DNA of 64,000 bases from a bacterium. Its GTDB lineage: Bacteria; Vulcanimicrobiota; Vulcanimicrobiia; Vulcanimicrobiales; Vulcanimicrobiaceae. The position numbers were made by a program, and so were the translations under genes. The DNA lies in the NCBI GenBank assembly GCA_021790935.1, contig JAJYFL010000009.1, positions 14,213 to 78,212 of the forward strand. The letters are read 5' to 3'. Shown here piece after piece: positions 1 to 64,000 of this stretch; the stretch's first letter is position 1, and every line of letters starts with the position of its first letter. The notes below the pieces were generated by a model. That model saw only the letters and a program-made list of their open reading frames with translations. It made no database searches and was not told the origin of the DNA.

Positions 1-168
1 GTCTGCAACCCAGCAGGCTGCGTCTGCAACCCAGCAGGCTGCGTCTGCAACCCAGCAGGCTGCGTCTGCAACCCAGCAGGCTGCGTCTGCAACCCAGCAG
101 GCTGCGTCTGCAACCCAGCAGGCTGCGTCTGCAACCCAGCAGGCTGCGCCTGCAACCCAGCAGGCAAC
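1..168. repeat. 21-bp tandem repeat inside the 3' end of tnpB
   Basis: Seven perfect head-to-tail copies of a 21-bp unit (phase 1-21, 22-42 and so on to 147) are followed by one degenerate copy at 148-168. The array may continue beyond the left edge. The unit is a multiple of three, so on the minus strand it codes a repeated QTQPAGL heptapeptide in frame with TnpB. Perfect identity suggests recent slippage expansion; an assembly-edge artefact is also possible because the array ends at the window boundary. Confidence 0.95.
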
Positions 169-1322
169 GGCGAATCTCCACAGGCGATCCGGGCCGATCC
201 GGCCCTTCGTAGGATGTTGATTGCGGCGTTCGTATCGGCATTGGCCGCGTGCCCGCAGGCAACGCATCGAAACGCCGCTTGCGTCTGCCGGTTTCCGCGG
301 CTGACATGATCGCAGTGCGAGCAGGTCCGGCTCGTGTTGCGCGGATCGACCAGCAGCAGCCTTCCGCCGCTCCAAGCCAGCTTGTAGCCGAGTTGCCGGC
401 GGAACTCGCCCCAGCCCTGATCGAGGATGCGCCGGTTGAGCCCGCTCTTGGCGCGTACGTTGCTCCCCGGCTCCTCGACCGTCCCTTTGGCCGAGGCCGT
501 CATGTTGACGATTCGCAGGTCTTCCATCACGACGACCGCGTGGTTCTTGCCGATCGCCGTGCTGGCTTTATGGAGCATATCGTTGCGAAGATTCGCGATC
601 TTCCGTTGCAGGCGTGACACGTTCGCTGTGGCTTTGCGCCAGTTCGCCGAGGACTTCACCTTGCGCGCCATCCGGCGCTGGTAGACGGCTAGGCGCTTCT
701 CGTACTTCTTGAAGGCGTTCGCGCCTTCGATAAACGTGCCGTCCGATAGCGCGGCGAACCGCGCCACGCCCAGGTCGATCCCGACCGCCGACGCCGATGC
801 GTGAACGGGCTCAGCCACCTCCCGCTCGGTCTGGATGGTGACGTACCAATGGTCGCCGTCGCACGACACCGTGACGTTCTTGGGTGTCCCCTCGATCTCG
901 CGGCTCTTGCGAAAGCCGATCCAGCCGATCTTCGGAAGAGAGACGCCGCTGCCGTCGATGGCGAAGCCCTGGGGGAACCGGATGCCCTGCCTGCGCAGCC
1001 GTCCTCGCTTCTTGAACCGAGGCAATCGCGCCGAGAGTTTGGGATCGAACGCCCGCCGATAGGCGATCGCGAGGTCTTTGAGCGTCTGCTGCAACGGCTG
1101 GGAATGGACCTCGCGCAAGAACGGGAACTCGCCTTTGAGGTAGACCAGGTACTCGCACATGGCTTTATAGCCCAGGCGTTTCTCGCCGCATTCGTGCCGA
1201 AGTTCGTTCAACGCCAGCAGCTCGTTCCAGAGGAAGCGCGAGCAGCCGACAAAGCGCCGCAAGAGCGCAGCTTCGGCCTGGGTCGGCTTGAGTCGAAAGC
1301 GATACCCCTGGCGACGCGTCAT
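1..1322 (-). CDS. tnpB: TnpB, IS200/IS605-type RNA-guided nuclease-like transposase accessory protein (3' end off the window)
   Basis: OrfB/TnpB protein of about 440 visible residues. The ATG is the first start in frame (MTRRQGYRFRLKP, with the helical N-terminal part typical of the family). The RuvC-like nuclease residues are all seen: Asp in VGIDLGVARF, Glu in VVVMEDLRIV and Asp in ADTNAAINI. The zinc ribbon is present as CSHCDH and CVACGH. After the usual end of the family the frame stays open into seven-residue repeats (QTQPAGL) coded by the 21-bp tandem array and runs off the window, so the true stop is not visible. No tnpA was found on the visible side. The family is known to cut DNA under guidance of an RNA from the element's end; activity here is inferred from intact residues only. 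A hairpin-rich element end lies just upstream. Confidence 0.9.
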   Translation of the reverse strand, partial: MTRRQGYRFRLKPTQAEAALLRRFVGCSRFLWNELLALNELRHECGEKRLGYKAMCEYLVYLKGEFPFLREVHSQPLQQTLKDLAIAYRRAFDPKLSARLPRFKKRGRLRRQGIRFPQGFAIDGSGVSLPKIGWIGFRKSREIEGTPKNVTVSCDGDHWYVTIQTEREVAEPVHASASAVGIDLGVARFAALSDGTFIEGANAFKKYEKRLAVYQRRMARKVKSSANWRKATANVSRLQRKIANLRNDMLHKASTAIGKNHAVVVMEDLRIVNMTASAKGTVEEPGSNVRAKSGLNRRILDQGWGEFRRQLGYKLAWSGGRLLLVDPRNTSRTCSHCDHVSRGNRQTQAAFRCVACGHAANADTNAAINILRRAGSARIACGDSPLPAGLQAQPAGLQTQPAGLQTQPAGLQTQPAGLQTQPAGLQTQPAGLQTQPAGLQ

Positions 1323-1396
1323 AACTCCATCCTGACGCAAAGGTGTGCCATACGCATGGCCTTCTTGATAGGCGCTACGCGCCTAGCGCCTTATGT

Positions 1397-1441
1397 CCCC
1401 GCCCTGAACGACGGGGCTTTACGGCGCAATTCCGTAAAGCC
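1397..1441. mobile_element. Hairpin end of the IS200/IS605-type element
   Basis: Two adjacent inverted repeats lie upstream of tnpB. CCCCG (1397-1401) pairs with CGGGG (1412-1416). A perfect 10-bp stem GGCTTTACGG (1415-1424) pairs with CCGTAAAGCC (1432-1441) across a 7-nt loop. The two stems share 1415-1416, so they would be mutually exclusive at the base. IS200/IS605 elements carry subterminal hairpins rather than terminal inverted repeats, so this is probably the element end. The exact cleavage boundary is not determined. Confidence 0.6.
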
Positions 1442-1554
1442 TGAGTAAAATAGATCCCCTGGGCTGGCGTTTTTGACGATTCCGGGTGATTTTGACGTTG
1501 TCTCGGGTAGAACAAGACCTCCGGAGGGGATAAATCTTCGGAAAGTAGATACGC

Positions 1555-3789
1555 ATGGCAACCGACGCAACGGCAACGGCGGCCAAGGAGGGCGCGGACG
1601 CCCCTAGGGTGACGGACGAACCTGGCTGGCGGGAGTCGTCGTGGTCGTACCGTGAGTTCTTCCGAAAGAATCCCTATCCGATGTGGCTATGGGATGTCGA
1701 GACGTTCCGGTTCCTCGACGTCAACGATGCGGCGATAGCGCACTACGGGTACTCTCGCGACGAGTTTCTCGCGATGGCGGTCCCCGATATACGCCTCCCC
1801 GAGGACGATGACCAGACCCTGAAAGATTCTGCGGACAAGGAAAACCTCGGACTAGCCTATTGGGGAGCGCACCGCCACCGGAAGCGCGACGGCAGCATCA
1901 TCGAGGTCGAGGTTACGACCAACCGCGTCGAGGTGGGCGGGCGTCCCGCAAATTTCGTAATGCTCAACGACGTTACGGAGCGCGCCAAAGCTTTGCGCGC
2001 TCGCGATGAAACCCAGTCCATGCTGGCGGCGGTGCAGCGAGTCGGCCATATCGGGATCTGGTATCGCAACCTGATGACGGGCGAGGTTCTATGGACCGAG
2101 GAGATGCATCGAATCCTTGGGGGTTCCCCTGAGGAGCCCGACGCTCCCGTCGACGTCGCCTCGGGTCCGTCCTCGCGCTATACCTACGCCGAAGACATCG
2201 AGTTGGTAAAGCTGACGCTGGAAGAGGCACGCCGCAGCGGTAAACCCTATGGAATCCGCCACCGAGTCGTCCGCGCCGATGGTGAGGTGCGCTGGGTGCA
2301 TGCGCGCGGTTGGTACGAGCACGACGAACGAGGGACTCCCATCCGCATGATCGGCACGCTTCACGACATCACCGAGCCGGTGCGAGCGGAGGAGCGGCTC
2401 GCGTATCTCGCCCAGCACGATCATCTGACGGGCTTGGCGAACCGCACGGCGATCGAAACGTACCTCCAATCGAGCGTCACGCCGGAAGGAGCCTCCGATT
2501 CGCGATTGGCGCTGTTCTTCATCGACTTCGAGGGCCTCAAGGCGGTCAACTATACGCTCGGCCACGCCTTCGGCGACCGGCTGCTGGTCGAAGCCGGCCG
2601 GCGGATGACGGAGCAGCATCCCGCTCGCGGCGGCGTCGTCGGCCGATGGGGCGGCGATAACTTCGTGATCGTGCGCGAAGATTTGGGCGACCGAGCGGGC
2701 GTCTCTCGGTTTGCGAAAAATCTCTTTGCGAGGCTGTCGGCGCCATATGCCATCGGCGGCCATCAATTGCGGTTGGTTCCGAGCATCGGCGTTGCGCTGT
2801 ATCCGGCCGATGCAACGACTCCCGAAGATCTGGTTGCATGTGCCAATACCGCCCTGGCGCACGCGAAAGAGATCACCCGCGACAAGGGCGCTCGTTTCTT
2901 CGCCGCCGAGATGCGCCAAGAGGCAGCAGAGCGATTGGCGACCGAGATGGATCTGTCGAAGGGCATTCTCGCCGGCGAGTTTCGGCTCGTCTATCAGCCG
3001 GTCATCGATCTTCGTACGCGGCGCGCGGTCTCGGCGGAGGCGCTGATACGCTGGCAGCACCCGCAGCGCGGCCGTCTGGGGCCCGAGTCATTCTTGGAGA
3101 TCGCAGAGCAGAGCGGGTTGATCGTCCCGATCGGCGCGTGGGTGCTGCGCGAAGCCTGTGCGGCGGCTCGGCGCTGGTCCGCCCTCGGAACGCCGCTCCG
3201 CGTCGCGGTGAACGTGTCGGCCGAGCAGATCAACCGAGAGGATATTGCGGAGCTCGTTCGGACCGTGCTGGACGACACGAAGTTGGACGCTTCGATGCTC
3301 TCCGTGGAACTCACCGAGAACATCATCGTACGGGATGCTGAGGAAGGGCGCACGACGCTGCAACGGTTACGCGATATGGGCGTATCGATCGCGGTCGACG
3401 ATTTTGGAACGGGGAACAACTCCCTCGCGCAGCTGAAACACTTCCCCATCGACACGCTGAAGATCGATCGCAGCTTCGTGCGGGATCTCGGCCGCGATCC
3501 GTTCGAATCGGCGATCGCGCAGGCGATTATCGCGTTGGCGCGGGGGCGAAACCTCACCGTCATTGCCGAGGGAGCCGAGTCGCGCGAACAAGTCGATATA
3601 CTCGAATCGCTCGGCTGCAACCTCATCCAAGGATTCTATTTCTCCAAACCCCTCGAGCCCGAGGAGTTCGAGCGATTCCTGCGCGCTCAAGCGCAGCGCA
3701 CCGACAGCTTCCCGAAATTTTCTCCGCGCAACAAGCCGATAAGCGCCCGCGGCGCGTTCTCGAGGCCGTCGACGATGTCTTCGCGGTAG
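1555..3789 (+). CDS. PAS-PAS-GGDEF-EAL cyclic-di-GMP signalling protein, probable phosphodiesterase
   Basis: A 744-residue soluble sensor. PAS domains lie at about residues 31-145 and 160-275, followed by a GGDEF domain (about 285-440) and an EAL domain (about 460-700). The GGDEF signature reads GGDNF near residue 365, so the metal-binding Glu is replaced by Asn and cyclase activity is doubtful. The EAL domain looks complete: AEALIRW near 494, VNVSAEQ, VELTEN, DDFGTG near 614, LKIDRSF and VIAEGAES. The likely role is hydrolysis of c-di-GMP, with the GGDEF part as a regulatory GTP-binding domain (inference). No transmembrane segment is seen. It stands alone between an IS element and a convergent oxidoreductase gene, overlapping the latter by 103 bp. 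A purine-rich GGAAAG about 10 nt before the ATG could serve as ribosome binding site. Confidence 0.9.
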   Translation: MATDATATAAKEGADAPRVTDEPGWRESSWSYREFFRKNPYPMWLWDVETFRFLDVNDAAIAHYGYSRDEFLAMAVPDIRLPEDDDQTLKDSADKENLGLAYWGAHRHRKRDGSIIEVEVTTNRVEVGGRPANFVMLNDVTERAKALRARDETQSMLAAVQRVGHIGIWYRNLMTGEVLWTEEMHRILGGSPEEPDAPVDVASGPSSRYTYAEDIELVKLTLEEARRSGKPYGIRHRVVRADGEVRWVHARGWYEHDERGTPIRMIGTLHDITEPVRAEERLAYLAQHDHLTGLANRTAIETYLQSSVTPEGASDSRLALFFIDFEGLKAVNYTLGHAFGDRLLVEAGRRMTEQHPARGGVVGRWGGDNFVIVREDLGDRAGVSRFAKNLFARLSAPYAIGGHQLRLVPSIGVALYPADATTPEDLVACANTALAHAKEITRDKGARFFAAEMRQEAAERLATEMDLSKGILAGEFRLVYQPVIDLRTRRAVSAEALIRWQHPQRGRLGPESFLEIAEQSGLIVPIGAWVLREACAAARRWSALGTPLRVAVNVSAEQINREDIAELVRTVLDDTKLDASMLSVELTENIIVRDAEEGRTTLQRLRDMGVSIAVDDFGTGNNSLAQLKHFPIDTLKIDRSFVRDLGRDPFESAIAQAIIALARGRNLTVIAEGAESREQVDILESLGCNLIQGFYFSKPLEPEEFERFLRAQAQRTDSFPKFSPRNKPISARGAFSRPSTMSSR

Positions 3790-4679
3790 CGTATCCTGCC
3801 CTCGCGCAGCCACGACGTCACCTCTCGAAGGAACGCAGCGGCGTGCGCTTCGTGGTCGCTCACCAGGAAGCCCTCGATCTTCGCCCGGTTCACGAGGAGG
3901 GGGCCGAGAAACGGCCCGGCCGGCGCCTGCGTCGCGTTGTAGTGCTCGATCAATCCGACGAGCGGAATCCGGGCGCCGGCAACGATATGCCGCAGTACCG
4001 CATCGAGAATCTTACCGGCGGTGTTGTCGTAGTACACGTCGATCCCGTCCGGGCAGGCCTGCAGCAGCGCCGTATCGAGATCGGCCGTACGCCGGTTGAT
4101 GCAGGCGTCGAATCCGAGCGTCTCCGTGACGTACGCGCATTTTTCATTGGTTCCCGCGATGCCGACCACGCGGCAGCCTGCGATCTTCGCGATCTGCCCG
4201 GCGACCGAGCCGACGGCGCCCGACGCAGCTGAGACGACGACGGTCTCGCCTGCCTTCGGCTTACCAATGTCGAGCAGAGCGCAGTAGGCCGTCTGCCCCG
4301 GCATGCCAAGGACCCCGAGCGCGTAGGTGATCGGGAAGCCTGCCGGATCGATATTCCGCAGCCCGGCTCCGTTCGAGAGGGCATAGCTTTGCCAGCCCGC
4401 ATAGGCCAGCACGGTTTCGCCGGCTGCGAACCCCGGATGGCGCGACGCAACGACCTCGCTCACGGTGCCGCCGACCATCACGTCGCCGATAGCCATCGGT
4501 GCCGCATACGATTTAGATGGGCTCATGCGCCCTCGCATGTAGGGATCCAGCGAGAGAAAGCGCGTGCGGAGCAACAGTTGGCCTTCGCCCGGTTCGGGAA
4601 CCGGCGTCCGGACGATGTGGAAATCGTCGGGCTGCGGTTCGCCGGCCGGACGGCGAGCGAGCAAGACTTGCGTATTCAT
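3687..4679 (-). CDS. NADP-dependent MDR-family oxidoreductase (CurA/leukotriene B4 12-hydroxydehydrogenase-like)
   Basis: A zinc-free medium-chain dehydrogenase/reductase of about 330 residues. The N-terminal GroES-like part carries the family phrase LSLDPYMRGRMS. The Rossmann part has SAASGAVGSVAGQIAK, then GCRVVGIAGTNEKC and DVYYDNTAGKILD, all typical of the CurA / prostaglandin reductase group that reduces double bonds of alpha,beta-unsaturated ketones with NADPH. The ATG at 4679 is preferred over an adjacent in-frame GTG because GAAGAG lies at suitable spacing. It is probably the last gene of the minus-strand operon starting with GH15, about 60 bp after the acetyltransferase. Its 3' end overlaps the EAL gene convergently by 103 bp. 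The physiological substrate is unknown. Confidence 0.88.
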   Translation of the reverse strand: MNTQVLLARRPAGEPQPDDFHIVRTPVPEPGEGQLLLRTRFLSLDPYMRGRMSPSKSYAAPMAIGDVMVGGTVSEVVASRHPGFAAGETVLAYAGWQSYALSNGAGLRNIDPAGFPITYALGVLGMPGQTAYCALLDIGKPKAGETVVVSAASGAVGSVAGQIAKIAGCRVVGIAGTNEKCAYVTETLGFDACINRRTADLDTALLQACPDGIDVYYDNTAGKILDAVLRHIVAGARIPLVGLIEHYNATQAPAGPFLGPLLVNRAKIEGFLVSDHEAHAAAFLREVTSWLREGRIRYREDIVDGLENAPRALIGLLRGENFGKLSVRCA

Positions 4680-4738
4680 CACGCGCTCTTCAACCGCCGG
4701 CCGGCGGGAAGCGTTGCGGCGTCATCGCACCGCCGCGA

Positions 4739-5566
4739 TTAGAAGAGCAGCGTGGTGAACTCGCCGACGCGCCTAAACCCGGTGCGCTCGTAGAGTGCGA
4801 GCGCGCGCACGTTGAAGCCGTTGACGTAGAGCGAGATCGTCGGGACGTTCTCCAGCAATCGCTCGCAGACGCCGAAGAGCGCCGCGCTCGCAAGACCGCG
4901 CCCGCGGAGCGCGGGCGGCACCCAGATGCCCTGTAGTTGCAGCGTGCGTTCGCTATGCGGTCCGGCGTTGCAGAAGAAACACAGGTCTCCCGCGAATTCG
5001 CCGACCCACCAGAGCCCGGCGTCGATCATCCGCCGGACGTTCGCATCGAACGCCGAGCCGTATGTGCGTGGGTCGTACTCGAGCTCGGCTTGGATCATGC
5101 GAGCCGAGTTGCGAGCCACCGCCTCCCATTCCGCCGGCGTCGCACGCCGAACGAGCACGCCGCCGGAGGCGCCGCGCAGGGTTTTACGCTCGACCATGAG
5201 GAGCGGTTGCTCGTCTCGGACGATGCGAGGCGGGACGTGGCGGCCGCGTACGATCTTCCAATAGCGCGCGACGGTCTCGCGCCGGCCGACGATCATCCGT
5301 TCGTGCGGGTAGCTTGGCGCAATAGCGGCAAGTGCGGCAACGGCATCCTCGCCCTCGGCGGCGATGACAACCTGGCGCCCGAAATACGCAACGCCGGAGA
5401 CCGTTCCGCCGCTCGCGTAGACGTAGGTCGCCGCACGCGTATCGATCCACGGGTCTCGCTCGATCAACCAGGTGAGGAAGACGTTTTCGTACGGCGCGCG
5501 CGCGAGGTATGCGATAGCGGGGCGGACGTTCGCATCGCCGATCGGCTCGACGCCGGCGGCCTTCAA
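4739..5566 (-). CDS. GNAT family N-acetyltransferase, two-domain
   Basis: A 275-residue protein with a C-terminal GNAT fold. The acetyl-CoA motif A is seen as GIWVPPALRGRGLASAAL, and the C-terminal part NVRALALYERTGFRRVGEF is the classic final strand/helix. The N-terminal half (VRPAIAYLARAPYENVFLTWLIE) resembles the extra domain of DUF4081-type GNATs. The frame is open far upstream, but that part is antisense shadow of the sigma/anti-sigma gene. The start chosen is TTG at 5566, which overlaps the upstream TGA (TTGA), a coupling pattern used elsewhere in this window. The substrate is unknown. Its position directly after a transmembrane anti-sigma fusion suggests co-expression with that gene. 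Confidence 0.85.
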   Translation of the reverse strand: MKAAGVEPIGDANVRPAIAYLARAPYENVFLTWLIERDPWIDTRAATYVYASGGTVSGVAYFGRQVVIAAEGEDAVAALAAIAPSYPHERMIVGRRETVARYWKIVRGRHVPPRIVRDEQPLLMVERKTLRGASGGVLVRRATPAEWEAVARNSARMIQAELEYDPRTYGSAFDANVRRMIDAGLWWVGEFAGDLCFFCNAGPHSERTLQLQGIWVPPALRGRGLASAALFGVCERLLENVPTISLYVNGFNVRALALYERTGFRRVGEFTTLLF

Positions 5567-6504
5567 CTCAGTTTGACGACGAATGCCGGTACGCTCGTCG
5601 GTTGTTTGCTGCCGCCGTTCGGCTCGGCGCTCACGGCAACCGCGACGATCGCCTTTCCGTCGACGGGCAGAGCGACGACCGCCGTACCGTTGCGGTTGGG
5701 GACGAACGTGAGCGATGGCGACATCCGTTCCGCACCGGCATGCAGCGTCCACGCTTGGTATACGCGCCCCTTCGGCGGCATCGGCATGCCGCTCATCGCA
5801 AGGTAGACGTGCGCGCCGCGTCTTATGACCTCGCCATGCGGGACCGCATAGCGCTGCGAACGCACCGAGACTAAGTCTGCAAGCATCTGCTGCTGCTTCG
5901 CGACGCCGCGTGCAAGTTCGCGGGACCGGCCGGATGCTTGCGCGAGGCGCATCTGCTCCCTGCGCAGCTGACCGCTTATCGAGATGTTCGTAATAGATGT
6001 AACGAGCGCGATCGCGAGACACGCCGCCGCCACCAGGTACGCCGGCCAGACGATCGGGCGAGCCGATCGGAGAGGCGCTGCGGCGGGACGTTTCGCCGCG
6101 CGCGACCGAAATGCATCGGCGCGAACGCGGCCCATGATCGATTGCTTCAGCCGCGAACCGGGAACCGCTCCCGCCGCCGCTTTAAGCGGCGCTTCGGGGA
6201 ACTCGCCTTCCGGGCGAGTGGATCTGCTCCGAAGCAGATCGAGCGCGTGCGTACGCGTCAGGCGAGCGATCCACGGCGGAAAATCGCCCTGCTGAAAGGT
6301 GTCGGGAGCGCTCCAGATACTCAAGAACACCGCCTGCGTCACGTCTTCCGCGTCTCCCACGTCCGCAAGAATCTGCAGGGAGATGCGGTAAACGAGACGG
6401 TTGTGAGCGTCGTAGAGTTCCTCGAACGCGCCGGCATCGCCGGCACGCACGCGAGCCATGAGCCGCTCTGCGTCTTCCACGGATATGTGTTTCGCTTCAT
6501 TCAA
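5563..6504 (-). CDS. Sigma-70 region 2 fused to RskA-type transmembrane anti-sigma domain
   Basis: A 313-residue fusion. Residues about 15-100 are an ECF sigma region 2 (GDAGAFEELYDAHNRLVYR, DAEDVTQAVFLSIW, then PPWIARLTRTHALDLLRSR). No region 4 helix-turn-helix follows. Instead the sequence passes into a linker like that of anti-sigma-K factors (PGSRLKQSIMGRVRAD, about 119-134), one transmembrane segment (about 150-172) and the extracytoplasmic RskA C-terminal domain (YAVPHGEVIRRGAHVYLAM, PPKGRVYQAWTLHAG). The usual zinc-type anti-sigma N-terminus is missing. In known systems the sigma factor and RskA are separate, adjacent genes. Here sigma2 seems to take the cytoplasmic place of the sigma-binding domain. 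Without region 4 it probably cannot recognise a -35 box by itself; it might be a decoy or a membrane-tethered regulator (inference). It lies 10 bp downstream of the cyclase-like gene. Confidence 0.85.
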   Translation of the reverse strand: MNEAKHISVEDAERLMARVRAGDAGAFEELYDAHNRLVYRISLQILADVGDAEDVTQAVFLSIWSAPDTFQQGDFPPWIARLTRTHALDLLRSRSTRPEGEFPEAPLKAAAGAVPGSRLKQSIMGRVRADAFRSRAAKRPAAAPLRSARPIVWPAYLVAAACLAIALVTSITNISISGQLRREQMRLAQASGRSRELARGVAKQQQMLADLVSVRSQRYAVPHGEVIRRGAHVYLAMSGMPMPPKGRVYQAWTLHAGAERMSPSLTFVPNRNGTAVVALPVDGKAIVAVAVSAEPNGGSKQPTSVPAFVVKLS

Positions 6505-6514
6505 GGAATGCCCG

Positions 6515-7501
6515 CTACGGCGGCAGTCGCACCGGCGGCCCCTGGCCGTCTTCGTAGGTGCCGATCAACGGCGGCGGCGGGGGCATGGCGGGCGACTCGT
6601 CGTCTACGCTCGAGAACGCAGGCATAGCCGGTCGCGACGAATGCGGGGAAGGCGGGGGAGGCGAGGTTTCGGCCTCCGGCGTACCGCGCACGACGGTCCG
6701 CGCGAAATTCCCTTCGGCAGGCATGCGCAGCCGGTCGTTCGCATCCTTCGTGAGTCCGCGCACGATATATGCTTGTGCCAGGCGCTTCAGCCCGCGCAGC
6801 GGAACCGTGCTGGCCGGAACGCCAACGAACAGGTCGGCGACCGGGTCGAACGTACTCGCCGAAGCGAGCACGTACGCGTTCAGGTCCTCGGCCGCTTCCT
6901 GCAGGCGCGCGGCGACCTGCGCGGGATTGCCCACGATGGCATACTCTCGGCGTTGCTGAAAACCGACGTCTCCCGCAACGATTTTTCCGGAATTCACGCC
7001 GATCGTCACGTCGAACGGTTGGCGCTCCTGCGCTTGCCAGCGAGCGTTCATGGCGCTGACCATGCGCACGATGTCGAGGCAGGCGCGCAACGCGCGCTCT
7101 TCTTGAAACGGCTTATCGATCAGCACGCCGAAGACGCCCGTGATGCCGTCGCCTCGCAGACTCTCGATCATGCCGCCATGGCTCCCGATGGCGTTGCCGG
7201 CGATCGCGTGGAACTCGTTGAGATAGCGCAGCGTCTCTTCGGGGGTTAGATTCTCCGCGAAGAGCGCATAATTTCGAATCCTGCACGAAACGATCGTTGC
7301 GTAATACTCGTGCGCTTCGAACAAGCGCGGGTCTTTGCGGGCGAGCAGCCCCTCCACCACCTGCGGCGTGACGTAGCGCGAAAACAACTCCCGCACGCGG
7401 CGGCTCTCTTCGCGCGCCCGCGCATAGCGTTTGAATATCTCGTAGACCGCCACGCCCGCCAGAGCGAGCGCCGCCGCCGCGGTGGCTAAGATCGCGCCCA
7501 T
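6515..7501 (-). CDS. Membrane-anchored class III adenylate/guanylate cyclase-like protein, degenerate active site
   Basis: A 328-residue protein with one N-terminal transmembrane helix (about residues 3-23), a short linker, a class III cyclase homology domain (about 55-245) and a Pro/Ser-rich C-terminal tail (about 275-328). The first metal-binding Asp of the family (as in ADIRGF) is Arg here (CRIRNY). The second Asp is kept (RGDGITGVFG), but the substrate-selecting Lys two positions earlier in the family motif is Ser. The motif GDAVNLAAR reads GNPAQVAAR, so the transition-state Asn is Gln; the following Arg is kept. Catalysis by the usual two-metal mechanism is therefore unlikely, and a nucleotide-sensing or scaffold role is possible. 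The ATG follows the GH15 stop codon by one base (TAATATG), so co-translation is likely. Confidence 0.82.
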   Translation of the reverse strand: MGAILATAAAALALAGVAVYEIFKRYARAREESRRVRELFSRYVTPQVVEGLLARKDPRLFEAHEYYATIVSCRIRNYALFAENLTPEETLRYLNEFHAIAGNAIGSHGGMIESLRGDGITGVFGVLIDKPFQEERALRACLDIVRMVSAMNARWQAQERQPFDVTIGVNSGKIVAGDVGFQQRREYAIVGNPAQVAARLQEAAEDLNAYVLASASTFDPVADLFVGVPASTVPLRGLKRLAQAYIVRGLTKDANDRLRMPAEGNFARTVVRGTPEAETSPPPPSPHSSRPAMPAFSSVDDESPAMPPPPPLIGTYEDGQGPPVRLPP

Positions 7502-7502
7502 A

Positions 7503-9581
7503 TTAAGGGTGTCGGCGCTTGGCCCGGGGCGGCTTAGCCGCCGCGCCGCTGCCGAGCGCCGCTGCCGAGAGGTGCTGTTCGGCCAGGCGCCGGTGTTCGC
7601 GCATGTAGAGCGGCCGATGGCAGGCCGGGCAGATGTCGAGCGTCGAGAGCTTATCCAAATAGGCGAGAAAGGCCGTGACGTACTCCGCGTGGCTCCAGGT
7701 CAGCGGCGATACGGAGATGGGGCCGCCGGTGCGCGGATCTATCTGCTCGGATAGAATGCCGCTGGGCAGCGCGTGGTCCACCACCCACTGCAGCAGCGGC
7801 AGCGTCTTCTTGAGATCGTCCGCAGTACGCGCGCGTGCGATTGCGTAGCGCGCCCTCCAGAGCGTGCAGATGAACCACGGGTTGCCGGGAACGTTCGCGC
7901 CTGCGTCCGGGATGCGATAGTACGAATCGCCGGCGTAACGAGCGCACCCGCCGACGTCGGTCTCGACCCAAAGACTGTCGAACAGCGAGTCGGCTGCCGC
8001 AGTGAAGCGTTCGTCGTTCACGTCCAGCAGCCCGAACGCAAACAGACCGAAGACGGCGGCGTCGGGCGTCCAGTCCGGCGCGAACCGGCCGTCGTCGTCA
8101 ACGCCGATCATGCGTGCGAAGCGTCCCGCCTGCGCGTCGAAGAAGCGCTCGACGACCTCTTCTTGCAAACGGGCGGCTGCGGCGGAGAAACGCTTGGCGT
8201 CGCCCTCTTCCCCGAAAGCCTGCGCGAAGTTCGCGGCCGCCTGCAAGCCGCCGAAGACGGCTCCGACGGTAAACGCGTGGACGCCCCAGCGCTCTTCCCA
8301 CAGATCGTAGGAAGCTTTGCAGAGCCCGTTGCCGTCGACGTACTCGGAGAGAAACGTTCCTGCCCCGACGACGAGCGGGCCGTAGAGTTCGCGAATCGAT
8401 TCGATCGATCGCGTGCGATCGAAGTGGTGCCAGAGGCTCCACACCACGAGCGCGGTCTCGTCTTCCTGGATGGGCAGTCGAGGGCGTCCGTCGACTTCGT
8501 AGGGATGCCACGAGGACGCAAGCGTGCCGTCCGGATTGTATTTGTGCTGGAAGTAGCCGCCTTCGTGAACGATCCGCCCGCAGAACCGATAGAACGCGCT
8601 CGCGAGCTCGTGGCGCCCGGCCTCGTCCAGCGCGAACGATACGAGCGCGCCGTCGCGCGGCCATACGTAGGAATAGGTATCGCCGTTATAGGCCTGGTTA
8701 TCCGAATCGTTCGCGGCGAGGATGCCGCCGCCGTCGTCGATCTGCGTCCGAATGGTCAAGAGGCTGCGCGTGTACTGCGAAACGAGCGCGTCGGGCATCG
8801 GGCCGAAATCCATGCGATCCCTGTTCGACCAAAGCGACCAATAGCTGCGCGTGCGCTCGATGAAGATCTCTGGGCCATCGCGCAGGCGCTCGTTGAGATG
8901 CTCGACGGCGTTCATATCCTTGCCCAGCGCCAACCACGCGTACAAAACGCGTTCTTCCCGCGCGGCATCGCTCGCGTGCAGCGCGATGACCGAATCGACC
9001 GAACCCTGCGCGATCGGGTTGCGCGAGAGCTCCCCGTCCTCTGCGTCTCGCCAGGTGCCTTCTTGGAAGTTGAAGTCCTTTTGACCGCAGGCCCAATCGT
9101 CGAGTGCGCCGTTTCGGCCGATGCCGCCGTGCAGAAAATAGCGCGATTCCTTGTAGTGAATCAAGGCTTTGGCGTCGGGCTTGTAGAGTGCGGTGTCGCC
9201 GATGGGATTGCCGTATATGCGCAGATCGAGCCCGAGGAAGAGCCGGACGTCGGCCGCGCCGCCGGGCGCAATCGCAAAGCGCCGTACCAGTAGCGGCCGA
9301 GCGAAATCGACGGCGTCGGTTACGTGGATCGATACGTTGAGCCGCGGATGCGTAAGCCTGACGTTCGTAACCAGCGTACCGTCTTCGTACCGCAGTTCGC
9401 GCTGCCAGCCGTCGTCGGCAACCCAGGCGAAGGCTCCATCGGCCCAGACGCCCAGCCGGCAGTAATAGCCGCAGACGTGATTCTCGCTCCCGACGTGCGG
9501 ATAGAAGATATCCCGGATGTTGTAGGACCGGTCAAAATTGACGAGCAAGCTGCCGTTGCCGAGAGGAAGGTCGCGAGGCAT
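7503..9581 (-). CDS. Glycoside hydrolase family 15 (glucoamylase/glucodextranase-like)
   Basis: About 692 residues. The N-terminal beta-sandwich opens with the family phrase LPLGNGSLLVNFDRSY and DIFYPHVGSENH. The (alpha/alpha)6 catalytic barrel has YVWPRDGALVSFAL, the general acid region IQEDETALVVWSLWHHF near residue 373 and the catalytic base region SPLTWSHAEYVTAF near 629. Family members release glucose or trehalose-derived glucose from alpha-glucans. No signal peptide is present, so a cytoplasmic role on glycogen or imported oligosaccharides is likely. The ATG at 9581 is preferred because GGATGGAG sits 9-10 nt before it and because longer frames would collide with the divergent GH20 gene. 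It is the first gene of the minus-strand operon. Confidence 0.93.
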   Translation of the reverse strand: MPRDLPLGNGSLLVNFDRSYNIRDIFYPHVGSENHVCGYYCRLGVWADGAFAWVADDGWQRELRYEDGTLVTNVRLTHPRLNVSIHVTDAVDFARPLLVRRFAIAPGGAADVRLFLGLDLRIYGNPIGDTALYKPDAKALIHYKESRYFLHGGIGRNGALDDWACGQKDFNFQEGTWRDAEDGELSRNPIAQGSVDSVIALHASDAAREERVLYAWLALGKDMNAVEHLNERLRDGPEIFIERTRSYWSLWSNRDRMDFGPMPDALVSQYTRSLLTIRTQIDDGGGILAANDSDNQAYNGDTYSYVWPRDGALVSFALDEAGRHELASAFYRFCGRIVHEGGYFQHKYNPDGTLASSWHPYEVDGRPRLPIQEDETALVVWSLWHHFDRTRSIESIRELYGPLVVGAGTFLSEYVDGNGLCKASYDLWEERWGVHAFTVGAVFGGLQAAANFAQAFGEEGDAKRFSAAAARLQEEVVERFFDAQAGRFARMIGVDDDGRFAPDWTPDAAVFGLFAFGLLDVNDERFTAAADSLFDSLWVETDVGGCARYAGDSYYRIPDAGANVPGNPWFICTLWRARYAIARARTADDLKKTLPLLQWVVDHALPSGILSEQIDPRTGGPISVSPLTWSHAEYVTAFLAYLDKLSTLDICPACHRPLYMREHRRLAEQHLSAAALGSGAAAKPPRAKRRHP

Positions 9582-9664
9582 TGCGTCCAACTCCATCCTA
9601 AAAGTGCGCGGCCGCGATGCCGCTAGAGCGGGAACCCGCTGAGGGGACGGGTAAGGCAACGCCG

Positions 9665-11674
9665 ATGCGTCGCCTCATGCCGATCGTCTGCATTCTCGCT
9701 GCGGCCGCCTTGCCTGCGGGACTCGCCGCGAGCCCTGGCGAGTCGCTGCATCTCTTACCCGAACCCAACCACGTCGCCTTCGTGCGGTGTGCCGCGCGGA
9801 CCGGGATGCGCCCGATGCCCTCGACGGTGAGTTCGGCGTTCGATCCGGCCGCGCTGGAACTGATCGACCGGCGTTGGAAGGCGCTAGGCATATCGCCGCT
9901 GCGCCGGTCGGCGCATCCCGACGTCGTCGTGGAGCATGCGGCGCTCCCGCCGCAGGCGTACGAGCTTGAAACGGACGGATCTCGCGTAACGATACGCGCG
10001 GGCGACGCGGCGGGCGCCTTTTACGCCGCCATGACGCTCGCGCAACTTCCGCAGCGCACGGGGACCTGGCGGATGCCCTGCGTGCGCGTCGAGGACGCCC
10101 CGGCGCTGCGCTGGCGGATTCTCTCCGACGACGTCTCGCGCGGGCCTCTGCCGACGATGCGGTACTTCGAAGAACGCATCCGGACGATCGCCTTCTACAA
10201 GATGAACGGCTATTCGCCGTACATGGAGAACGTTTTCGTCGACCCGCACGATCCGCTGCCCGCACCGCTCGATGGGATTACGCCGGCGCAGCTGCGCGAA
10301 CTCGCCGCCTACGCCAAACGCTTTCACGTCGCTTTCATTCCCGAACAGCAGACGTTCGCACACATGCACGGCACCCTGAAATACGAACGCTACGCGAGTG
10401 CCGCCGAGCTGCCGCACGGGTTCTTGCTGAGCCCTGCCTCTCCGCTCTCGCTATCCTACGTTTCGACGCTGATCCGGGACGAGCTGCACGCCGTTCCACA
10501 CCCCGCCTTCTTCCACATCGGCTCGGACGAACCGTCGATGCTGGGCCAAGGCCAAAGCAAGGCTCTCGTCGCGCGTTTGGGTTTCGCCCGCGTCTTCGCC
10601 GATCACGTAGACCAGATGAACGCCTTGATCGCGCCGTCCGGTGCGCGGCTGATGCTATGGGACGACGCGATCGAGCAGCATCCGTCGATCCTGCGACTGC
10701 TTCCCAAGAACGTTGTGATCGTCAACTGGCACTACGGCGACGACAAGACGTTTCTCCCGTATATAAAATTGATCGCGGACGGCGGATTCGCGCAGATGGT
10801 TGCCCCCGGCGACCGCAACTGGAGCGAGATCTTCCCCGATGTCAACGCCGCCCTGATCAACGAGCGCCGCTTCATAACCGAAGGCATACGATCGCACGTC
10901 ATGGGGTTGTTTCAGACGGTTTGGAACGACGACGGGGAGACGCTCTACCAAGCCACGTGGTACCCGGTGCTGTATGCGGCGAGTTCGGCGTGGGACCGGG
11001 AGCCGGTCGAGCCGCGACGTTTCGCGAGCGATTTTCCGCGAGCGTTCTTCGGCAGCGACGACCCGCGTTACGCGACGGACATTGCGAAACTGGCCGACGT
11101 TCAAACCCGCCTGACGGCGGATCCGTACGACACGACAGACTCCCTTTTCTGGGCCGATCCCTTCGATCCAAGCATCGCCGCGCGCATGAAAAAGGTCGAC
11201 CTGCACGTCGTGCGCCTCGAAGCGGAGGACGTCGAAGCGCATCTGCTGCGGCACGCGCCTCCTCTTCACGCAGAAGCGGCCCGCGTGATGTTTCTCGCGG
11301 CGCGGCGTTACGACGTGCTCGCCCGAAAGTTCCAGATCGCGCGCGAGGTACGGTATTACTACGACGACGCCCGCGCTCAAGCCGGAAAGCCGCACAGCCG
11401 CTCCTTGCGGGACCTCTACTGGTGCAAGTATTGGTTCTGGGAACTGCGGGACGATTACGAAGGGCTCGCCCCGCTCTACGAACGTGCGTGGCGATACGAA
11501 AGCCGCAGCGGCCACCTGGCGGGCAACCTCGAGCGTTACCACATGGCGGCGCAGCAGGCGATCGCGTGGGCCCACGACATGAACGTCATGATCTATGAGG
11601 ACTACGTTCCGGCTAAGGTGTTCCCGCCGCTCGATCGCGTACTGCGTTTGCGCCGGAGCGCAGCGTCGCCCTGA
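9665..11674 (+). CDS. Secreted glycoside hydrolase family 20, beta-N-acetylhexosaminidase-like
   Basis: About 669 residues with a signal peptide (MRRLMPIVCILAAAALP, cleavage after GLAAS). A GH20b-type N-terminal domain (YELETDGSRVTIRA, AGAFYAAMTLAQLPQ) precedes the TIM-barrel catalytic domain with KMNGYSPYMENVF, FHVAFIPEQQTFAHMHG and the catalytic Asp-Glu pair in FHIGSDEPSML near residue 284. GH20 enzymes remove terminal GlcNAc or GalNAc by substrate-assisted catalysis. The ATG at 9665 is chosen because it gives the signal peptide and has AAGG 8 nt upstream. The substrate is unproven, but the GlcNAc kinase and NanE genes at 29.7-31.3 kb fit amino-sugar use. It heads a plus-strand gene run ending near 18.4 kb. 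Confidence 0.9.
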   Translation: MRRLMPIVCILAAAALPAGLAASPGESLHLLPEPNHVAFVRCAARTGMRPMPSTVSSAFDPAALELIDRRWKALGISPLRRSAHPDVVVEHAALPPQAYELETDGSRVTIRAGDAAGAFYAAMTLAQLPQRTGTWRMPCVRVEDAPALRWRILSDDVSRGPLPTMRYFEERIRTIAFYKMNGYSPYMENVFVDPHDPLPAPLDGITPAQLRELAAYAKRFHVAFIPEQQTFAHMHGTLKYERYASAAELPHGFLLSPASPLSLSYVSTLIRDELHAVPHPAFFHIGSDEPSMLGQGQSKALVARLGFARVFADHVDQMNALIAPSGARLMLWDDAIEQHPSILRLLPKNVVIVNWHYGDDKTFLPYIKLIADGGFAQMVAPGDRNWSEIFPDVNAALINERRFITEGIRSHVMGLFQTVWNDDGETLYQATWYPVLYAASSAWDREPVEPRRFASDFPRAFFGSDDPRYATDIAKLADVQTRLTADPYDTTDSLFWADPFDPSIAARMKKVDLHVVRLEAEDVEAHLLRHAPPLHAEAARVMFLAARRYDVLARKFQIAREVRYYYDDARAQAGKPHSRSLRDLYWCKYWFWELRDDYEGLAPLYERAWRYESRSGHLAGNLERYHMAAQQAIAWAHDMNVMIYEDYVPAKVFPPLDRVLRLRRSAASP

Positions 11675-11695
11675 GCCTCTCGTACGGCGGCTGCG

Positions 11696-13939
11696 ATGAT
11701 GCTTAGCGGCGCGGCGATCCTGGCCGTCTTTCTGCTCTTCGCCGCGCTCATGTTCGCGCGCGTCGTGCCCGCGCTCCTGGCCCTCCCGGCCATGGCGGTC
11801 TGCATGGCGCTGGTCGCCGGCGTACCGTGGAACGGCGCCGGCACGATCGTCGTCGCGGGCGCGGCGTCGTTGGCCTCGGTATACGTCACCGTCATTTTTG
11901 GAGCGATGCTCGGCCGCGTCACGCTGGATACGGGCATCGCGCGCAGCATCGTCAACTTCGCCGCCGAGTTCGGCGGCGATCGCCCGCCGGTCGTGGCGCT
12001 GATACTGAGTGCGGCCGTCGCCGCGCTCTTCGTTTCGCTCTCGGGACTCGGCGCGATCATCATGGTGGGCTCGATCGTATTGCCGGTCATGATGACGACG
12101 GGCGTACCGCGCAAGATCGCCGCGACGATGTTTCTGATGGCTTTCGCGCTCGGGTTCATCTTCAACATCGTAAACTGGAAGTTTTACACGCAGTTCTTCG
12201 GCGTTACGCCGCAGCAGATGCTTCCCTACGCGCTGCTCCTGGCGGCGATCGACCTCGTCGCGCTGATCGCGTACGCGGCCACTTCGTTTCGCGCGGCTCG
12301 GGGCTATGCCGCCTGGGCGGCAGCCGCCCCAAAGGGCGGCGAAGAGGGCCGCGCGGTACCGTGGTGGTCGCTCGCAACGCCCATTCTCCCGATCGCACTC
12401 TACTTCGGCTTCCATCTCGATCCGACGCTGGCGTTCATCCTTGCAGCGCTCTACGGAGCGCTCGCAACCAAGCCGCGGCGCGTGGTGCAGACGCTTGCGG
12501 CGGCGGCAATCCGCGGCGTCGAAGACGTCGCGCCGGCGATCGTCCTGTTCATGGGCATCGGCATGCTGCTCGTCGCCACCAAGACGCCCCAGTTTGCAGC
12601 CGCGCTGCGGCCGCTTGCGGAGGCGGGGGTGCTGCGTAACCCGTTTGCGTTCGTCGCCCTCTTCGGCCTCGCCAGCCCTCTCGTACTCTATCGCGGCCCG
12701 CTCAACCCCTTCGGCGTCGGCATCGCCGTCTTCACCGCATTGCTGGTAGGGCACGTCTTCCCGCCCGTCGTTTTGGTTGCGGCGATCATGGCCGTCGTGC
12801 AGGTACAGAACGTCTGCGATCCCACCAACACCTCCAACGTCTGGGTGGCCAACTTCACCGGCGTACCGATTGCCGAGATAACCAGGCGCACGCTTCCCTA
12901 TCAGGTCGCCGTCGCGACCGCGGCCTGCATTGCCGTCGTGGCTGCATCCTCTGCGCTATTCGGCGTGCGCCCGTTCGTCGCGATGCTTCCGGAGGCGGCT
13001 GCGGCCGAGCCGGCGGCCACCCCCGCGCCGGCGTTCCCGGGGCTGTTCGCGCCGCCCGGCGCGGCCTACCACGTTGCGGTCGGCAGCGATGGGAGCGCGC
13101 TCGCAACGCTCGCAGCGGCTACCGTCGTCCGCAGCCTCAACGGCTGGCGGCGAGGGCTGCGGGCCTTTCCTTCCGGCGCCGACCCGAATGCAGCCGACTG
13201 CAGCGCGAAAAACTATGCCGCGTTCGTCACCGCGACGGCAACGACGTTCAAGTTGATCGAAGGCACCGATCTCGACATCGGCGTGCGGCTGAGCGATTGC
13301 GGCGGTTGGGAGGTCGACGAATGGCACGACCACGAGGTCTTTCGCAACGGCCCGCAGCCGGCCGGCGTGAAGCGTCTGGCTCTGCAGGGGCTGGCTCGGA
13401 TGCGCCGCTGGAGCGTGGCCCATCCCCGGCACGCGCATAATCTCTTCGCCCACGGCGTTGCCTGGGCTCCCGGCGACAAGCCGACCTATTTTTTCGCGCT
13501 CTTCAAGACGGTCGACGGCAACATGCGCTGCTTCGTCCGGGCCGGGGGCCCCGCATACGATGCGGGCATGCGCACCAACGACGTCGTCGAGAAGCTCGAC
13601 GGAAAGTATTGGTGGGATTATGGAACCTATCAAACGGAGCTTCGCGCCTACGACGGGAAACCGCACTCTTTCGAGCTTCAGCGCGGCTCGCAGACGATCG
13701 AGGTCCGGCTGGGAGCCCCGTATACCGGAGGGAATCGTGACGAAGATCGACGAGCGGATCGCCGCCTACTGCAACGCGCACGAGAGCGCATACCTCGAAG
13801 AGTTGAAGGAGTGGATCGCGATACCGTCGATCAGCGCGGATCCCGAGTATCGCGGGCAGGTGCGGCGCTGTTGCGAGCGTCTCGTCGATCGGATGCGGGA
13901 GGCCGGCCTAGAGTCGGAGTTGCTCGAGACCGACGGTAA
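11696..13939 (+). CDS. Permease of the citrate/gluconate ion-transporter type fused to a C-terminal PDZ-like periplasmic domain
   Basis: A 747-residue open frame. Residues 1 to about 430 hold roughly 11-12 transmembrane segments of an IT-superfamily permease (GntP/CitMHS/NhaC-like, exact family not settled), with VQNVCDPTNTSNVWVANF near the end. After a Pro/Ala-rich linker (about 435-455) comes a soluble domain with two Cys-containing parts and a PDZ-like end (RAGGPAYDAGMRTNDVVEKLDGK). The last 65 or so residues are Arg-rich and lie over the start of the M20 gene in another frame, which looks like read-through of a lost stop: the GTGA at 13737 would have been a normal overlap one frame away. 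The real protein probably ends near 13740. The substrate is unknown. Confidence 0.75.
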   Translation: MMLSGAAILAVFLLFAALMFARVVPALLALPAMAVCMALVAGVPWNGAGTIVVAGAASLASVYVTVIFGAMLGRVTLDTGIARSIVNFAAEFGGDRPPVVALILSAAVAALFVSLSGLGAIIMVGSIVLPVMMTTGVPRKIAATMFLMAFALGFIFNIVNWKFYTQFFGVTPQQMLPYALLLAAIDLVALIAYAATSFRAARGYAAWAAAAPKGGEEGRAVPWWSLATPILPIALYFGFHLDPTLAFILAALYGALATKPRRVVQTLAAAAIRGVEDVAPAIVLFMGIGMLLVATKTPQFAAALRPLAEAGVLRNPFAFVALFGLASPLVLYRGPLNPFGVGIAVFTALLVGHVFPPVVLVAAIMAVVQVQNVCDPTNTSNVWVANFTGVPIAEITRRTLPYQVAVATAACIAVVAASSALFGVRPFVAMLPEAAAAEPAATPAPAFPGLFAPPGAAYHVAVGSDGSALATLAAATVVRSLNGWRRGLRAFPSGADPNAADCSAKNYAAFVTATATTFKLIEGTDLDIGVRLSDCGGWEVDEWHDHEVFRNGPQPAGVKRLALQGLARMRRWSVAHPRHAHNLFAHGVAWAPGDKPTYFFALFKTVDGNMRCFVRAGGPAYDAGMRTNDVVEKLDGKYWWDYGTYQTELRAYDGKPHSFELQRGSQTIEVRLGAPYTGGNRDEDRRADRRLLQRARERIPRRVEGVDRDTVDQRGSRVSRAGAALLRASRRSDAGGRPRVGVARDRR
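13727..13732 (+). promoter_or_regulatory. Ribosome binding site deciding the M20 start
   Basis: GGAGGG lies 4 nt before the GTG at 13737. It is the strongest Shine-Dalgarno match in this stretch and argues for the GTG rather than any start in the long frame upstream, which is a shadow of the permease gene. Confidence 0.75.
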
Positions 13940-15128
13940 CCCGCTCGCCTACGGCCAGTGGCTCGGCGCGCCGGGAAAGCCGACGATGCTGGTCTACGGG
14001 CACTACGACGTGCAGCCCGTCGATCCGCTCGCGCTCTGGCAGAGCCCGCCTTTTGAAGCCGAAGTGCGCGACGGCAATATCTACGGCCGCGGCGCGGTCG
14101 ACGACAAGGGGCAGGTGCTCATGCATCTCGCCGCGATCGAAGCGCACCTGAGGACGCGCGGCAGGCTTCCTATCAACGTCAAAGTCGTCGTCGAGGGCGA
14201 AGAAGAGATCGGGTCGCCGAGTTTCGAGCCGGCACTGATGCGGCATCGCGAAAAATTCGCGGCGGATCTAGCGGTAATCTCCGACACGGCGGTCTATTCG
14301 CAAGACCTGCCGTCGCTTACCACGTCGATTCGCGGTCTCGTGCATTGGGAGGTCACGGTCACCGGACCGGCCGAGGATCTGCACTCCGGGTATTTCGGCG
14401 GCCTCATCGACAATCCGATCGAAGCGCTCGCGCGAATGATCGCGCGTCTTAAAGACGGCGACGGCCGCGTTGAGGTCCCCGGGTTCTACGACGGCGTTGC
14501 GCCGATCGACGCGGCGACCGCTGCCGAACTGCGTGCGCTGCCGTTCGATCGAGAGACGGAGGCGCGGAATCTGGGCGTCCCCGCGCTCGGCGGCGAGCAT
14601 GGCGTCGCCCCGCTCGAACGCCAGTGGCTGCGCCCGACGCTGGAGTGCAACGGCATCTGGGGTGGATACCAAGGTCCAGGCAGTAAGACGATCATCCCGA
14701 GCTGGGCGAAGGCGAAGATCTCCGCACGGCTGGTGGCAGGCCAGGATCCTGGCCACGTCAAGGAGGTGGTGTTTGCGTTTCTGCAGCGGATCGCTCCGCC
14801 CACGGTTCGCGTTGAGATAGAAGCGAGCGGCGACGTTCGTGCCGTGCATACCTCGCGGGAGCATCCGGCCGTCGCTGCGGCCGCGCGAGCGATGGAGGCG
14901 GGCTTCGGCAAACCGCCGGTCTTCATCGGCACCGGCGGAACGATCGGTCCGGTAGCCAGTTTCGACCGTATCCTCGGTATCCCGCAAGTGCTGATCGGCG
15001 TGGGCCTTCCCGACGACCGTATCCACGCGCCCAACGAAAAGTTCGCCCTGTCGCAGTTCTTCGGCGGCATAAAGACGATCTGCGCGCTCTACGACGAACT
15101 TGCGCTCCTTCCTCATGCACGCACCTGA
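13737..15128 (+). CDS. M20 family metallopeptidase (dipeptidase, carnosinase-like)
   Basis: A 463-residue di-zinc peptidase. Metal ligands are seen in order: GHYDVQPVDP (His and Asp, near residue 88-90), GAVDDKGQ, the catalytic EGEEEIGSPSFEP, ISDTAVY, and the late His in DDRIHAPNEKF. The lid/dimerisation domain (DLHSGYFGGLIDNPIEAL) is present, so the length matches M20 dipeptidases acting on short peptides such as Xaa-His. There is no signal peptide, so it is cytoplasmic. It follows the permease gene directly, which suggests the permease could bring in its substrate, though that link is only by position. Confidence 0.92.
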   Translation: MTKIDERIAAYCNAHESAYLEELKEWIAIPSISADPEYRGQVRRCCERLVDRMREAGLESELLETDGNPLAYGQWLGAPGKPTMLVYGHYDVQPVDPLALWQSPPFEAEVRDGNIYGRGAVDDKGQVLMHLAAIEAHLRTRGRLPINVKVVVEGEEEIGSPSFEPALMRHREKFAADLAVISDTAVYSQDLPSLTTSIRGLVHWEVTVTGPAEDLHSGYFGGLIDNPIEALARMIARLKDGDGRVEVPGFYDGVAPIDAATAAELRALPFDRETEARNLGVPALGGEHGVAPLERQWLRPTLECNGIWGGYQGPGSKTIIPSWAKAKISARLVAGQDPGHVKEVVFAFLQRIAPPTVRVEIEASGDVRAVHTSREHPAVAAAARAMEAGFGKPPVFIGTGGTIGPVASFDRILGIPQVLIGVGLPDDRIHAPNEKFALSQFFGGIKTICALYDELALLPHART

Positions 15129-15852
15129 TCCGACTCGGCGCTTCTCGGAGCGCGCGGAAGCGTACGGCAAGCACCGGCCCGGATATCCGCCGCGCGCGTT
15201 CGACGAGCTCTTAGCGGAACTCGGCGATGCGAGCCGGCTCGTCGCCGCGGACATCGGCGCCGGAACCGGCATCTCCACGAGACTGCTGGCCGAACGCATA
15301 GCGCGCGTGATCGCCGTCGAACCGAACGCGCAGATGCGCGAGCGCGCGCTGCCTGCGGAGAACGTCGTTTGGGCCGAGGGGACCGCCGAGGCGACCGGTT
15401 TGCCGGATTGCAGCGTCGACGTGGCCGCGGCGTTCCAAGCCTTCCACTGGTTTGAGGCCTCGGTTGCGTTTGCGGAGTTCGCGCGCATTGCTCGCCGGCG
15501 CATCGCACTGGTTCAGTACGAACGCGACGAGACGCAGGCGTTTCCCGCCGCTTATGCGCGGCTCATCCACCCGTACTTGCTCGACGACACGGAATCACGG
15601 AGAGTTGCAGCGATGGAACGTTTTTCAACGCTTGCCGGAAGCCGTCTTCGCCGCAGCGTGGTCGCATGGTCGCAGAGCCTGACGCTCGACGGCTTGCTGG
15701 GGCGCGTCGATTCCACGTCGTATCTGCCGCGCGCAGGAGCCGCGGGTGAAGCGCTGCGCAGCGGCGTACGGCAGCTCTTCGCCGAATTTGCGCGTGGCGG
15801 AACCATCGAGATGGCGATGAACGTCTTCGTTCTTGCGAGCGATGTCGCGTAA
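15115..15852 (+). CDS. Class I SAM-dependent methyltransferase (Methyltransf_11 type)
   Basis: About 245 residues. The SAM-binding motif I is seen as VAADIGAGTGISTRLL, motif II as VIAVEPNAQMRERA and motif III region as AEGTAEATGLPDCSVDVAAAFQAFHWF. The opening FSERAEAYGKHRPGYP is common in this family of stand-alone methyltransferases of unknown substrate. The ATG at 15115 overlaps the M20 gene by 14 bp; an earlier in-frame start at 15100 is possible but less likely. Confidence 0.88.
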   Translation: MHAPDPTRRFSERAEAYGKHRPGYPPRAFDELLAELGDASRLVAADIGAGTGISTRLLAERIARVIAVEPNAQMRERALPAENVVWAEGTAEATGLPDCSVDVAAAFQAFHWFEASVAFAEFARIARRRIALVQYERDETQAFPAAYARLIHPYLLDDTESRRVAAMERFSTLAGSRLRRSVVAWSQSLTLDGLLGRVDSTSYLPRAGAAGEALRSGVRQLFAEFARGGTIEMAMNVFVLASDVA

Positions 15853-17983
15853 GCTGCGCCTGGGGATCGACGTCGGCGGAACGTTTACGGACGTCGTTGC
15901 AATCGACGTGCCGACGCGCAGCGTGGTCGCGCGCGTCAAAGTGCCGACCACGCATGCCGCGCCGGAAGGCGTTGCCGCCGGCATCGTGGCAGGCATCGAG
16001 CAGATCTTTGCGCAGAACGTCATCGCGCCGGGCGAGGTCGCGTTCATCGCGCACTCGACCACGCAGGCGACGAACGCGTTGTTGGAAGGCGACGTCGCCG
16101 CCGTCGGGGTCTTGGGCTTGCTGGAGGGCTTGGCGCCGCTGGCGCGCGCGCAGATGCGCTTCCCACGCGTCGATCTGGCGCCGGGGGTGCCGTTTCAGGC
16201 GCATTTCGCGTTTGCGCGCACGATGGACGCGTGCGGCGTGCGGCGCGCCCTGGAGACGCTGGAAAGGCGAGGCGCCGGCGCAGTTGCGGTTTCCGCGGCG
16301 TTCTCGGTGGACCGCCCAGCCGGCGAAGACCACGCCGCCTCCGCCGCCCGGGCGATGGGAATCTACGCCACGGCCGGGCACGAAGTCAGTTCGATGTACG
16401 GCCTGCGAGCGCGAACGCGAACCGCCGCGCTCAATGCCGCGATCCTGCCGCGTATGGTGCAGACGGCTCGTTTGACGCAAGCGGCGGCCGCCCGTGCGGC
16501 GATCGGCGCGCCGCTGATGGTGATGCGCAGCGATGGCGGCGTGATGGACGTGCGCGAGATGGAACGGCGCCCCATTCTCACGCTGCTCTCGGGCCCCGCT
16601 GCCGGCGTCGCGGGCGCGCTGCTGCACGAAAACGTCACCGACGGCATCTTCATCGAAGTCGGCGGAACGAGCGCCGATTGCTCCGCGATCCGGGCGGGCA
16701 TGCCGCAGATGCGTCCGGCGCGTATCGGCGGCCATCGCATCCTGCTGCGCACGCTGGACGTTCGCACGCTCGCGATTGCCGGCGGCAGCATGCTGCGCGT
16801 CGATGCGAGCCGGATCGTCGACGTCGGACCGCGTTCGGCGCACATCGCCGGCCTGAAGTACGCCAGTTTCGTCGCTCCCGAACTCTTTGTGGGCGCGCGC
16901 GTGGAACGCATCGCGCCGAGCGCGCACGATCCGCCCGACTATGCGGCGATCGTCGCGCGCGACGGTACGCGCATCGCGCTTACCCCGACCTGCGCGGCGA
17001 ATCTGCTGGGGTTCGTCCCCGCGGAGGCGTTCGCATACGGGAACGCGGAGTCGGCGCGGCGCGGCTTCGAACTGCTCGCCCAGGCATTAGGCTCGGATGC
17101 GGACGCGCTGGCGCGCGCGTCCCTGGAGATTGCAACGGCGAAGCTGCGGGCAGCCGTCGAGGAACTGATTGCGGATTACGAGCTCGATCGCGAGACGCTC
17201 GTCGTGGTCGGCGGCGGAGGCGGAGCGGCGTCACTGGTGCCGTACATGGCGCACGGCAGCGGGTTCGACTTCCGCTTGGCGCGGGACGCGGAGGTCATCT
17301 CGCCGATTGGCGTCGCACTTGCGCTAGTGCGTGAGGTCGTGGAACGAACGATCGTCGATCCGACCGCTCGCGACATCATGCGAATTCGCCGCGAGGCGCA
17401 GGATGCGGTCGTTGCCGCAGGCGCTTCGCCGGAGCGCGTCGAGATCGCGGTCGAGATCGATCCGCAGCGCAATCTCGTGCGCGCAACCGCCTCAGGCGCG
17501 AGCGAACTGGCGGAAGCCGCTTCGCACGCTGAGCAGAGCGACGAAGAACTACGGCGATCCGCCGTGCGGCTGCTGCGCGCATCGGAAGCTGCCGCCGTTT
17601 CGTGCATCGGCCGGACCGGCGGTTTGACCGTCTTTGAGGCGAAACGGTCGCGCGCGGGGCGTTTGGGACGGCGCGTAACCGTTCGCGACGTGCGCGTGCT
17701 GGATCGTACCGGCGTCGGCCGCTTAGCCCTACGCGATCCGCTGGTGCGTCAGACGACCGCCGCGCAAGCGCAAGCCGTGCTTCGCGACGCCGTGGAAGAG
17801 GCGACCGCGTTCGGGGACGCCGGCCGCGCGCTGCCGGAACTCTATCTTCTCCACGGTTCGCGCATCGCCGACTACTGTGGCCTTGCGGAGGCCGAGCAAG
17901 CCGTCGCACTGGCCGGCGAAGAGCTGGCCGGGCGCGCTCCGGGCGAGCCGGTCGTCATTCTCGCCGCCCACCGGCAGGCGTAA
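15842..17983 (+). CDS. hyuA: Hydantoinase/oxoprolinase family protein, A-subunit type (HyuA-like)
   Basis: A 713-residue ATP-dependent amidohydrolase-type subunit. It opens with the phosphate-binding loop LGIDVGGTFTDVVAID, then HSTTQATNALLEGD, a second ATPase region (LMVMRSDGGVMD, LSGPAAGVAGA, VGGTSADCS) and a glycine-rich LVVVGGGGGAASLVPYMA. The family hydrolyses 5-oxoproline, hydantoins or related rings, normally together with a HyuB subunit. No HyuB is found here: the next gene is a small PH-like protein. The C-terminal 150 residues (from about 560) are not the standard HyuA end and may supply extra function. The ATG at 15842 overlaps the methyltransferase by 11 bp. Confidence 0.85.
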   Translation: MSRKLRLGIDVGGTFTDVVAIDVPTRSVVARVKVPTTHAAPEGVAAGIVAGIEQIFAQNVIAPGEVAFIAHSTTQATNALLEGDVAAVGVLGLLEGLAPLARAQMRFPRVDLAPGVPFQAHFAFARTMDACGVRRALETLERRGAGAVAVSAAFSVDRPAGEDHAASAARAMGIYATAGHEVSSMYGLRARTRTAALNAAILPRMVQTARLTQAAAARAAIGAPLMVMRSDGGVMDVREMERRPILTLLSGPAAGVAGALLHENVTDGIFIEVGGTSADCSAIRAGMPQMRPARIGGHRILLRTLDVRTLAIAGGSMLRVDASRIVDVGPRSAHIAGLKYASFVAPELFVGARVERIAPSAHDPPDYAAIVARDGTRIALTPTCAANLLGFVPAEAFAYGNAESARRGFELLAQALGSDADALARASLEIATAKLRAAVEELIADYELDRETLVVVGGGGGAASLVPYMAHGSGFDFRLARDAEVISPIGVALALVREVVERTIVDPTARDIMRIRREAQDAVVAAGASPERVEIAVEIDPQRNLVRATASGASELAEAASHAEQSDEELRRSAVRLLRASEAAAVSCIGRTGGLTVFEAKRSRAGRLGRRVTVRDVRVLDRTGVGRLALRDPLVRQTTAAQAQAVLRDAVEEATAFGDAGRALPELYLLHGSRIADYCGLAEAEQAVALAGEELAGRAPGEPVVILAAHRQA

Positions 17984-18013
17984 CTTCAGCGCCGGCCTGT
18001 GGTAGCATGAAGC

Positions 18014-18385
18014 ATGCCGCACGTTACCATCGAGAGCGACGCCGTTCAGATTCACCTTTCCACCCCGGACAAGGTGTGGGCACTTCACGGGTCGCTGCAG
18101 ATTCCGCTCGCGCACGTCACGCTTGCGCGCGTCGAGGATGAAAACGGGTGGGCGCACATGTGGCGCAAGCTAGCCGGCACGAGCGCACCCTCGCTAAAGA
18201 TGGCCGGAACGTTCTTCATGCCCGGCGGACTCGCGTTTTTAGACTACGGAGACGGAAAGCACTGCCTGGTCCTGGAGACCACCCACGAAAATTACCGGCA
18301 GATCATCGTGCAGCTCGGCGGCGATCAGGACGCCGATCAGATCGCGTCCGAGATCAATCGCCGCTCAGGCAGTCCGAGCGGTTAG
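18014..18385 (+). CDS. Small conserved protein, bacterial PH-like fold suspected
   Basis: A 123-residue soluble protein. It has a beta-rich pattern (VTIESDAVQIHL, KVWALHGSLQIPLAHV, GGLAFLDYGDGKHCLVLET) ending in a helix (YRQIIVQLGGDQDADQIASEI), which fits proteins annotated as bacterial PH-like domains. The function is unknown. The ATG is preceded by AGCATGAAGC without a strong ribosome binding site. A decayed relative of its second half lies near 24.3 kb. It is the last gene of the plus-strand run and converges with the secreted-protein operon. Confidence 0.7.
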   Translation: MPHVTIESDAVQIHLSTPDKVWALHGSLQIPLAHVTLARVEDENGWAHMWRKLAGTSAPSLKMAGTFFMPGGLAFLDYGDGKHCLVLETTHENYRQIIVQLGGDQDADQIASEINRRSGSPSG

Positions 18386-18418
18386 TCTACTCGTTCGCCT
18401 GCGATGAGCGCGTTAGCG

Positions 18419-18919
18419 CTATTTGTTCGTGAACGTGAGGTTGACGTCCCAGTCGTAGATGTAGTCAACGCCCGGCGTCTGGTCGTGCACGTTGCGCAAA
18501 TGAAACGTCCAATACGTTACATGATGCGCCCCCGGTAACTTCGGCGGCGCCACGAGGCCGGTTTGCAGATGCGCGCCGAAGCCGCCGGTCGCGCACATCG
18601 GACCCGAGCTCTCTCCGCCGCCGAGCAGCTGCCCCGGCATGACGAGCATGCCCAGGAACTCCTTCTGCGCCGTTGCGGTGAGATAAATCGAACCGGAGAC
18701 GGGCGTCGTGGCATCTCCGTAGTGAGCGGTGCATGGCGGTTCCGTTCCGCGTACGCTGTATTCGGCGGGCGCTTCGTATCCGAGGATTCCGCCGTTGACG
18801 TTCACTGGCGCGTTGTGCGCGCGCTGCACGTATACGCCGGTCGCGCCCGAGTCGGTGTTGCGCACGTGCACGGTTATCGTGCCGTTCATCAGGATGGTCA
18901 ATAGCAGGGGTGCGAACAT
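18419..18919 (-). CDS. Secreted protein of unknown function
   Basis: A 166-residue protein with a short hydrophobic N-terminus (MFAPLLLTILMNG) that could be a weak signal peptide. The rest is beta-rich with Gly/Thr-rich stretches and three Cys in the mature part. No family is recognised. The ATG follows the upstream gene's TAA by one base, so the two are co-translated. It is the last gene of the minus-strand secreted set. Confidence 0.65.
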   Translation of the reverse strand: MFAPLLLTILMNGTITVHVRNTDSGATGVYVQRAHNAPVNVNGGILGYEAPAEYSVRGTEPPCTAHYGDATTPVSGSIYLTATAQKEFLGMLVMPGQLLGGGESSGPMCATGGFGAHLQTGLVAPPKLPGAHHVTYWTFHLRNVHDQTPGVDYIYDWDVNLTFTNK

Positions 18920-18920
18920 C

Positions 18921-19469
18921 TTACGGGCTCACGACGGGATGCAACAAGCGATAGACCGGCGGGTAGCCGGGGTCGTTGTTCGCCGTGTACTTCAGAATGA
19001 GCTTGACGAGCGGGTTGCCTTTCGTCGGCCGCGGAACGTTCGCAATCGTGTAGTAGACCGTAATGCCCTGCCCCGGGAAGACTTTTCTGCTCGTGAGCGG
19101 GTTACCGGTCTTGGAGAACGGGGTTTGATCGCCGTCCGCCATCGTGCCGTCGTTGTAGAGTGCGGTGACGGTCAAGTTTGGAGCCCAGTCTTCTTCGCTT
19201 TGCGTGTTCTTCGCGGGAACCTCGAAGACGAGATAGCCGTTGGGCGCGGTGGCCGTTCCGGCGTAGCTCGAGGCGCCTTGCGCGAACGGGTCCGTCGCAG
19301 GTACCCAGCGGATCGCCTTGATGCGATAGTTGTATCCGGTGATGTGGAACTGTTGGTTCATCTTGACGATGTCGCCCTTCATTTGGCCCCTTCCCGGTAC
19401 GCTGGGCGCGGCGAGGGCAACGGAGGACGATAAGACGAACGCGGCGAGAAACGTGAAAATCCGAGTCAT
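18921..19469 (-). CDS. Secreted protein of unknown function
   Basis: A 182-residue protein with a clear signal peptide (MTRIFTFLAAFVLSSSVALA, cleavage near residue 20-21). The mature part has KMNQQFHITGYNYRIKAIRW and GYLVFEVPAKNTQ, a pattern like DUF4352-type immunoglobulin-like extracellular domains, but this is weak. A plausible ribosome binding site AGGAGC lies upstream of the ATG. A 74-bp gap separates it from the next gene upstream, so it could have its own promoter. Confidence 0.7.
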   Translation of the reverse strand: MTRIFTFLAAFVLSSSVALAAPSVPGRGQMKGDIVKMNQQFHITGYNYRIKAIRWVPATDPFAQGASSYAGTATAPNGYLVFEVPAKNTQSEEDWAPNLTVTALYNDGTMADGDQTPFSKTGNPLTSRKVFPGQGITVYYTIANVPRPTKGNPLVKLILKYTANNDPGYPPVYRLLHPVVSP

Positions 19470-19543
19470 GTGCGTGCTCCTGTGAATCGATCTGTCTTGT
19501 TATGGTCGGGCGATGCCCTACGCTTTTTCGGCAGCGGGAGTGC

Positions 19544-20233
19544 CTAATCTGGTAGCAAGCGCGAGTGCTTAGTCGGGCACGAGCCGACCTTCGGCGGAAC
19601 GCCGATAGGCTGCGCCCACCATTTTAACACCGAACCGCGGTAGACGTTGCTGCCGCACAACACGTTGCCGTTCGTGGGCAGGGGTCCGCTCGCGGAACCG
19701 TACCGGATGAGCCGGCTCGAGGCGGAGGTCTTGTGCGTTCCTCCCCAACCGCCGCAAGGCGGGTTCGGCGGATAAGTCTCGGTGCCCTTAAGATTCACGT
19801 CACCTCCCGGCATGACGAGCAAGTAGCCCTTCGGCGAAACGTGCATCATAAATTGCGCGTGCGCGCTCGCTCCCTGCAGGTGGCGGCTGACGTCTTCGCA
19901 CTGCGCGTCGGGTCCGCTGATACCGCGAACTTGGCTGCGTTCCATGGCGCGATAGTTCGCGGTTCCGGAATAGTAGGTGACGGTCCATTTTCGAGTGTAT
20001 GGCGCCAGCACGGCCGCATTGTAATGCACCTTGAATTGTACGTGCATCCCCGCGCTATGCGTGCTTTCGGTCTTTGCGTTGCTCGAGTGCTCATGCTCGG
20101 TGTAGGTGATCCAACCCGTGTAGCCGGATACGCTTTGCCACTGCGTGTGCGTTTGCGCTGAAGCCGGCAACGTCAAAACAGAAGCAAGCGCGCAGATGCA
20201 GATGCACGAGCCGTATTTCAGTGGTGCTTTCAC
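19544..20233 (-). CDS. Secreted protein of unknown function
   Basis: A 229-residue protein with a signal peptide (CICICALASVLTLPASAQ). The start is a GTG that overlaps the upstream stop (GTGA). The mature part has several Cys (CEDVS, PPCGGWGG, VLCGSN, VGSCPTKH), which could form disulfides, and a region ASAHAQFMMHVSPKGYLLVMPGG. No family is recognised. It is translationally coupled to the propeller lipoprotein, which suggests a shared envelope role. Confidence 0.65.
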   Translation of the reverse strand: MKAPLKYGSCICICALASVLTLPASAQTHTQWQSVSGYTGWITYTEHEHSSNAKTESTHSAGMHVQFKVHYNAAVLAPYTRKWTVTYYSGTANYRAMERSQVRGISGPDAQCEDVSRHLQGASAHAQFMMHVSPKGYLLVMPGGDVNLKGTETYPPNPPCGGWGGTHKTSASSRLIRYGSASGPLPTNGNVLCGSNVYRGSVLKWWAQPIGVPPKVGSCPTKHSRLLPD

Positions 20234-21339
20234 GGCACGATCCCGATGCCGCCGGCGTACGTGACTCCCGTGAGGGTGCGGATTGGCGTCTGTGTCGACG
20301 AAGTTACGGGGACAAAAACGTAGACCGCATTACTCGAATTAGAACTGGCCACGTAGAAATCATTTGACGAGTCGACCGCAATCGTTGCCTGATTGATCGA
20401 GAATCCGATGCTGTTGCCGCTGAGCGTCGCGGCGGGAGCTACGTTCCCGTTCGAGCCCGGAGCGAAGACGGAGATCGTGTTGTTCGCGGAGTTGCCGACG
20501 TAGATGCGCCCGGTCGAATCGACGGCGAGCCCCTCGGGGCCATCCAGTGCGCTCGACGAACTGGTGATTGTGGCTATCGGCGCCGCATCGATCGTTCCGC
20601 TGCCCGCTATGGAGGCGGCGGAATACTCCGTGATGCTGCTGGGGATATTTGCGTTGAGCACGTAGAGGTTGCCGCTGCCGTCGAATGCGGCCTGGTAGGG
20701 ATAGTTGATCTGCGTGCTGCTGCCGGAGATCTGCTTGATCGGAGCGGCACTGCCGTTCGCTCCCGGAGCGAAGAAGTCCACGAGGTTGTGGTTGTAATCC
20801 GTGACCACGAGATTGTCGCTCGGGTCGATCGCGAGCCCCCAGCCTGCCGTTACGGTCGTGAGCGTGGTCGATGGCGTTGCGCTTCCGGTTGCACCGTATG
20901 CGAAGGAGATAATGCCGCCGGAGGTCACGACGTAAACGCGGCCGGTAGCATCAACGGTAATGCCCGGTATGTAGCTGTTCGAAGAGAACGTAAACGAGCT
21001 CACCGGCGTGGCGGCGCCGTTTGCGTTCGGGGCGAACGCGTCGATGCCGTACGGTGACGCACCATTGGTTAAGACGTACGTGGTCCCGGACGTAGGCGCA
21101 GGCCCGGAGGTGGGCGTTGGTGTGGGCGTTGGCGTGGGCGAGGCCGTGGGCGTGGGCGTGGGCGAGGCCGTGGGCGTGGGCGTTGGCGAGGCCGTGGCCG
21201 AGGGCGCGGCCGAGGGCGCGGCCGTGGGCGGGGCTACCCGGACCCGCGGAGCGACCCTTCCGCCGCCGCAACTCGCGAGCAATGCGCCGCAGCAGCAGAG
21301 GGAAAACAAGAACCCCGGGACGTTCAACAGGCGTCTCAT
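20230..21339 (-). CDS. Lipoprotein with NHL/SMP-30-like beta-propeller
   Basis: A 369-residue protein with a lipobox (ALLASCGG, Cys near residue 24). A low-complexity linker of Thr/Pro/Ala/Ser repeats covers about residues 48-85. A six-bladed-type propeller follows, with repeated phrases such as ITVDATGRVYVVTSGG, LAIDPSDNLVVTDYN, AAFDGSGNLYVLN and LAVDSTGRIYVGNSA. Such propellers often act as binding platforms; no catalytic residues can be named. It is probably displayed on the cell surface through the flexible linker. It lies 46 bp downstream of the SARP-type regulator and is coupled to the secreted protein after it. Confidence 0.82.
   Translation of the reverse strand: MRRLLNVPGFLFSLCCCGALLASCGGGRVAPRVRVAPPTAAPSAAPSATASPTPTPTASPTPTPTASPTPTPTPTPTSGPAPTSGTTYVLTNGASPYGIDAFAPNANGAATPVSSFTFSSNSYIPGITVDATGRVYVVTSGGIISFAYGATGSATPSTTLTTVTAGWGLAIDPSDNLVVTDYNHNLVDFFAPGANGSAAPIKQISGSSTQINYPYQAAFDGSGNLYVLNANIPSSITEYSAASIAGSGTIDAAPIATITSSSSALDGPEGLAVDSTGRIYVGNSANNTISVFAPGSNGNVAPAATLSGNSIGFSINQATIAVDSSNDFYVASSNSSNAVYVFVPVTSSTQTPIRTLTGVTYAGGIGIVP
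21102..21234. repeat. Minisatellite coding the Thr/Pro linker of the propeller lipoprotein
   Basis: Imperfect tandem repeats of 6-bp (GTGGGC/GTTGGC type on the plus strand) and of an 18-24-bp higher-order unit ending GAGGCC. They encode TPTPTASP-type peptides. Slippage in multiples of three bases would change linker length without breaking the frame. Confidence 0.8.
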
Positions 21340-21385
21340 GCCACCAGTCTAGCCCCGCGGCGTTCTCGCGGCGTCTAAAAAGCGT

Positions 21386-24229
21386 CTAAACCGGGACGAC
21401 GGCCTCGTTTCGGGCGGCTTCGATCTCCGAGCGCGCGATCGCGAGCGCATCGCGAAGCGGCATCGCCGCGCTCGTGCGCGGTATCGCGGGCATGCGCGAA
21501 AGTAACGAAAGTTTTCTTTCGTAGACGGCCCGTTCCGGACGCTGCAGGGGGATGCGCAGCTCCGTTCTGGCGCGTGCCGCCGCCGCCATAAGGCACCGCG
21601 ACGACGCGCGCCGGCCACGCAAACCGCTCAGGATGCTCGCCGTTTCAAGAATGCAAATCAACGCATCTTTATCGCCGATCTCTTGCGCGATCGCGAGCGA
21701 CTCGCCGAGTATTGGCGCGACGCTTGCACTTTCACCGAGCAGCAGCCGCGCGTCCGCATGCTGCTGAAGCATGTACGCGACGAACTGCCGGTTCCCCGCA
21801 CTTCGGCTGCGTTCGGCGCTTTCGTTGAAGGCCTCAATCGCGACCGGAAGGTTTCCCTCATACAGCGCGCATAGACCGAGATTCCCGACGACGACGCCTG
21901 CGTTGCGCTCGTCGCCCGCGATTTCAAAGAATGCCAGCGCCTGTTCGAACGCGTCTCGCGCCCCCGTGGAGTCGCCGTGGTTCAGGGCAATCGATCCGAG
22001 CGTGTTTCGCGCGTGCGCGATGCCCGCATCGTCCTCCAATCGCAACTGCACGGAAAGGGCTTCGTTGGCGAGATCTTGCGCTCGAACGAGATCCCCTTGC
22101 TTCATCGCGCTGAACGCCACGGCGAAAAGCGCATCGGCATAGAGGTGACGGTCCTCCAGCGAGCGCGCTAGTTCTAGCGCTTGCTCGTAGAGCGCGCGGG
22201 CTTCTTCATAATCGCCGGAGATTCGCGCCAAACTGGCGAGCCGGTGCAGCACGTGCGCGCGGTACATGGGCGTATCGGCGGTCAGCGAGAGCGCCTGCAT
22301 CAGCCAGTTGCGCCCCAGGGTCCAAAGGCCGGATTCTCGCCAGAATCGCCACAGCGCGAGAGCAACCTGCACGCCGCGCTGCACGTCGCGCCGCTCCGCC
22401 AGCAGATAGCGCAACGCGGCGTCAAAATTAGATTGTTCGATCGAAAAGCGCGCTAGCGCATCGCGCCAGGCCGGGTACTCGCGCTGGCTCTCCAGATCGA
22501 GCGCGAACGCCGCATAGTACTGCGCGTGGCCCCTGCGCAGACGCTCCTCGCGGTCGCCCTCATTTAGCCGCCGGGCGTGCTCGCGCACGATCTCCAGGCA
22601 GCTGTAGCGCGCCGGCTCCGACGACAGATCGGCCGAGACGAGCGAGGTATCGCCGAGCTCCGCCAGCAACTCGAGCGTCTCCGATGGCGAGGCGGGTTCG
22701 TCGAAACAGACGTTTTGTGCGGCTTCGAGCGTCCAGCCGCCGGAGAAGACCGCTATGCCGCGATACAGAGCGCGTGCAGGTTCGCTCAAGGATTCATAGC
22801 TCCAGGCAAGCGCGGACGCAAGCGGTCCTTCCGGTTTCCGCGCCGCGTGCGCTCGCAGCAGTTCCTCGAGGGAGCACGATTCCAGACGCGCCGCAGCGAG
22901 TTCCAAGGCGAGCGGCACACCCTCGAGCCGAGCGCACAGCTGCGCGACGATCTTCGCATTCTGCGGTGTCGGAGCGAAGGACTTGCTTGCGCCGCGGGCG
23001 CGATCGACGAAGAGCGCTTCCGCGTCGCGCGGAGAGAGCGGATCGACCCGCCAAATCGTCTCTCCCTCCATATGCAGCGGCGTGCGCCCGATCGCGAGGA
23101 TACGGACCTCTCGGCACGCCGTGAGTATCTCACGAGCGAGTGTGCGCAGCGGCTCCACGAAGCGTTCGCATCCGTCGAAAACCAGCAGCGCGCGAGCGTT
23201 GCGCAGGCGCGAGGCCGGCGATTCATGCAATGCCGGGATGCCGTCAGAACTGCGTAGCGTACCTGAAAGGATGCTCGCGATCTCCGCGTCGTCGTCCCGG
23301 CCGGTCAGGTCGACGTACCATATGCCGCTATCGAAGCGGTAGGCTGCATTCTCCGCCACATGCAGCGCGAGCCGCGTCTTCCCGACGCCGCCGATGCCCG
23401 CGATCGTGAGCAGGCGCGTATGTTTGAGGCGACGGCCCAACTCCTCGACTTCCGCCTCTCTGCCGACGAACGGCGTGATCGCAGCGGGCAGATTACCGGC
23501 AGCCGTCTGCAGGGTGCCGTTTTCTTCGATGAGTTCCTTGAGGCGAATCGTCTCGGGCGATGGCGAGATGTTGTACGTCTCCTGCAGGCGTTTCGAAAAG
23601 TCCGCATAGAGATCGAGCGCGCCGCAGCGTTCTCCGGTCTGCTGGCGCAAGCGCATGATCGTGCGCACGTAGTGCTCGCGCCACGGTTCGAGCTGCAGGA
23701 GGCGATCCGCGTGCGCAATCGCGAGCGTCAGGTCGCGGCGATCCATGGCGCGTGCCAGCAGCCGTTCCAACACCTCCAGGTACCGCTCGTACAGCCGGCG
23801 GCGCTCGGGCAAGATCCACTCCTCGTCGTAGCCGCAGAGCAGTTCGCCCGTGTAGAGACGCCTCGCAGATTCGAGCTGCGCCTCGTCGGCGTCGGCCGTG
23901 CCGAGTCGCTTGAAATCGTGCACGTCGCATTGCAGCGTTCGCCGGGAATTGAGCCGGATCGCGGCGCCGTCGCGCGCGACCCAAGGCTCGCCGTGCTCTG
24001 CCGGAAGCGCCCGTTCGAGGTAAAAGATGTGGCGCCGCAGGTTCGTGCGCGCTTGCGCATCGGCGACGTCCGGCCATAGTGCGAACGCGGCGGCGTCGCG
24101 CTCGATCGGCGTGCCCCCCGCGAGCACGAGATAAGCCAGGAGCGGCAGAGTTTTCGGTGGAGCGCTCCACGGGAGGGGCTCGCCCGCGTAGCTCAAACGC
24201 GGCCGGCCGAAGAGCGTGGCCGTGAGCAT
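21386..24229 (-). CDS. SARP/AfsR-like transcriptional regulator (wHTH-BTAD-NB-ARC-TPR)
   Basis: A 947-residue regulator. The N-terminal OmpR-type winged helix (about 1-95) is followed by a bacterial transcriptional activation domain (about 100-245; NLRRHIFYLERALP marks the hinge). The STAND-type ATPase has the P-loop IAGIGGVGKTRLAL near residue 280 and a Walker B-like ALLVFDGCE. C-terminal helices from about 600 on are TPR repeats (YRAHVLHRLASLARISGDYE, ARNTLGSIALNHGD). The class is known from LAL/AfsR-type activators that respond to a ligand through the TPR part. The propeller lipoprotein and secreted genes directly downstream are the likely targets or at least cotranscribed. Confidence 0.92.
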   Translation of the reverse strand: MLTATLFGRPRLSYAGEPLPWSAPPKTLPLLAYLVLAGGTPIERDAAAFALWPDVADAQARTNLRRHIFYLERALPAEHGEPWVARDGAAIRLNSRRTLQCDVHDFKRLGTADADEAQLESARRLYTGELLCGYDEEWILPERRRLYERYLEVLERLLARAMDRRDLTLAIAHADRLLQLEPWREHYVRTIMRLRQQTGERCGALDLYADFSKRLQETYNISPSPETIRLKELIEENGTLQTAAGNLPAAITPFVGREAEVEELGRRLKHTRLLTIAGIGGVGKTRLALHVAENAAYRFDSGIWYVDLTGRDDDAEIASILSGTLRSSDGIPALHESPASRLRNARALLVFDGCERFVEPLRTLAREILTACREVRILAIGRTPLHMEGETIWRVDPLSPRDAEALFVDRARGASKSFAPTPQNAKIVAQLCARLEGVPLALELAAARLESCSLEELLRAHAARKPEGPLASALAWSYESLSEPARALYRGIAVFSGGWTLEAAQNVCFDEPASPSETLELLAELGDTSLVSADLSSEPARYSCLEIVREHARRLNEGDREERLRRGHAQYYAAFALDLESQREYPAWRDALARFSIEQSNFDAALRYLLAERRDVQRGVQVALALWRFWRESGLWTLGRNWLMQALSLTADTPMYRAHVLHRLASLARISGDYEEARALYEQALELARSLEDRHLYADALFAVAFSAMKQGDLVRAQDLANEALSVQLRLEDDAGIAHARNTLGSIALNHGDSTGARDAFEQALAFFEIAGDERNAGVVVGNLGLCALYEGNLPVAIEAFNESAERSRSAGNRQFVAYMLQQHADARLLLGESASVAPILGESLAIAQEIGDKDALICILETASILSGLRGRRASSRCLMAAAARARTELRIPLQRPERAVYERKLSLLSRMPAIPRTSAAMPLRDALAIARSEIEAARNEAVVPV

Positions 24230-24294
24230 CGTGCCGGGGCATTCCCGCGCCGCCGGCCCCCTTCCTTGCGGAGCAAATCGGGGACCGCACGACG

Positions 24295-24377
24295 CACGTT
24301 GGCGTTCTTAGATTACGGCGGCGAGAAGATCTGCCTCCAGACCATCGTGGAGCTCGGCCGCAAGCAGGATCGGTCCG
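24295..24377 (+). pseudogene. Remnant of a second copy of the small PH-like gene
   Basis: Plus-strand translation gives LAFLDYGGEKICLQ followed by TIVELGRKQDRSA. It matches LAFLDYGDGKHCLV and QIIVQLGGDQDAD of the intact gene at 18014-18385, with about 24 nt missing between the blocks. No start or stop fits, so it is a decayed fragment. It fills most of the 155-bp gap between the PadR and SARP genes. Confidence 0.6.
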
Positions 24378-24384
24378 CAATGCG

Positions 24385-24912
24385 TCAAGGCGGAGCCCGG
24401 CGCGCAGGATTTGTTGGTGTGTCGGCAAGCAATTGATAGACTTGTCTCGTGGCGTTCGAGATGATCTCAATCAGCTGCGGGGCGTTGTCTGAGCCCGCTC
24501 CCATCGCTTGCTGCAGCGCCGTCATAAATCGATCCGAGTGGTCAAGCATCTCTGTCTTCGTCTCAGCCGCATCAAAAGCAACGAAGGGGGACCGTTCGGC
24601 TGAGGACTTTTCGTGTGCGGTCCGCGCAAGCGCGGGGAGGCTTCGTCGCCCTGCGTCGGTGAGCGAATAAACCTTCCTCCGTCCCTCAACCGTGTATTCG
24701 ATTAAGCCATCCTTTCGTAGTTGCTCAAGGGTAGGATAAATCGTGCCTGTCCCCGGGGGGCTGCCGATGGCAGGACGGTTTCCGCGAAAAAAGCGCATGA
24801 TACCATAGCCATGGCGGGGTCCGTCCGACAGGAGGTGGAGAATCGCCAGGCCCCACCACCCCACGTCATCGATCGCCTGCCGTCTCTTTCCAGATGGACC
24901 CATTGCCAACAC
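24385..24912 (-). CDS. PadR family transcriptional regulator
   Basis: A 175-residue regulator with the PadR winged helix at about residues 18-100 (LAILHLLSDGPRHGYGIMR, GTIYPTLEQLRKDGLIEY, RRKVYSLTDAGRR) and a C-terminal helical dimerisation arm. The family represses its own and neighbouring genes and often senses small hydrophobic or phenolic ligands. The C-terminus ends in a Pro/Arg-rich stretch. The ATG at 24912 has the palindromic AT-rich operator candidate directly upstream; a second ATG (MGPSGK) 9 nt later is possible. Confidence 0.88.
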   Translation of the reverse strand: MLAMGPSGKRRQAIDDVGWWGLAILHLLSDGPRHGYGIMRFFRGNRPAIGSPPGTGTIYPTLEQLRKDGLIEYTVEGRRKVYSLTDAGRRSLPALARTAHEKSSAERSPFVAFDAAETKTEMLDHSDRFMTALQQAMGAGSDNAPQLIEIISNATRQVYQLLADTPTNPARRAPP

Positions 24913-24915
24913 TCC

Positions 24916-24944
24916 GATATATTTGATATATCTGGCAATATATC
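24916..24944. promoter_or_regulatory. Candidate PadR operator with overlapping palindromes
   Basis: GATATAT (24916-24922) and ATATATC (24926-24932) form a perfect 7-3-7 palindrome. A second palindrome, GATATAT (24925-24931) and ATATATC (24938-24944), overlaps it. The block is a strikingly AT-rich island 4-32 bp upstream of the padR start, so it likely covers the promoter and leader. Autoregulation is known for the family and is inferred here. Confidence 0.6.
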
Positions 24945-25030
24945 ATGTGCATGAATATATGGCAACTGTCCAGGTCTCTCGGACCCCGGAGTTGGCGCGG
25001 ACCGGGCACGGAGCAATACGCGGGCTGGAA

Positions 25031-25191
25031 GGAGTTTGTCTGCCTTGGGCGCGTTTCCGTCTCCGGGCCGCTTTTTGCCGTATACATCGTTGCTCACCGG
25101 TCACGAAGCGACGCTCTCGCTCCTTCTTCGCGCCTCGTCTCCGAACAAAAATCGCCTCCGGATCCGAAAACGGCCCAAGCCAGACAACTCG
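25031..25191 (-). mobile_element. Palindromic MITE-like repeat, copy A
   Basis: A non-coding element of about 161 bp with imperfect terminal inverted repeats: GGAGTTTGTCTGCCTTGGGC at the left and, read from the other end, CGAGTTGTCTGGCTTGGGC at the right. A 28-bp core at 25123-25150 is identical, in inverse orientation, to 42001-42028 in copy B, and further blocks match on both sides. No transposase is coded inside. It occupies most of the 356-bp gap between padR and the small membrane protein gene. Confidence 0.75.
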
Positions 25192-25268
25192 TAGGGTGAC
25201 GGGCTCAAGCCCTTCGAAAACGTTGCGCATTCCGGCACCGCCACCCGGCCGTCACTGCAGCCGAAAGT

Positions 25269-25460
25269 TCACTTCACGAATCGGAAGGTAAGTAGCGTAA
25301 GCGAAATCACTAACGAGATACCCGTGAGTGCGAACGAGAGTAGGCGAAGCCGGGCTTTCTTCCTGCTGTCTATATGCAAGCGGGGCCCTAGCGAAAACAC
25401 AAAGATCAGGACTCCGAGCAAGAGCACGAATGGAAGATTCTGCGCGAACTGCTGCACCAT
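25269..25460 (-). CDS. Small two-helix membrane protein
   Basis: A 63-residue protein with two hydrophobic segments (FVLLLGVLIFVFSLGP and LRLLSFALTGISLVISLTLL) joined by a basic loop (RKKARLRL). It starts 9 bp after the stop of the amino acid permease, in the same direction. This suggests a co-expressed accessory subunit, but no family is recognised. Short length keeps confidence moderate. Confidence 0.6.
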   Translation of the reverse strand: MVQQFAQNLPFVLLLGVLIFVFSLGPRLHIDSRKKARLRLLSFALTGISLVISLTLLTFRFVK

Positions 25461-25469
25461 CGTATCGCG

Positions 25470-27158
25470 TTAATTCACCGGGGCCTGCTTTACCGCTAAC
25501 CGTTCCACCTCTTGCAGCGCGACGGTGCTCTTGTACTGACCGTACATGGTGTAGAAGACGAGTCCAATGACCAGCCAGACCAAGAAGGCAAGCCAAATCA
25601 ACGGGAAACCGATGACGGCGTGGTTTCCGATTTTCCAGTAGACGAGCGTAATGACGAAGAGCGCAACCGCGACATCTTCCACAACGGCGAAGAAGTATTG
25701 CATCGGGGATGGTTTCCGCCGGAAGGTTCTTGAGAAAAACCAGACGACGGCAAGCGTTATCAGCGCGAGAACGATGCTGACTGGCACGATTGGGTTGCCG
25801 ATCTTCAGATAGTAGATCAGGCCCAGTGCGCTCATAGCCGAGAGCGCCGGAATAATGTATGGACCACCGGGTAAGGTAAATGATCCTTTCAACTCAGGGT
25901 GGCGAGCGCGCAGAATCGGTACGGCGATCGAAACTAGTGCGAACGCCGCGAGGGTGCCCATATTAACCAAAGAGCCAACGATATTGATCGGCGTGAACGC
26001 GGCGATTATTGCGATGGCGATGCCGAAGAACCAGGTGGAGTAGACCGGTGTGCGCCAGGCCGGATGTATGCGCGTGAACGATGGCGGGATCAATCCGTCG
26101 CGCGACATCGCGAAGAAGATGCGGCTTTGAGCGAACATCATGACGAGCAGGACCGTCGTCAAACCGGCGATTGCGCCGATCGAGATGACAACGCCCGCCC
26201 AGCTCAAGCCGACATAGTTCATTGCGAAGGCTACGGGGAAGGCGACGTCTAGCTTGTAGAATGGGACCATGCCGTTCAGGATTGCGACGACGATGATGTA
26301 GAGGATCGTGCAAATCGTCAAGCTCACGAGGATGCCGAACGGCAAGTCTTTGCCCGGGTTCTTCGCTTCTTCGGCCGTTGTGGAGACTGCGTCAAAGCCG
26401 ATGTAGGCAAAGAAGATGAACGCGGCGCCGCCGAGCATCCCGGTCCACCCGAACGGGAAGTAGCCGCCCATCCCGGCCAGGCCGCCCGGTGGGAGATGGT
26501 AATTCGCTCCGTTGATGTGGCCCAGGCCCACGACGATGAAGAAGGCGACGATCAGCAGCTTGATGCTGACGATGACCGCGTTGACCGTACCGGATTCTTT
26601 CGTGCCGCGCGCGAGCAGCGCGGTGATGATGAGAATGATTCCCGCGGCCGGCAGATTCGCGTAGCCGGAGATGCCGGCTTGGCCGGCAAGGCCCCAGTGC
26701 GGCCCGTTGGCCCACATCGGCGAGATGTTCAGCCAACTCAGGTGCGTTTGGTGCAAAATATTCGCAAAGTAGCCGGACCACCCGATGCTCACGGTCGAGG
26801 CGCCCAGCGCGTATTCCAACACGAGATCCCAGCCGATCACCCATGCCAGAAATTCGCCCATGGTGGCATACGTGTACGTGTAGGCGCTGCCCGAGATCGG
26901 GATCTTGCTCGAGACCTCCGCATAGCAGAGCGCGGCGAGCGCGCTGACGATGCCGGCGACCACAAACGAGAGCGTGACCGACGGGCCCGCGCGAGTCGCC
27001 GACGCGACTCCGGTCAGCACGAAGATGCCGGTGCCGATGATCGCGCCGATGCCCATCGCCGTCAGCGCCCAGGGGCCCAGGGAACGTTTAAGCCCGTGTT
27101 GTTCGTCACTGCCCTCCGCGAGTATCGTCGCGAGTGGCTTTACACGTTGAAACAGCAT
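25470..27158 (-). CDS. APC superfamily amino acid permease (cationic amino acid transporter type)
   Basis: A 562-residue transporter with about 14 transmembrane segments. The family signature in helix 1 is clear (GIGAIIGTGIFVLTGVA), followed by AEVSSKIPISGSAYTYTY and FFAYIGFDAVSTTAEEAKNP in helix 6. The length and the hydrophobic C-terminal extension fit the CAT subfamily (YfnA-like), which moves Arg/Lys or neutral amino acids with protons. The start is ATG at 27158. A small two-helix protein follows. Confidence 0.9.
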   Translation of the reverse strand: MLFQRVKPLATILAEGSDEQHGLKRSLGPWALTAMGIGAIIGTGIFVLTGVASATRAGPSVTLSFVVAGIVSALAALCYAEVSSKIPISGSAYTYTYATMGEFLAWVIGWDLVLEYALGASTVSIGWSGYFANILHQTHLSWLNISPMWANGPHWGLAGQAGISGYANLPAAGIILIITALLARGTKESGTVNAVIVSIKLLIVAFFIVVGLGHINGANYHLPPGGLAGMGGYFPFGWTGMLGGAAFIFFAYIGFDAVSTTAEEAKNPGKDLPFGILVSLTICTILYIIVVAILNGMVPFYKLDVAFPVAFAMNYVGLSWAGVVISIGAIAGLTTVLLVMMFAQSRIFFAMSRDGLIPPSFTRIHPAWRTPVYSTWFFGIAIAIIAAFTPINIVGSLVNMGTLAAFALVSIAVPILRARHPELKGSFTLPGGPYIIPALSAMSALGLIYYLKIGNPIVPVSIVLALITLAVVWFFSRTFRRKPSPMQYFFAVVEDVAVALFVITLVYWKIGNHAVIGFPLIWLAFLVWLVIGLVFYTMYGQYKSTVALQEVERLAVKQAPVN

Positions 27159-27209
27159 TGCGGAACGAAGATTAACCTTCGCCGGGCGTCTCCCTGGTTT
27201 TCCAGTCCG

Positions 27210-27926
27210 TTATTGCGGGTGCGCGTATGCCACGTAGAGGCCCCGGCCGGCCGTCAGGCCCGTCTCTGCGTACTCGACGAAGAGGCCGGCCCGGCTGAAG
27301 GCACCCCGGTACTCCTGCTCGCTGAAGAGCGTCAGACGGTGCGCTTCGGTGAACGTCCGGATCCCGTCCCGCGAGGCGACCATGTAGTGGAAGTTCAGGA
27401 TAGACGTCTTCATGTCGCGCCGCGAGACGCTCATCCGCGCGACTTTCAGCTCCGGCTCGTCGACGTAGAGCGCGTTTACAGAGCCGTCGGTCCAGTCTTC
27501 GGGGCGGATCCAGGGTTCGACGACGATGACGCCTCCCGGCTGGAGATGGCGTACGAAGGTCGCGAGCGTTTGCTCGAGCCGTGCCACGTTCGGCAGGTAG
27601 CCGATCGCACTGAAGAGAGAGACGATCGCGTCGTAGCGCTTGCCGAGGTTAAAACCGATCATGTCGGCCTGGTGAAAGGTTATACCCGGATTGCGTTCGC
27701 GCGCGATCTCCAGCAGGTTCCGGTCGAGATCGAGGCCTTCGCAGTCGAAGCGCTCGCGCAGGTGTTGCAGGTGCATGCCGGTGCCGCATCCCACGTCGAG
27801 CAGAGTTCGGCCGGCCGAACGCTTGCGGGCCTCGACGATCTCAGCGACGCGCGATGCTTCGGCGGCGTAATCCTTGCCAAGCGCCCGGTAAAGCGCGTCG
27901 TAGTATTTGGCCGAACGGGCGTACAT
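27210..27926 (-). CDS. SAM-dependent methyltransferase, similar to TDP-aminosugar N-methyltransferases
   Basis: About 238 residues. Motif I is TLLDVGCGTGMHLQHL, followed by CEGLDLDRNLLEIAR and QADMIGF. The start MYARSAKYYDALYRALGKDY closely follows the pattern of DesVI/TylM1-type sugar N,N-dimethyltransferases, and RFDAIVSLFSAIGYL-like wording is also shared (here KRYDAIVSLFSAIGYL). No deoxysugar pathway genes are nearby, so the substrate is open. The ATG at 27926 is chosen to match the family start; the open frame extends 26 codons further. Confidence 0.85.
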   Translation of the reverse strand: MYARSAKYYDALYRALGKDYAAEASRVAEIVEARKRSAGRTLLDVGCGTGMHLQHLRERFDCEGLDLDRNLLEIARERNPGITFHQADMIGFNLGKRYDAIVSLFSAIGYLPNVARLEQTLATFVRHLQPGGVIVVEPWIRPEDWTDGSVNALYVDEPELKVARMSVSRRDMKTSILNFHYMVASRDGIRTFTEAHRLTLFSEQEYRGAFSRAGLFVEYAETGLTAGRGLYVAYAHPQ

Positions 27927-27977
27927 CGGGCGGCTCGCCGCTATCGAGCGGGCATGGCGGCCGCACGGATCGCTATC

Positions 27978-28007
27978 GGCATGGTGCATTGGATTACGCA
28001 CCATGCC
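27978..28007. terminator. Perfect 10-bp hairpin between divergent genes
   Basis: GGCATGGTGC (27978-27987) and GCACCATGCC (27998-28007) form a perfect stem around a 10-nt loop. No T-run follows on either side, so it is not a standard intrinsic terminator. It sits between divergent starts (27926 and 28065), so it may be an operator. The label is tentative. Confidence 0.4.
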
Positions 28008-28024
28008 GTCATAGCCTGCCCCGG

Positions 28025-28046
28025 CAAGCCAGACAAACTCCTAGGG
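28025..28046. repeat. Solo terminus related to the MITE-like repeats
   Basis: CAAGCCAGACAAACTCCTAG (28025-28044) matches the right end of copy A (25177-25190, with one extra A) and its outer CTCCTAGG matches the flank of copy B at 42172-42179. No internal part of the element is visible beside it. Confidence 0.5.
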
Positions 28047-28064
28047 ACGTCGAACGGCAGATCC

Positions 28065-29408
28065 ATGCACGAATACGACGTCTTGGTCGTCGGCGGCGGC
28101 AATGCCGGTTGCGCCGCCGCCATCGCTTCGGCTCGCCACGGCGCGCGCACGATGCTGGTCGAGCGCTACGGGTTTCTCGGGGGCACGGCGACGGCCTCGA
28201 TGGTCGGGCCGTGGATGACCTTCCATTCGGGCTCGCAGCGGATCGTCGGCGGGATCGCCCAAGAGATCGTCGAGCGGCTGATGCGCAAGGGCGCGTCGCC
28301 GGGCCACCTGCACGATTCGTCGGATTACGTCCCCACGATAACGCCCTTCGATCCGGAAGCGCACAAGGCGCTGCTGTTCGAGATGATGCGTGAGGCACGC
28401 GTCGATCTGCTGATGCACGCCTACTTCCTCGAAGCGCTTGCCGGTGCCGCTCGCGGGGTCGAGGGCGCTCGTTTCGCGACCGTGGGCGGCGTTCGTGAGT
28501 ACCGCGCGCGCGTCACCATCGACGCCACGGCCGACGCGTACGTCGCGGCGTCGGCCGGAGTGGGGACGCAGCAAGGCGACGAGAGCGGCCGCGTGCAGCC
28601 GGCCAGCTTGATGTTTCGCTTGAGCCACGTCGATCTGGCGAAGACCGCCGCGTACGTGCGGATGCATCCCGATCAGATGCGCACGACGCTCAAAGCTCAC
28701 GAGCGCAGCGCGCCGGCGCTGACGGCGGTCGCCGGCCTGTACGATCTCTGGCAGCAGGCGCAGGCAGACGGTTCCGTTACGGTTCCGCGCGATCTCGTCT
28801 CGTTCTTCATTACGCCCTACGCCGACGAAGTGACGGTGAATATGACGCGCGTCGTCGACATCGATCCGCTCGATCCCGACGACTTGACGCGAGCCGAAAT
28901 CGAGGGACGCCTGCAGGTGATGCAGTTGTTGGAGTTCTTTCGCGGGCGCGTGCCCGGTTTTGAAAACGCTCGGCTCGCCGCCACCGCAGCGCAGATCGGC
29001 ATCCGAGAATCTCGTCGGATCGAAGGCGCGTACACGCTCACGGCCGACGACGTGCTGCGCGCGCGCTCGTTCGACGATGCGATCGCGCGCAGCGCGTACC
29101 CGATCGACCTGCACGATCCTTCGGGCAGCGGAACGACGACGCAGCGTCTGCCCGAGGGCGCGAGTTACGAGATTCCGTACCGGTGCCTGCTGCCGGCGCA
29201 GGTCGACGGGCTGCTGGTCGCGGGCCGCTGCATCTCGACGACGCACGAGGCTCTGGCATCGACGAGGCTCACGCCAACGGTGATGACGCTCGGCCAGGCG
29301 GCCGGAACCGCCGCCGCCATGGCCAGCCGCGCCTCCGTGCGGCCGCGCGATCTCGACGCGCGCGCGCTTCGGGCGGCCTTGACGCGCGATGGCGTGCACC
29401 TAGCATAG
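28065..29408 (+). CDS. FAD-dependent oxidoreductase (FAD_oxidored family)
   Basis: A 447-residue flavoprotein. The dinucleotide-binding fold is at the N-terminus (YDVLVVGGGNAGCAAAIASA, then TMLVERYGFLGGTATASMVG). The second FAD region is DGLLVAGRCISTTHEAL followed by the C-terminal TVMTLGQAAGTAAAMA. This is the PF12831-type family found in many sugar and secondary-metabolism operons with mostly unknown substrates. The ATG at 28065 fits the family start exactly. It heads a four-gene cluster with a mini-zincin, GlcNAc kinase and NanE, so an oxidation step on an amino sugar or related compound is possible (inference). Confidence 0.88.
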   Translation: MHEYDVLVVGGGNAGCAAAIASARHGARTMLVERYGFLGGTATASMVGPWMTFHSGSQRIVGGIAQEIVERLMRKGASPGHLHDSSDYVPTITPFDPEAHKALLFEMMREARVDLLMHAYFLEALAGAARGVEGARFATVGGVREYRARVTIDATADAYVAASAGVGTQQGDESGRVQPASLMFRLSHVDLAKTAAYVRMHPDQMRTTLKAHERSAPALTAVAGLYDLWQQAQADGSVTVPRDLVSFFITPYADEVTVNMTRVVDIDPLDPDDLTRAEIEGRLQVMQLLEFFRGRVPGFENARLAATAAQIGIRESRRIEGAYTLTADDVLRARSFDDAIARSAYPIDLHDPSGSGTTTQRLPEGASYEIPYRCLLPAQVDGLLVAGRCISTTHEALASTRLTPTVMTLGQAAGTAAAMASRASVRPRDLDARALRAALTRDGVHLA

Positions 29409-29714
29409 ATGGAGGCGATCTATCGGCTCGCGCGCGAGCGCGGAGTGGCGATCGAGTGTGCGGACCTCGGCGACTGGGGCGCGGCCGAGCTGCGGGCGGA
29501 GTACGATCCGGCCGGCCCGACTATTCGCATCAACGCGCGCGCCCTGCAGCGGCTGCCCGCGGAGGAGCGAGATGCGTTTGCCGCGCGCGCCGTGGCGCAC
29601 GAACTCTACCATCACGCCGAGCGGCTCGGCGAGATCCCGCATCGCGCCGATCCGATAGCGCGCGAACGCGCAGCCGACGACTTCGCCTGCGAGATGCTGC
29701 GCTGCCATGACTGA
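29409..29714 (+). CDS. Minimal zincin-like protein with HExxH motif (ImmA/IrrE-like)
   Basis: A 101-residue protein with the zinc protease motif HELYHH near residue 64 and a downstream helix with Glu (RERAADDFACEML) that could give the third ligand, as in ImmA/IrrE-type proteins. It is shorter than usual for that family and has no DNA-binding domain. The ATG follows the FAD gene's TAG directly and the end overlaps the kinase gene by 8 bp, so it is embedded in the operon. Whether it cleaves a protein or is a structural relic is unknown. Confidence 0.75.
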   Translation: MEAIYRLARERGVAIECADLGDWGAAELRAEYDPAGPTIRINARALQRLPAEERDAFAARAVAHELYHHAERLGEIPHRADPIARERAADDFACEMLRCHD

Positions 29715-30645
29715 GTACTACGCCGGCATCGACGGCGGGCAAAGTTCGACCCGCGCGATCGTGGCAGACCCGGACGGCCGCATCCTGGGCCGTGGTACGG
29801 CTGGGCCGGCCGACGAAGTCGGCGAGGGGCCGGGCTCCAGCCGCCTGGCCGGCGCGCTCGAAGGGGCGCTGGAGGAAGCGGTTCGCGCGGCCGGTCTCCC
29901 GCCTGCGACGCGTTTGGCCGGGGTCGTAGCCGGCATCAGCGGATACGAAGGCAGGGTCCGCGGTCGCCCGCCGGCTCTTACCGCCGAGCGTACGCTCTTG
30001 CTGCACGACGCCCCCATCGCTCACGCCGGCGCGTTCGCATTCGGCCCAGGCGTGGCGGTCATCGCGGGCACCGGGAGCGTCGTCTACGCATGCAACGCAC
30101 GCGGCGAGCCGGTCACGCTTGGGGGTTGGGGGTACCTTTTCGGTGACGACGGCAGCGCGTTCGGGCTCGCGCGGGCGGCGCTGCGCGAGGCGATGCGCGA
30201 CGCAGACTCAGGCGTTGCGCGCGGGCTCCAAGCGATGGTGCTGGAGCATTTCGGCCGCGAGTCGCTTCGGGAGGTCGCTCGAGCCGTCTATGCCGGGGAG
30301 ATCGCGCGCGACGCCCTGGCGGCCTTCGCCCAACCGTTGGTGCGCGCTGCGGAGAGCGGAGACGAGCGCGTGGCCGTACTCATTCGCGACGGATCCATGG
30401 CCCTGGCAATCCTCTCGCTCTACGCCGCGCAGCACGCGGGGCTCGGCTCGACGCCCGCGGTGGCCTGCCTCGGGGGCTTCTTCGACGACGCCACGATCCG
30501 TAGCGGCTTCGCCCAGGCGCTGCGGACGTTATTGCCCGGCGTGCGCCTCACGCGGCCGCTCCACGCGCCGGTGGTGGGGGCACTGCTGCTGGCCTACCGT
30601 GAGGCCGGAATCCCGGTGGCGGCCATCGAGGAGGGTCCGCCGTGA
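29707..30645 (+). CDS. N-acetylglucosamine kinase (BadF/BadG/BcrA/BcrD ATPase family)
   Basis: A 312-residue ASKHA-fold kinase. The phosphate-1 loop is YYAGIDGGQSSTRAIVAD; the second loop is VAVIAGTGSVVYACNARGEP, followed by the family hallmark GGWGYLFGDDGSAFGLAR. These mark the eukaryotic-type GlcNAc kinase group, which phosphorylates GlcNAc (or a related sugar) at O6 with ATP. It overlaps NanE at its 3' end (GTGA). Together they would convert free GlcNAc and ManNAc-6P into GlcNAc-6P. NagA and NagB are not in this window. Confidence 0.9.
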   Translation: MTEYYAGIDGGQSSTRAIVADPDGRILGRGTAGPADEVGEGPGSSRLAGALEGALEEAVRAAGLPPATRLAGVVAGISGYEGRVRGRPPALTAERTLLLHDAPIAHAGAFAFGPGVAVIAGTGSVVYACNARGEPVTLGGWGYLFGDDGSAFGLARAALREAMRDADSGVARGLQAMVLEHFGRESLREVARAVYAGEIARDALAAFAQPLVRAAESGDERVAVLIRDGSMALAILSLYAAQHAGLGSTPAVACLGGFFDDATIRSGFAQALRTLLPGVRLTRPLHAPVVGALLLAYREAGIPVAAIEEGPP

Positions 30646-31346
30646 GCGCGCTGCTGGAGCGCCTGCGCGGCGGGCTGATCGTCTCCGTGCAGGCAAGCCC
30701 GGGTTCGGCGCTCGACGACCCGCACGTGCTCGCGGCGATCGCGCGGGCGGCCGAGGACGGCGGGGCCGTCGGGGTGCGCGTTGCGGGCCTGCGCAACCTG
30801 CATGCGGTGCGCGAGCGCGTAAGCGTACCGATCGTGGGTATCGTCAAGCGCGCCTACGACGGCTACGCCCCGTATATTACCCCGACTCTTCTCGAGGTTC
30901 GCGAGGCGCTCTCCGGCGGGGCCGATATCGTGGCCTTCGATGCGACCGCACGGCCGCGGCCCGGGGGCATCGGTCCCGCCGAGCTGATCGCCGCGATCCA
31001 CCATGGAGGAGCACTCGCCATGGCCGACTGCGCGGATGCAGAGGACGGGGCGGCGGTGCGGGCGTCCGGCGCGGATATCGTGGCGACGACGCTATGCGGC
31101 TATACGGAGCGCACGCGCAGCTGCCCGTTGCCGGCGCTCGATGTGGTGCGGGCGTTTTCGAAGCTCGATGCGTTCGTGGTCTGCGAGGGCGGCATTCATT
31201 CCGCTCGAGCCGCGCGAGCGGCCTTGCGCGCGGGCGCCGACGCGATCGTCGTCGGCACCGCCATAACCAACACGCAGTGGCTGGTAGGAGAGTTCGCCGC
31301 GTCGCTGCAGAAGGCGTGGCGGGCTCGAAAATCTTCGCGGAGCTAG
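30642..31346 (+). CDS. nanE: N-acetylmannosamine-6-phosphate 2-epimerase
   Basis: A 234-residue TIM-barrel epimerase. It opens with LRGGLIVSVQASPGSALDDP, matching the NanE start, and keeps GVRVAGLRNLHAVRE, PIVGIVKRAYDGYAPYITPT, VAFDATARPRP and CEGGIHSARAARAALRAGADAIVVGTAITN. It interconverts ManNAc-6P and GlcNAc-6P. The family phrase MADIS reads MADCA here, a modest change. The start is GTG at 30642, overlapping the kinase stop. Sialic acid lyase and ManNAc kinase are not seen, so ManNAc-6P would have to come from elsewhere. Confidence 0.92.
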   Translation: MSALLERLRGGLIVSVQASPGSALDDPHVLAAIARAAEDGGAVGVRVAGLRNLHAVRERVSVPIVGIVKRAYDGYAPYITPTLLEVREALSGGADIVAFDATARPRPGGIGPAELIAAIHHGGALAMADCADAEDGAAVRASGADIVATTLCGYTERTRSCPLPALDVVRAFSKLDAFVVCEGGIHSARAARAALRAGADAIVVGTAITNTQWLVGEFAASLQKAWRARKSSRS

Positions 31347-31390
31347 GATGCTTCTTTTTTAGGTCAAATACCCTAGGTTAGGAGAAGACT

Positions 31391-32485
31391 TTGGTGGAGC
31401 ATAGAGAGCCGGCCGTTCATCTCGGCCGGGGTTTTTGGTCGGTTACGTTCGCTCTTGCGATCGTGGCGGCGCTGTCGATATATGCTTGGGTCGTCGCTCC
31501 GATCGCGGGGTGGCTGCCCGAGGCCGCCAACAAGGCGCAGCAGATCGACGCGCTCTTTCGCTTTCTGGCGGCGTCCGGCACGGCGCTCTTCGTTTTCGTC
31601 GTAGGCTACCTGCTCTATTTCGCGATCGCCTTTCGGCGGCGCGCGAACGACCCGCCCGATGCCCTCGGCGTGCAGATCCACGACAACAACGCGTTGGAGT
31701 TCTGGTGGACGCTGATCCCCACGGTCTTTCTCGTAATCTTGGTCGTCTTCAGCATCAAGATCTGGGCGGGCATCGAGCTGGGCCCGAACACCGGGCTTAC
31801 CGTGGAGGCGATCGGGCATCAGTGGTACTTCACCTTCCGTTACCCGCAGATCAACGGCGAGATCACCAATGCGATGCACCTGCCGGTCGGCCAACCGGTT
31901 ACGCTGCGGCTGACGTCGGCCGACGTCATCCACTCGTTCTGGGTTCCTGGGATGCGCATGAAGGCGGATATGGTGCCGGGCCTCATCAATACGCTGCACT
32001 TCACGCCCAAGCGCGTCGGACGCTACCAGATTATCTGTGCCGAATTCTGCGGAACCTTGCACGGCGAGATGGACAAGCAGTGGTTCGTCGTGGACCCGCC
32101 GGTCAAGTACGCCGCTTGGTACGACGCGTGGCAGAAGAAGAATTCCACCGCGAGCAACGCTTTGCCGGTGCAGTCGAACGCCAGGGTCGCGTTCGGAGCG
32201 GGCGATGCAAAGATCGGGAAGCAGCTATTCTCGCAAAAGTGTACCGCCTGCCACGCGCTCGGGCCGTTCAGCCAGCGGATCGTCGGCCCGGGGCTCCTAG
32301 GCGTACTGCACGACCCGGCGCATCCCAACCTCGTAAACGGCGACAAGGCTACGCGGGAGAACGTCGCAGAGATCCTTCAGAACGGCTATAAGGGCGATAT
32401 GGGGCAGATGCCCAACCAGACCGCCAACGCGTTATCCAATACGGACATCGCCAATCTCGTCGCATACCTCAACACGCTGAAGTAA
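31391..32485 (+). CDS. ctaC: Cytochrome c oxidase subunit II fused to cytochrome c (caa3 type)
   Basis: A 364-residue membrane protein with two N-terminal transmembrane helices (about 18-40 and 65-90), the cupredoxin domain with the CuA site CAEFCGTLHGEM near residue 215 and an upstream His in DVIHSFWVPGM. A C-terminal cytochrome c domain has the heme motif CTACH near residue 283 and a likely Met ligand in GQMPNQ. This fused form is the hallmark of caa3 oxidases, which accept electrons directly into the attached cytochrome. The start is TTG (31391) or the GTG right after it (31394); AGGAGA is upstream of both. It is the first gene of the oxidase operon. Confidence 0.95.
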   Translation: MVEHREPAVHLGRGFWSVTFALAIVAALSIYAWVVAPIAGWLPEAANKAQQIDALFRFLAASGTALFVFVVGYLLYFAIAFRRRANDPPDALGVQIHDNNALEFWWTLIPTVFLVILVVFSIKIWAGIELGPNTGLTVEAIGHQWYFTFRYPQINGEITNAMHLPVGQPVTLRLTSADVIHSFWVPGMRMKADMVPGLINTLHFTPKRVGRYQIICAEFCGTLHGEMDKQWFVVDPPVKYAAWYDAWQKKNSTASNALPVQSNARVAFGAGDAKIGKQLFSQKCTACHALGPFSQRIVGPGLLGVLHDPAHPNLVNGDKATRENVAEILQNGYKGDMGQMPNQTANALSNTDIANLVAYLNTLK

Positions 32486-32497
32486 CTGGGAGCAACC

Positions 32498-34174
32498 ATG
32501 GCAGTAACAGCGTCGCAGCCGGGTGGCATCGCCGATCACATACATCCGGAACCGCAAGGTTTTATCCGGAAATATGTGTTTTCGATCGATCACAAGATCA
32601 TCGGCATCCAATACATCGTCACGTCGTTCGTGTTCATGGTGCTGGGCGGGCTGCTGGCGGAACTGATCCGCATTCAACTCATGAATGCCAACGGCGGGTT
32701 CATGACGCCGGACACGTATAACGAGGTCTATACGATTCACGGCAGCACGATGGTATGGCTCGTGATCGTGCCGATGGTGACCGGCGGCTTCGGCAACTTC
32801 GTCTTCCCGTTGCAGATCGGCGCTCGCGACGTCGCTTTCCCTTGGCTCAACATGGTGAGTTTCTGGATGTTTCCACCGGCGGGGCTTCTACTCTACGCTT
32901 CGTTTCTGGTCGGCGCGCCCGTAGCCGGTTGGACCGAGTATCCGCCGGTATCGTTGCAAGGCGGTCCCGGGACTTCCATGTGGTGCGCGGCGATCTTCTT
33001 AGTCGGCGTCGGGACCACGCTCACCGGCATCAATTTCCTGGTCACGGCGCTGAAGATGCGGGCTCCCGGCATGACGTTTACGCGCATGCCGCTCTTCGTC
33101 TGGGCGCAGTTCGCAACGGCGCCGCTCGTGATGATCGCGACCACCGCCCTCGCGGCCGCCCTCGCCGCACTCTTCATGGAGCGCCAGTTCGGCGTGCCAT
33201 TCTACGACCCGACCAAAGGCGGAAGCCCGCTGCTGTGGCAGCACATGTTTTGGTTCTACTCCCACCCGGCAGTCTATATCATGATCCTGCCGGTCTTCGG
33301 GATCATCTCGGAAGTCTTTCCCACGTTTGCGCGCAAGCCGATCTTCGGGTACAAGATGATCGCCTTCTCGTCGATCTCGATTGCCCTGCTCGGCTTCATG
33401 GTCTGGGCGCACCACATGTTCACCTCGGGCCTGGCGCCGTTCTTGCAGCTGCCCTTCATGATCATGACGATGGTGATCGCGATCCCGACCGGCATCAAGG
33501 TGTTCTCGTGGCTGGCTACGCTCTGGGGGGGCAAGATCCAGTACACGACCGCGATGCTCTTCGCGATCGCCTTCATCGCGACGTTTACGCTGGGCGGTAT
33601 CTCGGGCGTTTTTCTAGCTGCCATTCCATTCGACTTATGGGCGCACGGCACGTACTTCATCGTCGCGCATATCCACTACGTGCTGGTCGGTGGAAGCCTT
33701 ACGGGGATCTTTGCCGGGATGTTCTACTGGTACCCGAAGATGACCGGGCGCTTCATGAACGAGACGCTCGGGAGATGGACCTTCTGGCTCTTCGTGATCG
33801 GCCTCAACGGTACGTTCGTGCCGATGCACTGGCTCGGCCTCATGGGGATGCCGCGGCGCGTGGCCGAGTACGACCCGCAGTTCCAAACGATAAACCGAGT
33901 CGAGTCGTTGTTCTCGTTCGTGATGACGTTCGCGATATTGCTGTTCTTCATCAACGCGTTATGGAGCATCCGCCATGGCAAACGAGCCGGGCATAATCCG
34001 TGGCACGCGCGTACGCTCGAGTGGCAGATCCCCTCGCCGCCGCCGTACTACAACTTCAAGCACATTCCAACGGTGCTGGCTAACCCTTACGCGTTCGACG
34101 AGCCCGTGCCGTACGCCGGCCTCGAGGACGAGCTGACGGATTCGCCCGTGCCGATTCCGGCCGGTGCCCATTAA
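32498..34174 (+). CDS. ctaD: Cytochrome c oxidase subunit I (A2-type heme-copper oxidase)
   Basis: A 558-residue subunit with about 12 transmembrane helices. Heme and CuB ligands are in place: YTIHGSTMVW, FWFYSHPAVYIMILP near residue 253, VWAHHMFTSGL and FIVAHIHYVLVGG. The position that is Glu in the HPEVY motif of A1-type oxidases is Ala, and Tyr-Ser precede the His (YSHPAVY). This is the pattern of A2-type enzymes, in which the Tyr-Ser pair serves the proton path. The protein reduces O2 to water and pumps protons. The start ATG follows ctaC by 12 bp with GGGAGC before it. Confidence 0.97.
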   Translation: MAVTASQPGGIADHIHPEPQGFIRKYVFSIDHKIIGIQYIVTSFVFMVLGGLLAELIRIQLMNANGGFMTPDTYNEVYTIHGSTMVWLVIVPMVTGGFGNFVFPLQIGARDVAFPWLNMVSFWMFPPAGLLLYASFLVGAPVAGWTEYPPVSLQGGPGTSMWCAAIFLVGVGTTLTGINFLVTALKMRAPGMTFTRMPLFVWAQFATAPLVMIATTALAAALAALFMERQFGVPFYDPTKGGSPLLWQHMFWFYSHPAVYIMILPVFGIISEVFPTFARKPIFGYKMIAFSSISIALLGFMVWAHHMFTSGLAPFLQLPFMIMTMVIAIPTGIKVFSWLATLWGGKIQYTTAMLFAIAFIATFTLGGISGVFLAAIPFDLWAHGTYFIVAHIHYVLVGGSLTGIFAGMFYWYPKMTGRFMNETLGRWTFWLFVIGLNGTFVPMHWLGLMGMPRRVAEYDPQFQTINRVESLFSFVMTFAILLFFINALWSIRHGKRAGHNPWHARTLEWQIPSPPPYYNFKHIPTVLANPYAFDEPVPYAGLEDELTDSPVPIPAGAH

Positions 34175-34767
34175 TGCGCGCGGCGCTGGCAGCCGACCAA
34201 TTCTATCAGGAGACGCGCGACCTGCGCGTGACGGGCTTCCTGCTCTTCATGGTGAGCGACCTCGTCCTGTTCTCGTCGTTCATCTTTGCCTATCTGTATC
34301 TGCGCAATACCGGGCAGGGCTGGCCGCCGCCGGGGGCACCGCACCTGAACCTGGCGCTTGCGGCTCTGAACTCCGTCGTGCTGTTTGGCTCCGGCGCGAC
34401 GATACACTTTGCGCTCGAGAACTGGAAGCACGAAAAATTCATGAAATTCGCGGGCTGGACGCTCGCGACCATCGTGCTCGGTATCATGTTCCTCTCGGGC
34501 CAAGGCATCGAGTACTACAGCCTGTACACCGTCGATCACGCTTCGTGGGCCGGCAGCGGCATCTTCGGTGCGTCATTCTTTACGCTCACCGGTATGCACG
34601 GGCTCCACGTCTTCGCAGGGATCATCTACTTGACCGTGCTGCTGTTACAGGCGACCCAAGGGAAATACACGTTTAAGCACTACACGGGGCTGACGCTCGG
34701 AACGCTCTATTGGCACTTCGTGGACGTCATCTGGGTCGTGCTTTTCTCGATATTCTATCTTATCTAA
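34174..34767 (+). CDS. ctaE: Cytochrome c oxidase subunit III
   Basis: A 197-residue protein with five transmembrane helices, the short form found in caa3 and bo3-type oxidases. Family marks are FFTLTGMHGLHVFAGIIYL and LYWHFVDVIWVVLFSIFYL at the C-terminus. Its ATG overlaps the ctaD stop by one base (TAATG). It stabilises subunit I during turnover in known systems. Confidence 0.93.
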   Translation: MRAALAADQFYQETRDLRVTGFLLFMVSDLVLFSSFIFAYLYLRNTGQGWPPPGAPHLNLALAALNSVVLFGSGATIHFALENWKHEKFMKFAGWTLATIVLGIMFLSGQGIEYYSLYTVDHASWAGSGIFGASFFTLTGMHGLHVFAGIIYLTVLLLQATQGKYTFKHYTGLTLGTLYWHFVDVIWVVLFSIFYLI

Positions 34768-34772
34768 GGGGC

Positions 34773-34777
34773 GGAGG
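34773..34777 (+). promoter_or_regulatory. Ribosome binding site of the subunit IV-like gene
   Basis: A perfect GGAGG lies 7 nt before the ATG at 34785. It decides for this start against a longer frame beginning inside ctaE. Confidence 0.8.
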
Positions 34778-34784
34778 ATCGACA

Positions 34785-34985
34785 ATGGAGCATTTCGCAA
34801 TCGTAGAACGCAGCGCCGCCGTCTTTTTCGGCATGCTGGTCTTCATAGCGGCGGCGGTCGCCCTCAAGAACGATTGGAAGGCGATCGGCGTGGAGAACCA
34901 GGTCTTCAAACTCATGTTGGCGCTGCTGGCGTTCGGTGCGCTGCTCGGGATCTTCGCCGGCCTCGGCATTATAGGAAAGGCGTAG
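34785..34985 (+). CDS. Small membrane protein of the oxidase operon, subunit IV-like
   Basis: A 66-residue protein with two transmembrane helices (SAAVFFGMLVFIAAAVAL and LALLAFGALLGIFAGLGI). Its position after ctaE fits the small subunit IV genes of caa3 and bo3 operons, but sequence similarity is too low to name it firmly. The strong GGAGG before the ATG supports real translation. Confidence 0.75.
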   Translation: MEHFAIVERSAAVFFGMLVFIAAAVALKNDWKAIGVENQVFKLMLALLAFGALLGIFAGLGIIGKA

Positions 34986-34989
34986 CCGT

Positions 34990-35184
34990 ATGTTCGATCC
35001 CGTCGACGAACGCGGCGTGCCGATCAGCCGCGGCATTCCGAAGGCCGTGCGGATGGTCGGGGCGATCGGCGTAATCATCATCTTCGCCATTGGAACGTTC
35101 GTCATCGTGGAGTCGCACTACGGGCATATATGGCCGTCGACGCACTCCATGCGCGTGCGTTTGGGAACCTATAACGGCACCTGA
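34990..35184 (+). CDS. Small single-helix membrane protein of the oxidase operon
   Basis: A 64-residue protein with one transmembrane helix (MVGAIGVIIIFAIGTFVIV) flanked by polar ends. The ATG is 4 bp after the previous stop. It may be an assembly factor or extra subunit of the caa3 oxidase, inferred from position only. The coding end includes the first copy of a 13-bp tandem duplication that repeats the stop codon. Confidence 0.7.
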   Translation: MFDPVDERGVPISRGIPKAVRMVGAIGVIIIFAIGTFVIVESHYGHIWPSTHSMRVRLGTYNGT

Positions 35185-35198
35185 GAACGGCACCTGAG
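35173..35198. repeat. 13-bp tandem duplication at the end of the oxidase operon
   Basis: AACGGCACCTGAG occurs twice head to tail (35173-35185 and 35186-35198). The first copy holds the stop codon of the last oxidase-operon gene. It looks like a recent slippage duplication. Confidence 0.8.
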
Positions 35199-35204
35199 CG
35201 CCTC

Positions 35205-35783
35205 CTAGCGCTGCCGGGCGATGCCTATGGCAAGCAACGGAAGATCCGTGTCCGGAAGTATTCCGGTCGGGGTTCCGTCGATCTTGTGGATGCCGCCGTA
35301 GACCGAGTACTCCGCCAGCGCTGGGATCGTGAGTTCGGGGAGCGGCCGATCGCCTAAGAACTCCCACTCCTGCGCGAGAGTCTCGTCGGGGAAGAGCACT
35401 GCCACGTAGCCGGAGGCGTGATCTTGCGAGCCGAGATCCGGGCCTCGGTACCGGACGTAACCGTCGACGATGAAGATCGGCTCGTATGTCTGTAGGTACG
35501 CGCGCACCGGTGCGTACAGCACGGCGATGAAATAGCCGGCAAAAGCCAGCGAGGCGAACGCGAAGATAGGTGCGAGAACGACGATGTCGCGCTCGCTACT
35601 GTGGTGCGCTCGCCACACGATGCCCCACGTCAGGAGCGCGAAGACCAGCGTGCCGAGCAGCGGCTCGATCGCGATGGCGAAGCGACCGGTCAAGCCTCGC
35701 CATACGATGCGGCGTTCGCGAGTCGTCCAAGGGCGGTGCGCGATGTGGCGCGGCGCACCGCCGGACGCGCGGGCTTGGCTCAA
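35205..35783 (-). CDS. Membrane protein of unknown function
   Basis: About 192 residues with two transmembrane helices (IAIEPLLGTLVFALLTWGIVW and VLAPIFAFASLAFAGYFIAVLY), then a soluble domain (YLQTYEPIFIVDGYVRYRG, YVAVLFPDETLAQEWEF). The start is placed at TTG 35783, which overlaps the stop of the AidB-like gene (TTGA); a longer frame to 35858 would overlap that gene much more. No family is recognised. It is the last gene of the heme A/AidB run and converges with the oxidase operon. Confidence 0.65.
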   Translation of the reverse strand: MSQARASGGAPRHIAHRPWTTRERRIVWRGLTGRFAIAIEPLLGTLVFALLTWGIVWRAHHSSERDIVVLAPIFAFASLAFAGYFIAVLYAPVRAYLQTYEPIFIVDGYVRYRGPDLGSQDHASGYVAVLFPDETLAQEWEFLGDRPLPELTIPALAEYSVYGGIHKIDGTPTGILPDTDLPLLAIGIARQR

Positions 35784-37420
35784 CCGAGTGGCCGCGCCCG
35801 GGCGACGATCTGCGCAGCGCGGGCGTTCGGTGGCAGCGTTCCGAGCGTATGTCCCCACTCACCGGCGATGCGCGAGGCAACGAAGGCGTCGCTTACGGCA
35901 GCGGGCGCATGCTGGATCAGGAGCGCAGCCTGCCAGAGCGTGGCCATGCGCTCGACCAGGATCCGCGCGCGCGCCTCCGCATCCGAAGGATCGCGCAGCG
36001 CGCCGCGAAGCGCTTGCGCCGCGGAATCGATGCGTGCTTCCGAACGGGCGGGCCGAATCTCGTCGAAGAAGGCTTCTATGCTTTCGGGCTGTTTGGCAAG
36101 CACGCGCAGCACGTCGAGTGCGTTGACGTTGCCCGAGCCTTCCCAGACGGCGTTGACGGGCGCCTCGCGGTAGAGGCGCGGCAGGATCGACTCCTCGACA
36201 TACCCGTTTCCTCCCAAGCACTCGAGCGCTTCCGCGACGACGGTCGGTCCGCGTTTGCAGACGTAGTATTTCCCGACGGCCGTTCCGAGACGCTTGACGA
36301 GCGACTCGTGCGGGTCGTGCGGCGCACGGTCCGCAGCGCCTGCCAGGCGCATCAAGAGCGTTGTCGCAGCCTCCGATTCCAGCGCGATATCGGCCAGCAC
36401 GTTTTGCATCAGCGGGTGATCGACGAGCGTCCTTCCGAATGCGACCCGATGCGTCGCGTGGTGGACCGCCTGCGCGACGGCTTGGCGCATCAAGGCTGCG
36501 GAGCCGTTGATGCAGTCCAGCCGCGTGCAGTTGATCATCTCCACGATGGTACGCACGCCTCGGCCGGATTCGCCGATGCGAACGGCCCAGGTGCGGTCGA
36601 ACTCGATCTCGGCCGTCGCGTTCGAACGGTTCCCCAGCTTGTCTTTCAAACGTTGGAGCAGGATCGTGTTTCGAGTTCCGTCCGGTAAGATGCGCGGGAC
36701 GAGGAAGCACGTCAGGCCTTCCGGTGTCTGCGCGAGCGCGACGAACGCATCGCACATCGGCGCCGAGCAGAACCACTTATGGCCGGTGAGCGCGTATGCG
36801 TCTCCGAGCGGCCCGCTCGCATCGAAGACCGCTTCGGTCTGGTTGGCGCGCACGTCGGAGCCGCCTTGCTTCTCGGTCAAAGCCATGCCGCAGAGCGCGC
36901 TCTGCTTGCGCGCTATAGGCCTCAGGAGCGGGTCGTACGAGCGCGCCGTCAGGGGCGGCTCCCATTCGGCCGCGACCTCGGGCTGCACGCGTAGTGCCGC
37001 AACCGCCGCGTACGTCATCGAGATCGGGCATACGTGTCCCGCCTCCACTTGCGACCAGACGAAAAACTTTGCCGCGCGCGCGACGTGCGCGCCGGGCCGC
37101 GCTTCGCGCCAAGCTGCGGCGTGCGCGCCGTAACCCGTTGCAGTCTCCATCAAGCGGTGCCAACTCGGATGGAAGGTGACTTCGTCGATGCGGTTGCCGA
37201 AACGGTCGTGGGTGTGCAGTTCGGGGGGATGTTCGTTGGCGTCGAATCCCCAAGCGATCGCTTGCGCGGATCCCGCAATCTCGCCCAGCATCTCGATCTC
37301 CGAACGATCGCCGGACGCGTCTTCCCGCGCGAGCGCTTCGACCAGCGCGCGGTCGCTGCTGAAGACGTTGTAGCCGCTGAGCGGCGGAGGCTGATTGGTA
37401 ACGGTGTGCGTCTCTCCCAT
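35780..37420 (-). CDS. Acyl-CoA dehydrogenase, AidB-like
   Basis: A 546-residue flavoprotein, the usual AidB length. Family features are the long N-terminal extension, FFVWSQVEAGHVCPISMTYAA, GMALTEKQGGSDVRANQT, GHKWFCSAPMCDAF, the MINCTRLDCINGSAALMR segment and FGRTLVDHPLMQNVLAD, plus the C-terminal LECLGGNGYVEES. AidB is linked to the alkylation response in Escherichia coli and resembles isovaleryl-CoA dehydrogenases. Here it sits in a heme A/efflux run, so the name gives fold rather than role. The ATG at 37420 is 6 bp after the MFS stop. Longer reading upstream is antisense shadow. Confidence 0.9.
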   Translation of the reverse strand: MGETHTVTNQPPPLSGYNVFSSDRALVEALAREDASGDRSEIEMLGEIAGSAQAIAWGFDANEHPPELHTHDRFGNRIDEVTFHPSWHRLMETATGYGAHAAAWREARPGAHVARAAKFFVWSQVEAGHVCPISMTYAAVAALRVQPEVAAEWEPPLTARSYDPLLRPIARKQSALCGMALTEKQGGSDVRANQTEAVFDASGPLGDAYALTGHKWFCSAPMCDAFVALAQTPEGLTCFLVPRILPDGTRNTILLQRLKDKLGNRSNATAEIEFDRTWAVRIGESGRGVRTIVEMINCTRLDCINGSAALMRQAVAQAVHHATHRVAFGRTLVDHPLMQNVLADIALESEAATTLLMRLAGAADRAPHDPHESLVKRLGTAVGKYYVCKRGPTVVAEALECLGGNGYVEESILPRLYREAPVNAVWEGSGNVNALDVLRVLAKQPESIEAFFDEIRPARSEARIDSAAQALRGALRDPSDAEARARILVERMATLWQAALLIQHAPAAVSDAFVASRIAGEWGHTLGTLPPNARAAQIVARARPLG

Positions 37421-37425
37421 GCCCG

Positions 37426-38787
37426 TCACTCGGTCGCGCGCGAGCGAAGTTCCTCTCTGCGCGAGTGGAGCGTGGCGGCGAGGCCGAGCGCCAGCAGCGC
37501 GATCCCTGTGAATGCAAGATAGGTCTCGCGGTAAGCTTGTTGCCCCGAGAGAGCGGCCGTCATCACGCCTCCCGCGAGCGATCCGCCGAGGATCTGCCCG
37601 ATGATCAGGAACTGGCTGAGCAGGCCGACGCTCGTCGCGCGCGCCTGTGCCGGTGCTTCGCTCGTGACGATGTAACGCGTCGGGGCACCCAGGAGAGCCC
37701 CAAAGCCGAGCCCCGCCACGAGCATCGCGAGTATCGAGAGCCAGAGCGAGTTGAAGCCGAGCGCGAAGATCGCGAGGCCGACCTCCGCAAAGAAGGTGCC
37801 GACGAGCAAGACGTCGCGGCTGCCGACGCGATCCAGCGCACGCCCCGAGACCGGGATGACGGCGACGAAGACGAGCGCGCCGATCGCGGCGACCCCTCCG
37901 GCGATCGCGTAGGAGAGGTGTTGCGCGTCCACCAGCACCGTCGGGATGAAGAAGAGCGAGCCTTCGAGGATGCCGATGAGGATCTCGAGCGCGTAGGTCT
38001 TGGCGAGCTGGGCGTTTGCGAAGAGGGCGGGCGGGACGATCGGGTAGGGCGCGTTGCGCTCCCACACGACGAAGCCGGCCAGCAAGAGCAGTCCGGCGGC
38101 TGCGGTCGCAACGTGCGTTTGCGTGATGCCGAACATCAGCCCAAGCAAACCGAGTGCCAGTAGCGCCAGCCCCAAGCCGTCGAGCGGGCCGCGCGTTCGC
38201 GGTGCCTCGCGCGGGACGTACGCTCGCGCAAGGTAGATGACGACGATGGCGAGCGGGAAGTTCGGCGCAAAGATCCAGCGCCAGGAGACGAAGTGCGTCA
38301 CGAGTCCGCCGAACGTCGGTCCGAGAACCGCTGCGAGGCCCCAGGTCGCCGCAACGAGTCCGAGCGCCGAGCCTCGGCGCTCGGGAGAGATTCGGTCGCC
38401 GATCGTTGCGGCGGCCACCGGGAAGATGCCGCCCGTGCCGAACGCTTGGATCGCACGCGCGAACAGGAAGATCCCATAGCTCGGGGCCAGCACCGCGACG
38501 ATGCTGCCGAGGCCGAAGAGGGCTACCGAGCCGATGTAGACCGGCCGGCGTCCGTGGCGGTCGGCCAGGGTGCTCGAAACGGCGATGCTGACGACCGTGA
38601 CGAGCAGGTAGAGCGTGAAAACCCAGGCCAGATCGCCGGTCCCAACCCCAAAATCGCGGCCCAGCGCGGGCAGCGCGGGCGAGAGCACGCTGAGATCCAG
38701 GGCTCCGGCAAAGACGCCCAGGCCCAGCGTCAAGAGCAGGGGCGTCGTTCCCGACTCGGTTTCGGCTTGCGAGCCCGGGTTACCCAA
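37426..38787 (-). CDS. MFS transporter, drug/proton antiporter type
   Basis: A 453-residue permease with about 12-14 transmembrane helices. The loop 2-3 motif is LADRHGRRPVYIGS, and helix 5 has LGLVAATWGLAAVLGPTFGG, the antiporter motif C. FAGALDLSVLSPALPALGRD in helix 1 is typical of DHA-type multidrug exporters. The start is TTG at 38787, overlapping the ctaB end by 8 bp. The substrate is unknown. Confidence 0.88.
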   Translation of the reverse strand: MGNPGSQAETESGTTPLLLTLGLGVFAGALDLSVLSPALPALGRDFGVGTGDLAWVFTLYLLVTVVSIAVSSTLADRHGRRPVYIGSVALFGLGSIVAVLAPSYGIFLFARAIQAFGTGGIFPVAAATIGDRISPERRGSALGLVAATWGLAAVLGPTFGGLVTHFVSWRWIFAPNFPLAIVVIYLARAYVPREAPRTRGPLDGLGLALLALGLLGLMFGITQTHVATAAAGLLLLAGFVVWERNAPYPIVPPALFANAQLAKTYALEILIGILEGSLFFIPTVLVDAQHLSYAIAGGVAAIGALVFVAVIPVSGRALDRVGSRDVLLVGTFFAEVGLAIFALGFNSLWLSILAMLVAGLGFGALLGAPTRYIVTSEAPAQARATSVGLLSQFLIIGQILGGSLAGGVMTAALSGQQAYRETYLAFTGIALLALGLAATLHSRREELRSRATE

Positions 38788-39697
38788 AGACCCGGTCGAT
38801 GACCATGAACGCGCACATCAACGCGAGATAGACGAGCGAATACCGGAACAGGTAGCGCGCCCAAAACGTCCCCGCATCGCGCAGCAAGGCAACGGCGTAG
38901 AGCAAGAAGATGCCGCCCAGTGCAGCTGCGGCCGCGAAGTAGATCGTTCCCATGACGTGCAAAGGGTAGAGCGCGAGCGACGCGGCCACCAAGACGATGG
39001 TGTACGCGAGAATCTCTTGCTTGGTGCGGAGCTCGCCCCTGACGTTGGGAAGCATCGGGATGCCGGCCTTGTCGTAGTCGATCTCGGTCATCAGCGCGAG
39101 CGACCAGAAGTGCGGCGGCGTCCACAAGAAGACGAGCGCGAAGAGCCCCAGTGCCGGGCCCCCGATGCCGTGGGTTACGGCCGCCCAACCCACCAGAGGA
39201 GGGACCGCGCCGGCGGCGCCGCCGATCACGATGTTCAGCGGCGTCCGCCGCTTGAGCCACATCGTGTAGATCACGACGTAATAGAGGTTGCCCGCCAGCG
39301 AAAGCCATGCGGCCGTAGGATTGACGCGTAGGTAGAAGATCGCAAACGAGATGGCGCCGATGACGAGCGCGTGCGTGGTCGCGGCGAAGACGGAGAGCCG
39401 GCCGGCCGGCAGCGGCCGGTTCCGCGTGCGCCGCATGATCCGGTCGATGTCGATATCGTAGACGCAGTTGAGCGTCCCCGCGGAGAGGGCCGCCAGCGCA
39501 CCGCCGAGCATCGTCCAAAAAAAGATCTCCGGCTGCGGGAACCCGCGTGCGGCCATTATCATAGCCGCCGCCGTGGTAATCAGGAGCAGATACATGATGC
39601 GCGGCTTGCCGAGCTCGTAATAGTCGACGAGCATGCCGAGCAGGCCGGTGGTGCGCCTAACGGCGGCCCCGTCGACGCGTTCTAGCGTGCTGCTCAC
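38780..39697 (-). CDS. ctaB: Protoheme IX farnesyltransferase (heme O synthase)
   Basis: A 305-residue UbiA-family prenyltransferase with about nine transmembrane helices. The two Asp-rich motifs are NCVYDIDIDRIMRRTRNRP and, later, TEIDYDKAGIPMLPN, with YYELGKPRIMYLLL at the start. It adds a farnesyl group to heme B to give heme O. The start is GTG at 39697, overlapping the ctaA stop as GTGA. It supplies heme for the caa3 oxidase on the other strand. Confidence 0.95.
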   Translation of the reverse strand: MSSTLERVDGAAVRRTTGLLGMLVDYYELGKPRIMYLLLITTAAAMIMAARGFPQPEIFFWTMLGGALAALSAGTLNCVYDIDIDRIMRRTRNRPLPAGRLSVFAATTHALVIGAISFAIFYLRVNPTAAWLSLAGNLYYVVIYTMWLKRRTPLNIVIGGAAGAVPPLVGWAAVTHGIGGPALGLFALVFLWTPPHFWSLALMTEIDYDKAGIPMLPNVRGELRTKQEILAYTIVLVAASLALYPLHVMGTIYFAAAAALGGIFLLYAVALLRDAGTFWARYLFRYSLVYLALMCAFMVIDRVFG

Positions 39698-40608
39698 GCC
39701 GGCGTAACCGCCGCTCCCAGCCGGTACTCGTCCAGCGCCGCGAGGGTCGTCGCGGCGACGAACGCGAGGAAAAGCAATGCGGCGTTGGCGGCATGCGCTT
39801 CGCGCAGATCGACCGGCAAACGCAACGCAACGTTGAGTAGTCCGAGCACGATCTGCACCAAGACCAAAGCGAGACCGGTCGCCGACATCACGCGCACGCG
39901 CCGCGTCGCTCGCCACGCCCAAGCGAGCGCAAAGGCAGTAACGGCGCTGAGCAAGGTTGCCGCAGCAACGAACCGGTGAAGCATCTGCACATATTGGCTC
40001 GGACTATATACTACGATCCTGCCCCCACATCCCGGGAGCGAGAGGCAGGCCAAGCCGGCGCCGCTGGAACTGACGTACGCGCCGACGCACATCGTAACGA
40101 AGGCGATCGCGGTGGTGCCGGCCAGCACGCCGACCAAGAGGCTGCCGTCGCCGCGTGCGCCGGGCAGTAGCCGGCTGCCATCGGTCGCGCTCCAAGCGAA
40201 GACGGCCATCGCGGTAAGTGCGGCCACAAAGGCCATGGCGGTCCCCCAGTGGACGACGACCGAGAGCGGCGAGTTCGAGAGGCGGACCGTGACGGCTCCG
40301 AGGGCGACCTGAACCGCGAACAGGGCTCCGATGGCGCACGTCGTCGGAACGATGAAGGGCGAGTGCCGGCGCTGACGCCAGGACTCGATTGCGATCCCCA
40401 CGACGAGCGGAGCGATCAAGAATACGAGCAGACGGTGGGTCCACTCCCAAATCGTGCCGTCGGCCATCGACGGGATGAGCTTTCCGTGACAGGTCGGCCA
40501 GTCGGGGCACGTCATACCCGCGCCGTTTATTCGCGTCCAACTGCCCATCACGATCGCTCCATACGCGACGATGCTGGTGAGGAGGCTAAGGCGCCATAAC
40601 GTCTTCAC
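39694..40608 (-). CDS. ctaA: Heme A synthase (CtaA/COX15)
   Basis: A 304-residue membrane protein with eight transmembrane helices. The entry motif SWTRINGAGMTCPDWPTCHG carries one Cys pair six residues apart, and AGLACLSLPGCGG carries a second, as in Bacillus-type CtaA. His ligands lie in WTHRLLVF and MLHRFVAA-type helices. It oxidises heme O to heme A. It is the first gene of the minus-strand run that includes ctaB. Confidence 0.93.
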   Translation of the reverse strand: MKTLWRLSLLTSIVAYGAIVMGSWTRINGAGMTCPDWPTCHGKLIPSMADGTIWEWTHRLLVFLIAPLVVGIAIESWRQRRHSPFIVPTTCAIGALFAVQVALGAVTVRLSNSPLSVVVHWGTAMAFVAALTAMAVFAWSATDGSRLLPGARGDGSLLVGVLAGTTAIAFVTMCVGAYVSSSGAGLACLSLPGCGGRIVVYSPSQYVQMLHRFVAAATLLSAVTAFALAWAWRATRRVRVMSATGLALVLVQIVLGLLNVALRLPVDLREAHAANAALLFLAFVAATTLAALDEYRLGAAVTPA

Positions 40609-40659
40609 TTAAGTCAAGAGTCTATCCAACAGAGCTCCGAACCGGCAACGACCAAGCCG

Positions 40660-41442
40660 TCAGCAGCCCGAGAAGGCGCCGGTCACGTCGTCCGCAGCGC
40701 GGGACTCGTCACCCGAGATAGCCGGGAGGCGCCGCACGACGTCGGCCGCGGCGGCGCGAGCCTGCTGCGTCGCCGTTTCGCTCGGGTCGTGGCTGATCGG
40801 CGCGACGGGGCGATAGTACGGGTTTAGATCTTGGTTCGTCTCGCCGGGCCCGGTAACGGTCACCACGTCCATCGGCGCGACGATCGTTCGCGAATCGGGC
40901 GCGCCGAAGAGCGCTTCGTTCTGCAGGCGCTCCGACTGGTCGAGCTTCGCGATGTCGTGGAAGTTCACGTAGGCGACGTACCCGTTGAGATCCCGCGCGA
41001 TCTTCTGTTGCCTCCACAACGCGCCGCCAAGTGCGTCGGCGAACGCTTTCAGTTCCTTCTTTTGCACCGGGTCGGTCGATTTTGCCGCTAGGACCCGCAA
41101 GCGTTCGACCTCGCTCTTGCCCGAAACCGCGTTTTCGACGAGCGAGGAGGCATAGTCGGCGATCGCGTTGAGATCGCGGAAGCGGTGGATCGGGTTGCCG
41201 TCGTCGAGATCGACGGTACGCAGTAGCGAGACCGTTCGGTCCAGCTCGGCATCGTTTCGCAAGGCGCTAACGATCGCGCTGTTGGCGTGCGTTACGATCC
41301 TAGCGCACGACGCTTTGGCTCGCACGTGCGCGATCGTTTTCAGTGGGGGGGCGGGCGTGGCTGTAGGAGTCGGCGACGGGGCGGGACTCGCGGGCACGAC
41401 TACTGCGCCGAGCGCAACGATCATAAATAAGCGATCCAGCAT
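40660..41442 (-). CDS. Secreted protein of unknown function
   Basis: A 260-residue protein with a hydrophobic N-terminus (LFMIVALGAVVVPASP) followed by a Pro/Thr-rich linker (SPTPTATPAPP) and a helical soluble domain (VERLRVLAAKSTDPVQKKELKAFADALGGAL). The end has ADDVTGAFSGC. No family is recognised. About 50 bp separate it from ctaA, in the same direction, so it could be part of that unit. Confidence 0.65.
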   Translation of the reverse strand: MLDRLFMIVALGAVVVPASPAPSPTPTATPAPPLKTIAHVRAKASCARIVTHANSAIVSALRNDAELDRTVSLLRTVDLDDGNPIHRFRDLNAIADYASSLVENAVSGKSEVERLRVLAAKSTDPVQKKELKAFADALGGALWRQQKIARDLNGYVAYVNFHDIAKLDQSERLQNEALFGAPDSRTIVAPMDVVTVTGPGETNQDLNPYYRPVAPISHDPSETATQQARAAAADVVRRLPAISGDESRAADDVTGAFSGC

Positions 41443-41497
41443 GGTAAGCCATCCCCTGAGGAATCCGTCTTACTAGAATGCACCCGCAGGGCGCCCC

Positions 41498-41959
41498 GTG
41501 ACAAGACCTCGAACGCCTCGTTGCGTGAGAAGATTCTGGGCCGTGCTTGCGTTGCTTGCCTTGGTTGGCTGTCGCAACGTTCGCATTCAAACCCTCCAGC
41601 GAGGGACGACGACGAGCGTTGCCGGCGGTAACGAGATTGCCGTCGTAAGAAATGAGTCCGGTCTCGAACGTTTGGGCATCCGGGCGCCGGTCCGCTTTCG
41701 TAACGAATTTGGCGTGCTCTTGCTTATGGGTCCTCACGACCGGACCGGCTATCGCCAGATCGTCGAGTCGATTGGGGCCAATCCCAGTCGCGTGCGGGTC
41801 GTCGCGTTCGAGGAGCCGCCTGCCAACGGAGGCGACCCGTCGCGTCCGTACCGTACCTATACCTTGTGGATCGTGCCGAACTCGGCCTACCGCAGCGGGA
41901 TTCGGGTCGTCGTGGTAACGCCGTCGGACGATCCGGTCGCGCATACCACGTTGCCCTAG
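41498..41959 (+). CDS. Putative lipoprotein of unknown function
   Basis: A 153-residue protein with a signal peptide and lipobox (AVLALLALVGC, Cys near residue 25). The mature part is beta-rich (NEIAVVRNESGLERLGI, YRTYTLWIVPNSAY, IRVVVVTPSDD). The start is GTG at 41498. No family is recognised. Its stop lies inside the outer inverted repeat of MITE-like copy B, so the element may have reshaped its end. Confidence 0.6.
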   Translation: MTRPRTPRCVRRFWAVLALLALVGCRNVRIQTLQRGTTTSVAGGNEIAVVRNESGLERLGIRAPVRFRNEFGVLLLMGPHDRTGYRQIVESIGANPSRVRVVAFEEPPANGGDPSRPYRTYTLWIVPNSAYRSGIRVVVVTPSDDPVAHTTLP

Positions 41960-42179
41960 GAGGCTGCCGGAGTTGAGCCGTTTTCGGATTTGGTGCCGAA
42001 TTTTGTTCGGAGACGAGGCGCGAAGAAGCCGCGCCAGCGCGCATCCTGCGCTGCGCGGCACCTCCGCTTCCGTGCGGAATGGGAGCGAAGCCGTAGCTTC
42101 GTGACTGATGAGCAACGCAGTATTCGGGCAAAAGGCGGCCCAAAGACGGAAACGTCCTTAACTCCGATACTCTCCTAGG
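41955..42179 (+). mobile_element. Palindromic MITE-like repeat, copy B
   Basis: An element of about 197 bp (41969-42165) inside an outer 8-bp inverted repeat, CCTAGGAG (41955-41962) and CTCCTAGG (42172-42179). It shares the 28-bp core (42001-42028) and several flanking blocks with copy A, in the opposite orientation. Relative to copy A it has about 50 extra bases after the core, themselves GC-rich and self-complementary. It fills nearly all of the 282-bp gap before the GH130 gene, so it may carry or alter that promoter. It codes no protein. Confidence 0.75.
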
Positions 42180-42241
42180 CGACTATCGAAGCCGTCCGAG
42201 ACGGACGATACTCTAACGGGCAAACGAATGACTCCCCCCGA

Positions 42242-43354
42242 ATGAGGTGTATGCTGGAACACGCAATCTCCGAATTGGATGTCCGGGTAGGCCGGCTTGG
42301 CACGGTGCTTGAGCCGGGCGGGGATCCTTTCCAAGCCGAAGGCACGCTTAACCCTGCCGCCGCACGTGCGCGTAACGGTTCGTTGTTGCTATACCCGCGC
42401 GATGTCGCCAAGGGGAACGTCTCGCGCGTCGGCTTGGCGGTGGGCCATCCTGCCGGCGAGCGCCCTGCGGCTTTCGAGCGCGCCGGCTTTGCGCTCGAAC
42501 CGAAGGCTCCCTACGAGCGGCGTCCGCATCCCGGTTACGGCTGTGAAGATCCGCGCGTGACGTTCGTGCCGGTTCTGGACCAGTACGTCATGGCATATAC
42601 GGCGTTCGGGCCGAACGGTCCGCGCATCGCGATAGCGCTCTCCGACGACGGGTACCTCTGGAAACGCGTCGGGCTGCTGCGCTTCGACCGGCCGGGCATG
42701 CACGTCGGCGACGATAAAGACGCGGCCGCGTTTCCCGAACCGGTGCGTTCGCCGAAGGGCGTCCTCTCGCTGGCCTTTTACCATCGCCCGATGCTGCATC
42801 TCTCGGCCGTCGACGGCCGGGCTGCGATTCCCATGATCGAACGCATGCCCTTCGAAGACCGCGAGTCGATTCGCATCGCTTACGTTCCGCTCGAACCGGT
42901 GCTGGGCGATCGCGAGCGTATCCTCGACGTCTGCGAGAGCGTGCTCGTAATGTCGCCCAACGCCGATTGGGGCTCGCTCAAACTCGGAGCGGGGACGCCG
43001 CCCGTACGCATCGACGAAGGCTGGATGTCGCTCTACCATGCCGTCGACGTGCTCGGCGCGATCGGCGAACGCCCGAAGCTGCGTTATAGTGCGGGCGTGC
43101 TGATCCACGATGCCGAGGAACCCCATCGCGTGATCTACCGCTCGCCGCAGCCGATACTCACTCCGCAAGCCGAACGCGAGCTGCAGGGGATCGTGGACAA
43201 CGTCGTTTTCCCGACCGGCATCGATCCGCGGCCGGATCTCGGAGCGCGCACGTTCGACGTATATTACGGCATGGCGGACTGGTCGATCGGCGCCGTGCGC
43301 CTGAGGCTCGAGCAGTCGCGGGCATTTCGAGAACCGGCCGAAAGCGCCGCATAA
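42242..43354 (+). CDS. Glycoside hydrolase family 130 (beta-mannoside phosphorylase/mannosidase-like)
   Basis: A 370-residue five-bladed propeller enzyme. The hallmark is YGCEDPRVTFVP, with the family Glu-Asp-Pro-Arg stretch; FNPA-like ground is seen as TLNPAAARARNG, and later VLVMSPNADWG and GWMSLYHAVD. GH130 enzymes phosphorolyse or hydrolyse beta-mannosides. There is no signal peptide, so it acts in the cytoplasm. The ATG at 42242 is followed nine bases later by a second ATG that could also be the start. Confidence 0.88.
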   Translation: MRCMLEHAISELDVRVGRLGTVLEPGGDPFQAEGTLNPAAARARNGSLLLYPRDVAKGNVSRVGLAVGHPAGERPAAFERAGFALEPKAPYERRPHPGYGCEDPRVTFVPVLDQYVMAYTAFGPNGPRIAIALSDDGYLWKRVGLLRFDRPGMHVGDDKDAAAFPEPVRSPKGVLSLAFYHRPMLHLSAVDGRAAIPMIERMPFEDRESIRIAYVPLEPVLGDRERILDVCESVLVMSPNADWGSLKLGAGTPPVRIDEGWMSLYHAVDVLGAIGERPKLRYSAGVLIHDAEEPHRVIYRSPQPILTPQAERELQGIVDNVVFPTGIDPRPDLGARTFDVYYGMADWSIGAVRLRLEQSRAFREPAESAA

Positions 43355-43366
43355 CGTGCCCCGCGT

Positions 43367-43858
43367 ATGCTGAGATACTACGCCGTCGCGACGGCGATCG
43401 TGCTCGTATTCGCCGTCGTTGCGGCGGCATATTTCAATCGAGACCAGCTCCGGATCAAGCTGGCTTCGGTCTACGCGCCGGTCACGCCGAAGCCCGCGCC
43501 GCCGAACCCGAACCGCACCGCCCCGTCGGGTGCCTTTCGCGGTACCGTGCCGTGGGCTCTCTCGGCGCTGCCGGAATGTTTCATGCCAACGAAAATCACG
43601 CACGGCGCCCGGTCGTTCGTGCTGGCGCGTCTGCCCGCGTCCGCGGTCGCAATCCAGCCCCCGGCGACGCTGCACTACGCGGACTGCACCGTGCGCATCG
43701 TCGGCGACCAGGCGTTCGTAGCGCGCGGCGCCGACCGCTTCCACATTCCGCCGCACGCGCGCTTCTATCGCGGGCGCGGCGGCTCGCTCTTGCTCCTGCA
43801 CTGGACCCGGCGCGGCGCGATCTTGTGGTCTTACGTGCCTGCGAGAGCGCACTTGTGA
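43367..43858 (+). CDS. Membrane-anchored protein of unknown function
   Basis: A 163-residue protein with an N-terminal transmembrane or signal segment (AVATAIVLVFAVVAAAYF), a Pro-rich linker (VTPKPAPPNPNRTAP) and a small extracytoplasmic domain with two Cys (LPECFMPT and HYADCTVR). No family is recognised. It lies 12 bp after the GH130 gene and its stop overlaps the prfC start, so it is part of a transcription unit with both. Confidence 0.65.
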   Translation: MLRYYAVATAIVLVFAVVAAAYFNRDQLRIKLASVYAPVTPKPAPPNPNRTAPSGAFRGTVPWALSALPECFMPTKITHGARSFVLARLPASAVAIQPPATLHYADCTVRIVGDQAFVARGADRFHIPPHARFYRGRGGSLLLLHWTRRGAILWSYVPARAHL

Positions 43859-45486
43859 TGGGTTCGATCGCCGAAGAGACGAGCAAGCGCCGGACGTTTG
43901 CGATCATCTCCCACCCCGACGCCGGCAAGACTACGCTCACGGAGAAATTGCTGCTCTACGGCGGAGCGATTCAAACGGCGGGCCAAGTATCGGCGCGGCG
44001 CCGCCAGGCAGCCGCGACGAGCGACTGGATGGACCTCGAAAAGCAGCGCGGCATCTCGATCACCTCGACCGTTCTGCAGTTTCCGTACCGCGGGTTTACC
44101 GTCAATCTGTTGGACACGCCGGGGCATCAGGATTTTGGAGAGGATACCTATCGGACGCTGCTGGCGGCCGACTGCGCCGTCATGTTGATCGACGCCGCCA
44201 AAGGCGTCGAACCGCAGACCAAGAAACTCTTCGCGATCTGCCGCGCACGGCGAATACCGCTGTTCACGTTCGTCAACAAGATGGACCGTCCGAGCCGCGA
44301 GCCGCTGGAACTCCTCGACGAACTCGAGAGCGTGCTCGGCATCGGTGCGCTTCCGATGAATTGGCCGCTGGGGAACGGCCCCTCGTTCAAAGGCGTCTAC
44401 GACCGGCGCACGCGGGAACTCCATCTGTTCGGGCGTACCGTTCACGGCTCGAAGAAGGCGCACGTGCAGACCGCCGACGCGCGCGATCCGCAGATTCGCG
44501 AACTGCTCGATCCGCAGTCGTACGAGCGCTTCTTGGAAGGCATCGACCTGCTCGACGGCGCCGGAGCGGCGTTCGACCGCGATGCCATGATGCGCGGCGA
44601 CGTCACCCCGGTCTTCTTCGGCAGCGCTGTGACGAACTTCGGCGTGCAGCTCTTTCTCGACGATTTCATTGCGATGAGCCCGCCGCCGCTGGCGCGCGTT
44701 CTCCGCGACGACCGCGGGCGGGAGACCGCGATCGATCCGGCCGACGAACGCTTCACCGGTTTCGTCTTCAAGATCCAGGCCAACATGGATCCGCGCCATC
44801 GCGACCGCATCGCGTTCGTGCGCGTCTGTTCGGGGAAATTCGAACGAGATATGTCGGTGCGCAACGCGCGGACCGGCAAAGACGTGCGCCTCGCGCGCGC
44901 GATGAAGCTCTTTGCGAGCGAACGCGAATCGCTCGTCGCCGCCTACGCCGGCGATGTCGTGGGCCTGGCGAACCCCGGGGTGTTCGCCATCGGCGATACG
45001 CTCGGCCAGGGCGACCTCGGACGGTTCGCCGGGATCCCGTCCTTCGCTCCAGAACATTTCGCAGCCGTGCGGAGCATCGACTCGGCGAGCTACAAATCGT
45101 TTGGGAAGGGCATCGCGCAACTGCGCGAAGAGGGGGCGATTCAGGTGATGTATCCGTACGGCTCGAGGCGCACCGAGCCGATATTGGCGGCGGTCGGAGC
45201 CCTGCAGTTTGAAGTGGTGAAATACCGTCTCGAATTCGAGTACAACGTAAAGACGATGCTGACGGCCCTGCCGTACGGCGTCGCCCGCCGCGTGAGCGGC
45301 GAGAGCCAGGCGATCGCCGCGGCGCAACTGCCCTCCAATGCCAAGCTCGTCGAGGATTGGGACGGTCGCCCGGTCGCGCTGTTCGAAAGCGAGTGGAGCG
45401 TCCGGCTGGGCGAAGAATGGAATCCCGAGCTGCGGTTCGATGAGTTTACGGCCGTCACCGCGCCGGCCGGCTCGGTGCTCCCGTGA
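43858..45486 (+). CDS. prfC: Peptide chain release factor 3
   Basis: A 542-residue translational GTPase. The G1 loop is ISHPDAGKTTLTEKLL, the switch region has DWMDLEKQRGISITST, G3 is LLDTPGHQDFGEDT and G4 is FVNKMDRPSREPLEL. Domain 2 and 3 phrases typical of RF3 follow (VFFGSAVTNFGVQLFL, VGALQFEVVKYRLEFEY). RF3 recycles RF1/RF2 after termination. The ATG at 43858 overlaps the upstream TGA. Upstream open reading is shadow of the previous gene. Confidence 0.96.
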   Translation: MGSIAEETSKRRTFAIISHPDAGKTTLTEKLLLYGGAIQTAGQVSARRRQAAATSDWMDLEKQRGISITSTVLQFPYRGFTVNLLDTPGHQDFGEDTYRTLLAADCAVMLIDAAKGVEPQTKKLFAICRARRIPLFTFVNKMDRPSREPLELLDELESVLGIGALPMNWPLGNGPSFKGVYDRRTRELHLFGRTVHGSKKAHVQTADARDPQIRELLDPQSYERFLEGIDLLDGAGAAFDRDAMMRGDVTPVFFGSAVTNFGVQLFLDDFIAMSPPPLARVLRDDRGRETAIDPADERFTGFVFKIQANMDPRHRDRIAFVRVCSGKFERDMSVRNARTGKDVRLARAMKLFASERESLVAAYAGDVVGLANPGVFAIGDTLGQGDLGRFAGIPSFAPEHFAAVRSIDSASYKSFGKGIAQLREEGAIQVMYPYGSRRTEPILAAVGALQFEVVKYRLEFEYNVKTMLTALPYGVARRVSGESQAIAAAQLPSNAKLVEDWDGRPVALFESEWSVRLGEEWNPELRFDEFTAVTAPAGSVLP

Positions 45487-46457
45487 CCGCCGGCGAGCCG
45501 GCCGCGGTCGGATTCTCGGATATCCTCGCCGCCGCAGAGCGGCTGCGAGGCATCGCGCACCGGACGCCGGTCGTGACTTCGACGACGCTCGACGAGCGCA
45601 CGGGTACGCACGCGTTCGTCAAATGCGAGAACCTCCAACGCATGGGCGCGTTTAAGTTTCGCGGTGCGTATAACTGCATCGAACAACTCGACGAGGAGCA
45701 ACGGCGCCGCGGAGTCGTGACCTTCTCGAGCGGCAATCACGCACAGGGCGTCGCGCTCGCAAGCCGTTTGCTCGGCGCGCGCGCCACGATCGTCATGCCG
45801 CAGGACGCGCCGCGCTCGAAGGTCGACGCTACTCGCGGTTACGGTGCGGAGATCGTCTTTTACACGCGAGGTGAGGAGGACCGCACCACCATCGCGCTAC
45901 GCATCGCCGAAGAACGCGGGGCGACGCTCGTCGCGCCTTACGACGACGAGCGCGTGATCGCCGGGCAAGGAACGGCGGCGCTCGAATTGCTCGAGGATGC
46001 GGGACCGCTCGATGCGATTATCGTCCCGGTCGGCGGTGCGGGGCTGCTCGCGGGCACGGCGATCGCAGCCGCCGGCGTCGACGGGCGAATCGGCGTTTGG
46101 GGCGTCGAGCCTGAAGCCGGAAACGACGTGCAGCGTTCGCTGGCGGCCGGCAAGCGCATCGCGATTCCCGTACCGCAGACCATCGCGGACGGCATGCAAA
46201 CGGAGTCCCCCGGCGAACTGACGTTCCCGCTCGTGCAGCGATACGCTCGCGGTGTCGTGACCGTGAGCGACGACGAACTGCGGGCGGCGATGCGCTTTGC
46301 TTTCGAGCGCATGAAACTGGTCATCGAACCGAGCGGCGCCGCCGCTCTCGCCGCGCTGCTCTTTGGGAAGATCGATCTGGCCGGCAAACGGGTAGGCGTT
46401 ATCGTCAGCGGCGGCAACGTCGACGCGGACCGCTACGCGGAGCTGATCCGGAGATGA
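45483..46457 (+). CDS. Threonine/serine dehydratase (PLP fold type II)
   Basis: A 324-residue PLP enzyme. The PLP lysine is in the motif MGAFKFRGAYN, the substrate loop is SSGNHAQGVALAS and the phosphate-binding loop is PVGGAGLLAGTA. It has no ACT regulatory domain, so it resembles the short catabolic type or serine racemase rather than the regulated biosynthetic IlvA. It makes 2-oxobutanoate and ammonia from threonine. The GTG at 45483 overlaps the prfC stop. Confidence 0.92.
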   Translation: MTAGEPAAVGFSDILAAAERLRGIAHRTPVVTSTTLDERTGTHAFVKCENLQRMGAFKFRGAYNCIEQLDEEQRRRGVVTFSSGNHAQGVALASRLLGARATIVMPQDAPRSKVDATRGYGAEIVFYTRGEEDRTTIALRIAEERGATLVAPYDDERVIAGQGTAALELLEDAGPLDAIIVPVGGAGLLAGTAIAAAGVDGRIGVWGVEPEAGNDVQRSLAAGKRIAIPVPQTIADGMQTESPGELTFPLVQRYARGVVTVSDDELRAAMRFAFERMKLVIEPSGAAALAALLFGKIDLAGKRVGVIVSGGNVDADRYAELIRR

Positions 46458-47710
46458 CGCAGGCGTTTGCGCGCCGCCACTGGATACCGCCGGGCGCCCT
46501 CGTCTTCGGGCAGCTCGCGCACGGAGCGTCGTGGTTGCTGCTGCTCTGGATCGCGACGCGGGGCTCGCTCGCCGGCGTTACGCCCGCGATGCTCGCCTGG
46601 GTGCACCTCGTTGCGCTCGGCTGGTTCACGATGGCCGCGCTTGCGATTCTCATCCATGCCCTGCCGGGGTTCACAGAGGTTACCTGGGAGGGCGAACGCC
46701 TCGCACGGGCCGCGCTGTGGCTCTTCGGTGCCGGCTCGCTTGCGCTCGTCGTTGCGTTCCTCACTTACCCTGCCGCTCTCGGTTGGGCGGCGCTCTCGAT
46801 CCTGCTCGGGATCGCGCTGTACCTCTTGCCGGCGTATCGCACGCTCGGCAAAGCGATGCGCGGCGAAGGTGCGCAGCGCGCTATCGCACGTGCCACCGGT
46901 GCGACGTTCGCATTCCTCATACTGACGGCGTTGGCCGGCGCGGGACTCGCGGCGCTGCTCGGCGGCTGGCCGGTACCCGCGTGGATTGCGTCGCTGCCCG
47001 CCGCGCACGCGCAATTGGGGCTCTTCGGATGGCTCTCGCTGTTGATTTTCGGCGTCTCCGCGCGCACTATCGCGCCGATCGCCGGCGGCAAATCGCGTTT
47101 CCGCTGGATGCACGTCGCCGTCGGCGTGCTGGCGCTGCTCGGCGTCCCGTTGCTTGCGATCGGATTGGGTTTGGGATCGCAGCCGCTCGTCTGGATCGGC
47201 GGCGCACTATTCGCGGCGGGTGCGATCGTCTACGCTATCGATATCGCCGATTGCGTCTTCCGCGCGACCGTAGCGCACCGCCCTCCGCAGGCGTTCGTGC
47301 TGGCGAGCGTGACGTGGCTGCTCGTGAGCCTAGCGGCCGGAGCGGGCGTGCTGCTGGGCGAGCCGTGGCGGTACGCCTACGTCTTCTTGCTCTTGATCGG
47401 GTGGGTCGGGCAGATGGTCAACGCGCACGCCTACCACATCGGCATCCGGCTCCTCTCGACGGTCTACCGCGGCGACGACGACGAGACGCCGCCCGGCGCT
47501 CTGCTCGACGCGCGCCTTTCGTGGATATCGTTCGCGGCGTTTCAGGTGGCCGTAGCGGTGGTTGCGGTGGGGCTGGCTCGGTACGATCCGGCGCTTGCCT
47601 CTTACGGCGCGGCGATCGGTTTCGGCGGCTGGATCGCGATGGTTGCGAACGTTGGCGTCGCGCGGAGGCGCGCCGCTCACGGTGCGAGCGGCGTGCGGCC
47701 CATCGCATAG
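46454..47710 (+). CDS. Polytopic membrane protein, CcoN/NnrS-like
   Basis: A 418-residue protein with about 11-12 transmembrane helices. Several His lie in places reminiscent of heme-binding oxidase-like folds: WVHLVALGWFTMAALAILIH, AHAQLGLFGWLSLLIFG and QMVNAHAYHIGIRLL. Such phrases are shared by NnrS and CcoN-type small homologues, but the six-His set of a real oxidase is not clear. A role in NO or heme handling is possible but only inferred. The ATG overlaps the dehydratase stop; the 3' end overlaps the AhpD-like gene convergently by 34 bp. Confidence 0.7.
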   Translation: MTQAFARRHWIPPGALVFGQLAHGASWLLLLWIATRGSLAGVTPAMLAWVHLVALGWFTMAALAILIHALPGFTEVTWEGERLARAALWLFGAGSLALVVAFLTYPAALGWAALSILLGIALYLLPAYRTLGKAMRGEGAQRAIARATGATFAFLILTALAGAGLAALLGGWPVPAWIASLPAAHAQLGLFGWLSLLIFGVSARTIAPIAGGKSRFRWMHVAVGVLALLGVPLLAIGLGLGSQPLVWIGGALFAAGAIVYAIDIADCVFRATVAHRPPQAFVLASVTWLLVSLAAGAGVLLGEPWRYAYVFLLLIGWVGQMVNAHAYHIGIRLLSTVYRGDDDETPPGALLDARLSWISFAAFQVAVAVVAVGLARYDPALASYGAAIGFGGWIAMVANVGVARRRAAHGASGVRPIA

Positions 47711-48276
47711 AACTCGGCGTTGGGACGCATTCCCATGACGCCCGCCATGCGATTGGAGAACCCGAAGAAGGCCGCGACGGCTCCGATATCCCAGACGTCG
47801 TCATCGCTTAGGCCTGCAAGGTGCAGGACGTCGATGTCGTGTTCGGTGGCGGCGAAGCCCTGCTCGTTCACCGCGCACGCGAAACGCAGGATCGCTCGCA
47901 TGCGCGGCGGGAGGTCAGCGGTGCGCCAATCGTTCGCGATCTGTTCGGCGAGTACCGGGTTCTTGCTCAGCACGCGCAACGCGGCACCGTGGGCCGTCAT
48001 GCAGTACTGGCAGCGGTTCTCGGACGAAACGGCAACCACGATCGCCTCGCGCTCGACGCGGCTCAAGCCGCTCGGCCCTTTCATCAGCACGTCGTGATAG
48101 GCCAAGAACGCGCGGAGATGCTCGGGCCTGCGCGCGTACGCCCGAAAGACGTTTGGAACGAAACCGATCTTCTCGCGGTTCTTTTCGTATATCGCCCGAA
48201 TGTCGTCGGGCAGTTCGCTCTCGGCGGGCTCTCCGAAGCGCGATACGCGCGCGTTGATCTCTAGGGGCTGCTCCAT
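47677..48276 (-). CDS. Peroxidase-related protein, AhpD/carboxymuconolactone decarboxylase family
   Basis: A 199-residue helical protein. The redox motif is SSENRCQYCMTAHGAAL (CxxC then His), as in AhpD-like uncharacterised peroxidase-related enzymes. PNVFRAYARRPEHLRAFLAYHDVLM before it and FFGFSNRMAGVMGMRPNAE near the end fit the longer subfamily. It likely reduces organic peroxides with the paired Cys. The start is ATG at 48276. Confidence 0.9.
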   Translation of the reverse strand: MEQPLEINARVSRFGEPAESELPDDIRAIYEKNREKIGFVPNVFRAYARRPEHLRAFLAYHDVLMKGPSGLSRVEREAIVVAVSSENRCQYCMTAHGAALRVLSKNPVLAEQIANDWRTADLPPRMRAILRFACAVNEQGFAATEHDIDVLHLAGLSDDDVWDIGAVAAFFGFSNRMAGVMGMRPNAEFYAMGRTPLAP

Positions 48277-48350
48277 ATCCTGATCCCGTTCTCGCGGATG
48301 AAGTGAGGGGCGGTCGTGCCGCCCCTGTGGTGCCGTGTGGTGCGATGAGG

Positions 48351-48815
48351 TTACTTGATGTTTCCGCAGGAGACGTAGTCTTTGAGATCGGACGCGCTCT
48401 TGTGAACGTTGACGGCGAACTTGCCGCCCGAGACCGCACTTAGCGCGACGTTCTTCAAGAGCGTGGTCGACGCGCCGCCGACGACGTTAGCTAGGGGATA
48501 CTTCGGAACGGGGTTGAGTTTGGCGCACGTTCCCGGATGAATGTGCGCGGGTTGCGCCGTCTTGGGCGCGTTCTTCAGCGCGATCTTCACCTGGAGATTG
48601 GCGCCCATCTGCGTGAGCGTTGCCGTACCGCTCTCCTTGCTGCCGTTCTCGGCGTTCAGCGTCACAACGACGGGCTTGGCCGGGGAGGCCTTCACCGCGA
48701 CGGCAGCGGGCTTTGCCGTCGGCGAAACGGTTGCCGTTTGGGTCGATTGCGATGAGGCGCAGCCGGCAATCGCCAGCAGCCCGATCGCGGCAAGTATAAT
48801 GCGGGGAGTTTTCAT
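48351..48815 (-). CDS. Lipoprotein with CHRD-like domain
   Basis: A 154-residue lipoprotein (lipobox LLAIAGCASS, Cys near residue 19) with a Thr/Ala/Lys-rich linker and a beta-sandwich-type domain (SGTATLTQMGANLQVKIAL, PAHIHPGTCAKLNP, KFAVNVHKSASDLKDYVSCG). The His-Ile-His phrase and spacing resemble CHRD or superoxide-dismutase-like extracellular domains; metal binding is possible but unproven. It overlaps the stop of the large propeller gene (ATGA). Confidence 0.75.
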   Translation of the reverse strand: MKTPRIILAAIGLLAIAGCASSQSTQTATVSPTAKPAAVAVKASPAKPVVVTLNAENGSKESGTATLTQMGANLQVKIALKNAPKTAQPAHIHPGTCAKLNPVPKYPLANVVGGASTTLLKNVALSAVSGGKFAVNVHKSASDLKDYVSCGNIK

Positions 48816-51730
48816 CTGGACCCCTTTCGATGAAGAAGTGATTCGAGGGTCGCGAAGGCAGCTTTGGCTTGCTCGGTCGGCGCTGCATCCGCCCCTTCCA
48901 CCACGTTCAGGAGTTCGCCAAGGCGCGTGTTGATGCTGCCTAAACGCGCGGCATAGGCGCGATCCATCGCAGCGACGATGCGGCTCCCCAAGTCGAACTG
49001 TCGCTCGAGCTGCGCCTGCGAGATCCGGACCCTCGGATCCATGACCAGCAGCAGCGGTCGTCTGTACGTGTGGCCGTTAACGGTGAGCGCGATCGTGTAC
49101 CGCCCCGGTACGGCCAGCACGCCCTGTGGAATGCGCGGCGTGGCGTGGATCGTGGCCGCGATGGGATAGCCGTGAAAGACGGAGTCCGGCGCGGGGTAGT
49201 GCAGGTCCCAGACGAAGCGGTGCATGCCGGCCGTGGCCGCAGGGATCTGCGGCGGCCGCACCCAGTAGGTCGGCACGTCGATCTCGGGGTCGATCGGGGA
49301 GGGGCGGTCCGCGCTCGACCAGGAGCGCACGAGCCTCCCCCGTGCGTCGTAGACGGCGATGCGTAGCGGCCCGTTTGCCGCGGCTCCGAGGTAATAGTCG
49401 AGGATCGCGCCGGCCGGTGGATTCGTGCCCGCCGGTTCCTCGGGCGGCAGCGGCGTATCGGTCCAAACGTCGCGACGGATGCGGTAGCTTCGTTCCGGCG
49501 TGTAGAGATAGGCGCTCGCTCGCGCCATGCGGGCGTCGATTTGGCGCAGCGGCGCGATATCGTCGAGGATCCAGAACGCGCGGCCGTGCGTGCCGGCGAC
49601 GAGATCGCCGCCGTGGACCACGATGTCGCGTACCGACGTCGAGGGCAGATTCAACTGCAGCGATTGCCAGTGCGCTCCGTCGTCAAACGAGACGTAGACC
49701 GTACGCTCCGTTCCCGCGAAGAGCAGACCCTTTCGCTTCGAGTCCTCGCGGACGACGTTTACCGGCTCGTCGGCCGGAAGCCCGTTTACGATAGGCTGCC
49801 AGCTCTTGCCGCCGTCGTGCGTGCGATAGATGTACGGGTGCAGGTCGTTCACGCGGAAGCGGTTGACCGCAATGTATGCCGTATTGCGGTCGAAGTGCGA
49901 GGGATCGATCTGCGCGATCTTGCTCCAGGGGCGTAGCCCCTTGGGCGTTACGTTTGTCCAGCGTTTGCCGCCGTCGCGGGTCACCCATACCAGGCCGTCG
50001 TCGGTCCCCGCCCATATGAGCCGTGCGTCGACGTACGACGGCGCGATGCTATAGACGACGCCGCGATGGCGGCCGGCGTGCGGGTCGATTGCCGCAAACG
50101 TGCCCATCGAACGCGGCTCGCCGGGATCTTTGCGCGTGAGATCCGGACTGATCGCTTTCCACCGCCGCCCGCCGTCGGAGGTCTCCAGGATGACGTTCGC
50201 ACCGAGGTACAAGACGTGCGGGTCGACCCGATTGAAGATGAGCGGCGCGGTGCGGTCGAAGCGGTATGCTCCGGGCTCGTACGAGGGCGAAACGTCCTGC
50301 GTTTGATGCGTGCGCTCGTTGTAGCGCGTCACCTTTCCGCCGTAGACGATCCACGGATGGAGCGGATCGGGCGCGATGTAACCATACTCCTCGGCGCCGA
50401 CCGGGTGAAAATCGCGGAACGTTATCGAACCCGCATCGCTCCGGCTGCGCACCTCCGCGCTCCCGCTCTCTTGCTGGCCCCCGAAGACGCGGTACGGGAA
50501 ACGGTCGTCGGCGATCACGTGATAAAATTGCGCGGTGGGCTGGTTGTACCACGAGCTCCAGGTGCGTCCGTAATTTACGGAGAGGGTCGCCCCCTGGTCG
50601 CTGCCGAGCAGAATGATGTCGCGGTTATCGGGGTCGATCCAGACGGTGTGGTAGTCGTCGCCGCCCGGCGCACCTTTGATTCCAGTCCAAGTCTTGCCGC
50701 CGTCGGTAGAGCGGTAGGTCGTCGTGTTCGCGGAGTAGACGACGTTGGGGTCGACCGGGTCCGCGGTTATGCCTGCGAAATCTTCGGTGCGTCCGCAGAC
50801 GCGCCGTTCCGTGTCCGTCTGCGTCCAGGAGGCGCCTGCGTCGTCCGAACGGTAGACGCCGCAGCCGGCCGGTCTCTCGACGATGGCGTAGAGCCGTTGC
50901 GAGGGCGATCCCGCTCGCGCCGAGGGGCTCGCCGCGACGGCGATGCCGATGCGCCCCACGCGCAGGGGCAGACCGCGCGTCAGCTTCGTCCACGTGGTTC
51001 CGCCGTCCGTCGATTTGTAGAGACCGCCCGCCCGGTAGTGCTCGTAGACGCGCATGAAATGCCACGGTCCGTTGCGTGATGCCCAGAGGGCCGCGTAGAC
51101 GACGTCGGGATCGCGAGGGTCGATAACGACCGTAACCGCGCCGGTATCGACGCCGTGCCCCAGTACCTTTTGCCACGTCTTGCCGCCGTCAACCGACCGA
51201 TAGAGGCCGCGCTGGGCGTTGGGACCGTACGGATGCCCGAGCACGGCGGCGAAGAGGCGGTTGGGGTCGCGCGGGTCGACCGCGATGGCGTTGATCTGCT
51301 GGCCGTCGCGAAGCCCGAGATGCGTCCACGTCTTGCCCGCGTCGGTCGATCTGTAGATGCCGTCGCCGACGGAGAGATCGGGGCGGCGCAGCCCCTCGCC
51401 GCTGCCGGCGTAGATGACGTTCGGATTCGAAGGCGCGACCGCCAGCGCGCCGATCGAACCGGTATCCTGACCGTCGAAGATCGGCTTCCAGGTACGGCCG
51501 TAATCGGTGCTCTTCCAAACGCCGCCGTCGACGGCGGCCATGTAGTAGATGCCGGGCTCGCTCGGCACGCCGCTTACCGCTACGGTGCGCCCGCCGCGAA
51601 ACGGGCCGATCGGGCGCCACCGCATCTGGTCGTAGAGATTGGGGTTAAACGATCGCGCGCAGGCGGGGGCGGCCGCCAAGAGAAGCGCGAGCGTGCAGAG
51701 TGCGGATGCGATGGTTGCGCGGCGCGTCAC
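48812..51730 (-). CDS. Large secreted BNR/VPS10-like beta-propeller protein
   Basis: A 972-residue secreted protein (signal peptide ALCTLALLLAAAPACA). The first 650 residues hold many BNR/Asp-box repeats, for example VWKSTDYGRTWKPIF, IYRSTDAGKTWTHLG, LYRSVDGGKTWQKVLG, TYRSTDGGKTWTGIK and VWVTRDGGKRWTNVTP, which build one or two propellers. The last third is a different fold (YYLGAAANGPLRIAVYDARG and MHRFVWDLHYPAPDS). Proteins of this architecture are often called glycosyl hydrolases without proof. It may bind or cut surface glycans or proteins. It is cotranscribed with the CHRD-like lipoprotein. Confidence 0.85.
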   Translation of the reverse strand: MTRRATIASALCTLALLLAAAPACARSFNPNLYDQMRWRPIGPFRGGRTVAVSGVPSEPGIYYMAAVDGGVWKSTDYGRTWKPIFDGQDTGSIGALAVAPSNPNVIYAGSGEGLRRPDLSVGDGIYRSTDAGKTWTHLGLRDGQQINAIAVDPRDPNRLFAAVLGHPYGPNAQRGLYRSVDGGKTWQKVLGHGVDTGAVTVVIDPRDPDVVYAALWASRNGPWHFMRVYEHYRAGGLYKSTDGGTTWTKLTRGLPLRVGRIGIAVAASPSARAGSPSQRLYAIVERPAGCGVYRSDDAGASWTQTDTERRVCGRTEDFAGITADPVDPNVVYSANTTTYRSTDGGKTWTGIKGAPGGDDYHTVWIDPDNRDIILLGSDQGATLSVNYGRTWSSWYNQPTAQFYHVIADDRFPYRVFGGQQESGSAEVRSRSDAGSITFRDFHPVGAEEYGYIAPDPLHPWIVYGGKVTRYNERTHQTQDVSPSYEPGAYRFDRTAPLIFNRVDPHVLYLGANVILETSDGGRRWKAISPDLTRKDPGEPRSMGTFAAIDPHAGRHRGVVYSIAPSYVDARLIWAGTDDGLVWVTRDGGKRWTNVTPKGLRPWSKIAQIDPSHFDRNTAYIAVNRFRVNDLHPYIYRTHDGGKSWQPIVNGLPADEPVNVVREDSKRKGLLFAGTERTVYVSFDDGAHWQSLQLNLPSTSVRDIVVHGGDLVAGTHGRAFWILDDIAPLRQIDARMARASAYLYTPERSYRIRRDVWTDTPLPPEEPAGTNPPAGAILDYYLGAAANGPLRIAVYDARGRLVRSWSSADRPSPIDPEIDVPTYWVRPPQIPAATAGMHRFVWDLHYPAPDSVFHGYPIAATIHATPRIPQGVLAVPGRYTIALTVNGHTYRRPLLLVMDPRVRISQAQLERQFDLGSRIVAAMDRAYAARLGSINTRLGELLNVVEGADAAPTEQAKAAFATLESLLHRKGSR

Positions 51731-51759
51731 GGAAACGGCCTCCTCCTACGTAGTTGATC

Positions 51760-52683
51760 TTACTCCCAGCGGGCGTCGAAAAAGGCGCTGGTTTCGTCGA
51801 GAGATGCTCGCGTTTCGGGCAAGAAAGCGAACACCTGCCACACGTGCGGCAGGCCCGCCCGCAGGCGCAGCGCGGTGATAACGTTTGCGGCGTGCGCCGC
51901 CGCGACGATGCGGCGGGCGTCGTCGAGCAGCACTTCGCTCGTGCTGGCGTGTACGAGCGTTGGCGGCAAGCCGCGCAGATCGGCATAGAGCGGCGAAGCG
52001 AGTGGATCGCGCAGCGAAACGTCGCCGAGATACGCGCGCGCCAGCGCGTGGGTGCCGCGGTCGACGAGCATGTCCTCGGAGCGAGCGTTCGCAATCACCG
52101 AAGCGCCGCTTCCCGCCAGATCGGTCCAAGGAGAGAAGAGTGCGAGCGCGGCGGGCATCGGCAGCCCGCGGTCTCGCAGCACGATCGCGGTTGCGAGCGC
52201 GAGGCCGCCGCCCGCGGAGTCGCCGGCCATCGCGATGCGCTTGGGCGGGTAACCGCGCTCGAGCAGCCAGGTGAAGCCGGCAACCGCGTCTTGGACGGCG
52301 GCGGGAAAGCGATGTTCGGGTGCGAGCCGGTAGTCGAGTGCGAAGACGTTCGCACCCGTGCTGCGGGCCAAGGCGCACGTCAGGGGGCGGTAGGCCGCCG
52401 GCGAGCCCGCGACGTAGCCGCCGCCGTGCAGGTAGTACAGGATCCGTTGCGCGCCCGCCGGCGAGGCATTCCGCGAAGCTATCCACTCTCCAGCGACGCT
52501 TCCGGCGCGAATCTCGCGCCGCGCGATGTCGGCCGGAATGCGTCCCCATAAGCGCGATCCGCGCTCGAGTCTCGACCGGATCCGAGCGATGGCGACGCCG
52601 GTCTCCGGGCTGTCGAATGCCGACGGCCATTTCACGGTCGCGCGCAGGAGCGCGCGCGTTGCCAGTGCCTGCAGGCTTGGCAT
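51760..52683 (-). CDS. Alpha/beta hydrolase of the hormone-sensitive lipase family
   Basis: A 307-residue esterase. The oxyanion-hole motif is YLHGGGYVAGSP and the nucleophile elbow is AGDSAGGGLAL; the later Asp/His lie in STSEVLLDDA and GLPHVWQ, giving the usual triad. The family hydrolyses short-chain esters. No signal peptide is seen. A Cys-cluster gene is 17 bp upstream in the same direction. Confidence 0.9.
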   Translation of the reverse strand: MPSLQALATRALLRATVKWPSAFDSPETGVAIARIRSRLERGSRLWGRIPADIARREIRAGSVAGEWIASRNASPAGAQRILYYLHGGGYVAGSPAAYRPLTCALARSTGANVFALDYRLAPEHRFPAAVQDAVAGFTWLLERGYPPKRIAMAGDSAGGGLALATAIVLRDRGLPMPAALALFSPWTDLAGSGASVIANARSEDMLVDRGTHALARAYLGDVSLRDPLASPLYADLRGLPPTLVHASTSEVLLDDARRIVAAAHAANVITALRLRAGLPHVWQVFAFLPETRASLDETSAFFDARWE

Positions 52684-52700
52684 CGCGGCCGCGGCGCCCG

Positions 52701-53375
52701 TCAGCGACCGCGCCGGCGCGTCGATCGCCTTGGCCGGAAGGGCGAGCCGATCTCAAACTTCGCGTCGCGCGCCAGCGACTCGTCGACGTCTTGGCAGCCG
52801 ACCGGCGTGAAATCCCTGCAGTCGTCCGGGCGCGCCTCGTAGATTCCGCAGTAGTAGTGCCCGGATTTAGATCCCTTCAGAAAGACGCATCTGTCGCTGA
52901 CGTCGCCTGAGACTTTGCGTAGCCAGCCGAGATGGTAGCCGTCGGCGGACGGGCGCTTGACGACGTAGTCGTTCACGGCCTCCGTGTAGGTGACGCCGAG
53001 ATGCTCGGCTATGCGCCGCGCGTCCGCTCGGCTGACGAACGGTTCGTATCCGCTGCAGCATTCCGCGCAGCCGGGGGGGCAGGCGAGATTCTCGGGGAGG
53101 TCTTTCAGGTGTTTGCGGGAGAGCGCGATCACTCTTGCGATTGCGGCGACGAACTCCGGGTCGTCGTTATATTTGTAAACCCACTCGCGCTGTACGACTT
53201 CGTTTGCGTTATAGTATCGCGTGGTCTTTTGGTTGTACGTGATCGTGACGTGCTCTTCGTCGATCTCGATCTCTTTCACGTGTTCCATCGGCGTGGTATC
53301 GAGGAACTCGGGATTGGTCGGCTGTCCGGTTTCGCGCGTAAAGGCGCGCAGGGCGATGAGGTCGATGGTTTCCAT
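52701..53375 (-). CDS. YkgJ family cysteine cluster protein
   Basis: A 224-residue protein with the cysteine pattern LACPPGCAECCSGYEP, then RCVFLKG, YYCGIYEARPDDCRDF and VGCQDVDE. Such clusters bind zinc or an iron-sulfur centre; the function of the family is unknown. The N-terminal 80 residues (TTRYYNANEVVQREWVYKY) are extra to the family core. The ATG at 53375 is chosen because longer reading would reach into the divergent promoter region. Confidence 0.85.
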   Translation of the reverse strand: METIDLIALRAFTRETGQPTNPEFLDTTPMEHVKEIEIDEEHVTITYNQKTTRYYNANEVVQREWVYKYNDDPEFVAAIARVIALSRKHLKDLPENLACPPGCAECCSGYEPFVSRADARRIAEHLGVTYTEAVNDYVVKRPSADGYHLGWLRKVSGDVSDRCVFLKGSKSGHYYCGIYEARPDDCRDFTPVGCQDVDESLARDAKFEIGSPFRPRRSTRRRGR

Positions 53376-53471
53376 GGCGGGGGAAAGTTCGGTATCATAA
53401 GGAGACCGCCTGTGCCGCGCGGTAGAGAGAGAAGCCCCAGGGCGCACGGGTTGCCGCGGGCTACATGCGAA

Positions 53472-53476
53472 AGGAG
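53472..53476 (+). promoter_or_regulatory. Ribosome binding site favouring the TTG start of the ROK gene
   Basis: AGGAG lies 6 nt before the TTG at 53483. The upstream in-frame ATG at 53465 has no ribosome binding site, so the TTG is the more likely start. Confidence 0.6.
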
Positions 53477-53482
53477 CGCGAG

Positions 53483-54433
53483 TTGCGCAAAGCTATCGGA
53501 GTGGATCTGGGTGGTTCGCACGTGACGGCCGGCGTCGTGGGCGAAGACGGGAAGATTACGAGCCAGCACGAGCGGGATATCGAGGACCGCTCGGTCGCTA
53601 CCGTCGTTTCGCTGATAGAGGTCGTCGTGCGCGAAGCGCTCGGGAAGATCAAGAATGGCGATCTCGCCGGGATCGGGCTCGGGTCGCCCGGGAACGTCGA
53701 TCTCGCCGACGGCTCCGTTCGCTATTCGCCGAATTTCGGTTGGGAAAACGTGCCGCTGGGCGCGCTGCTACGCGAGCGGTTCGGAACGGTTCCGGTGCAC
53801 GTCGCCAACGATGCCCGTTGCGCGACGCTCGGAGAGCACGCCTTCGGCGTGGGCCGCGGAACGGCCGATTTCGTGCTGCTGACGCTGGGCACGGGGATCG
53901 GCGGCGGAATCGTATCGGGCGGCAAGCTCTTGATCGGAAACAAGGCCGGCGCCGGCGAGTTCGGGCACCAGCAGATCCGTCCGACCGATGGCTTTATCTG
54001 TGGTTGCGGAAAGATCGGCTGCTTTGAAGCTCAGGCTTCGGGCACTGGATTGATCCGGCATGCGTTTGCGGTCGCGCCATCCTTTCCGCGCAGCACGCTC
54101 CTTACCAAGAACCCGGAGAAGTTCGGTTCGAAGTTGATTCGCAAGGCGGCGCAGGCCGGTGACGGCCACGGACTAGCCGCATGGAAGAACTTTACGGCCG
54201 ATCTGGCGCTGGGGCTCGCGAACGTGATTGCGTGCGTGAATCCCGAGACCATCGCCCTGGGCGGCGGCGTGAGTTCGGCGGGCGACTTCATGCTCGCCGC
54301 AGTGCGTTCGCGCGTCGACGAACTTACGACCATGGTACCTAAGGGCACGACGAAGATCGTCATCGCCGAGCTCGGCAACGATGCCGGCCAAGTCGGGGCG
54401 GCGACCATGGCGTTTCGTGGAGGGCTGGCGTGA
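53483..54433 (+). CDS. ROK family sugar kinase (glucokinase-like)
   Basis: About 316 residues. The ATP-binding loop is AIGVDLGGSHVTAGVV, the sugar-binding part has SPGNVDLADGSV and NDARCATLGEHAFG, and the ROK zinc site is seen in GEFGHQQIRPTDGFICGCGKIGCFE. It probably phosphorylates glucose with ATP; it would suit the glucose released by the GH15 enzyme. TTG at 53483 is preferred over an ATG six codons earlier. The recQ gene follows after 16 bp. Confidence 0.9.
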   Translation: MRKAIGVDLGGSHVTAGVVGEDGKITSQHERDIEDRSVATVVSLIEVVVREALGKIKNGDLAGIGLGSPGNVDLADGSVRYSPNFGWENVPLGALLRERFGTVPVHVANDARCATLGEHAFGVGRGTADFVLLTLGTGIGGGIVSGGKLLIGNKAGAGEFGHQQIRPTDGFICGCGKIGCFEAQASGTGLIRHAFAVAPSFPRSTLLTKNPEKFGSKLIRKAAQAGDGHGLAAWKNFTADLALGLANVIACVNPETIALGGGVSSAGDFMLAAVRSRVDELTTMVPKGTTKIVIAELGNDAGQVGAATMAFRGGLA

Positions 54434-54449
54434 GGCGAGAGCCCGGCGA

Positions 54450-56321
54450 ATGAACCATCCGGCGCTCGACGATGCGCTGAAGCACCACTTCGGTTTCGAC
54501 GGCTTCCGCCCGCTGCAGCGCGAGATCGTGCAGGCGCTGCTCGGCGGCCGCGACGTCCTCGCGCTCCTGCCGACTGGCGGCGGGAAGTCCCTCTGCTTCC
54601 AGCTGCCGGCCGTCGTCGACGGCGGTTTGACCCTGGTCGTCTCGCCGCTCATCGCGCTCATGAAAGATCAGGTCGACGCGCTCCAGGGGAACGGAATCGC
54701 GGCCACCTTCCTCAACAGTTCGATCGGCGCGCGCGTTGCGGCGCGGCGGCTGGACGCGCTCGACGCAGGGCGGTACCGGCTGCTCTACGTGGCTCCGGAA
54801 CGCATCGTGATGCCCGGATTCCTCGAACGGCTCGCGCGCTGGAACCTTCGCCGGATCGCCGTCGACGAGGCGCATTGCGTCAGCGAGTGGGGGCACGACT
54901 TCCGCCCCGAGTACCGGCGGATTCCCGAGCTGCGCGCGCGCTTTGCGGGCGTGCCGCTCGTAGCATTGACCGCGACGGCGACGCAGCGCGTGCGCGAGGA
55001 CATCGAGCGGTATCTGCCGCTGCACGATCCGGCGCGCTTCGTGGGCAGCTTCAATCGCCCGAATCTTCGCTACGCCGTCTTTGAGAAGCGCGACGCCGCG
55101 CGGCAACTCGTCGACTGGGTGGCGGCGCGCGGCAACCAGAGCGGTATCGTCTACGGGCAGAGCCGGCAGACCGCGGAGCGTCTCGCCCAGCGCCTGCGGG
55201 CCGCGGGCGTAGCGGCGGTTCCCTACCATGCGGCCCTGCCGGCGGAGGAGCGCGCGCGCAATCAAGACCTCTTCATCCGAGACGAAGTGCGCGTCGTCTG
55301 CGCGACGATCGCCTTCGGCATGGGGATCGATAAGCCGAACGTGCGTTACGTCGTGCATTACGACGTACCGAAGAATATCGAAGGGTACTACCAAGAGACG
55401 GGCCGCGCGGGCCGCGATGGGCTGCGCAGCGACTGCGTCCTTTTTTTCAACGGAGGCGATGCCGCCAAGCAGCGTCACTTCGTGCGCCAAATCGAGGACC
55501 CGCACGAGCGCGATCTCGCGCAGAGGCGACTTCGGGAGATGCTCGATCTCGCTGCCACGCCGCACTGCCGCCGCGCGCACGTCCTTCGGTATTTCGGCGA
55601 ACGGCCGGAGTCGGAACGCTGCGGCAACTGCGACAACTGCATCGCGCCGCCCGAGCGTATCGACGCGACGGTCGCGGCGCGCAAACTGCTCTCGTGCGTC
55701 TACCGGATCTCGAGCCGCGGAGGGTTTTCGACGGGGGCGCACCACGTCGTCGACGTGCTGCGCGGGCACGCTACGGAAAAGGTGCTGGCGTGGGGGCACG
55801 ACCGCCTCTCGACCTTCGGTATCGGGAGCGAACGTTCGAAGGGCGAGTGGCTGTTCTTCGTCTCGGAGCTCTTACGCGAGGGAATGCTGGAAGAGGACCC
55901 GCTACATCGCACGCTCCGCCTGGCGGACGACGGCCTGCAAGCGTTGCGGGATAACCGCGAGTTCGCGTACGCCAAGCCCAAAGCCGCCGGCCGCGCGAAG
56001 AAGGCCGCGAAGGTCACGGCGTTTCCGGGCGGTGCTGCGGACGACGACCTTTTCGAACTCTTGCGGCGCTTGCGCAAACGCTTGGCCGACGAGCAAGGGG
56101 TTCCGCCGTACGTCGTATTCTCGGATGCCACCCTTAAGGAACTCGCCGCGAAGAGGCCGACGACGCAGACGGAGTTTCGCGGGGTCGGCGGCGTAGGCGA
56201 CGTGAAGCTCGACCGTTACGGCGAGACGTTCACGGCGGCGATAGCGGCATATGCCGCGAGCGCGAGCGACGCCGCGCAAGCGCCTTGCCGCAACCTGTCA
56301 AAGGGAGACGACCGTGCGTAG
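54450..56321 (+). CDS. recQ: ATP-dependent DNA helicase RecQ
   Basis: A 623-residue helicase. Motif 0/I are FRPLQREIVQALL and ALLPTGGGKSLCFQLPA, motif II is AVDEAHCVSEWGHDFRPEY (DEAH), motif V-VI have AFGMGIDKPNVRYVVHYD and YYQETGRAGRDG. The zinc-binding RQC region is HCRRAHVLRYFGE and CGNCDNC, and a C-terminal HRDC domain is seen (DDLFELLRRLRKRLADEQG). It unwinds DNA in recombination repair. The ATG at 54450 is chosen from the family start. Confidence 0.96.
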   Translation: MNHPALDDALKHHFGFDGFRPLQREIVQALLGGRDVLALLPTGGGKSLCFQLPAVVDGGLTLVVSPLIALMKDQVDALQGNGIAATFLNSSIGARVAARRLDALDAGRYRLLYVAPERIVMPGFLERLARWNLRRIAVDEAHCVSEWGHDFRPEYRRIPELRARFAGVPLVALTATATQRVREDIERYLPLHDPARFVGSFNRPNLRYAVFEKRDAARQLVDWVAARGNQSGIVYGQSRQTAERLAQRLRAAGVAAVPYHAALPAEERARNQDLFIRDEVRVVCATIAFGMGIDKPNVRYVVHYDVPKNIEGYYQETGRAGRDGLRSDCVLFFNGGDAAKQRHFVRQIEDPHERDLAQRRLREMLDLAATPHCRRAHVLRYFGERPESERCGNCDNCIAPPERIDATVAARKLLSCVYRISSRGGFSTGAHHVVDVLRGHATEKVLAWGHDRLSTFGIGSERSKGEWLFFVSELLREGMLEEDPLHRTLRLADDGLQALRDNREFAYAKPKAAGRAKKAAKVTAFPGGAADDDLFELLRRLRKRLADEQGVPPYVVFSDATLKELAAKRPTTQTEFRGVGGVGDVKLDRYGETFTAAIAAYAASASDAAQAPCRNLSKGDDRA

Positions 56322-57491
56322 CGGTGCGACGAAGACGTTTTCGTCTGGGATCGTTCCGGTGTTGGCGATCTGCGCGATCAGCCGCGCGATGCGGCGCGAA
56401 CTGCGCTTGGGTGCGACGATCTCCTGAGCGACGCGCATCGCCTTCAGGCGTTCGGCGTTCTTCACCAAGCGCGCTACGGCTCGAACGACTTGGGCGGTGC
56501 TGTCGATCGCGATGTCTCCGATGCCGTTATCGCGTACGAAATCGACGTTCCCGCGCTCTTGACCCGGCACGTAGTCGTAGACGACGACCGGCAATTGCGC
56601 GGCATTTGCTTCCGCTAAAGTGCCGGGGCCGGCTTTGGTGACGAGCAGATCCGCGGCTCGCATCAGCTCGGGGATCTTGTCGGTGAAACCAAGGACGGTC
56701 ATCGGGGACGGGCGGTCCGCGGCCAGCTCCGTGAGCTTGGCCTGCAGCGTCTCGTTGCGCCCGCAGATGACGACCAGGTGTGTTGGGAGATGCGCCCGCG
56801 AGAGCGCGATGGCCGTCTGCAGCAACTTGCCCCCGCCTTCGCCGCCGGCCATCAGCAGCGTGATCGCCTTGTTTTGCGGAAGGCCGAGCTGATCGCGCAG
56901 TTCCGCTTTCGTCCCGACGACGTCGTCGAACTTCGGATGGATCGGATGCCCGAGCAAACGTAAGCGCGAAGGATGTACGCCTCGTGAGAGCGCGCGTTCG
57001 TATACCTCATGGGCCGGGACGACCACGGCGTCGGCGTCGGGCGTGAGCCAGGATTCGTGGACTTTGCCGAGATCCGTGATAACCGTGACGATGGGTACGT
57101 GCAGCATCCGAGCATCCGCTCGGGCGCGCAGGGCGGCATGATTGAGCAGCGGATGGACGGCGACGATGACGTCCGGCTTGTAGGAGATGAAGAGATCGCG
57201 CAGGCGTTCGCGATAGAGCGGTTCGCAGAAGCGGACCAAGGCTTTGTAGCGGCGCCGCCCGTTGGTAGCGTAGTAGAGCGCCCCGTACACCGGCGGTGCG
57301 TAGCGCAGGGCCATCGAGTAACCCAGACCGAGTTGCGTGAGCGGAAACGAACAATGGGCGGCCACGTCGTCGACCCTATGTTCGAACGCGTTCGGTTCCT
57401 TGATCTCGTCGAGCGCGGCCGTGATGGCATCGGCCGCACTGCGATGTCCGCCGCCTGTGTCGGAGATCAAGAAGAGCGCCCGTTTGGTCAT
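56298..57491 (-). CDS. MGDG synthase-like glycosyltransferase (diacylglycerol glycosyltransferase, GT28)
   Basis: A 397-residue GT-B enzyme. It opens with the lipid-binding phrase LFLISDTGGGHRSAADAI, continues with PDVIVAVHPLLNHAALRA and VTVITDLGKVHESW, and has the UDP-sugar part LLMAGGEGGGKLLQ, VICGRNETLQAKL and LVTKAGPGTLAEANA. It probably transfers a sugar to diacylglycerol in the membrane. A GGGGGAAAGA ribosome binding site precedes the ATG at 57491. Its end overlaps recQ convergently by 24 bp. Confidence 0.9.
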   Translation of the reverse strand: MTKRALFLISDTGGGHRSAADAITAALDEIKEPNAFEHRVDDVAAHCSFPLTQLGLGYSMALRYAPPVYGALYYATNGRRRYKALVRFCEPLYRERLRDLFISYKPDVIVAVHPLLNHAALRARADARMLHVPIVTVITDLGKVHESWLTPDADAVVVPAHEVYERALSRGVHPSRLRLLGHPIHPKFDDVVGTKAELRDQLGLPQNKAITLLMAGGEGGGKLLQTAIALSRAHLPTHLVVICGRNETLQAKLTELAADRPSPMTVLGFTDKIPELMRAADLLVTKAGPGTLAEANAAQLPVVVYDYVPGQERGNVDFVRDNGIGDIAIDSTAQVVRAVARLVKNAERLKAMRVAQEIVAPKRSSRRIARLIAQIANTGTIPDENVFVAPLRTVVSL

Positions 57492-57513
57492 TCTTTCCCC
57501 CTCGCGCGTGGTC

Positions 57514-57815
57514 TCACGAGACTCGCGCCGGCTCCTGCTCGAGACCGAGTATCGCGGTTTTCCGCGACCCCCGACGCATCGGAGCGAGCCTGGCCAAGAG
57601 CGCCCGCGCGGGAGCGTCGTAGAAGCGGAAGATGTCACCAAACTCGGGTAGGGGGTTTCGGTGGTGACCGGCGTGGTCCTCGGCCGGTCTCCGCCAGCCG
57701 AGCTCGCCCGCTACGGCAAGATACGGCACGGCGCCGAGGAAGCCGTCCAGCAAGGCAGCCGGGTCGTGGTGCGTCCGCAGGTGCAGCGTGAACCATAGGT
57801 GCTGCGGGACGTGAT
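57514..57815 (-). pseudogene. Truncated His-rich protein, remnant of a sterol desaturase/fatty acid hydroxylase-like gene (tentative)
   Basis: Within a 336-bp gap, the minus strand reads FLYHVPQHLWFTLHLRTHHD, a hydrophobic stretch (GFLGAVPYLAVAGELGW) and AEDHAGHHRNPLPEFGDIFR before a stop at 57514. The His pairs and the spacing to FGDIF resemble the end of membrane di-iron hydroxylases. No usual start codon exists upstream in frame; a TTG at 57753 would start after the first His cluster. The frame is cut at the divergent transglycosylase gene, so it is most likely a 5'-truncated remnant. Confidence 0.35.
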
Positions 57816-57827
57816 AGAGGAACGTTG

Positions 57828-58556
57828 ATGCGAGAATTGTCGTTTCGATGCCTTCGCGTGTCGGCCGCGGTTCTTGGGCTTGCGTTGGTTGCCTTCTTGC
57901 CCGCCTGTTCGCCCCTGGCGCGCGAAACCCACCCCAACACGGTGGTCAACCTCTCGCGCCTGCGCAACCTCGCTTTGAGCTGGCACCCCGTCCCCTATGC
58001 CGACGCGCTGGCCGGGATGAGGATCTTGGCCGACGGACCCCCGACGGCGAGCGCGACTCTTGCGATCGTACGGGCGATCCTGCGCACGAACGCCCGGATC
58101 GGGCCGCTGGATGCGTTGCGTTTGGGTGCGGCGACCGTGCGTGCCGCCCGCCGAGACGGCTTGCTTCCGGAATACCTGGCGGCGACGCTCTTGCAGGAAT
58201 CGGCCTACGATCCCCGCGCGCTTTCGAGCGCCGGCGCCGTCGGCATCGCGCAGTTCATGCCCGGCACCGCGGCCGAGAACGGCGTGGATCCATACGATCC
58301 CTACGATGCCATCCGCGGCGCGGCGGCGCTCATCTCGTTTTACGTGCGTTCCTACCGAGGCGTCTACCCGGACCCCTACGCCGTGGCGCTGGCGGCCTAC
58401 AATGCGGGACCCGGTGCGGTCGACGCGTACCACGGCATTCCGCCGTACTCGCAGACTCGTGAATACGTCGGCGACATTCTCGAGCGCTGGGCCTGGATCG
58501 CGGCGCAAGAGAGGACGCGCTCGGCCCGGCAGGGCGCGGCGCCCGGTGGCGAATAG
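57828..58556 (+). CDS. Lytic transglycosylase lipoprotein (SLT domain)
   Basis: A 242-residue protein with a lipobox (LVAFLPACSP) and a C-terminal SLT domain. The catalytic Glu is in AATLLQESAYDPRALSS near residue 124, followed by GAVGIAQFMPGTA and ALAAYNAGPGAVDAY. It cleaves peptidoglycan with anhydro-muramyl formation. The start is ATG at 57828, directly after a TTG. It lies 6 bp before egtD. Confidence 0.92.
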   Translation: MRELSFRCLRVSAAVLGLALVAFLPACSPLARETHPNTVVNLSRLRNLALSWHPVPYADALAGMRILADGPPTASATLAIVRAILRTNARIGPLDALRLGAATVRAARRDGLLPEYLAATLLQESAYDPRALSSAGAVGIAQFMPGTAAENGVDPYDPYDAIRGAAALISFYVRSYRGVYPDPYAVALAAYNAGPGAVDAYHGIPPYSQTREYVGDILERWAWIAAQERTRSARQGAAPGGE

Positions 58557-58562
58557 GGCGGG

Positions 58563-59543
58563 ATGGCGGAGCGGTTGCGTTTTGTCTGTGCCTCTCATCC
58601 TACGCACGTCGCCGCCTTCGGCGAAGACGTGCGTGCGGGATTAGGCGCCGCGCGCAAGACTCTGCCGTCGAAATATTTTTACGATGCGATCGGCTCCGCG
58701 CTCTTCGAGACGATCACGCTGCTCCCGGAGTACTACCCGACACGTGCCGAAGCGGAGATCTTGCGCGAGTACGGCTGCGAGATCGTGCGCTCGCTGGGCA
58801 GTCCGATCGAGTTCTTGGAACTGGGAGGCGGCAGCGCCGCGAAGACGCGGCTATTGATCGACGAAGCGTTGCAGGTTCAAGGCGATCTGCACTACGCAGC
58901 CATAGACGTCTCCCCCGAAGCGCTGCGTCTCTCGGCTCGAGCTTTGGTGCAAACCTATCCACGGCTCAGGGTGACGGCCTACGCGGCCGACTACTTTGCC
59001 GTACTCGGTACGCCCGATATTCGCTTGGAGGGGCGCGCCCTCGCGCTGTTCATGGGATCGAACATCGGGAATTACGAGCCGCCGGAAGCGGTTCGCCTGC
59101 TGCGCTCTCTGCATGGGTCGTTGCGCGGCGGCGACGGCTTACTCGTTGGCGCCGATCTAAAGAAAGATCGCGAAACGCTCGAGCGTGCCTACGATGACCC
59201 CACCGGCGTGACCGCCGCGTTCGACAAGAATCTCCTTGCCCGGATAAATCGCGAACTCGGCGGAACCTTCGATCCGCGCGACTTCAAGCACGTGGCGATC
59301 TACGACGAGGCGCGCGGCTGCGTCGACTCCTTTCTCGAGGCGATCCGTGCCCACGAGGTTCTCATCGCGGACCTCGCTCTGCGAATAACGTTCCATCGCG
59401 GCGAACGCATTCATACGGAATCCTCTTATAAATTCACGATCGACGACATAGCGCGAATCGGCGCCGAAGCGGGCTTTCGGCTCGCGCGGAGCTGGGCCGA
59501 TGCGGGCAAACGGTTCGGCGTCAGCCTGCTGCTCTGGGAGTGA
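58563..59543 (+). CDS. egtD: L-histidine N-alpha-methyltransferase (ergothioneine biosynthesis)
   Basis: A 326-residue methyltransferase of the EgtD type. Marks are PSKYFYDAIGSALFETITLLPEY at the start, the SAM loop LELGGGSAAKTRLLI, FMGSNIGNYEPPEA and, near the end, RIHTESSYKFTIDDI. EgtD makes hercynine from histidine and SAM. The partner EgtB is not in this window. The ATG is 6 bp after the transglycosylase gene. Its 3' end overlaps the ABC permease gene convergently by 23 bp. Confidence 0.93.
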   Translation: MAERLRFVCASHPTHVAAFGEDVRAGLGAARKTLPSKYFYDAIGSALFETITLLPEYYPTRAEAEILREYGCEIVRSLGSPIEFLELGGGSAAKTRLLIDEALQVQGDLHYAAIDVSPEALRLSARALVQTYPRLRVTAYAADYFAVLGTPDIRLEGRALALFMGSNIGNYEPPEAVRLLRSLHGSLRGGDGLLVGADLKKDRETLERAYDDPTGVTAAFDKNLLARINRELGGTFDPRDFKHVAIYDEARGCVDSFLEAIRAHEVLIADLALRITFHRGERIHTESSYKFTIDDIARIGAEAGFRLARSWADAGKRFGVSLLLWE

Positions 59544-60156
59544 GATGGCGCGTCGACCGGCGCTCGAGCGCCCGAAAGAGTGCGTCGGCGAGAACGGCGA
59601 GCAACGCCGCCGGGATGCTTCCGGCCAGCGCCTCGGCCGGATATTGGCGGTCGAGTCCCTCGAAGATCAGCGTGCCCAGCCCGCCCGCGTCGACGTAGGC
59701 TGCCAGCGTCGCGATCGCAATCATCGATATCGTGGCTAGGCGCACTCCACCGAGCATGACCGGAAACGCGAGCGGGAGTTCTACGCGCCAAAAGCGTTGC
59801 GCGGCCGTCATCCCGAGCGCGCGGGCTGCATCGACTTGGGCTGCGGGCACGCCGCGCAGGCCGGCGGCGACGTTACGGACGAGGATGAACTGCGCGTAGG
59901 TGACGAGCGTGGCGATCGCCGTCCAGAAGCCGAGGCCCACGTACTCGACTAAGAGCGCGAGCAATGCGAGGCTGGGAATGGTGTAGAGCGCGCCGAGCGT
60001 GCCGAGCAACGGCGTTGCGATGCGGCGGTTACGCGCCGCAAGTATGCCCAGCGGCAGCGCGATCGCGATCGATAGCGCGAGGGCCGTACCGACCAGGACG
60101 ACGTGCTGTACGAGGAGCGTCCCGACCTTCGGCAGATGTGCGAACAGGTAGTTCAC
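59521..60156 (-). CDS. Glycine betaine/choline-type ABC transporter permease (OpuCB/ProW-like)
   Basis: A 211-residue permease with about five to six transmembrane helices. The EAA loop is seen as VDAARALGMTAAQRFWRVELPLAFPVML, and LYTIPSLALLALLV is typical of the quaternary-amine uptake family. It is one of two permeases in this operon. Its ATG overlaps the ATPase gene stop (ATGA). Confidence 0.9.
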   Translation of the reverse strand: MNYLFAHLPKVGTLLVQHVVLVGTALALSIAIALPLGILAARNRRIATPLLGTLGALYTIPSLALLALLVEYVGLGFWTAIATLVTYAQFILVRNVAAGLRGVPAAQVDAARALGMTAAQRFWRVELPLAFPVMLGGVRLATISMIAIATLAAYVDAGGLGTLIFEGLDRQYPAEALAGSIPAALLAVLADALFRALERRSTRHLTPRAAG

Positions 60157-61139
60157 GGGAGCGTTCCCGCAGCATCTGGGGCGCGGAGCGCGCGGCGCAC
60201 GTTTTCGTAGGCGATCGTGCCGATGCGGCTCGCGCCGGCGCGTACCGCGAGCGTCTCCGCGCCCGATAGAAATGCATCCAAGGCATCTCGCAGCGAGGCA
60301 TCGGCAGCGATCTCCGGGATGGTAGCGTCACTCGTACCGGGCACCATCGCGTCGCGAACCCGGAGCAGACTTAATCTCCGAATGACGTCGTCAGCGTCGA
60401 GCAACCGTCCGACGTACGGCGTTGCCGGCGCGCTGAGTATCGCGAGCGGCGTATCGTACTGCTCCACCTTGCCGTCGCGCAGCACCACCAGGCGGTCGGC
60501 CAAGCGCAGCGCTTCGTCGACGTCGTGCGTTACGAAGAGGATCGTCGTCTGCAGCGTGCGGGCGATCTGGCGGGTCTCCTCCTGTAGCGACGCGCGGACG
60601 ATGGCGTCGACCGCGCCGAACGGCTCGTCCATCAGCAGGACCGGCGGCCGCGCCGCGATCGCTCGGGCGACGCCGACGCGTTGCTGCTCGCCGCCGGAGA
60701 GTTCGCGCGGGTAACGGTCGCGGTAGCGGTGCGGATCCAGATGCACGAGATTCAACAGTTCGTCGATGCGCGCGGCGACGCGCGATCTCTCCCAGGCGAG
60801 CAGCGCCGGTACGATCGCGACGTTCTCTCCGACGGTCATGTGCGCGAAGAGGCCGACCTCTTGTATTGCGTAACCGATGCTGCGCCGCAGCGTGGTTACG
60901 TCGGCGCTTGCGACGTCGGCCTCGTCCAGCAGCACGCGGCCGTCCTGCAGCGGAACGAGGCGATTGACCGTACGCAGGAGGGTGCTCTTGCCGCATCCGG
61001 ACGGCCCTAATAGCACGGTGAAGCTCCCCGCCGGCACCGTAAAGGAGATGCCGTCGACGGCGTTACGGCCGGCGTTGGGATAGCGGACGGTGACTGCGTC
61101 GAAGCGGATGGTTGCGCCGGGCGCGGTGAGGCCGCTCAG
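60153..61139 (-). CDS. Glycine betaine/choline-type ABC transporter ATP-binding protein, non-canonical start
   Basis: About 328 residues. Walker A is LLGPSGCGKSTLLR, the Q-loop is GYAIQEVGLFAHMTV, the signature is RELSGGEQQRVGVARA and Walker B is PPVLLMDEPFGAVD. The C-terminal 90 residues (RVRDAMVPGTSDATIPEIAAD, then GTIAYENVRRAL) look like a CBS-type sensor, usual in OpuA/OpuC ATPases. No ATG, GTG or TTG is available at the right place. A CTG at 61139 overlaps the upstream TGA (CTGA), and an ATT lies seven codons earlier. The CTG is used here as the most likely start. Confidence 0.85.
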   Translation of the reverse strand: MSGLTAPGATIRFDAVTVRYPNAGRNAVDGISFTVPAGSFTVLLGPSGCGKSTLLRTVNRLVPLQDGRVLLDEADVASADVTTLRRSIGYAIQEVGLFAHMTVGENVAIVPALLAWERSRVAARIDELLNLVHLDPHRYRDRYPRELSGGEQQRVGVARAIAARPPVLLMDEPFGAVDAIVRASLQEETRQIARTLQTTILFVTHDVDEALRLADRLVVLRDGKVEQYDTPLAILSAPATPYVGRLLDADDVIRRLSLLRVRDAMVPGTSDATIPEIAADASLRDALDAFLSGAETLAVRAGASRIGTIAYENVRRALRAPDAAGTLP

Positions 61140-62020
61140 AGTGCGTGCGCCCGTAGGAATGCCGATGCTACCGCAGACGGGTCCCGCTTTTCGAAGTCGA
61201 CGGCATAGTTCATCCGCCTGGCCTCGTTCGACGTGATGAACGGCGAAACGCGGTTGAGCACCGGTGCGATCCGTGGATTGCGGTGCAGGGCGCCGGCGCG
61301 CACGACGGGCGCGACATTGTAAGCCGGCCAGAAGTGTTTGTCGTCGACCAGCAGCACGAGGTGGTCGGCGGCGATCTCGCCGTCGGTCGTGAAGGCGGTA
61401 GCCACGTCGGCATCTTGGTGTAGGAGCGCCTCGTACTTCAGCCCGATGTCGTACGTGCGGATGCTCTTGAAATGGAAGCCGCCGTAGAACCTCTGCAGCC
61501 CGGGCAAGGCGTCGGGCCGGCTCAGGAACTCGGGAATCGCCGCCAAACGCAGGTGCGGCGCTTCGAGCGCGAGTTGCGAGAGCGTCGTCATGCGATACGT
61601 GCGCGAAACGGCGTGGGTCGTCGCCAGCCCCTGCGAGTCGTTCATCGGTGCGGGCCGCAGCCATACGAGATCGAAACGCTCCCGGTAGGCCTGCGCGACG
61701 GTGCGATAGAGCGTAGCGGGATCGCGCTCGAGCGGCAGGTGCAGTACGTCGATCAAGGCCGTCCCCGTGTATTCGGGATAGAGGTCGATATCGCCGCGCC
61801 GAAGTGCCGCCATCGCGATCTGCGTGCTGCCGAGATCCATGTGCCGCTCGACCGCGAGGCCCGAGCGCTCGAGGGCTTGCGCGTAGATCTCCGCGATGAC
61901 GAACGCTTCGGTGAAATTCTTGGAACCGACGCGAACCACGTTGGGATTGCTTCCCGCGCAGTCGGGGAGCAAGAGCGTGGCTCCGATCAGCGCGAGAGCC
62001 TCGGCACGGGCGATCGTCAC
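61136..62020 (-). CDS. Glycine betaine/choline-type ABC transporter substrate-binding protein
   Basis: A 294-residue periplasmic-binding protein of the OpuAC/OsmF group. It begins with a hydrophobic stretch and a near-lipobox Cys (LLLPDCAGSNPN), followed by VRVGSKNFTEAFVIAEIYAQ, GDIDLYPEYTGTALI and AAFTTDGEIAADHLVLL-like phrases (here ATAFTTDGEIAADHL). The Asp before Cys departs from the lipobox rule. It is 294 residues, matching the family. The start is GTG, overlapping the second permease (GTGA). Confidence 0.9.
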   Translation of the reverse strand: MTIARAEALALIGATLLLPDCAGSNPNVVRVGSKNFTEAFVIAEIYAQALERSGLAVERHMDLGSTQIAMAALRRGDIDLYPEYTGTALIDVLHLPLERDPATLYRTVAQAYRERFDLVWLRPAPMNDSQGLATTHAVSRTYRMTTLSQLALEAPHLRLAAIPEFLSRPDALPGLQRFYGGFHFKSIRTYDIGLKYEALLHQDADVATAFTTDGEIAADHLVLLVDDKHFWPAYNVAPVVRAGALHRNPRIAPVLNRVSPFITSNEARRMNYAVDFEKRDPSAVASAFLRAHAL

Positions 62021-62622
62021 GCGGTCCGTTCCCCGGCGCGCCGCGCTGCGAGCGTCAGCGTGAATTCAGCCGCGAGCGCCAGGAGCGCTACCGAACCGGC
62101 TCCGGCCAGCAACAGGGCCGGGTCGCCGGCTTGCAATCCGCGAAGGATGTATTCGCCCAAGCCTCCCGCTCCGACAAAGGCGGCGAGCGTCGCGCTGGCG
62201 ATCACTTCGATCGCTGCCGTCCGAACGCCGGTAAGCACCACCGGTAGTGCGAGGGGCCATTCGACGCGCGCGAACGCCTGCATCGCGGTCATGCCGACGC
62301 CCCGTGCGACATCGAGCGCCGCCGGCGGGACGCCGCGCAGCCCAAGGTCCGTGTTGATCGCGATCGGCGGTATCGCCAGCAGCGCCAGAGCGACCAGCGC
62401 CGGTTTGAAGCCGACTCCGAGGATTGGCACGACGAAGGTCAAGACCGCCAGCGACGGGATGACGCGCCCGACGTTCACGAGCCCCAGGATCGCGCCGCGG
62501 CTACCTCGCAGGCGAGCGGCGAGGACGCCCAGCGGCACGCCGAGCGCGGTCCCCGCGCTCAAGGCCGCCGCGGAGAGCGCCACGTGGGTCTGGACGTGAG
62601 CGAGCAGATGGGGAAGACTCAT
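62017..62622 (-). CDS. Glycine betaine/choline-type ABC transporter permease, second copy
   Basis: A 201-residue permease with about six transmembrane helices and the loop LDVARGVGMTAMQAFARVEWPLALPVVL. VGRVIPSLAVLTFVVPILGVGF is the typical middle part. It is the first gene of the operon, with stop and start overlapping the binding-protein gene. Two permeases with one ATPase and one binding protein is the OpuC/OsmF-like arrangement. Confidence 0.9.
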   Translation of the reverse strand: MSLPHLLAHVQTHVALSAAALSAGTALGVPLGVLAARLRGSRGAILGLVNVGRVIPSLAVLTFVVPILGVGFKPALVALALLAIPPIAINTDLGLRGVPPAALDVARGVGMTAMQAFARVEWPLALPVVLTGVRTAAIEVIASATLAAFVGAGGLGEYILRGLQAGDPALLLAGAGSVALLALAAEFTLTLAARRAGERTA

Positions 62623-62666
62623 CCTGCGATGGAGTTTTCCTGCCGGGTGTAGAAACCTGGGCCTCT

Positions 62667-64000
62667 ATGCTCTCTCGACCGGACGTGCCGGACGTTAACG
62701 CCGGTGCGCCCGTTCGGCCGCTCGACGATCCATCGCTCTATTTCAGCCGCGAGCTGTCGTGGCTTCAGTTCAACGATCGCGTGCTCGAGGAGGCTCTGGA
62801 CGCCGGTAACCCTCTCCTCGAGCGGTTGAAGTTCGTCGCGATCTACGATACCAACCTGGACGAGTTCTTCATGATCCGGGTCGCGGCGATCAAGCAGCAG
62901 ATCGACGCGAGCGTACAGCGGCGGTCCGACGACGGCCGCACGCCGCCGGAGCATCTGCGTGCGATCTCCGAACGTCTGCGCGTATCGCTGGCGCGTAAGA
63001 CGCGCCTGCTCAACGACGATCTGCTCCCGGCGCTCGGGCGAGAGGGCATCAAGATCGTCTCCATTGGCGATCTGGACGAGGAGCGCCAAAGCCAGCTCGA
63101 GCGCGTATTCGACGACCGCGTATTCCCCGTTCTAACGCCGCTGGCGGTCGACAGCGGGCACCCCTTCCCGTACATCTCGAACCTTTCGCTCTCGCTCGCG
63201 GTCGAGCTCGAGGAGGTTACCTCCGAGGGCGTCCGCCTGCATTTCGCGCGCGTGAAGATTCCGCCGACGCTGCCGCGGTTGGTTGCCGTCGAGGCCGCGC
63301 CGGCAGACGAGCGGTGGTTCGTCCCGCTCGAAGAGGTGATCGCGCGCCACCTCGACGCGCTCTTCCCCGGGATGGCGGTGCGCGAGTCGTATCTCTTCCG
63401 CGTAACCCGCGACGCCGACCTGGATCTCCAGGAAGACGAGGCTGACGACTTGCTGCGCGCGATCGAGTCGGAGCTGCAGCGCCGCCGCTTCGGCGAACCG
63501 GTGCGCCTGGAGATCGAGCGCGGAATGCCCGAGTACATGCGCGATCTGCTGCTCGAGGCGCTCGGCCTCTCCATGGTCGATTGCTACGAGATCGAAGGCT
63601 TGCAAGGCACGAGCGATCTCATGGCCTTGGTCGGTCTTCCCGATCGCGATCGCCTGCACGAGCCGCCGTTCATGCCGGCGATACCCAAGCGGCTCATCGG
63701 CGTGACCGATATGTTCGCCGCAATCCGCGAGGGCGATATCCTGCTGCACCATCCATACGAGTCGTTCGACCCGGTCGTGCAGTTCATCGCGCAGGCGGCC
63801 GACGACGAGCGCGTCTTCGCTATCAAGCAGACCCTCTACCGGACGTCCGGTAAGAACTCCCCCATCGTGCGGGCGCTGCTCGCGGCCGCGGAGAACGAAA
63901 AGCAAGTCGCGGTCATCATCGAGTTGAAAGCCCGTTTCGACGAGGAAGACAACATCGAATGGGCGCGGCGCTTGGAGCGCGCCGGCGCGCACGTCGTCTA
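62667..64000 (+). CDS. ppk: Polyphosphate kinase 1 (3' end beyond the window)
   Basis: The first 444 residues of PPK1 are visible. The N-domain has YFSRELSWLQFNDRVLEEA and NLDEFFMIRVAAIKQQI, the head domain FPVLTPLAVDSGHPFPYISNL-like stretch, and the catalytic part starts with AIKQTLYRTSGKNSPIVRAL and IELKARFDEEDNIEWARRLE. It makes polyphosphate from ATP. The ATG at 62667 is the first in frame. The gene is divergent from the ABC operon, with 44 bp between. Confidence 0.95.
   Translation, partial: MLSRPDVPDVNAGAPVRPLDDPSLYFSRELSWLQFNDRVLEEALDAGNPLLERLKFVAIYDTNLDEFFMIRVAAIKQQIDASVQRRSDDGRTPPEHLRAISERLRVSLARKTRLLNDDLLPALGREGIKIVSIGDLDEERQSQLERVFDDRVFPVLTPLAVDSGHPFPYISNLSLSLAVELEEVTSEGVRLHFARVKIPPTLPRLVAVEAAPADERWFVPLEEVIARHLDALFPGMAVRESYLFRVTRDADLDLQEDEADDLLRAIESELQRRRFGEPVRLEIERGMPEYMRDLLLEALGLSMVDCYEIEGLQGTSDLMALVGLPDRDRLHEPPFMPAIPKRLIGVTDMFAAIREGDILLHHPYESFDPVVQFIAQAADDERVFAIKQTLYRTSGKNSPIVRALLAAAENEKQVAVIIELKARFDEEDNIEWARRLERAGAHVV

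Follow-up and report, generated by a model that had tools for sequence, protein, structure and literature searches.

The analysed window is a 64,000-nucleotide stretch of DNA from a bacterium of the family Vulcanimicrobiaceae. An open reading frame on its minus strand (5563-6504; 313 aa in the ORF list, counted from TTG) encodes a single protein with the domain order sigma region 2, linker, one transmembrane (TM) helix, and RskA_C. The gene immediately upstream encodes an adenylate/guanylate cyclase (6515..7501, minus strand) and is syntenic in many relatives; its C-terminal proline-coding tract (6515-6700) varies in length among the three congeners compared below. On the other side lies a DUF4081+GNAT acetyltransferase gene (4739..5566, minus strand), a constant neighbour of RskA_C. 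Its TTG start overlaps the stop codon of the fusion gene (TTGA, 5564-5566) in the same way in all three species, which suggests that the two genes may be translationally coupled.

The TTG at 6504 was rejected as the start codon because it is not conserved, being replaced by TCG in both congeners (G002 and G001). The first start codon common to all three species is the GTG at 6480 (VEDAERLM...), which is the likelier start and gives a probable coding sequence of 305 aa (5563..6480, minus strand). Residue numbers of the fusion are nevertheless counted from TTG 6504 throughout.

The Pfam annotation identified just two domains, Sigma70_r2 at residues 30-95 (E 1e-13; PF04542, 51 bits versus a cut-off of 24) and RskA_C at residues 158-304 (E 4e-15; PF10099, 56.8 bits versus a cut-off of 29.4). 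Neither sigma region 4 (PF08281/PF04545) nor a zf-HC2/RskA_N domain (the zinc HxxxCxxC anti-sigma domain) was found in the fusion protein with Pfam, and the genome has no PF08281 match at that place. The sequence-only reading had described this domain order, the loss of region 4 along with the zinc anti-sigma part, and a topology with one TM helix between sigma region 2 and RskA_C, and all of these features were confirmed.

All parts of the gene lie on the minus strand. Sigma regions 2.1-2.2 (residues 9-60; 6325..6480) are supported by Pfam, conserved residues, and dN/dS, and are followed by regions 2.3-2.4 (residues 61-97; 6214..6324), the half that reads the promoter -10 element. Comparison with intact relatives placed the fusion junction at about residues 102-107 (6184..6201). 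It falls within a linker (6055..6213), the distal part of which comes from the anti-sigma juxtamembrane helix (VPGSRLKQSIMGRVRAD) according to the sequence and the model. The TM helix (WPAYLVAAACLAIAL...; 5977..6054) was assigned from the sequence and is a helix in the model, the extracytoplasmic helical stalk (5878..5976) was taken from the structure model, and the RskA_C beta-sandwich domain (5566..5877) was supported by Pfam, the model, and the codon model. In the predicted structure (mean pLDDT 87), the sigma2 helices form a bundle modelled with confidence, the TM segment and stalk make up one long helix, and RskA_C is a beta-sandwich. The modelled sigma2 fits region 2 of E. coli sigmaE (4lup) with a TM-score of 0.82; the RskA_C model resembles a generic beta-sandwich, with no match to solved structures at E<0.001.

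Occurrence in the genus and origin of the fusion

The same fusion frame, free of indels, is present in the congeners G002 (92% identical) and G001 (86%), whose contigs are those of the MAGs BP5.bin84 and YF1.bin76. The fusion was thus found in 3/3 species of the genus examined, and the same open frame in three species rules out chance, misassembly, or a single-strain deletion. As one single match, it occurs only in these three among 99 genomes of the family. In its own genome, region 2 was detected at 11 places, nine of them with a PF08281 region 4 just downstream; of the other two, one is a primary-sigma-like protein of 410 aa and one is the fusion, which lacks region 4. RskA_C is single-copy in this genome, and neither the protein search nor the RskA_C search revealed a second intact sigma/anti-sigma copy elsewhere in it.

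In most other genera whose locus was read, two overlapping genes are found, one for a sigma factor with regions 2 and 4 and one for an anti-sigma factor with a TM helix and RskA_C, in the gene order GH20 (reversed) - cyclase - sigma - anti-sigma - GNAT. The zinc finger/N-terminal anti-sigma domain is recognised by Pfam in the relatives G026 and G029, and the sister group g35+g28+g25 in the tree of three neighbouring genes is intact (support 92). Around residues 102-107 of the fusion, matches to the sigma factor give way to matches to the anti-sigma factor; in G036, the corresponding points are about 400 bases apart. One in-frame deletion of ~0.39 kb accounts for the fusion. The comparison shows that it took place in the ancestor of the genus, in a pair consisting of an ECF sigma factor and an RskA-type zinc anti-sigma factor. 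The deleted stretch, about 0.39 kb long in G036, spanned region 4, the overlap of the two genes, and the zinc anti-sigma domain; its loss joined sigma region 2 to the anti-sigma juxtamembrane segment, the TM helix, and the extracytoplasmic RskA_C. The possibility raised in the sequence-only reading, that close relatives carry two intact genes and this one is a deletion in a single strain, holds in its first part but not in its second: close relatives do hold two intact genes, whereas within the genus the fusion has become fixed.

Selection and residue conservation

Selection tests, which were exploratory (three low-divergence sequences; several comparisons with uncorrected p values), gave a pairwise dN/dS of sigma2 of 0.54-0.67 within the genus, compared with 0.05-0.12 for intact pairs. 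Amino-acid changes exceeded those of the flanking genes both in sigma2 (p 0.0015 and 0.008) and in region 2.3-2.4 (p 0.001 and 0.0004). For a three-species codon model, sigma2 was split at residues 60/61, an approximate domain border chosen by the analyst; with one neutral rate, omega was 0.16 (0.05-0.34) for regions 2.1-2.2, 1.26 (0.77-1.95) for regions 2.3-2.4, and 0.18 (0.09-0.30) for RskA_C. With the rate left free per region, the values were 0.26, 1.05, and 0.19, respectively; RskA_C was below 1 at p 2e-4, and regions 2.1-2.2 were borderline (p 0.05). Under the free rate, sigma2 and RskA_C differed (p 0.03), and the difference between regions 2.1-2.2 and 2.3-2.4 was non-significant (p 0.10). 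The TM-RskA_C part is under purifying selection (p 7e-13 with the fixed rate and 4e-6 with the free rate). Residues 9-40 are identical across the three species. The linker is relaxed, as is sigma2.

Sigma region 2 is the part that reads the -10 element (PMC8103513, PMC6372665). R44 and N85, both invariant in 22 intact sigmas, are lost in all three fusion species, N85 being replaced by T/T/K. K62 (22/22 intact sigmas) is S/K/N in the fusions and is lost in two of them, while position 74, N in 20/22, carries D in all three. K62 and N85 presumably correspond to K56 and N80 of E. coli sigmaE. Retained in the fusions are E53, D54, Q57, and F60 of region 2.2 and, just beyond it, W64. In a leave-one-out comparison at 45 conserved sites, the fusion sigma2 showed 7-9 departures versus 0-6 in intact sigmas, most of which had 0-3. 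One alignment (A3) had its first row in a wrong frame, and that row was excluded.

Sigma-free RskA_C loci in other lineages

The sigma gene has been lost from the same locus in g19, g27, g30, and g51, leaving TM-RskA_C alone beside GNAT (L042:8835-9518, L043:9223-9750, L044:9187-9702, and L057:8984-9490). No sigma remnant was detected upstream of the orphan RskA_C in these four lineages. The TM-RskA_C protein can begin just before the TM helix in g19, g30, and g51; g27 retains a shortened zinc-type N-terminus that is no longer recognised by Pfam. The dN/dS of the orphan RskA_C is 0.18-0.26 (Fisher p 5e-5 or less). In species of g51 (L054, L056, and L058), a further sigma/anti-sigma pair, which is intact, is encoded elsewhere and not beside GNAT. 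In G007 of the genus g6, the match was confined to an RskA_C frame of 159 aa, seen apart from its usual neighbours (L045:8677-9003).

The sigma-free lineages are separated by intact ones in the tree, some inner nodes of which are weak (support 44-58). Because intact lineages lie between the sigma-free ones, the simplest count is at least four separate sigma losses besides the fusion, with the inner nodes that bear on this count being partly weak. A history in which the fusion is ancestral and sigma2 was lost later elsewhere is disfavoured by the same intervening intact lineages, with a support of 44-58 at some of the inner nodes.

Known systems and possible roles of the fusion

The sigma part and the anti-sigma part of the fusion can each be traced to a SigK/RskA-type pair at the same syntenic place; the fusion differs from such a pair in being a single chain that lacks region 4, responsible for -35 recognition, and the zinc/RskA_N domain, which makes the anti-sigma contact. 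RskA has been reported to act on SigK, through its N-terminal part, both as an inhibitor and as an activator (PMC7509140); it is this part that the fusion lacks. IutY of Pseudomonas putida likewise holds a cytoplasmic sigma, a TM helix, and an extracytoplasmic anti-sigma in one polypeptide, but it is a proven working ECF sigma freed by Prc and RseP (PMC5411451), whereas in the fusion the sigma is incomplete for want of region 4, the outer part is RskA_C, and the promoter-reading half is relaxed. In ECF48, ECF52, and ECF53 (PMC8999054), a sigma is also fused to membrane-bound parts derived from an anti-sigma factor; their C-terminal TM extension contains a zinc finger, in contrast to the fusion, where both a zinc domain and region 4 are lacking. 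In the B. subtilis SigO-RsoA system (PMC8103513), RsoA similarly has only region 2 of a sigma factor, but it works with the sigma4 protein SigO and has no RskA_C, and no such partner adjoins the fusion. Each of IutY, ECF48/52/53, and RsoA has a defining feature that is absent from the fusion or at best putative in it. The literature searched on orphan or degenerate anti-sigma systems yielded nothing relevant.

From the genomic comparisons and the selection tests, the locus probably carries a dismantled sigma/anti-sigma regulator that is kept for its extracytoplasmic RskA_C domain, sigma2 being mostly a relic. With parts missing and constraint lost, the fusion would no longer serve as a sigma factor under regulation; such a function is unlikely because region 4 is gone and the -10 reader is decaying. 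Purifying selection on RskA_C, together with at least four independent losses that retained TM-RskA_C, argues for a sigma-independent role of this domain, and the gene is probably kept because membrane-anchored RskA_C serves such a role at the cell surface. Sigma2 would now be mostly a cytoplasmic N-terminus that the ribosome must read through, with its promoter-facing side decaying. The relic part of this reading is weakened because residues 9-40 are unchanged and an omega of 0.16-0.26 in regions 2.1-2.2 indicates more constraint than expected of a pure relic, and because the core-binding residues are retained and the sigma2 fold is predicted with high confidence.

The same observations bear on a membrane-tethered binder of core polymerase, in which the sigma2.2 face would sit on the beta' clamp and polymerase would be held, or other sigmas outcompeted, under RskA_C control. 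The retained E53, D54, Q57, F60, and W64 fit this role, the acidic DAED motif of region 2.2 having been reported to contact beta' (PMC8999054), as do the nearly unchanged regions 2.1-2.2 beside the neutral regions 2.3-2.4 and the similarity of the predicted fold to sigmaE region 2. Against it, the constraint on regions 2.1-2.2 is borderline at the free rate, R44 and other conserved sites have changed in that half, and four other lineages without sigma2 still retain RskA_C, so sigma2 is unneeded for the conserved role there. We regard such a binder as rather unlikely, and a membrane-anchored half-sigma that grips core polymerase without promoter recognition, tethered by RskA_C and answering an outside signal, as unlikely. 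The active roles proposed in the sequence-only reading are on the whole disfavoured. Sequestration of core polymerase, one of them, keeps a basis in the retained region 2.2 face; that the fusion acts as a decoy for an anti-sigma in trans is unsupported, the cognate anti-sigma domain being gone and RskA_C being single-copy.

That the whole gene is a decaying pseudogene without current function is improbable: neither the sigma nor the anti-sigma function survives, and sigma2 and the linker are relaxed, but the frame is open in three species and the selection tests already contradict decay, with TM-RskA_C under purifying selection here and RskA_C likewise constrained in the sigma-free lineages. 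We consider it very improbable that a sigma2 fragment is released by proteolysis, as in IutY, and pairs with a separate region-4 protein, as in SigO-RsoA. The genome encodes M50 site-2-type proteases, IutY is activated through Prc/RseP cleavage (PMC5411451), and sigma2-only proteins can pair with a sigma4-only partner (PMC8103513). No region-4-only partner adjoins the fusion gene, however; region-4-like matches without region 2 occur elsewhere in the genome, their sigma4 identity being putative. Release of a working sigma2 is unlikely with the promoter-reading half evolving at an about neutral rate (omega about 1) and N85, K62, and N74, among them family-invariant residues, changed. Retention of the RskA_C frame mainly for translational coupling to GNAT is hardly credible, since coupling, which the conserved overlap and the adjacency of RskA_C and GNAT across the family would allow, requires only an open frame, yet in RskA_C the amino-acid sequence itself is conserved.

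The extracytoplasmic domains of anti-sigma factors are commonly taken to be sensors whose sole purpose is to control the partner sigma. In this one family, at least five dismantlings of the pair appear to have taken place at a single locus, one of them leaving the sigma2 fusion, with the membrane-bound RskA_C retained under selection each time beside the same acetyltransferase gene. If this is true, RskA_C would have a function in its own right, and the name anti-sigma factor would be wrong for those orphan RskA_C proteins that are annotated with it. The fusion may represent an intermediate that makes the idea of an own role for RskA_C testable.
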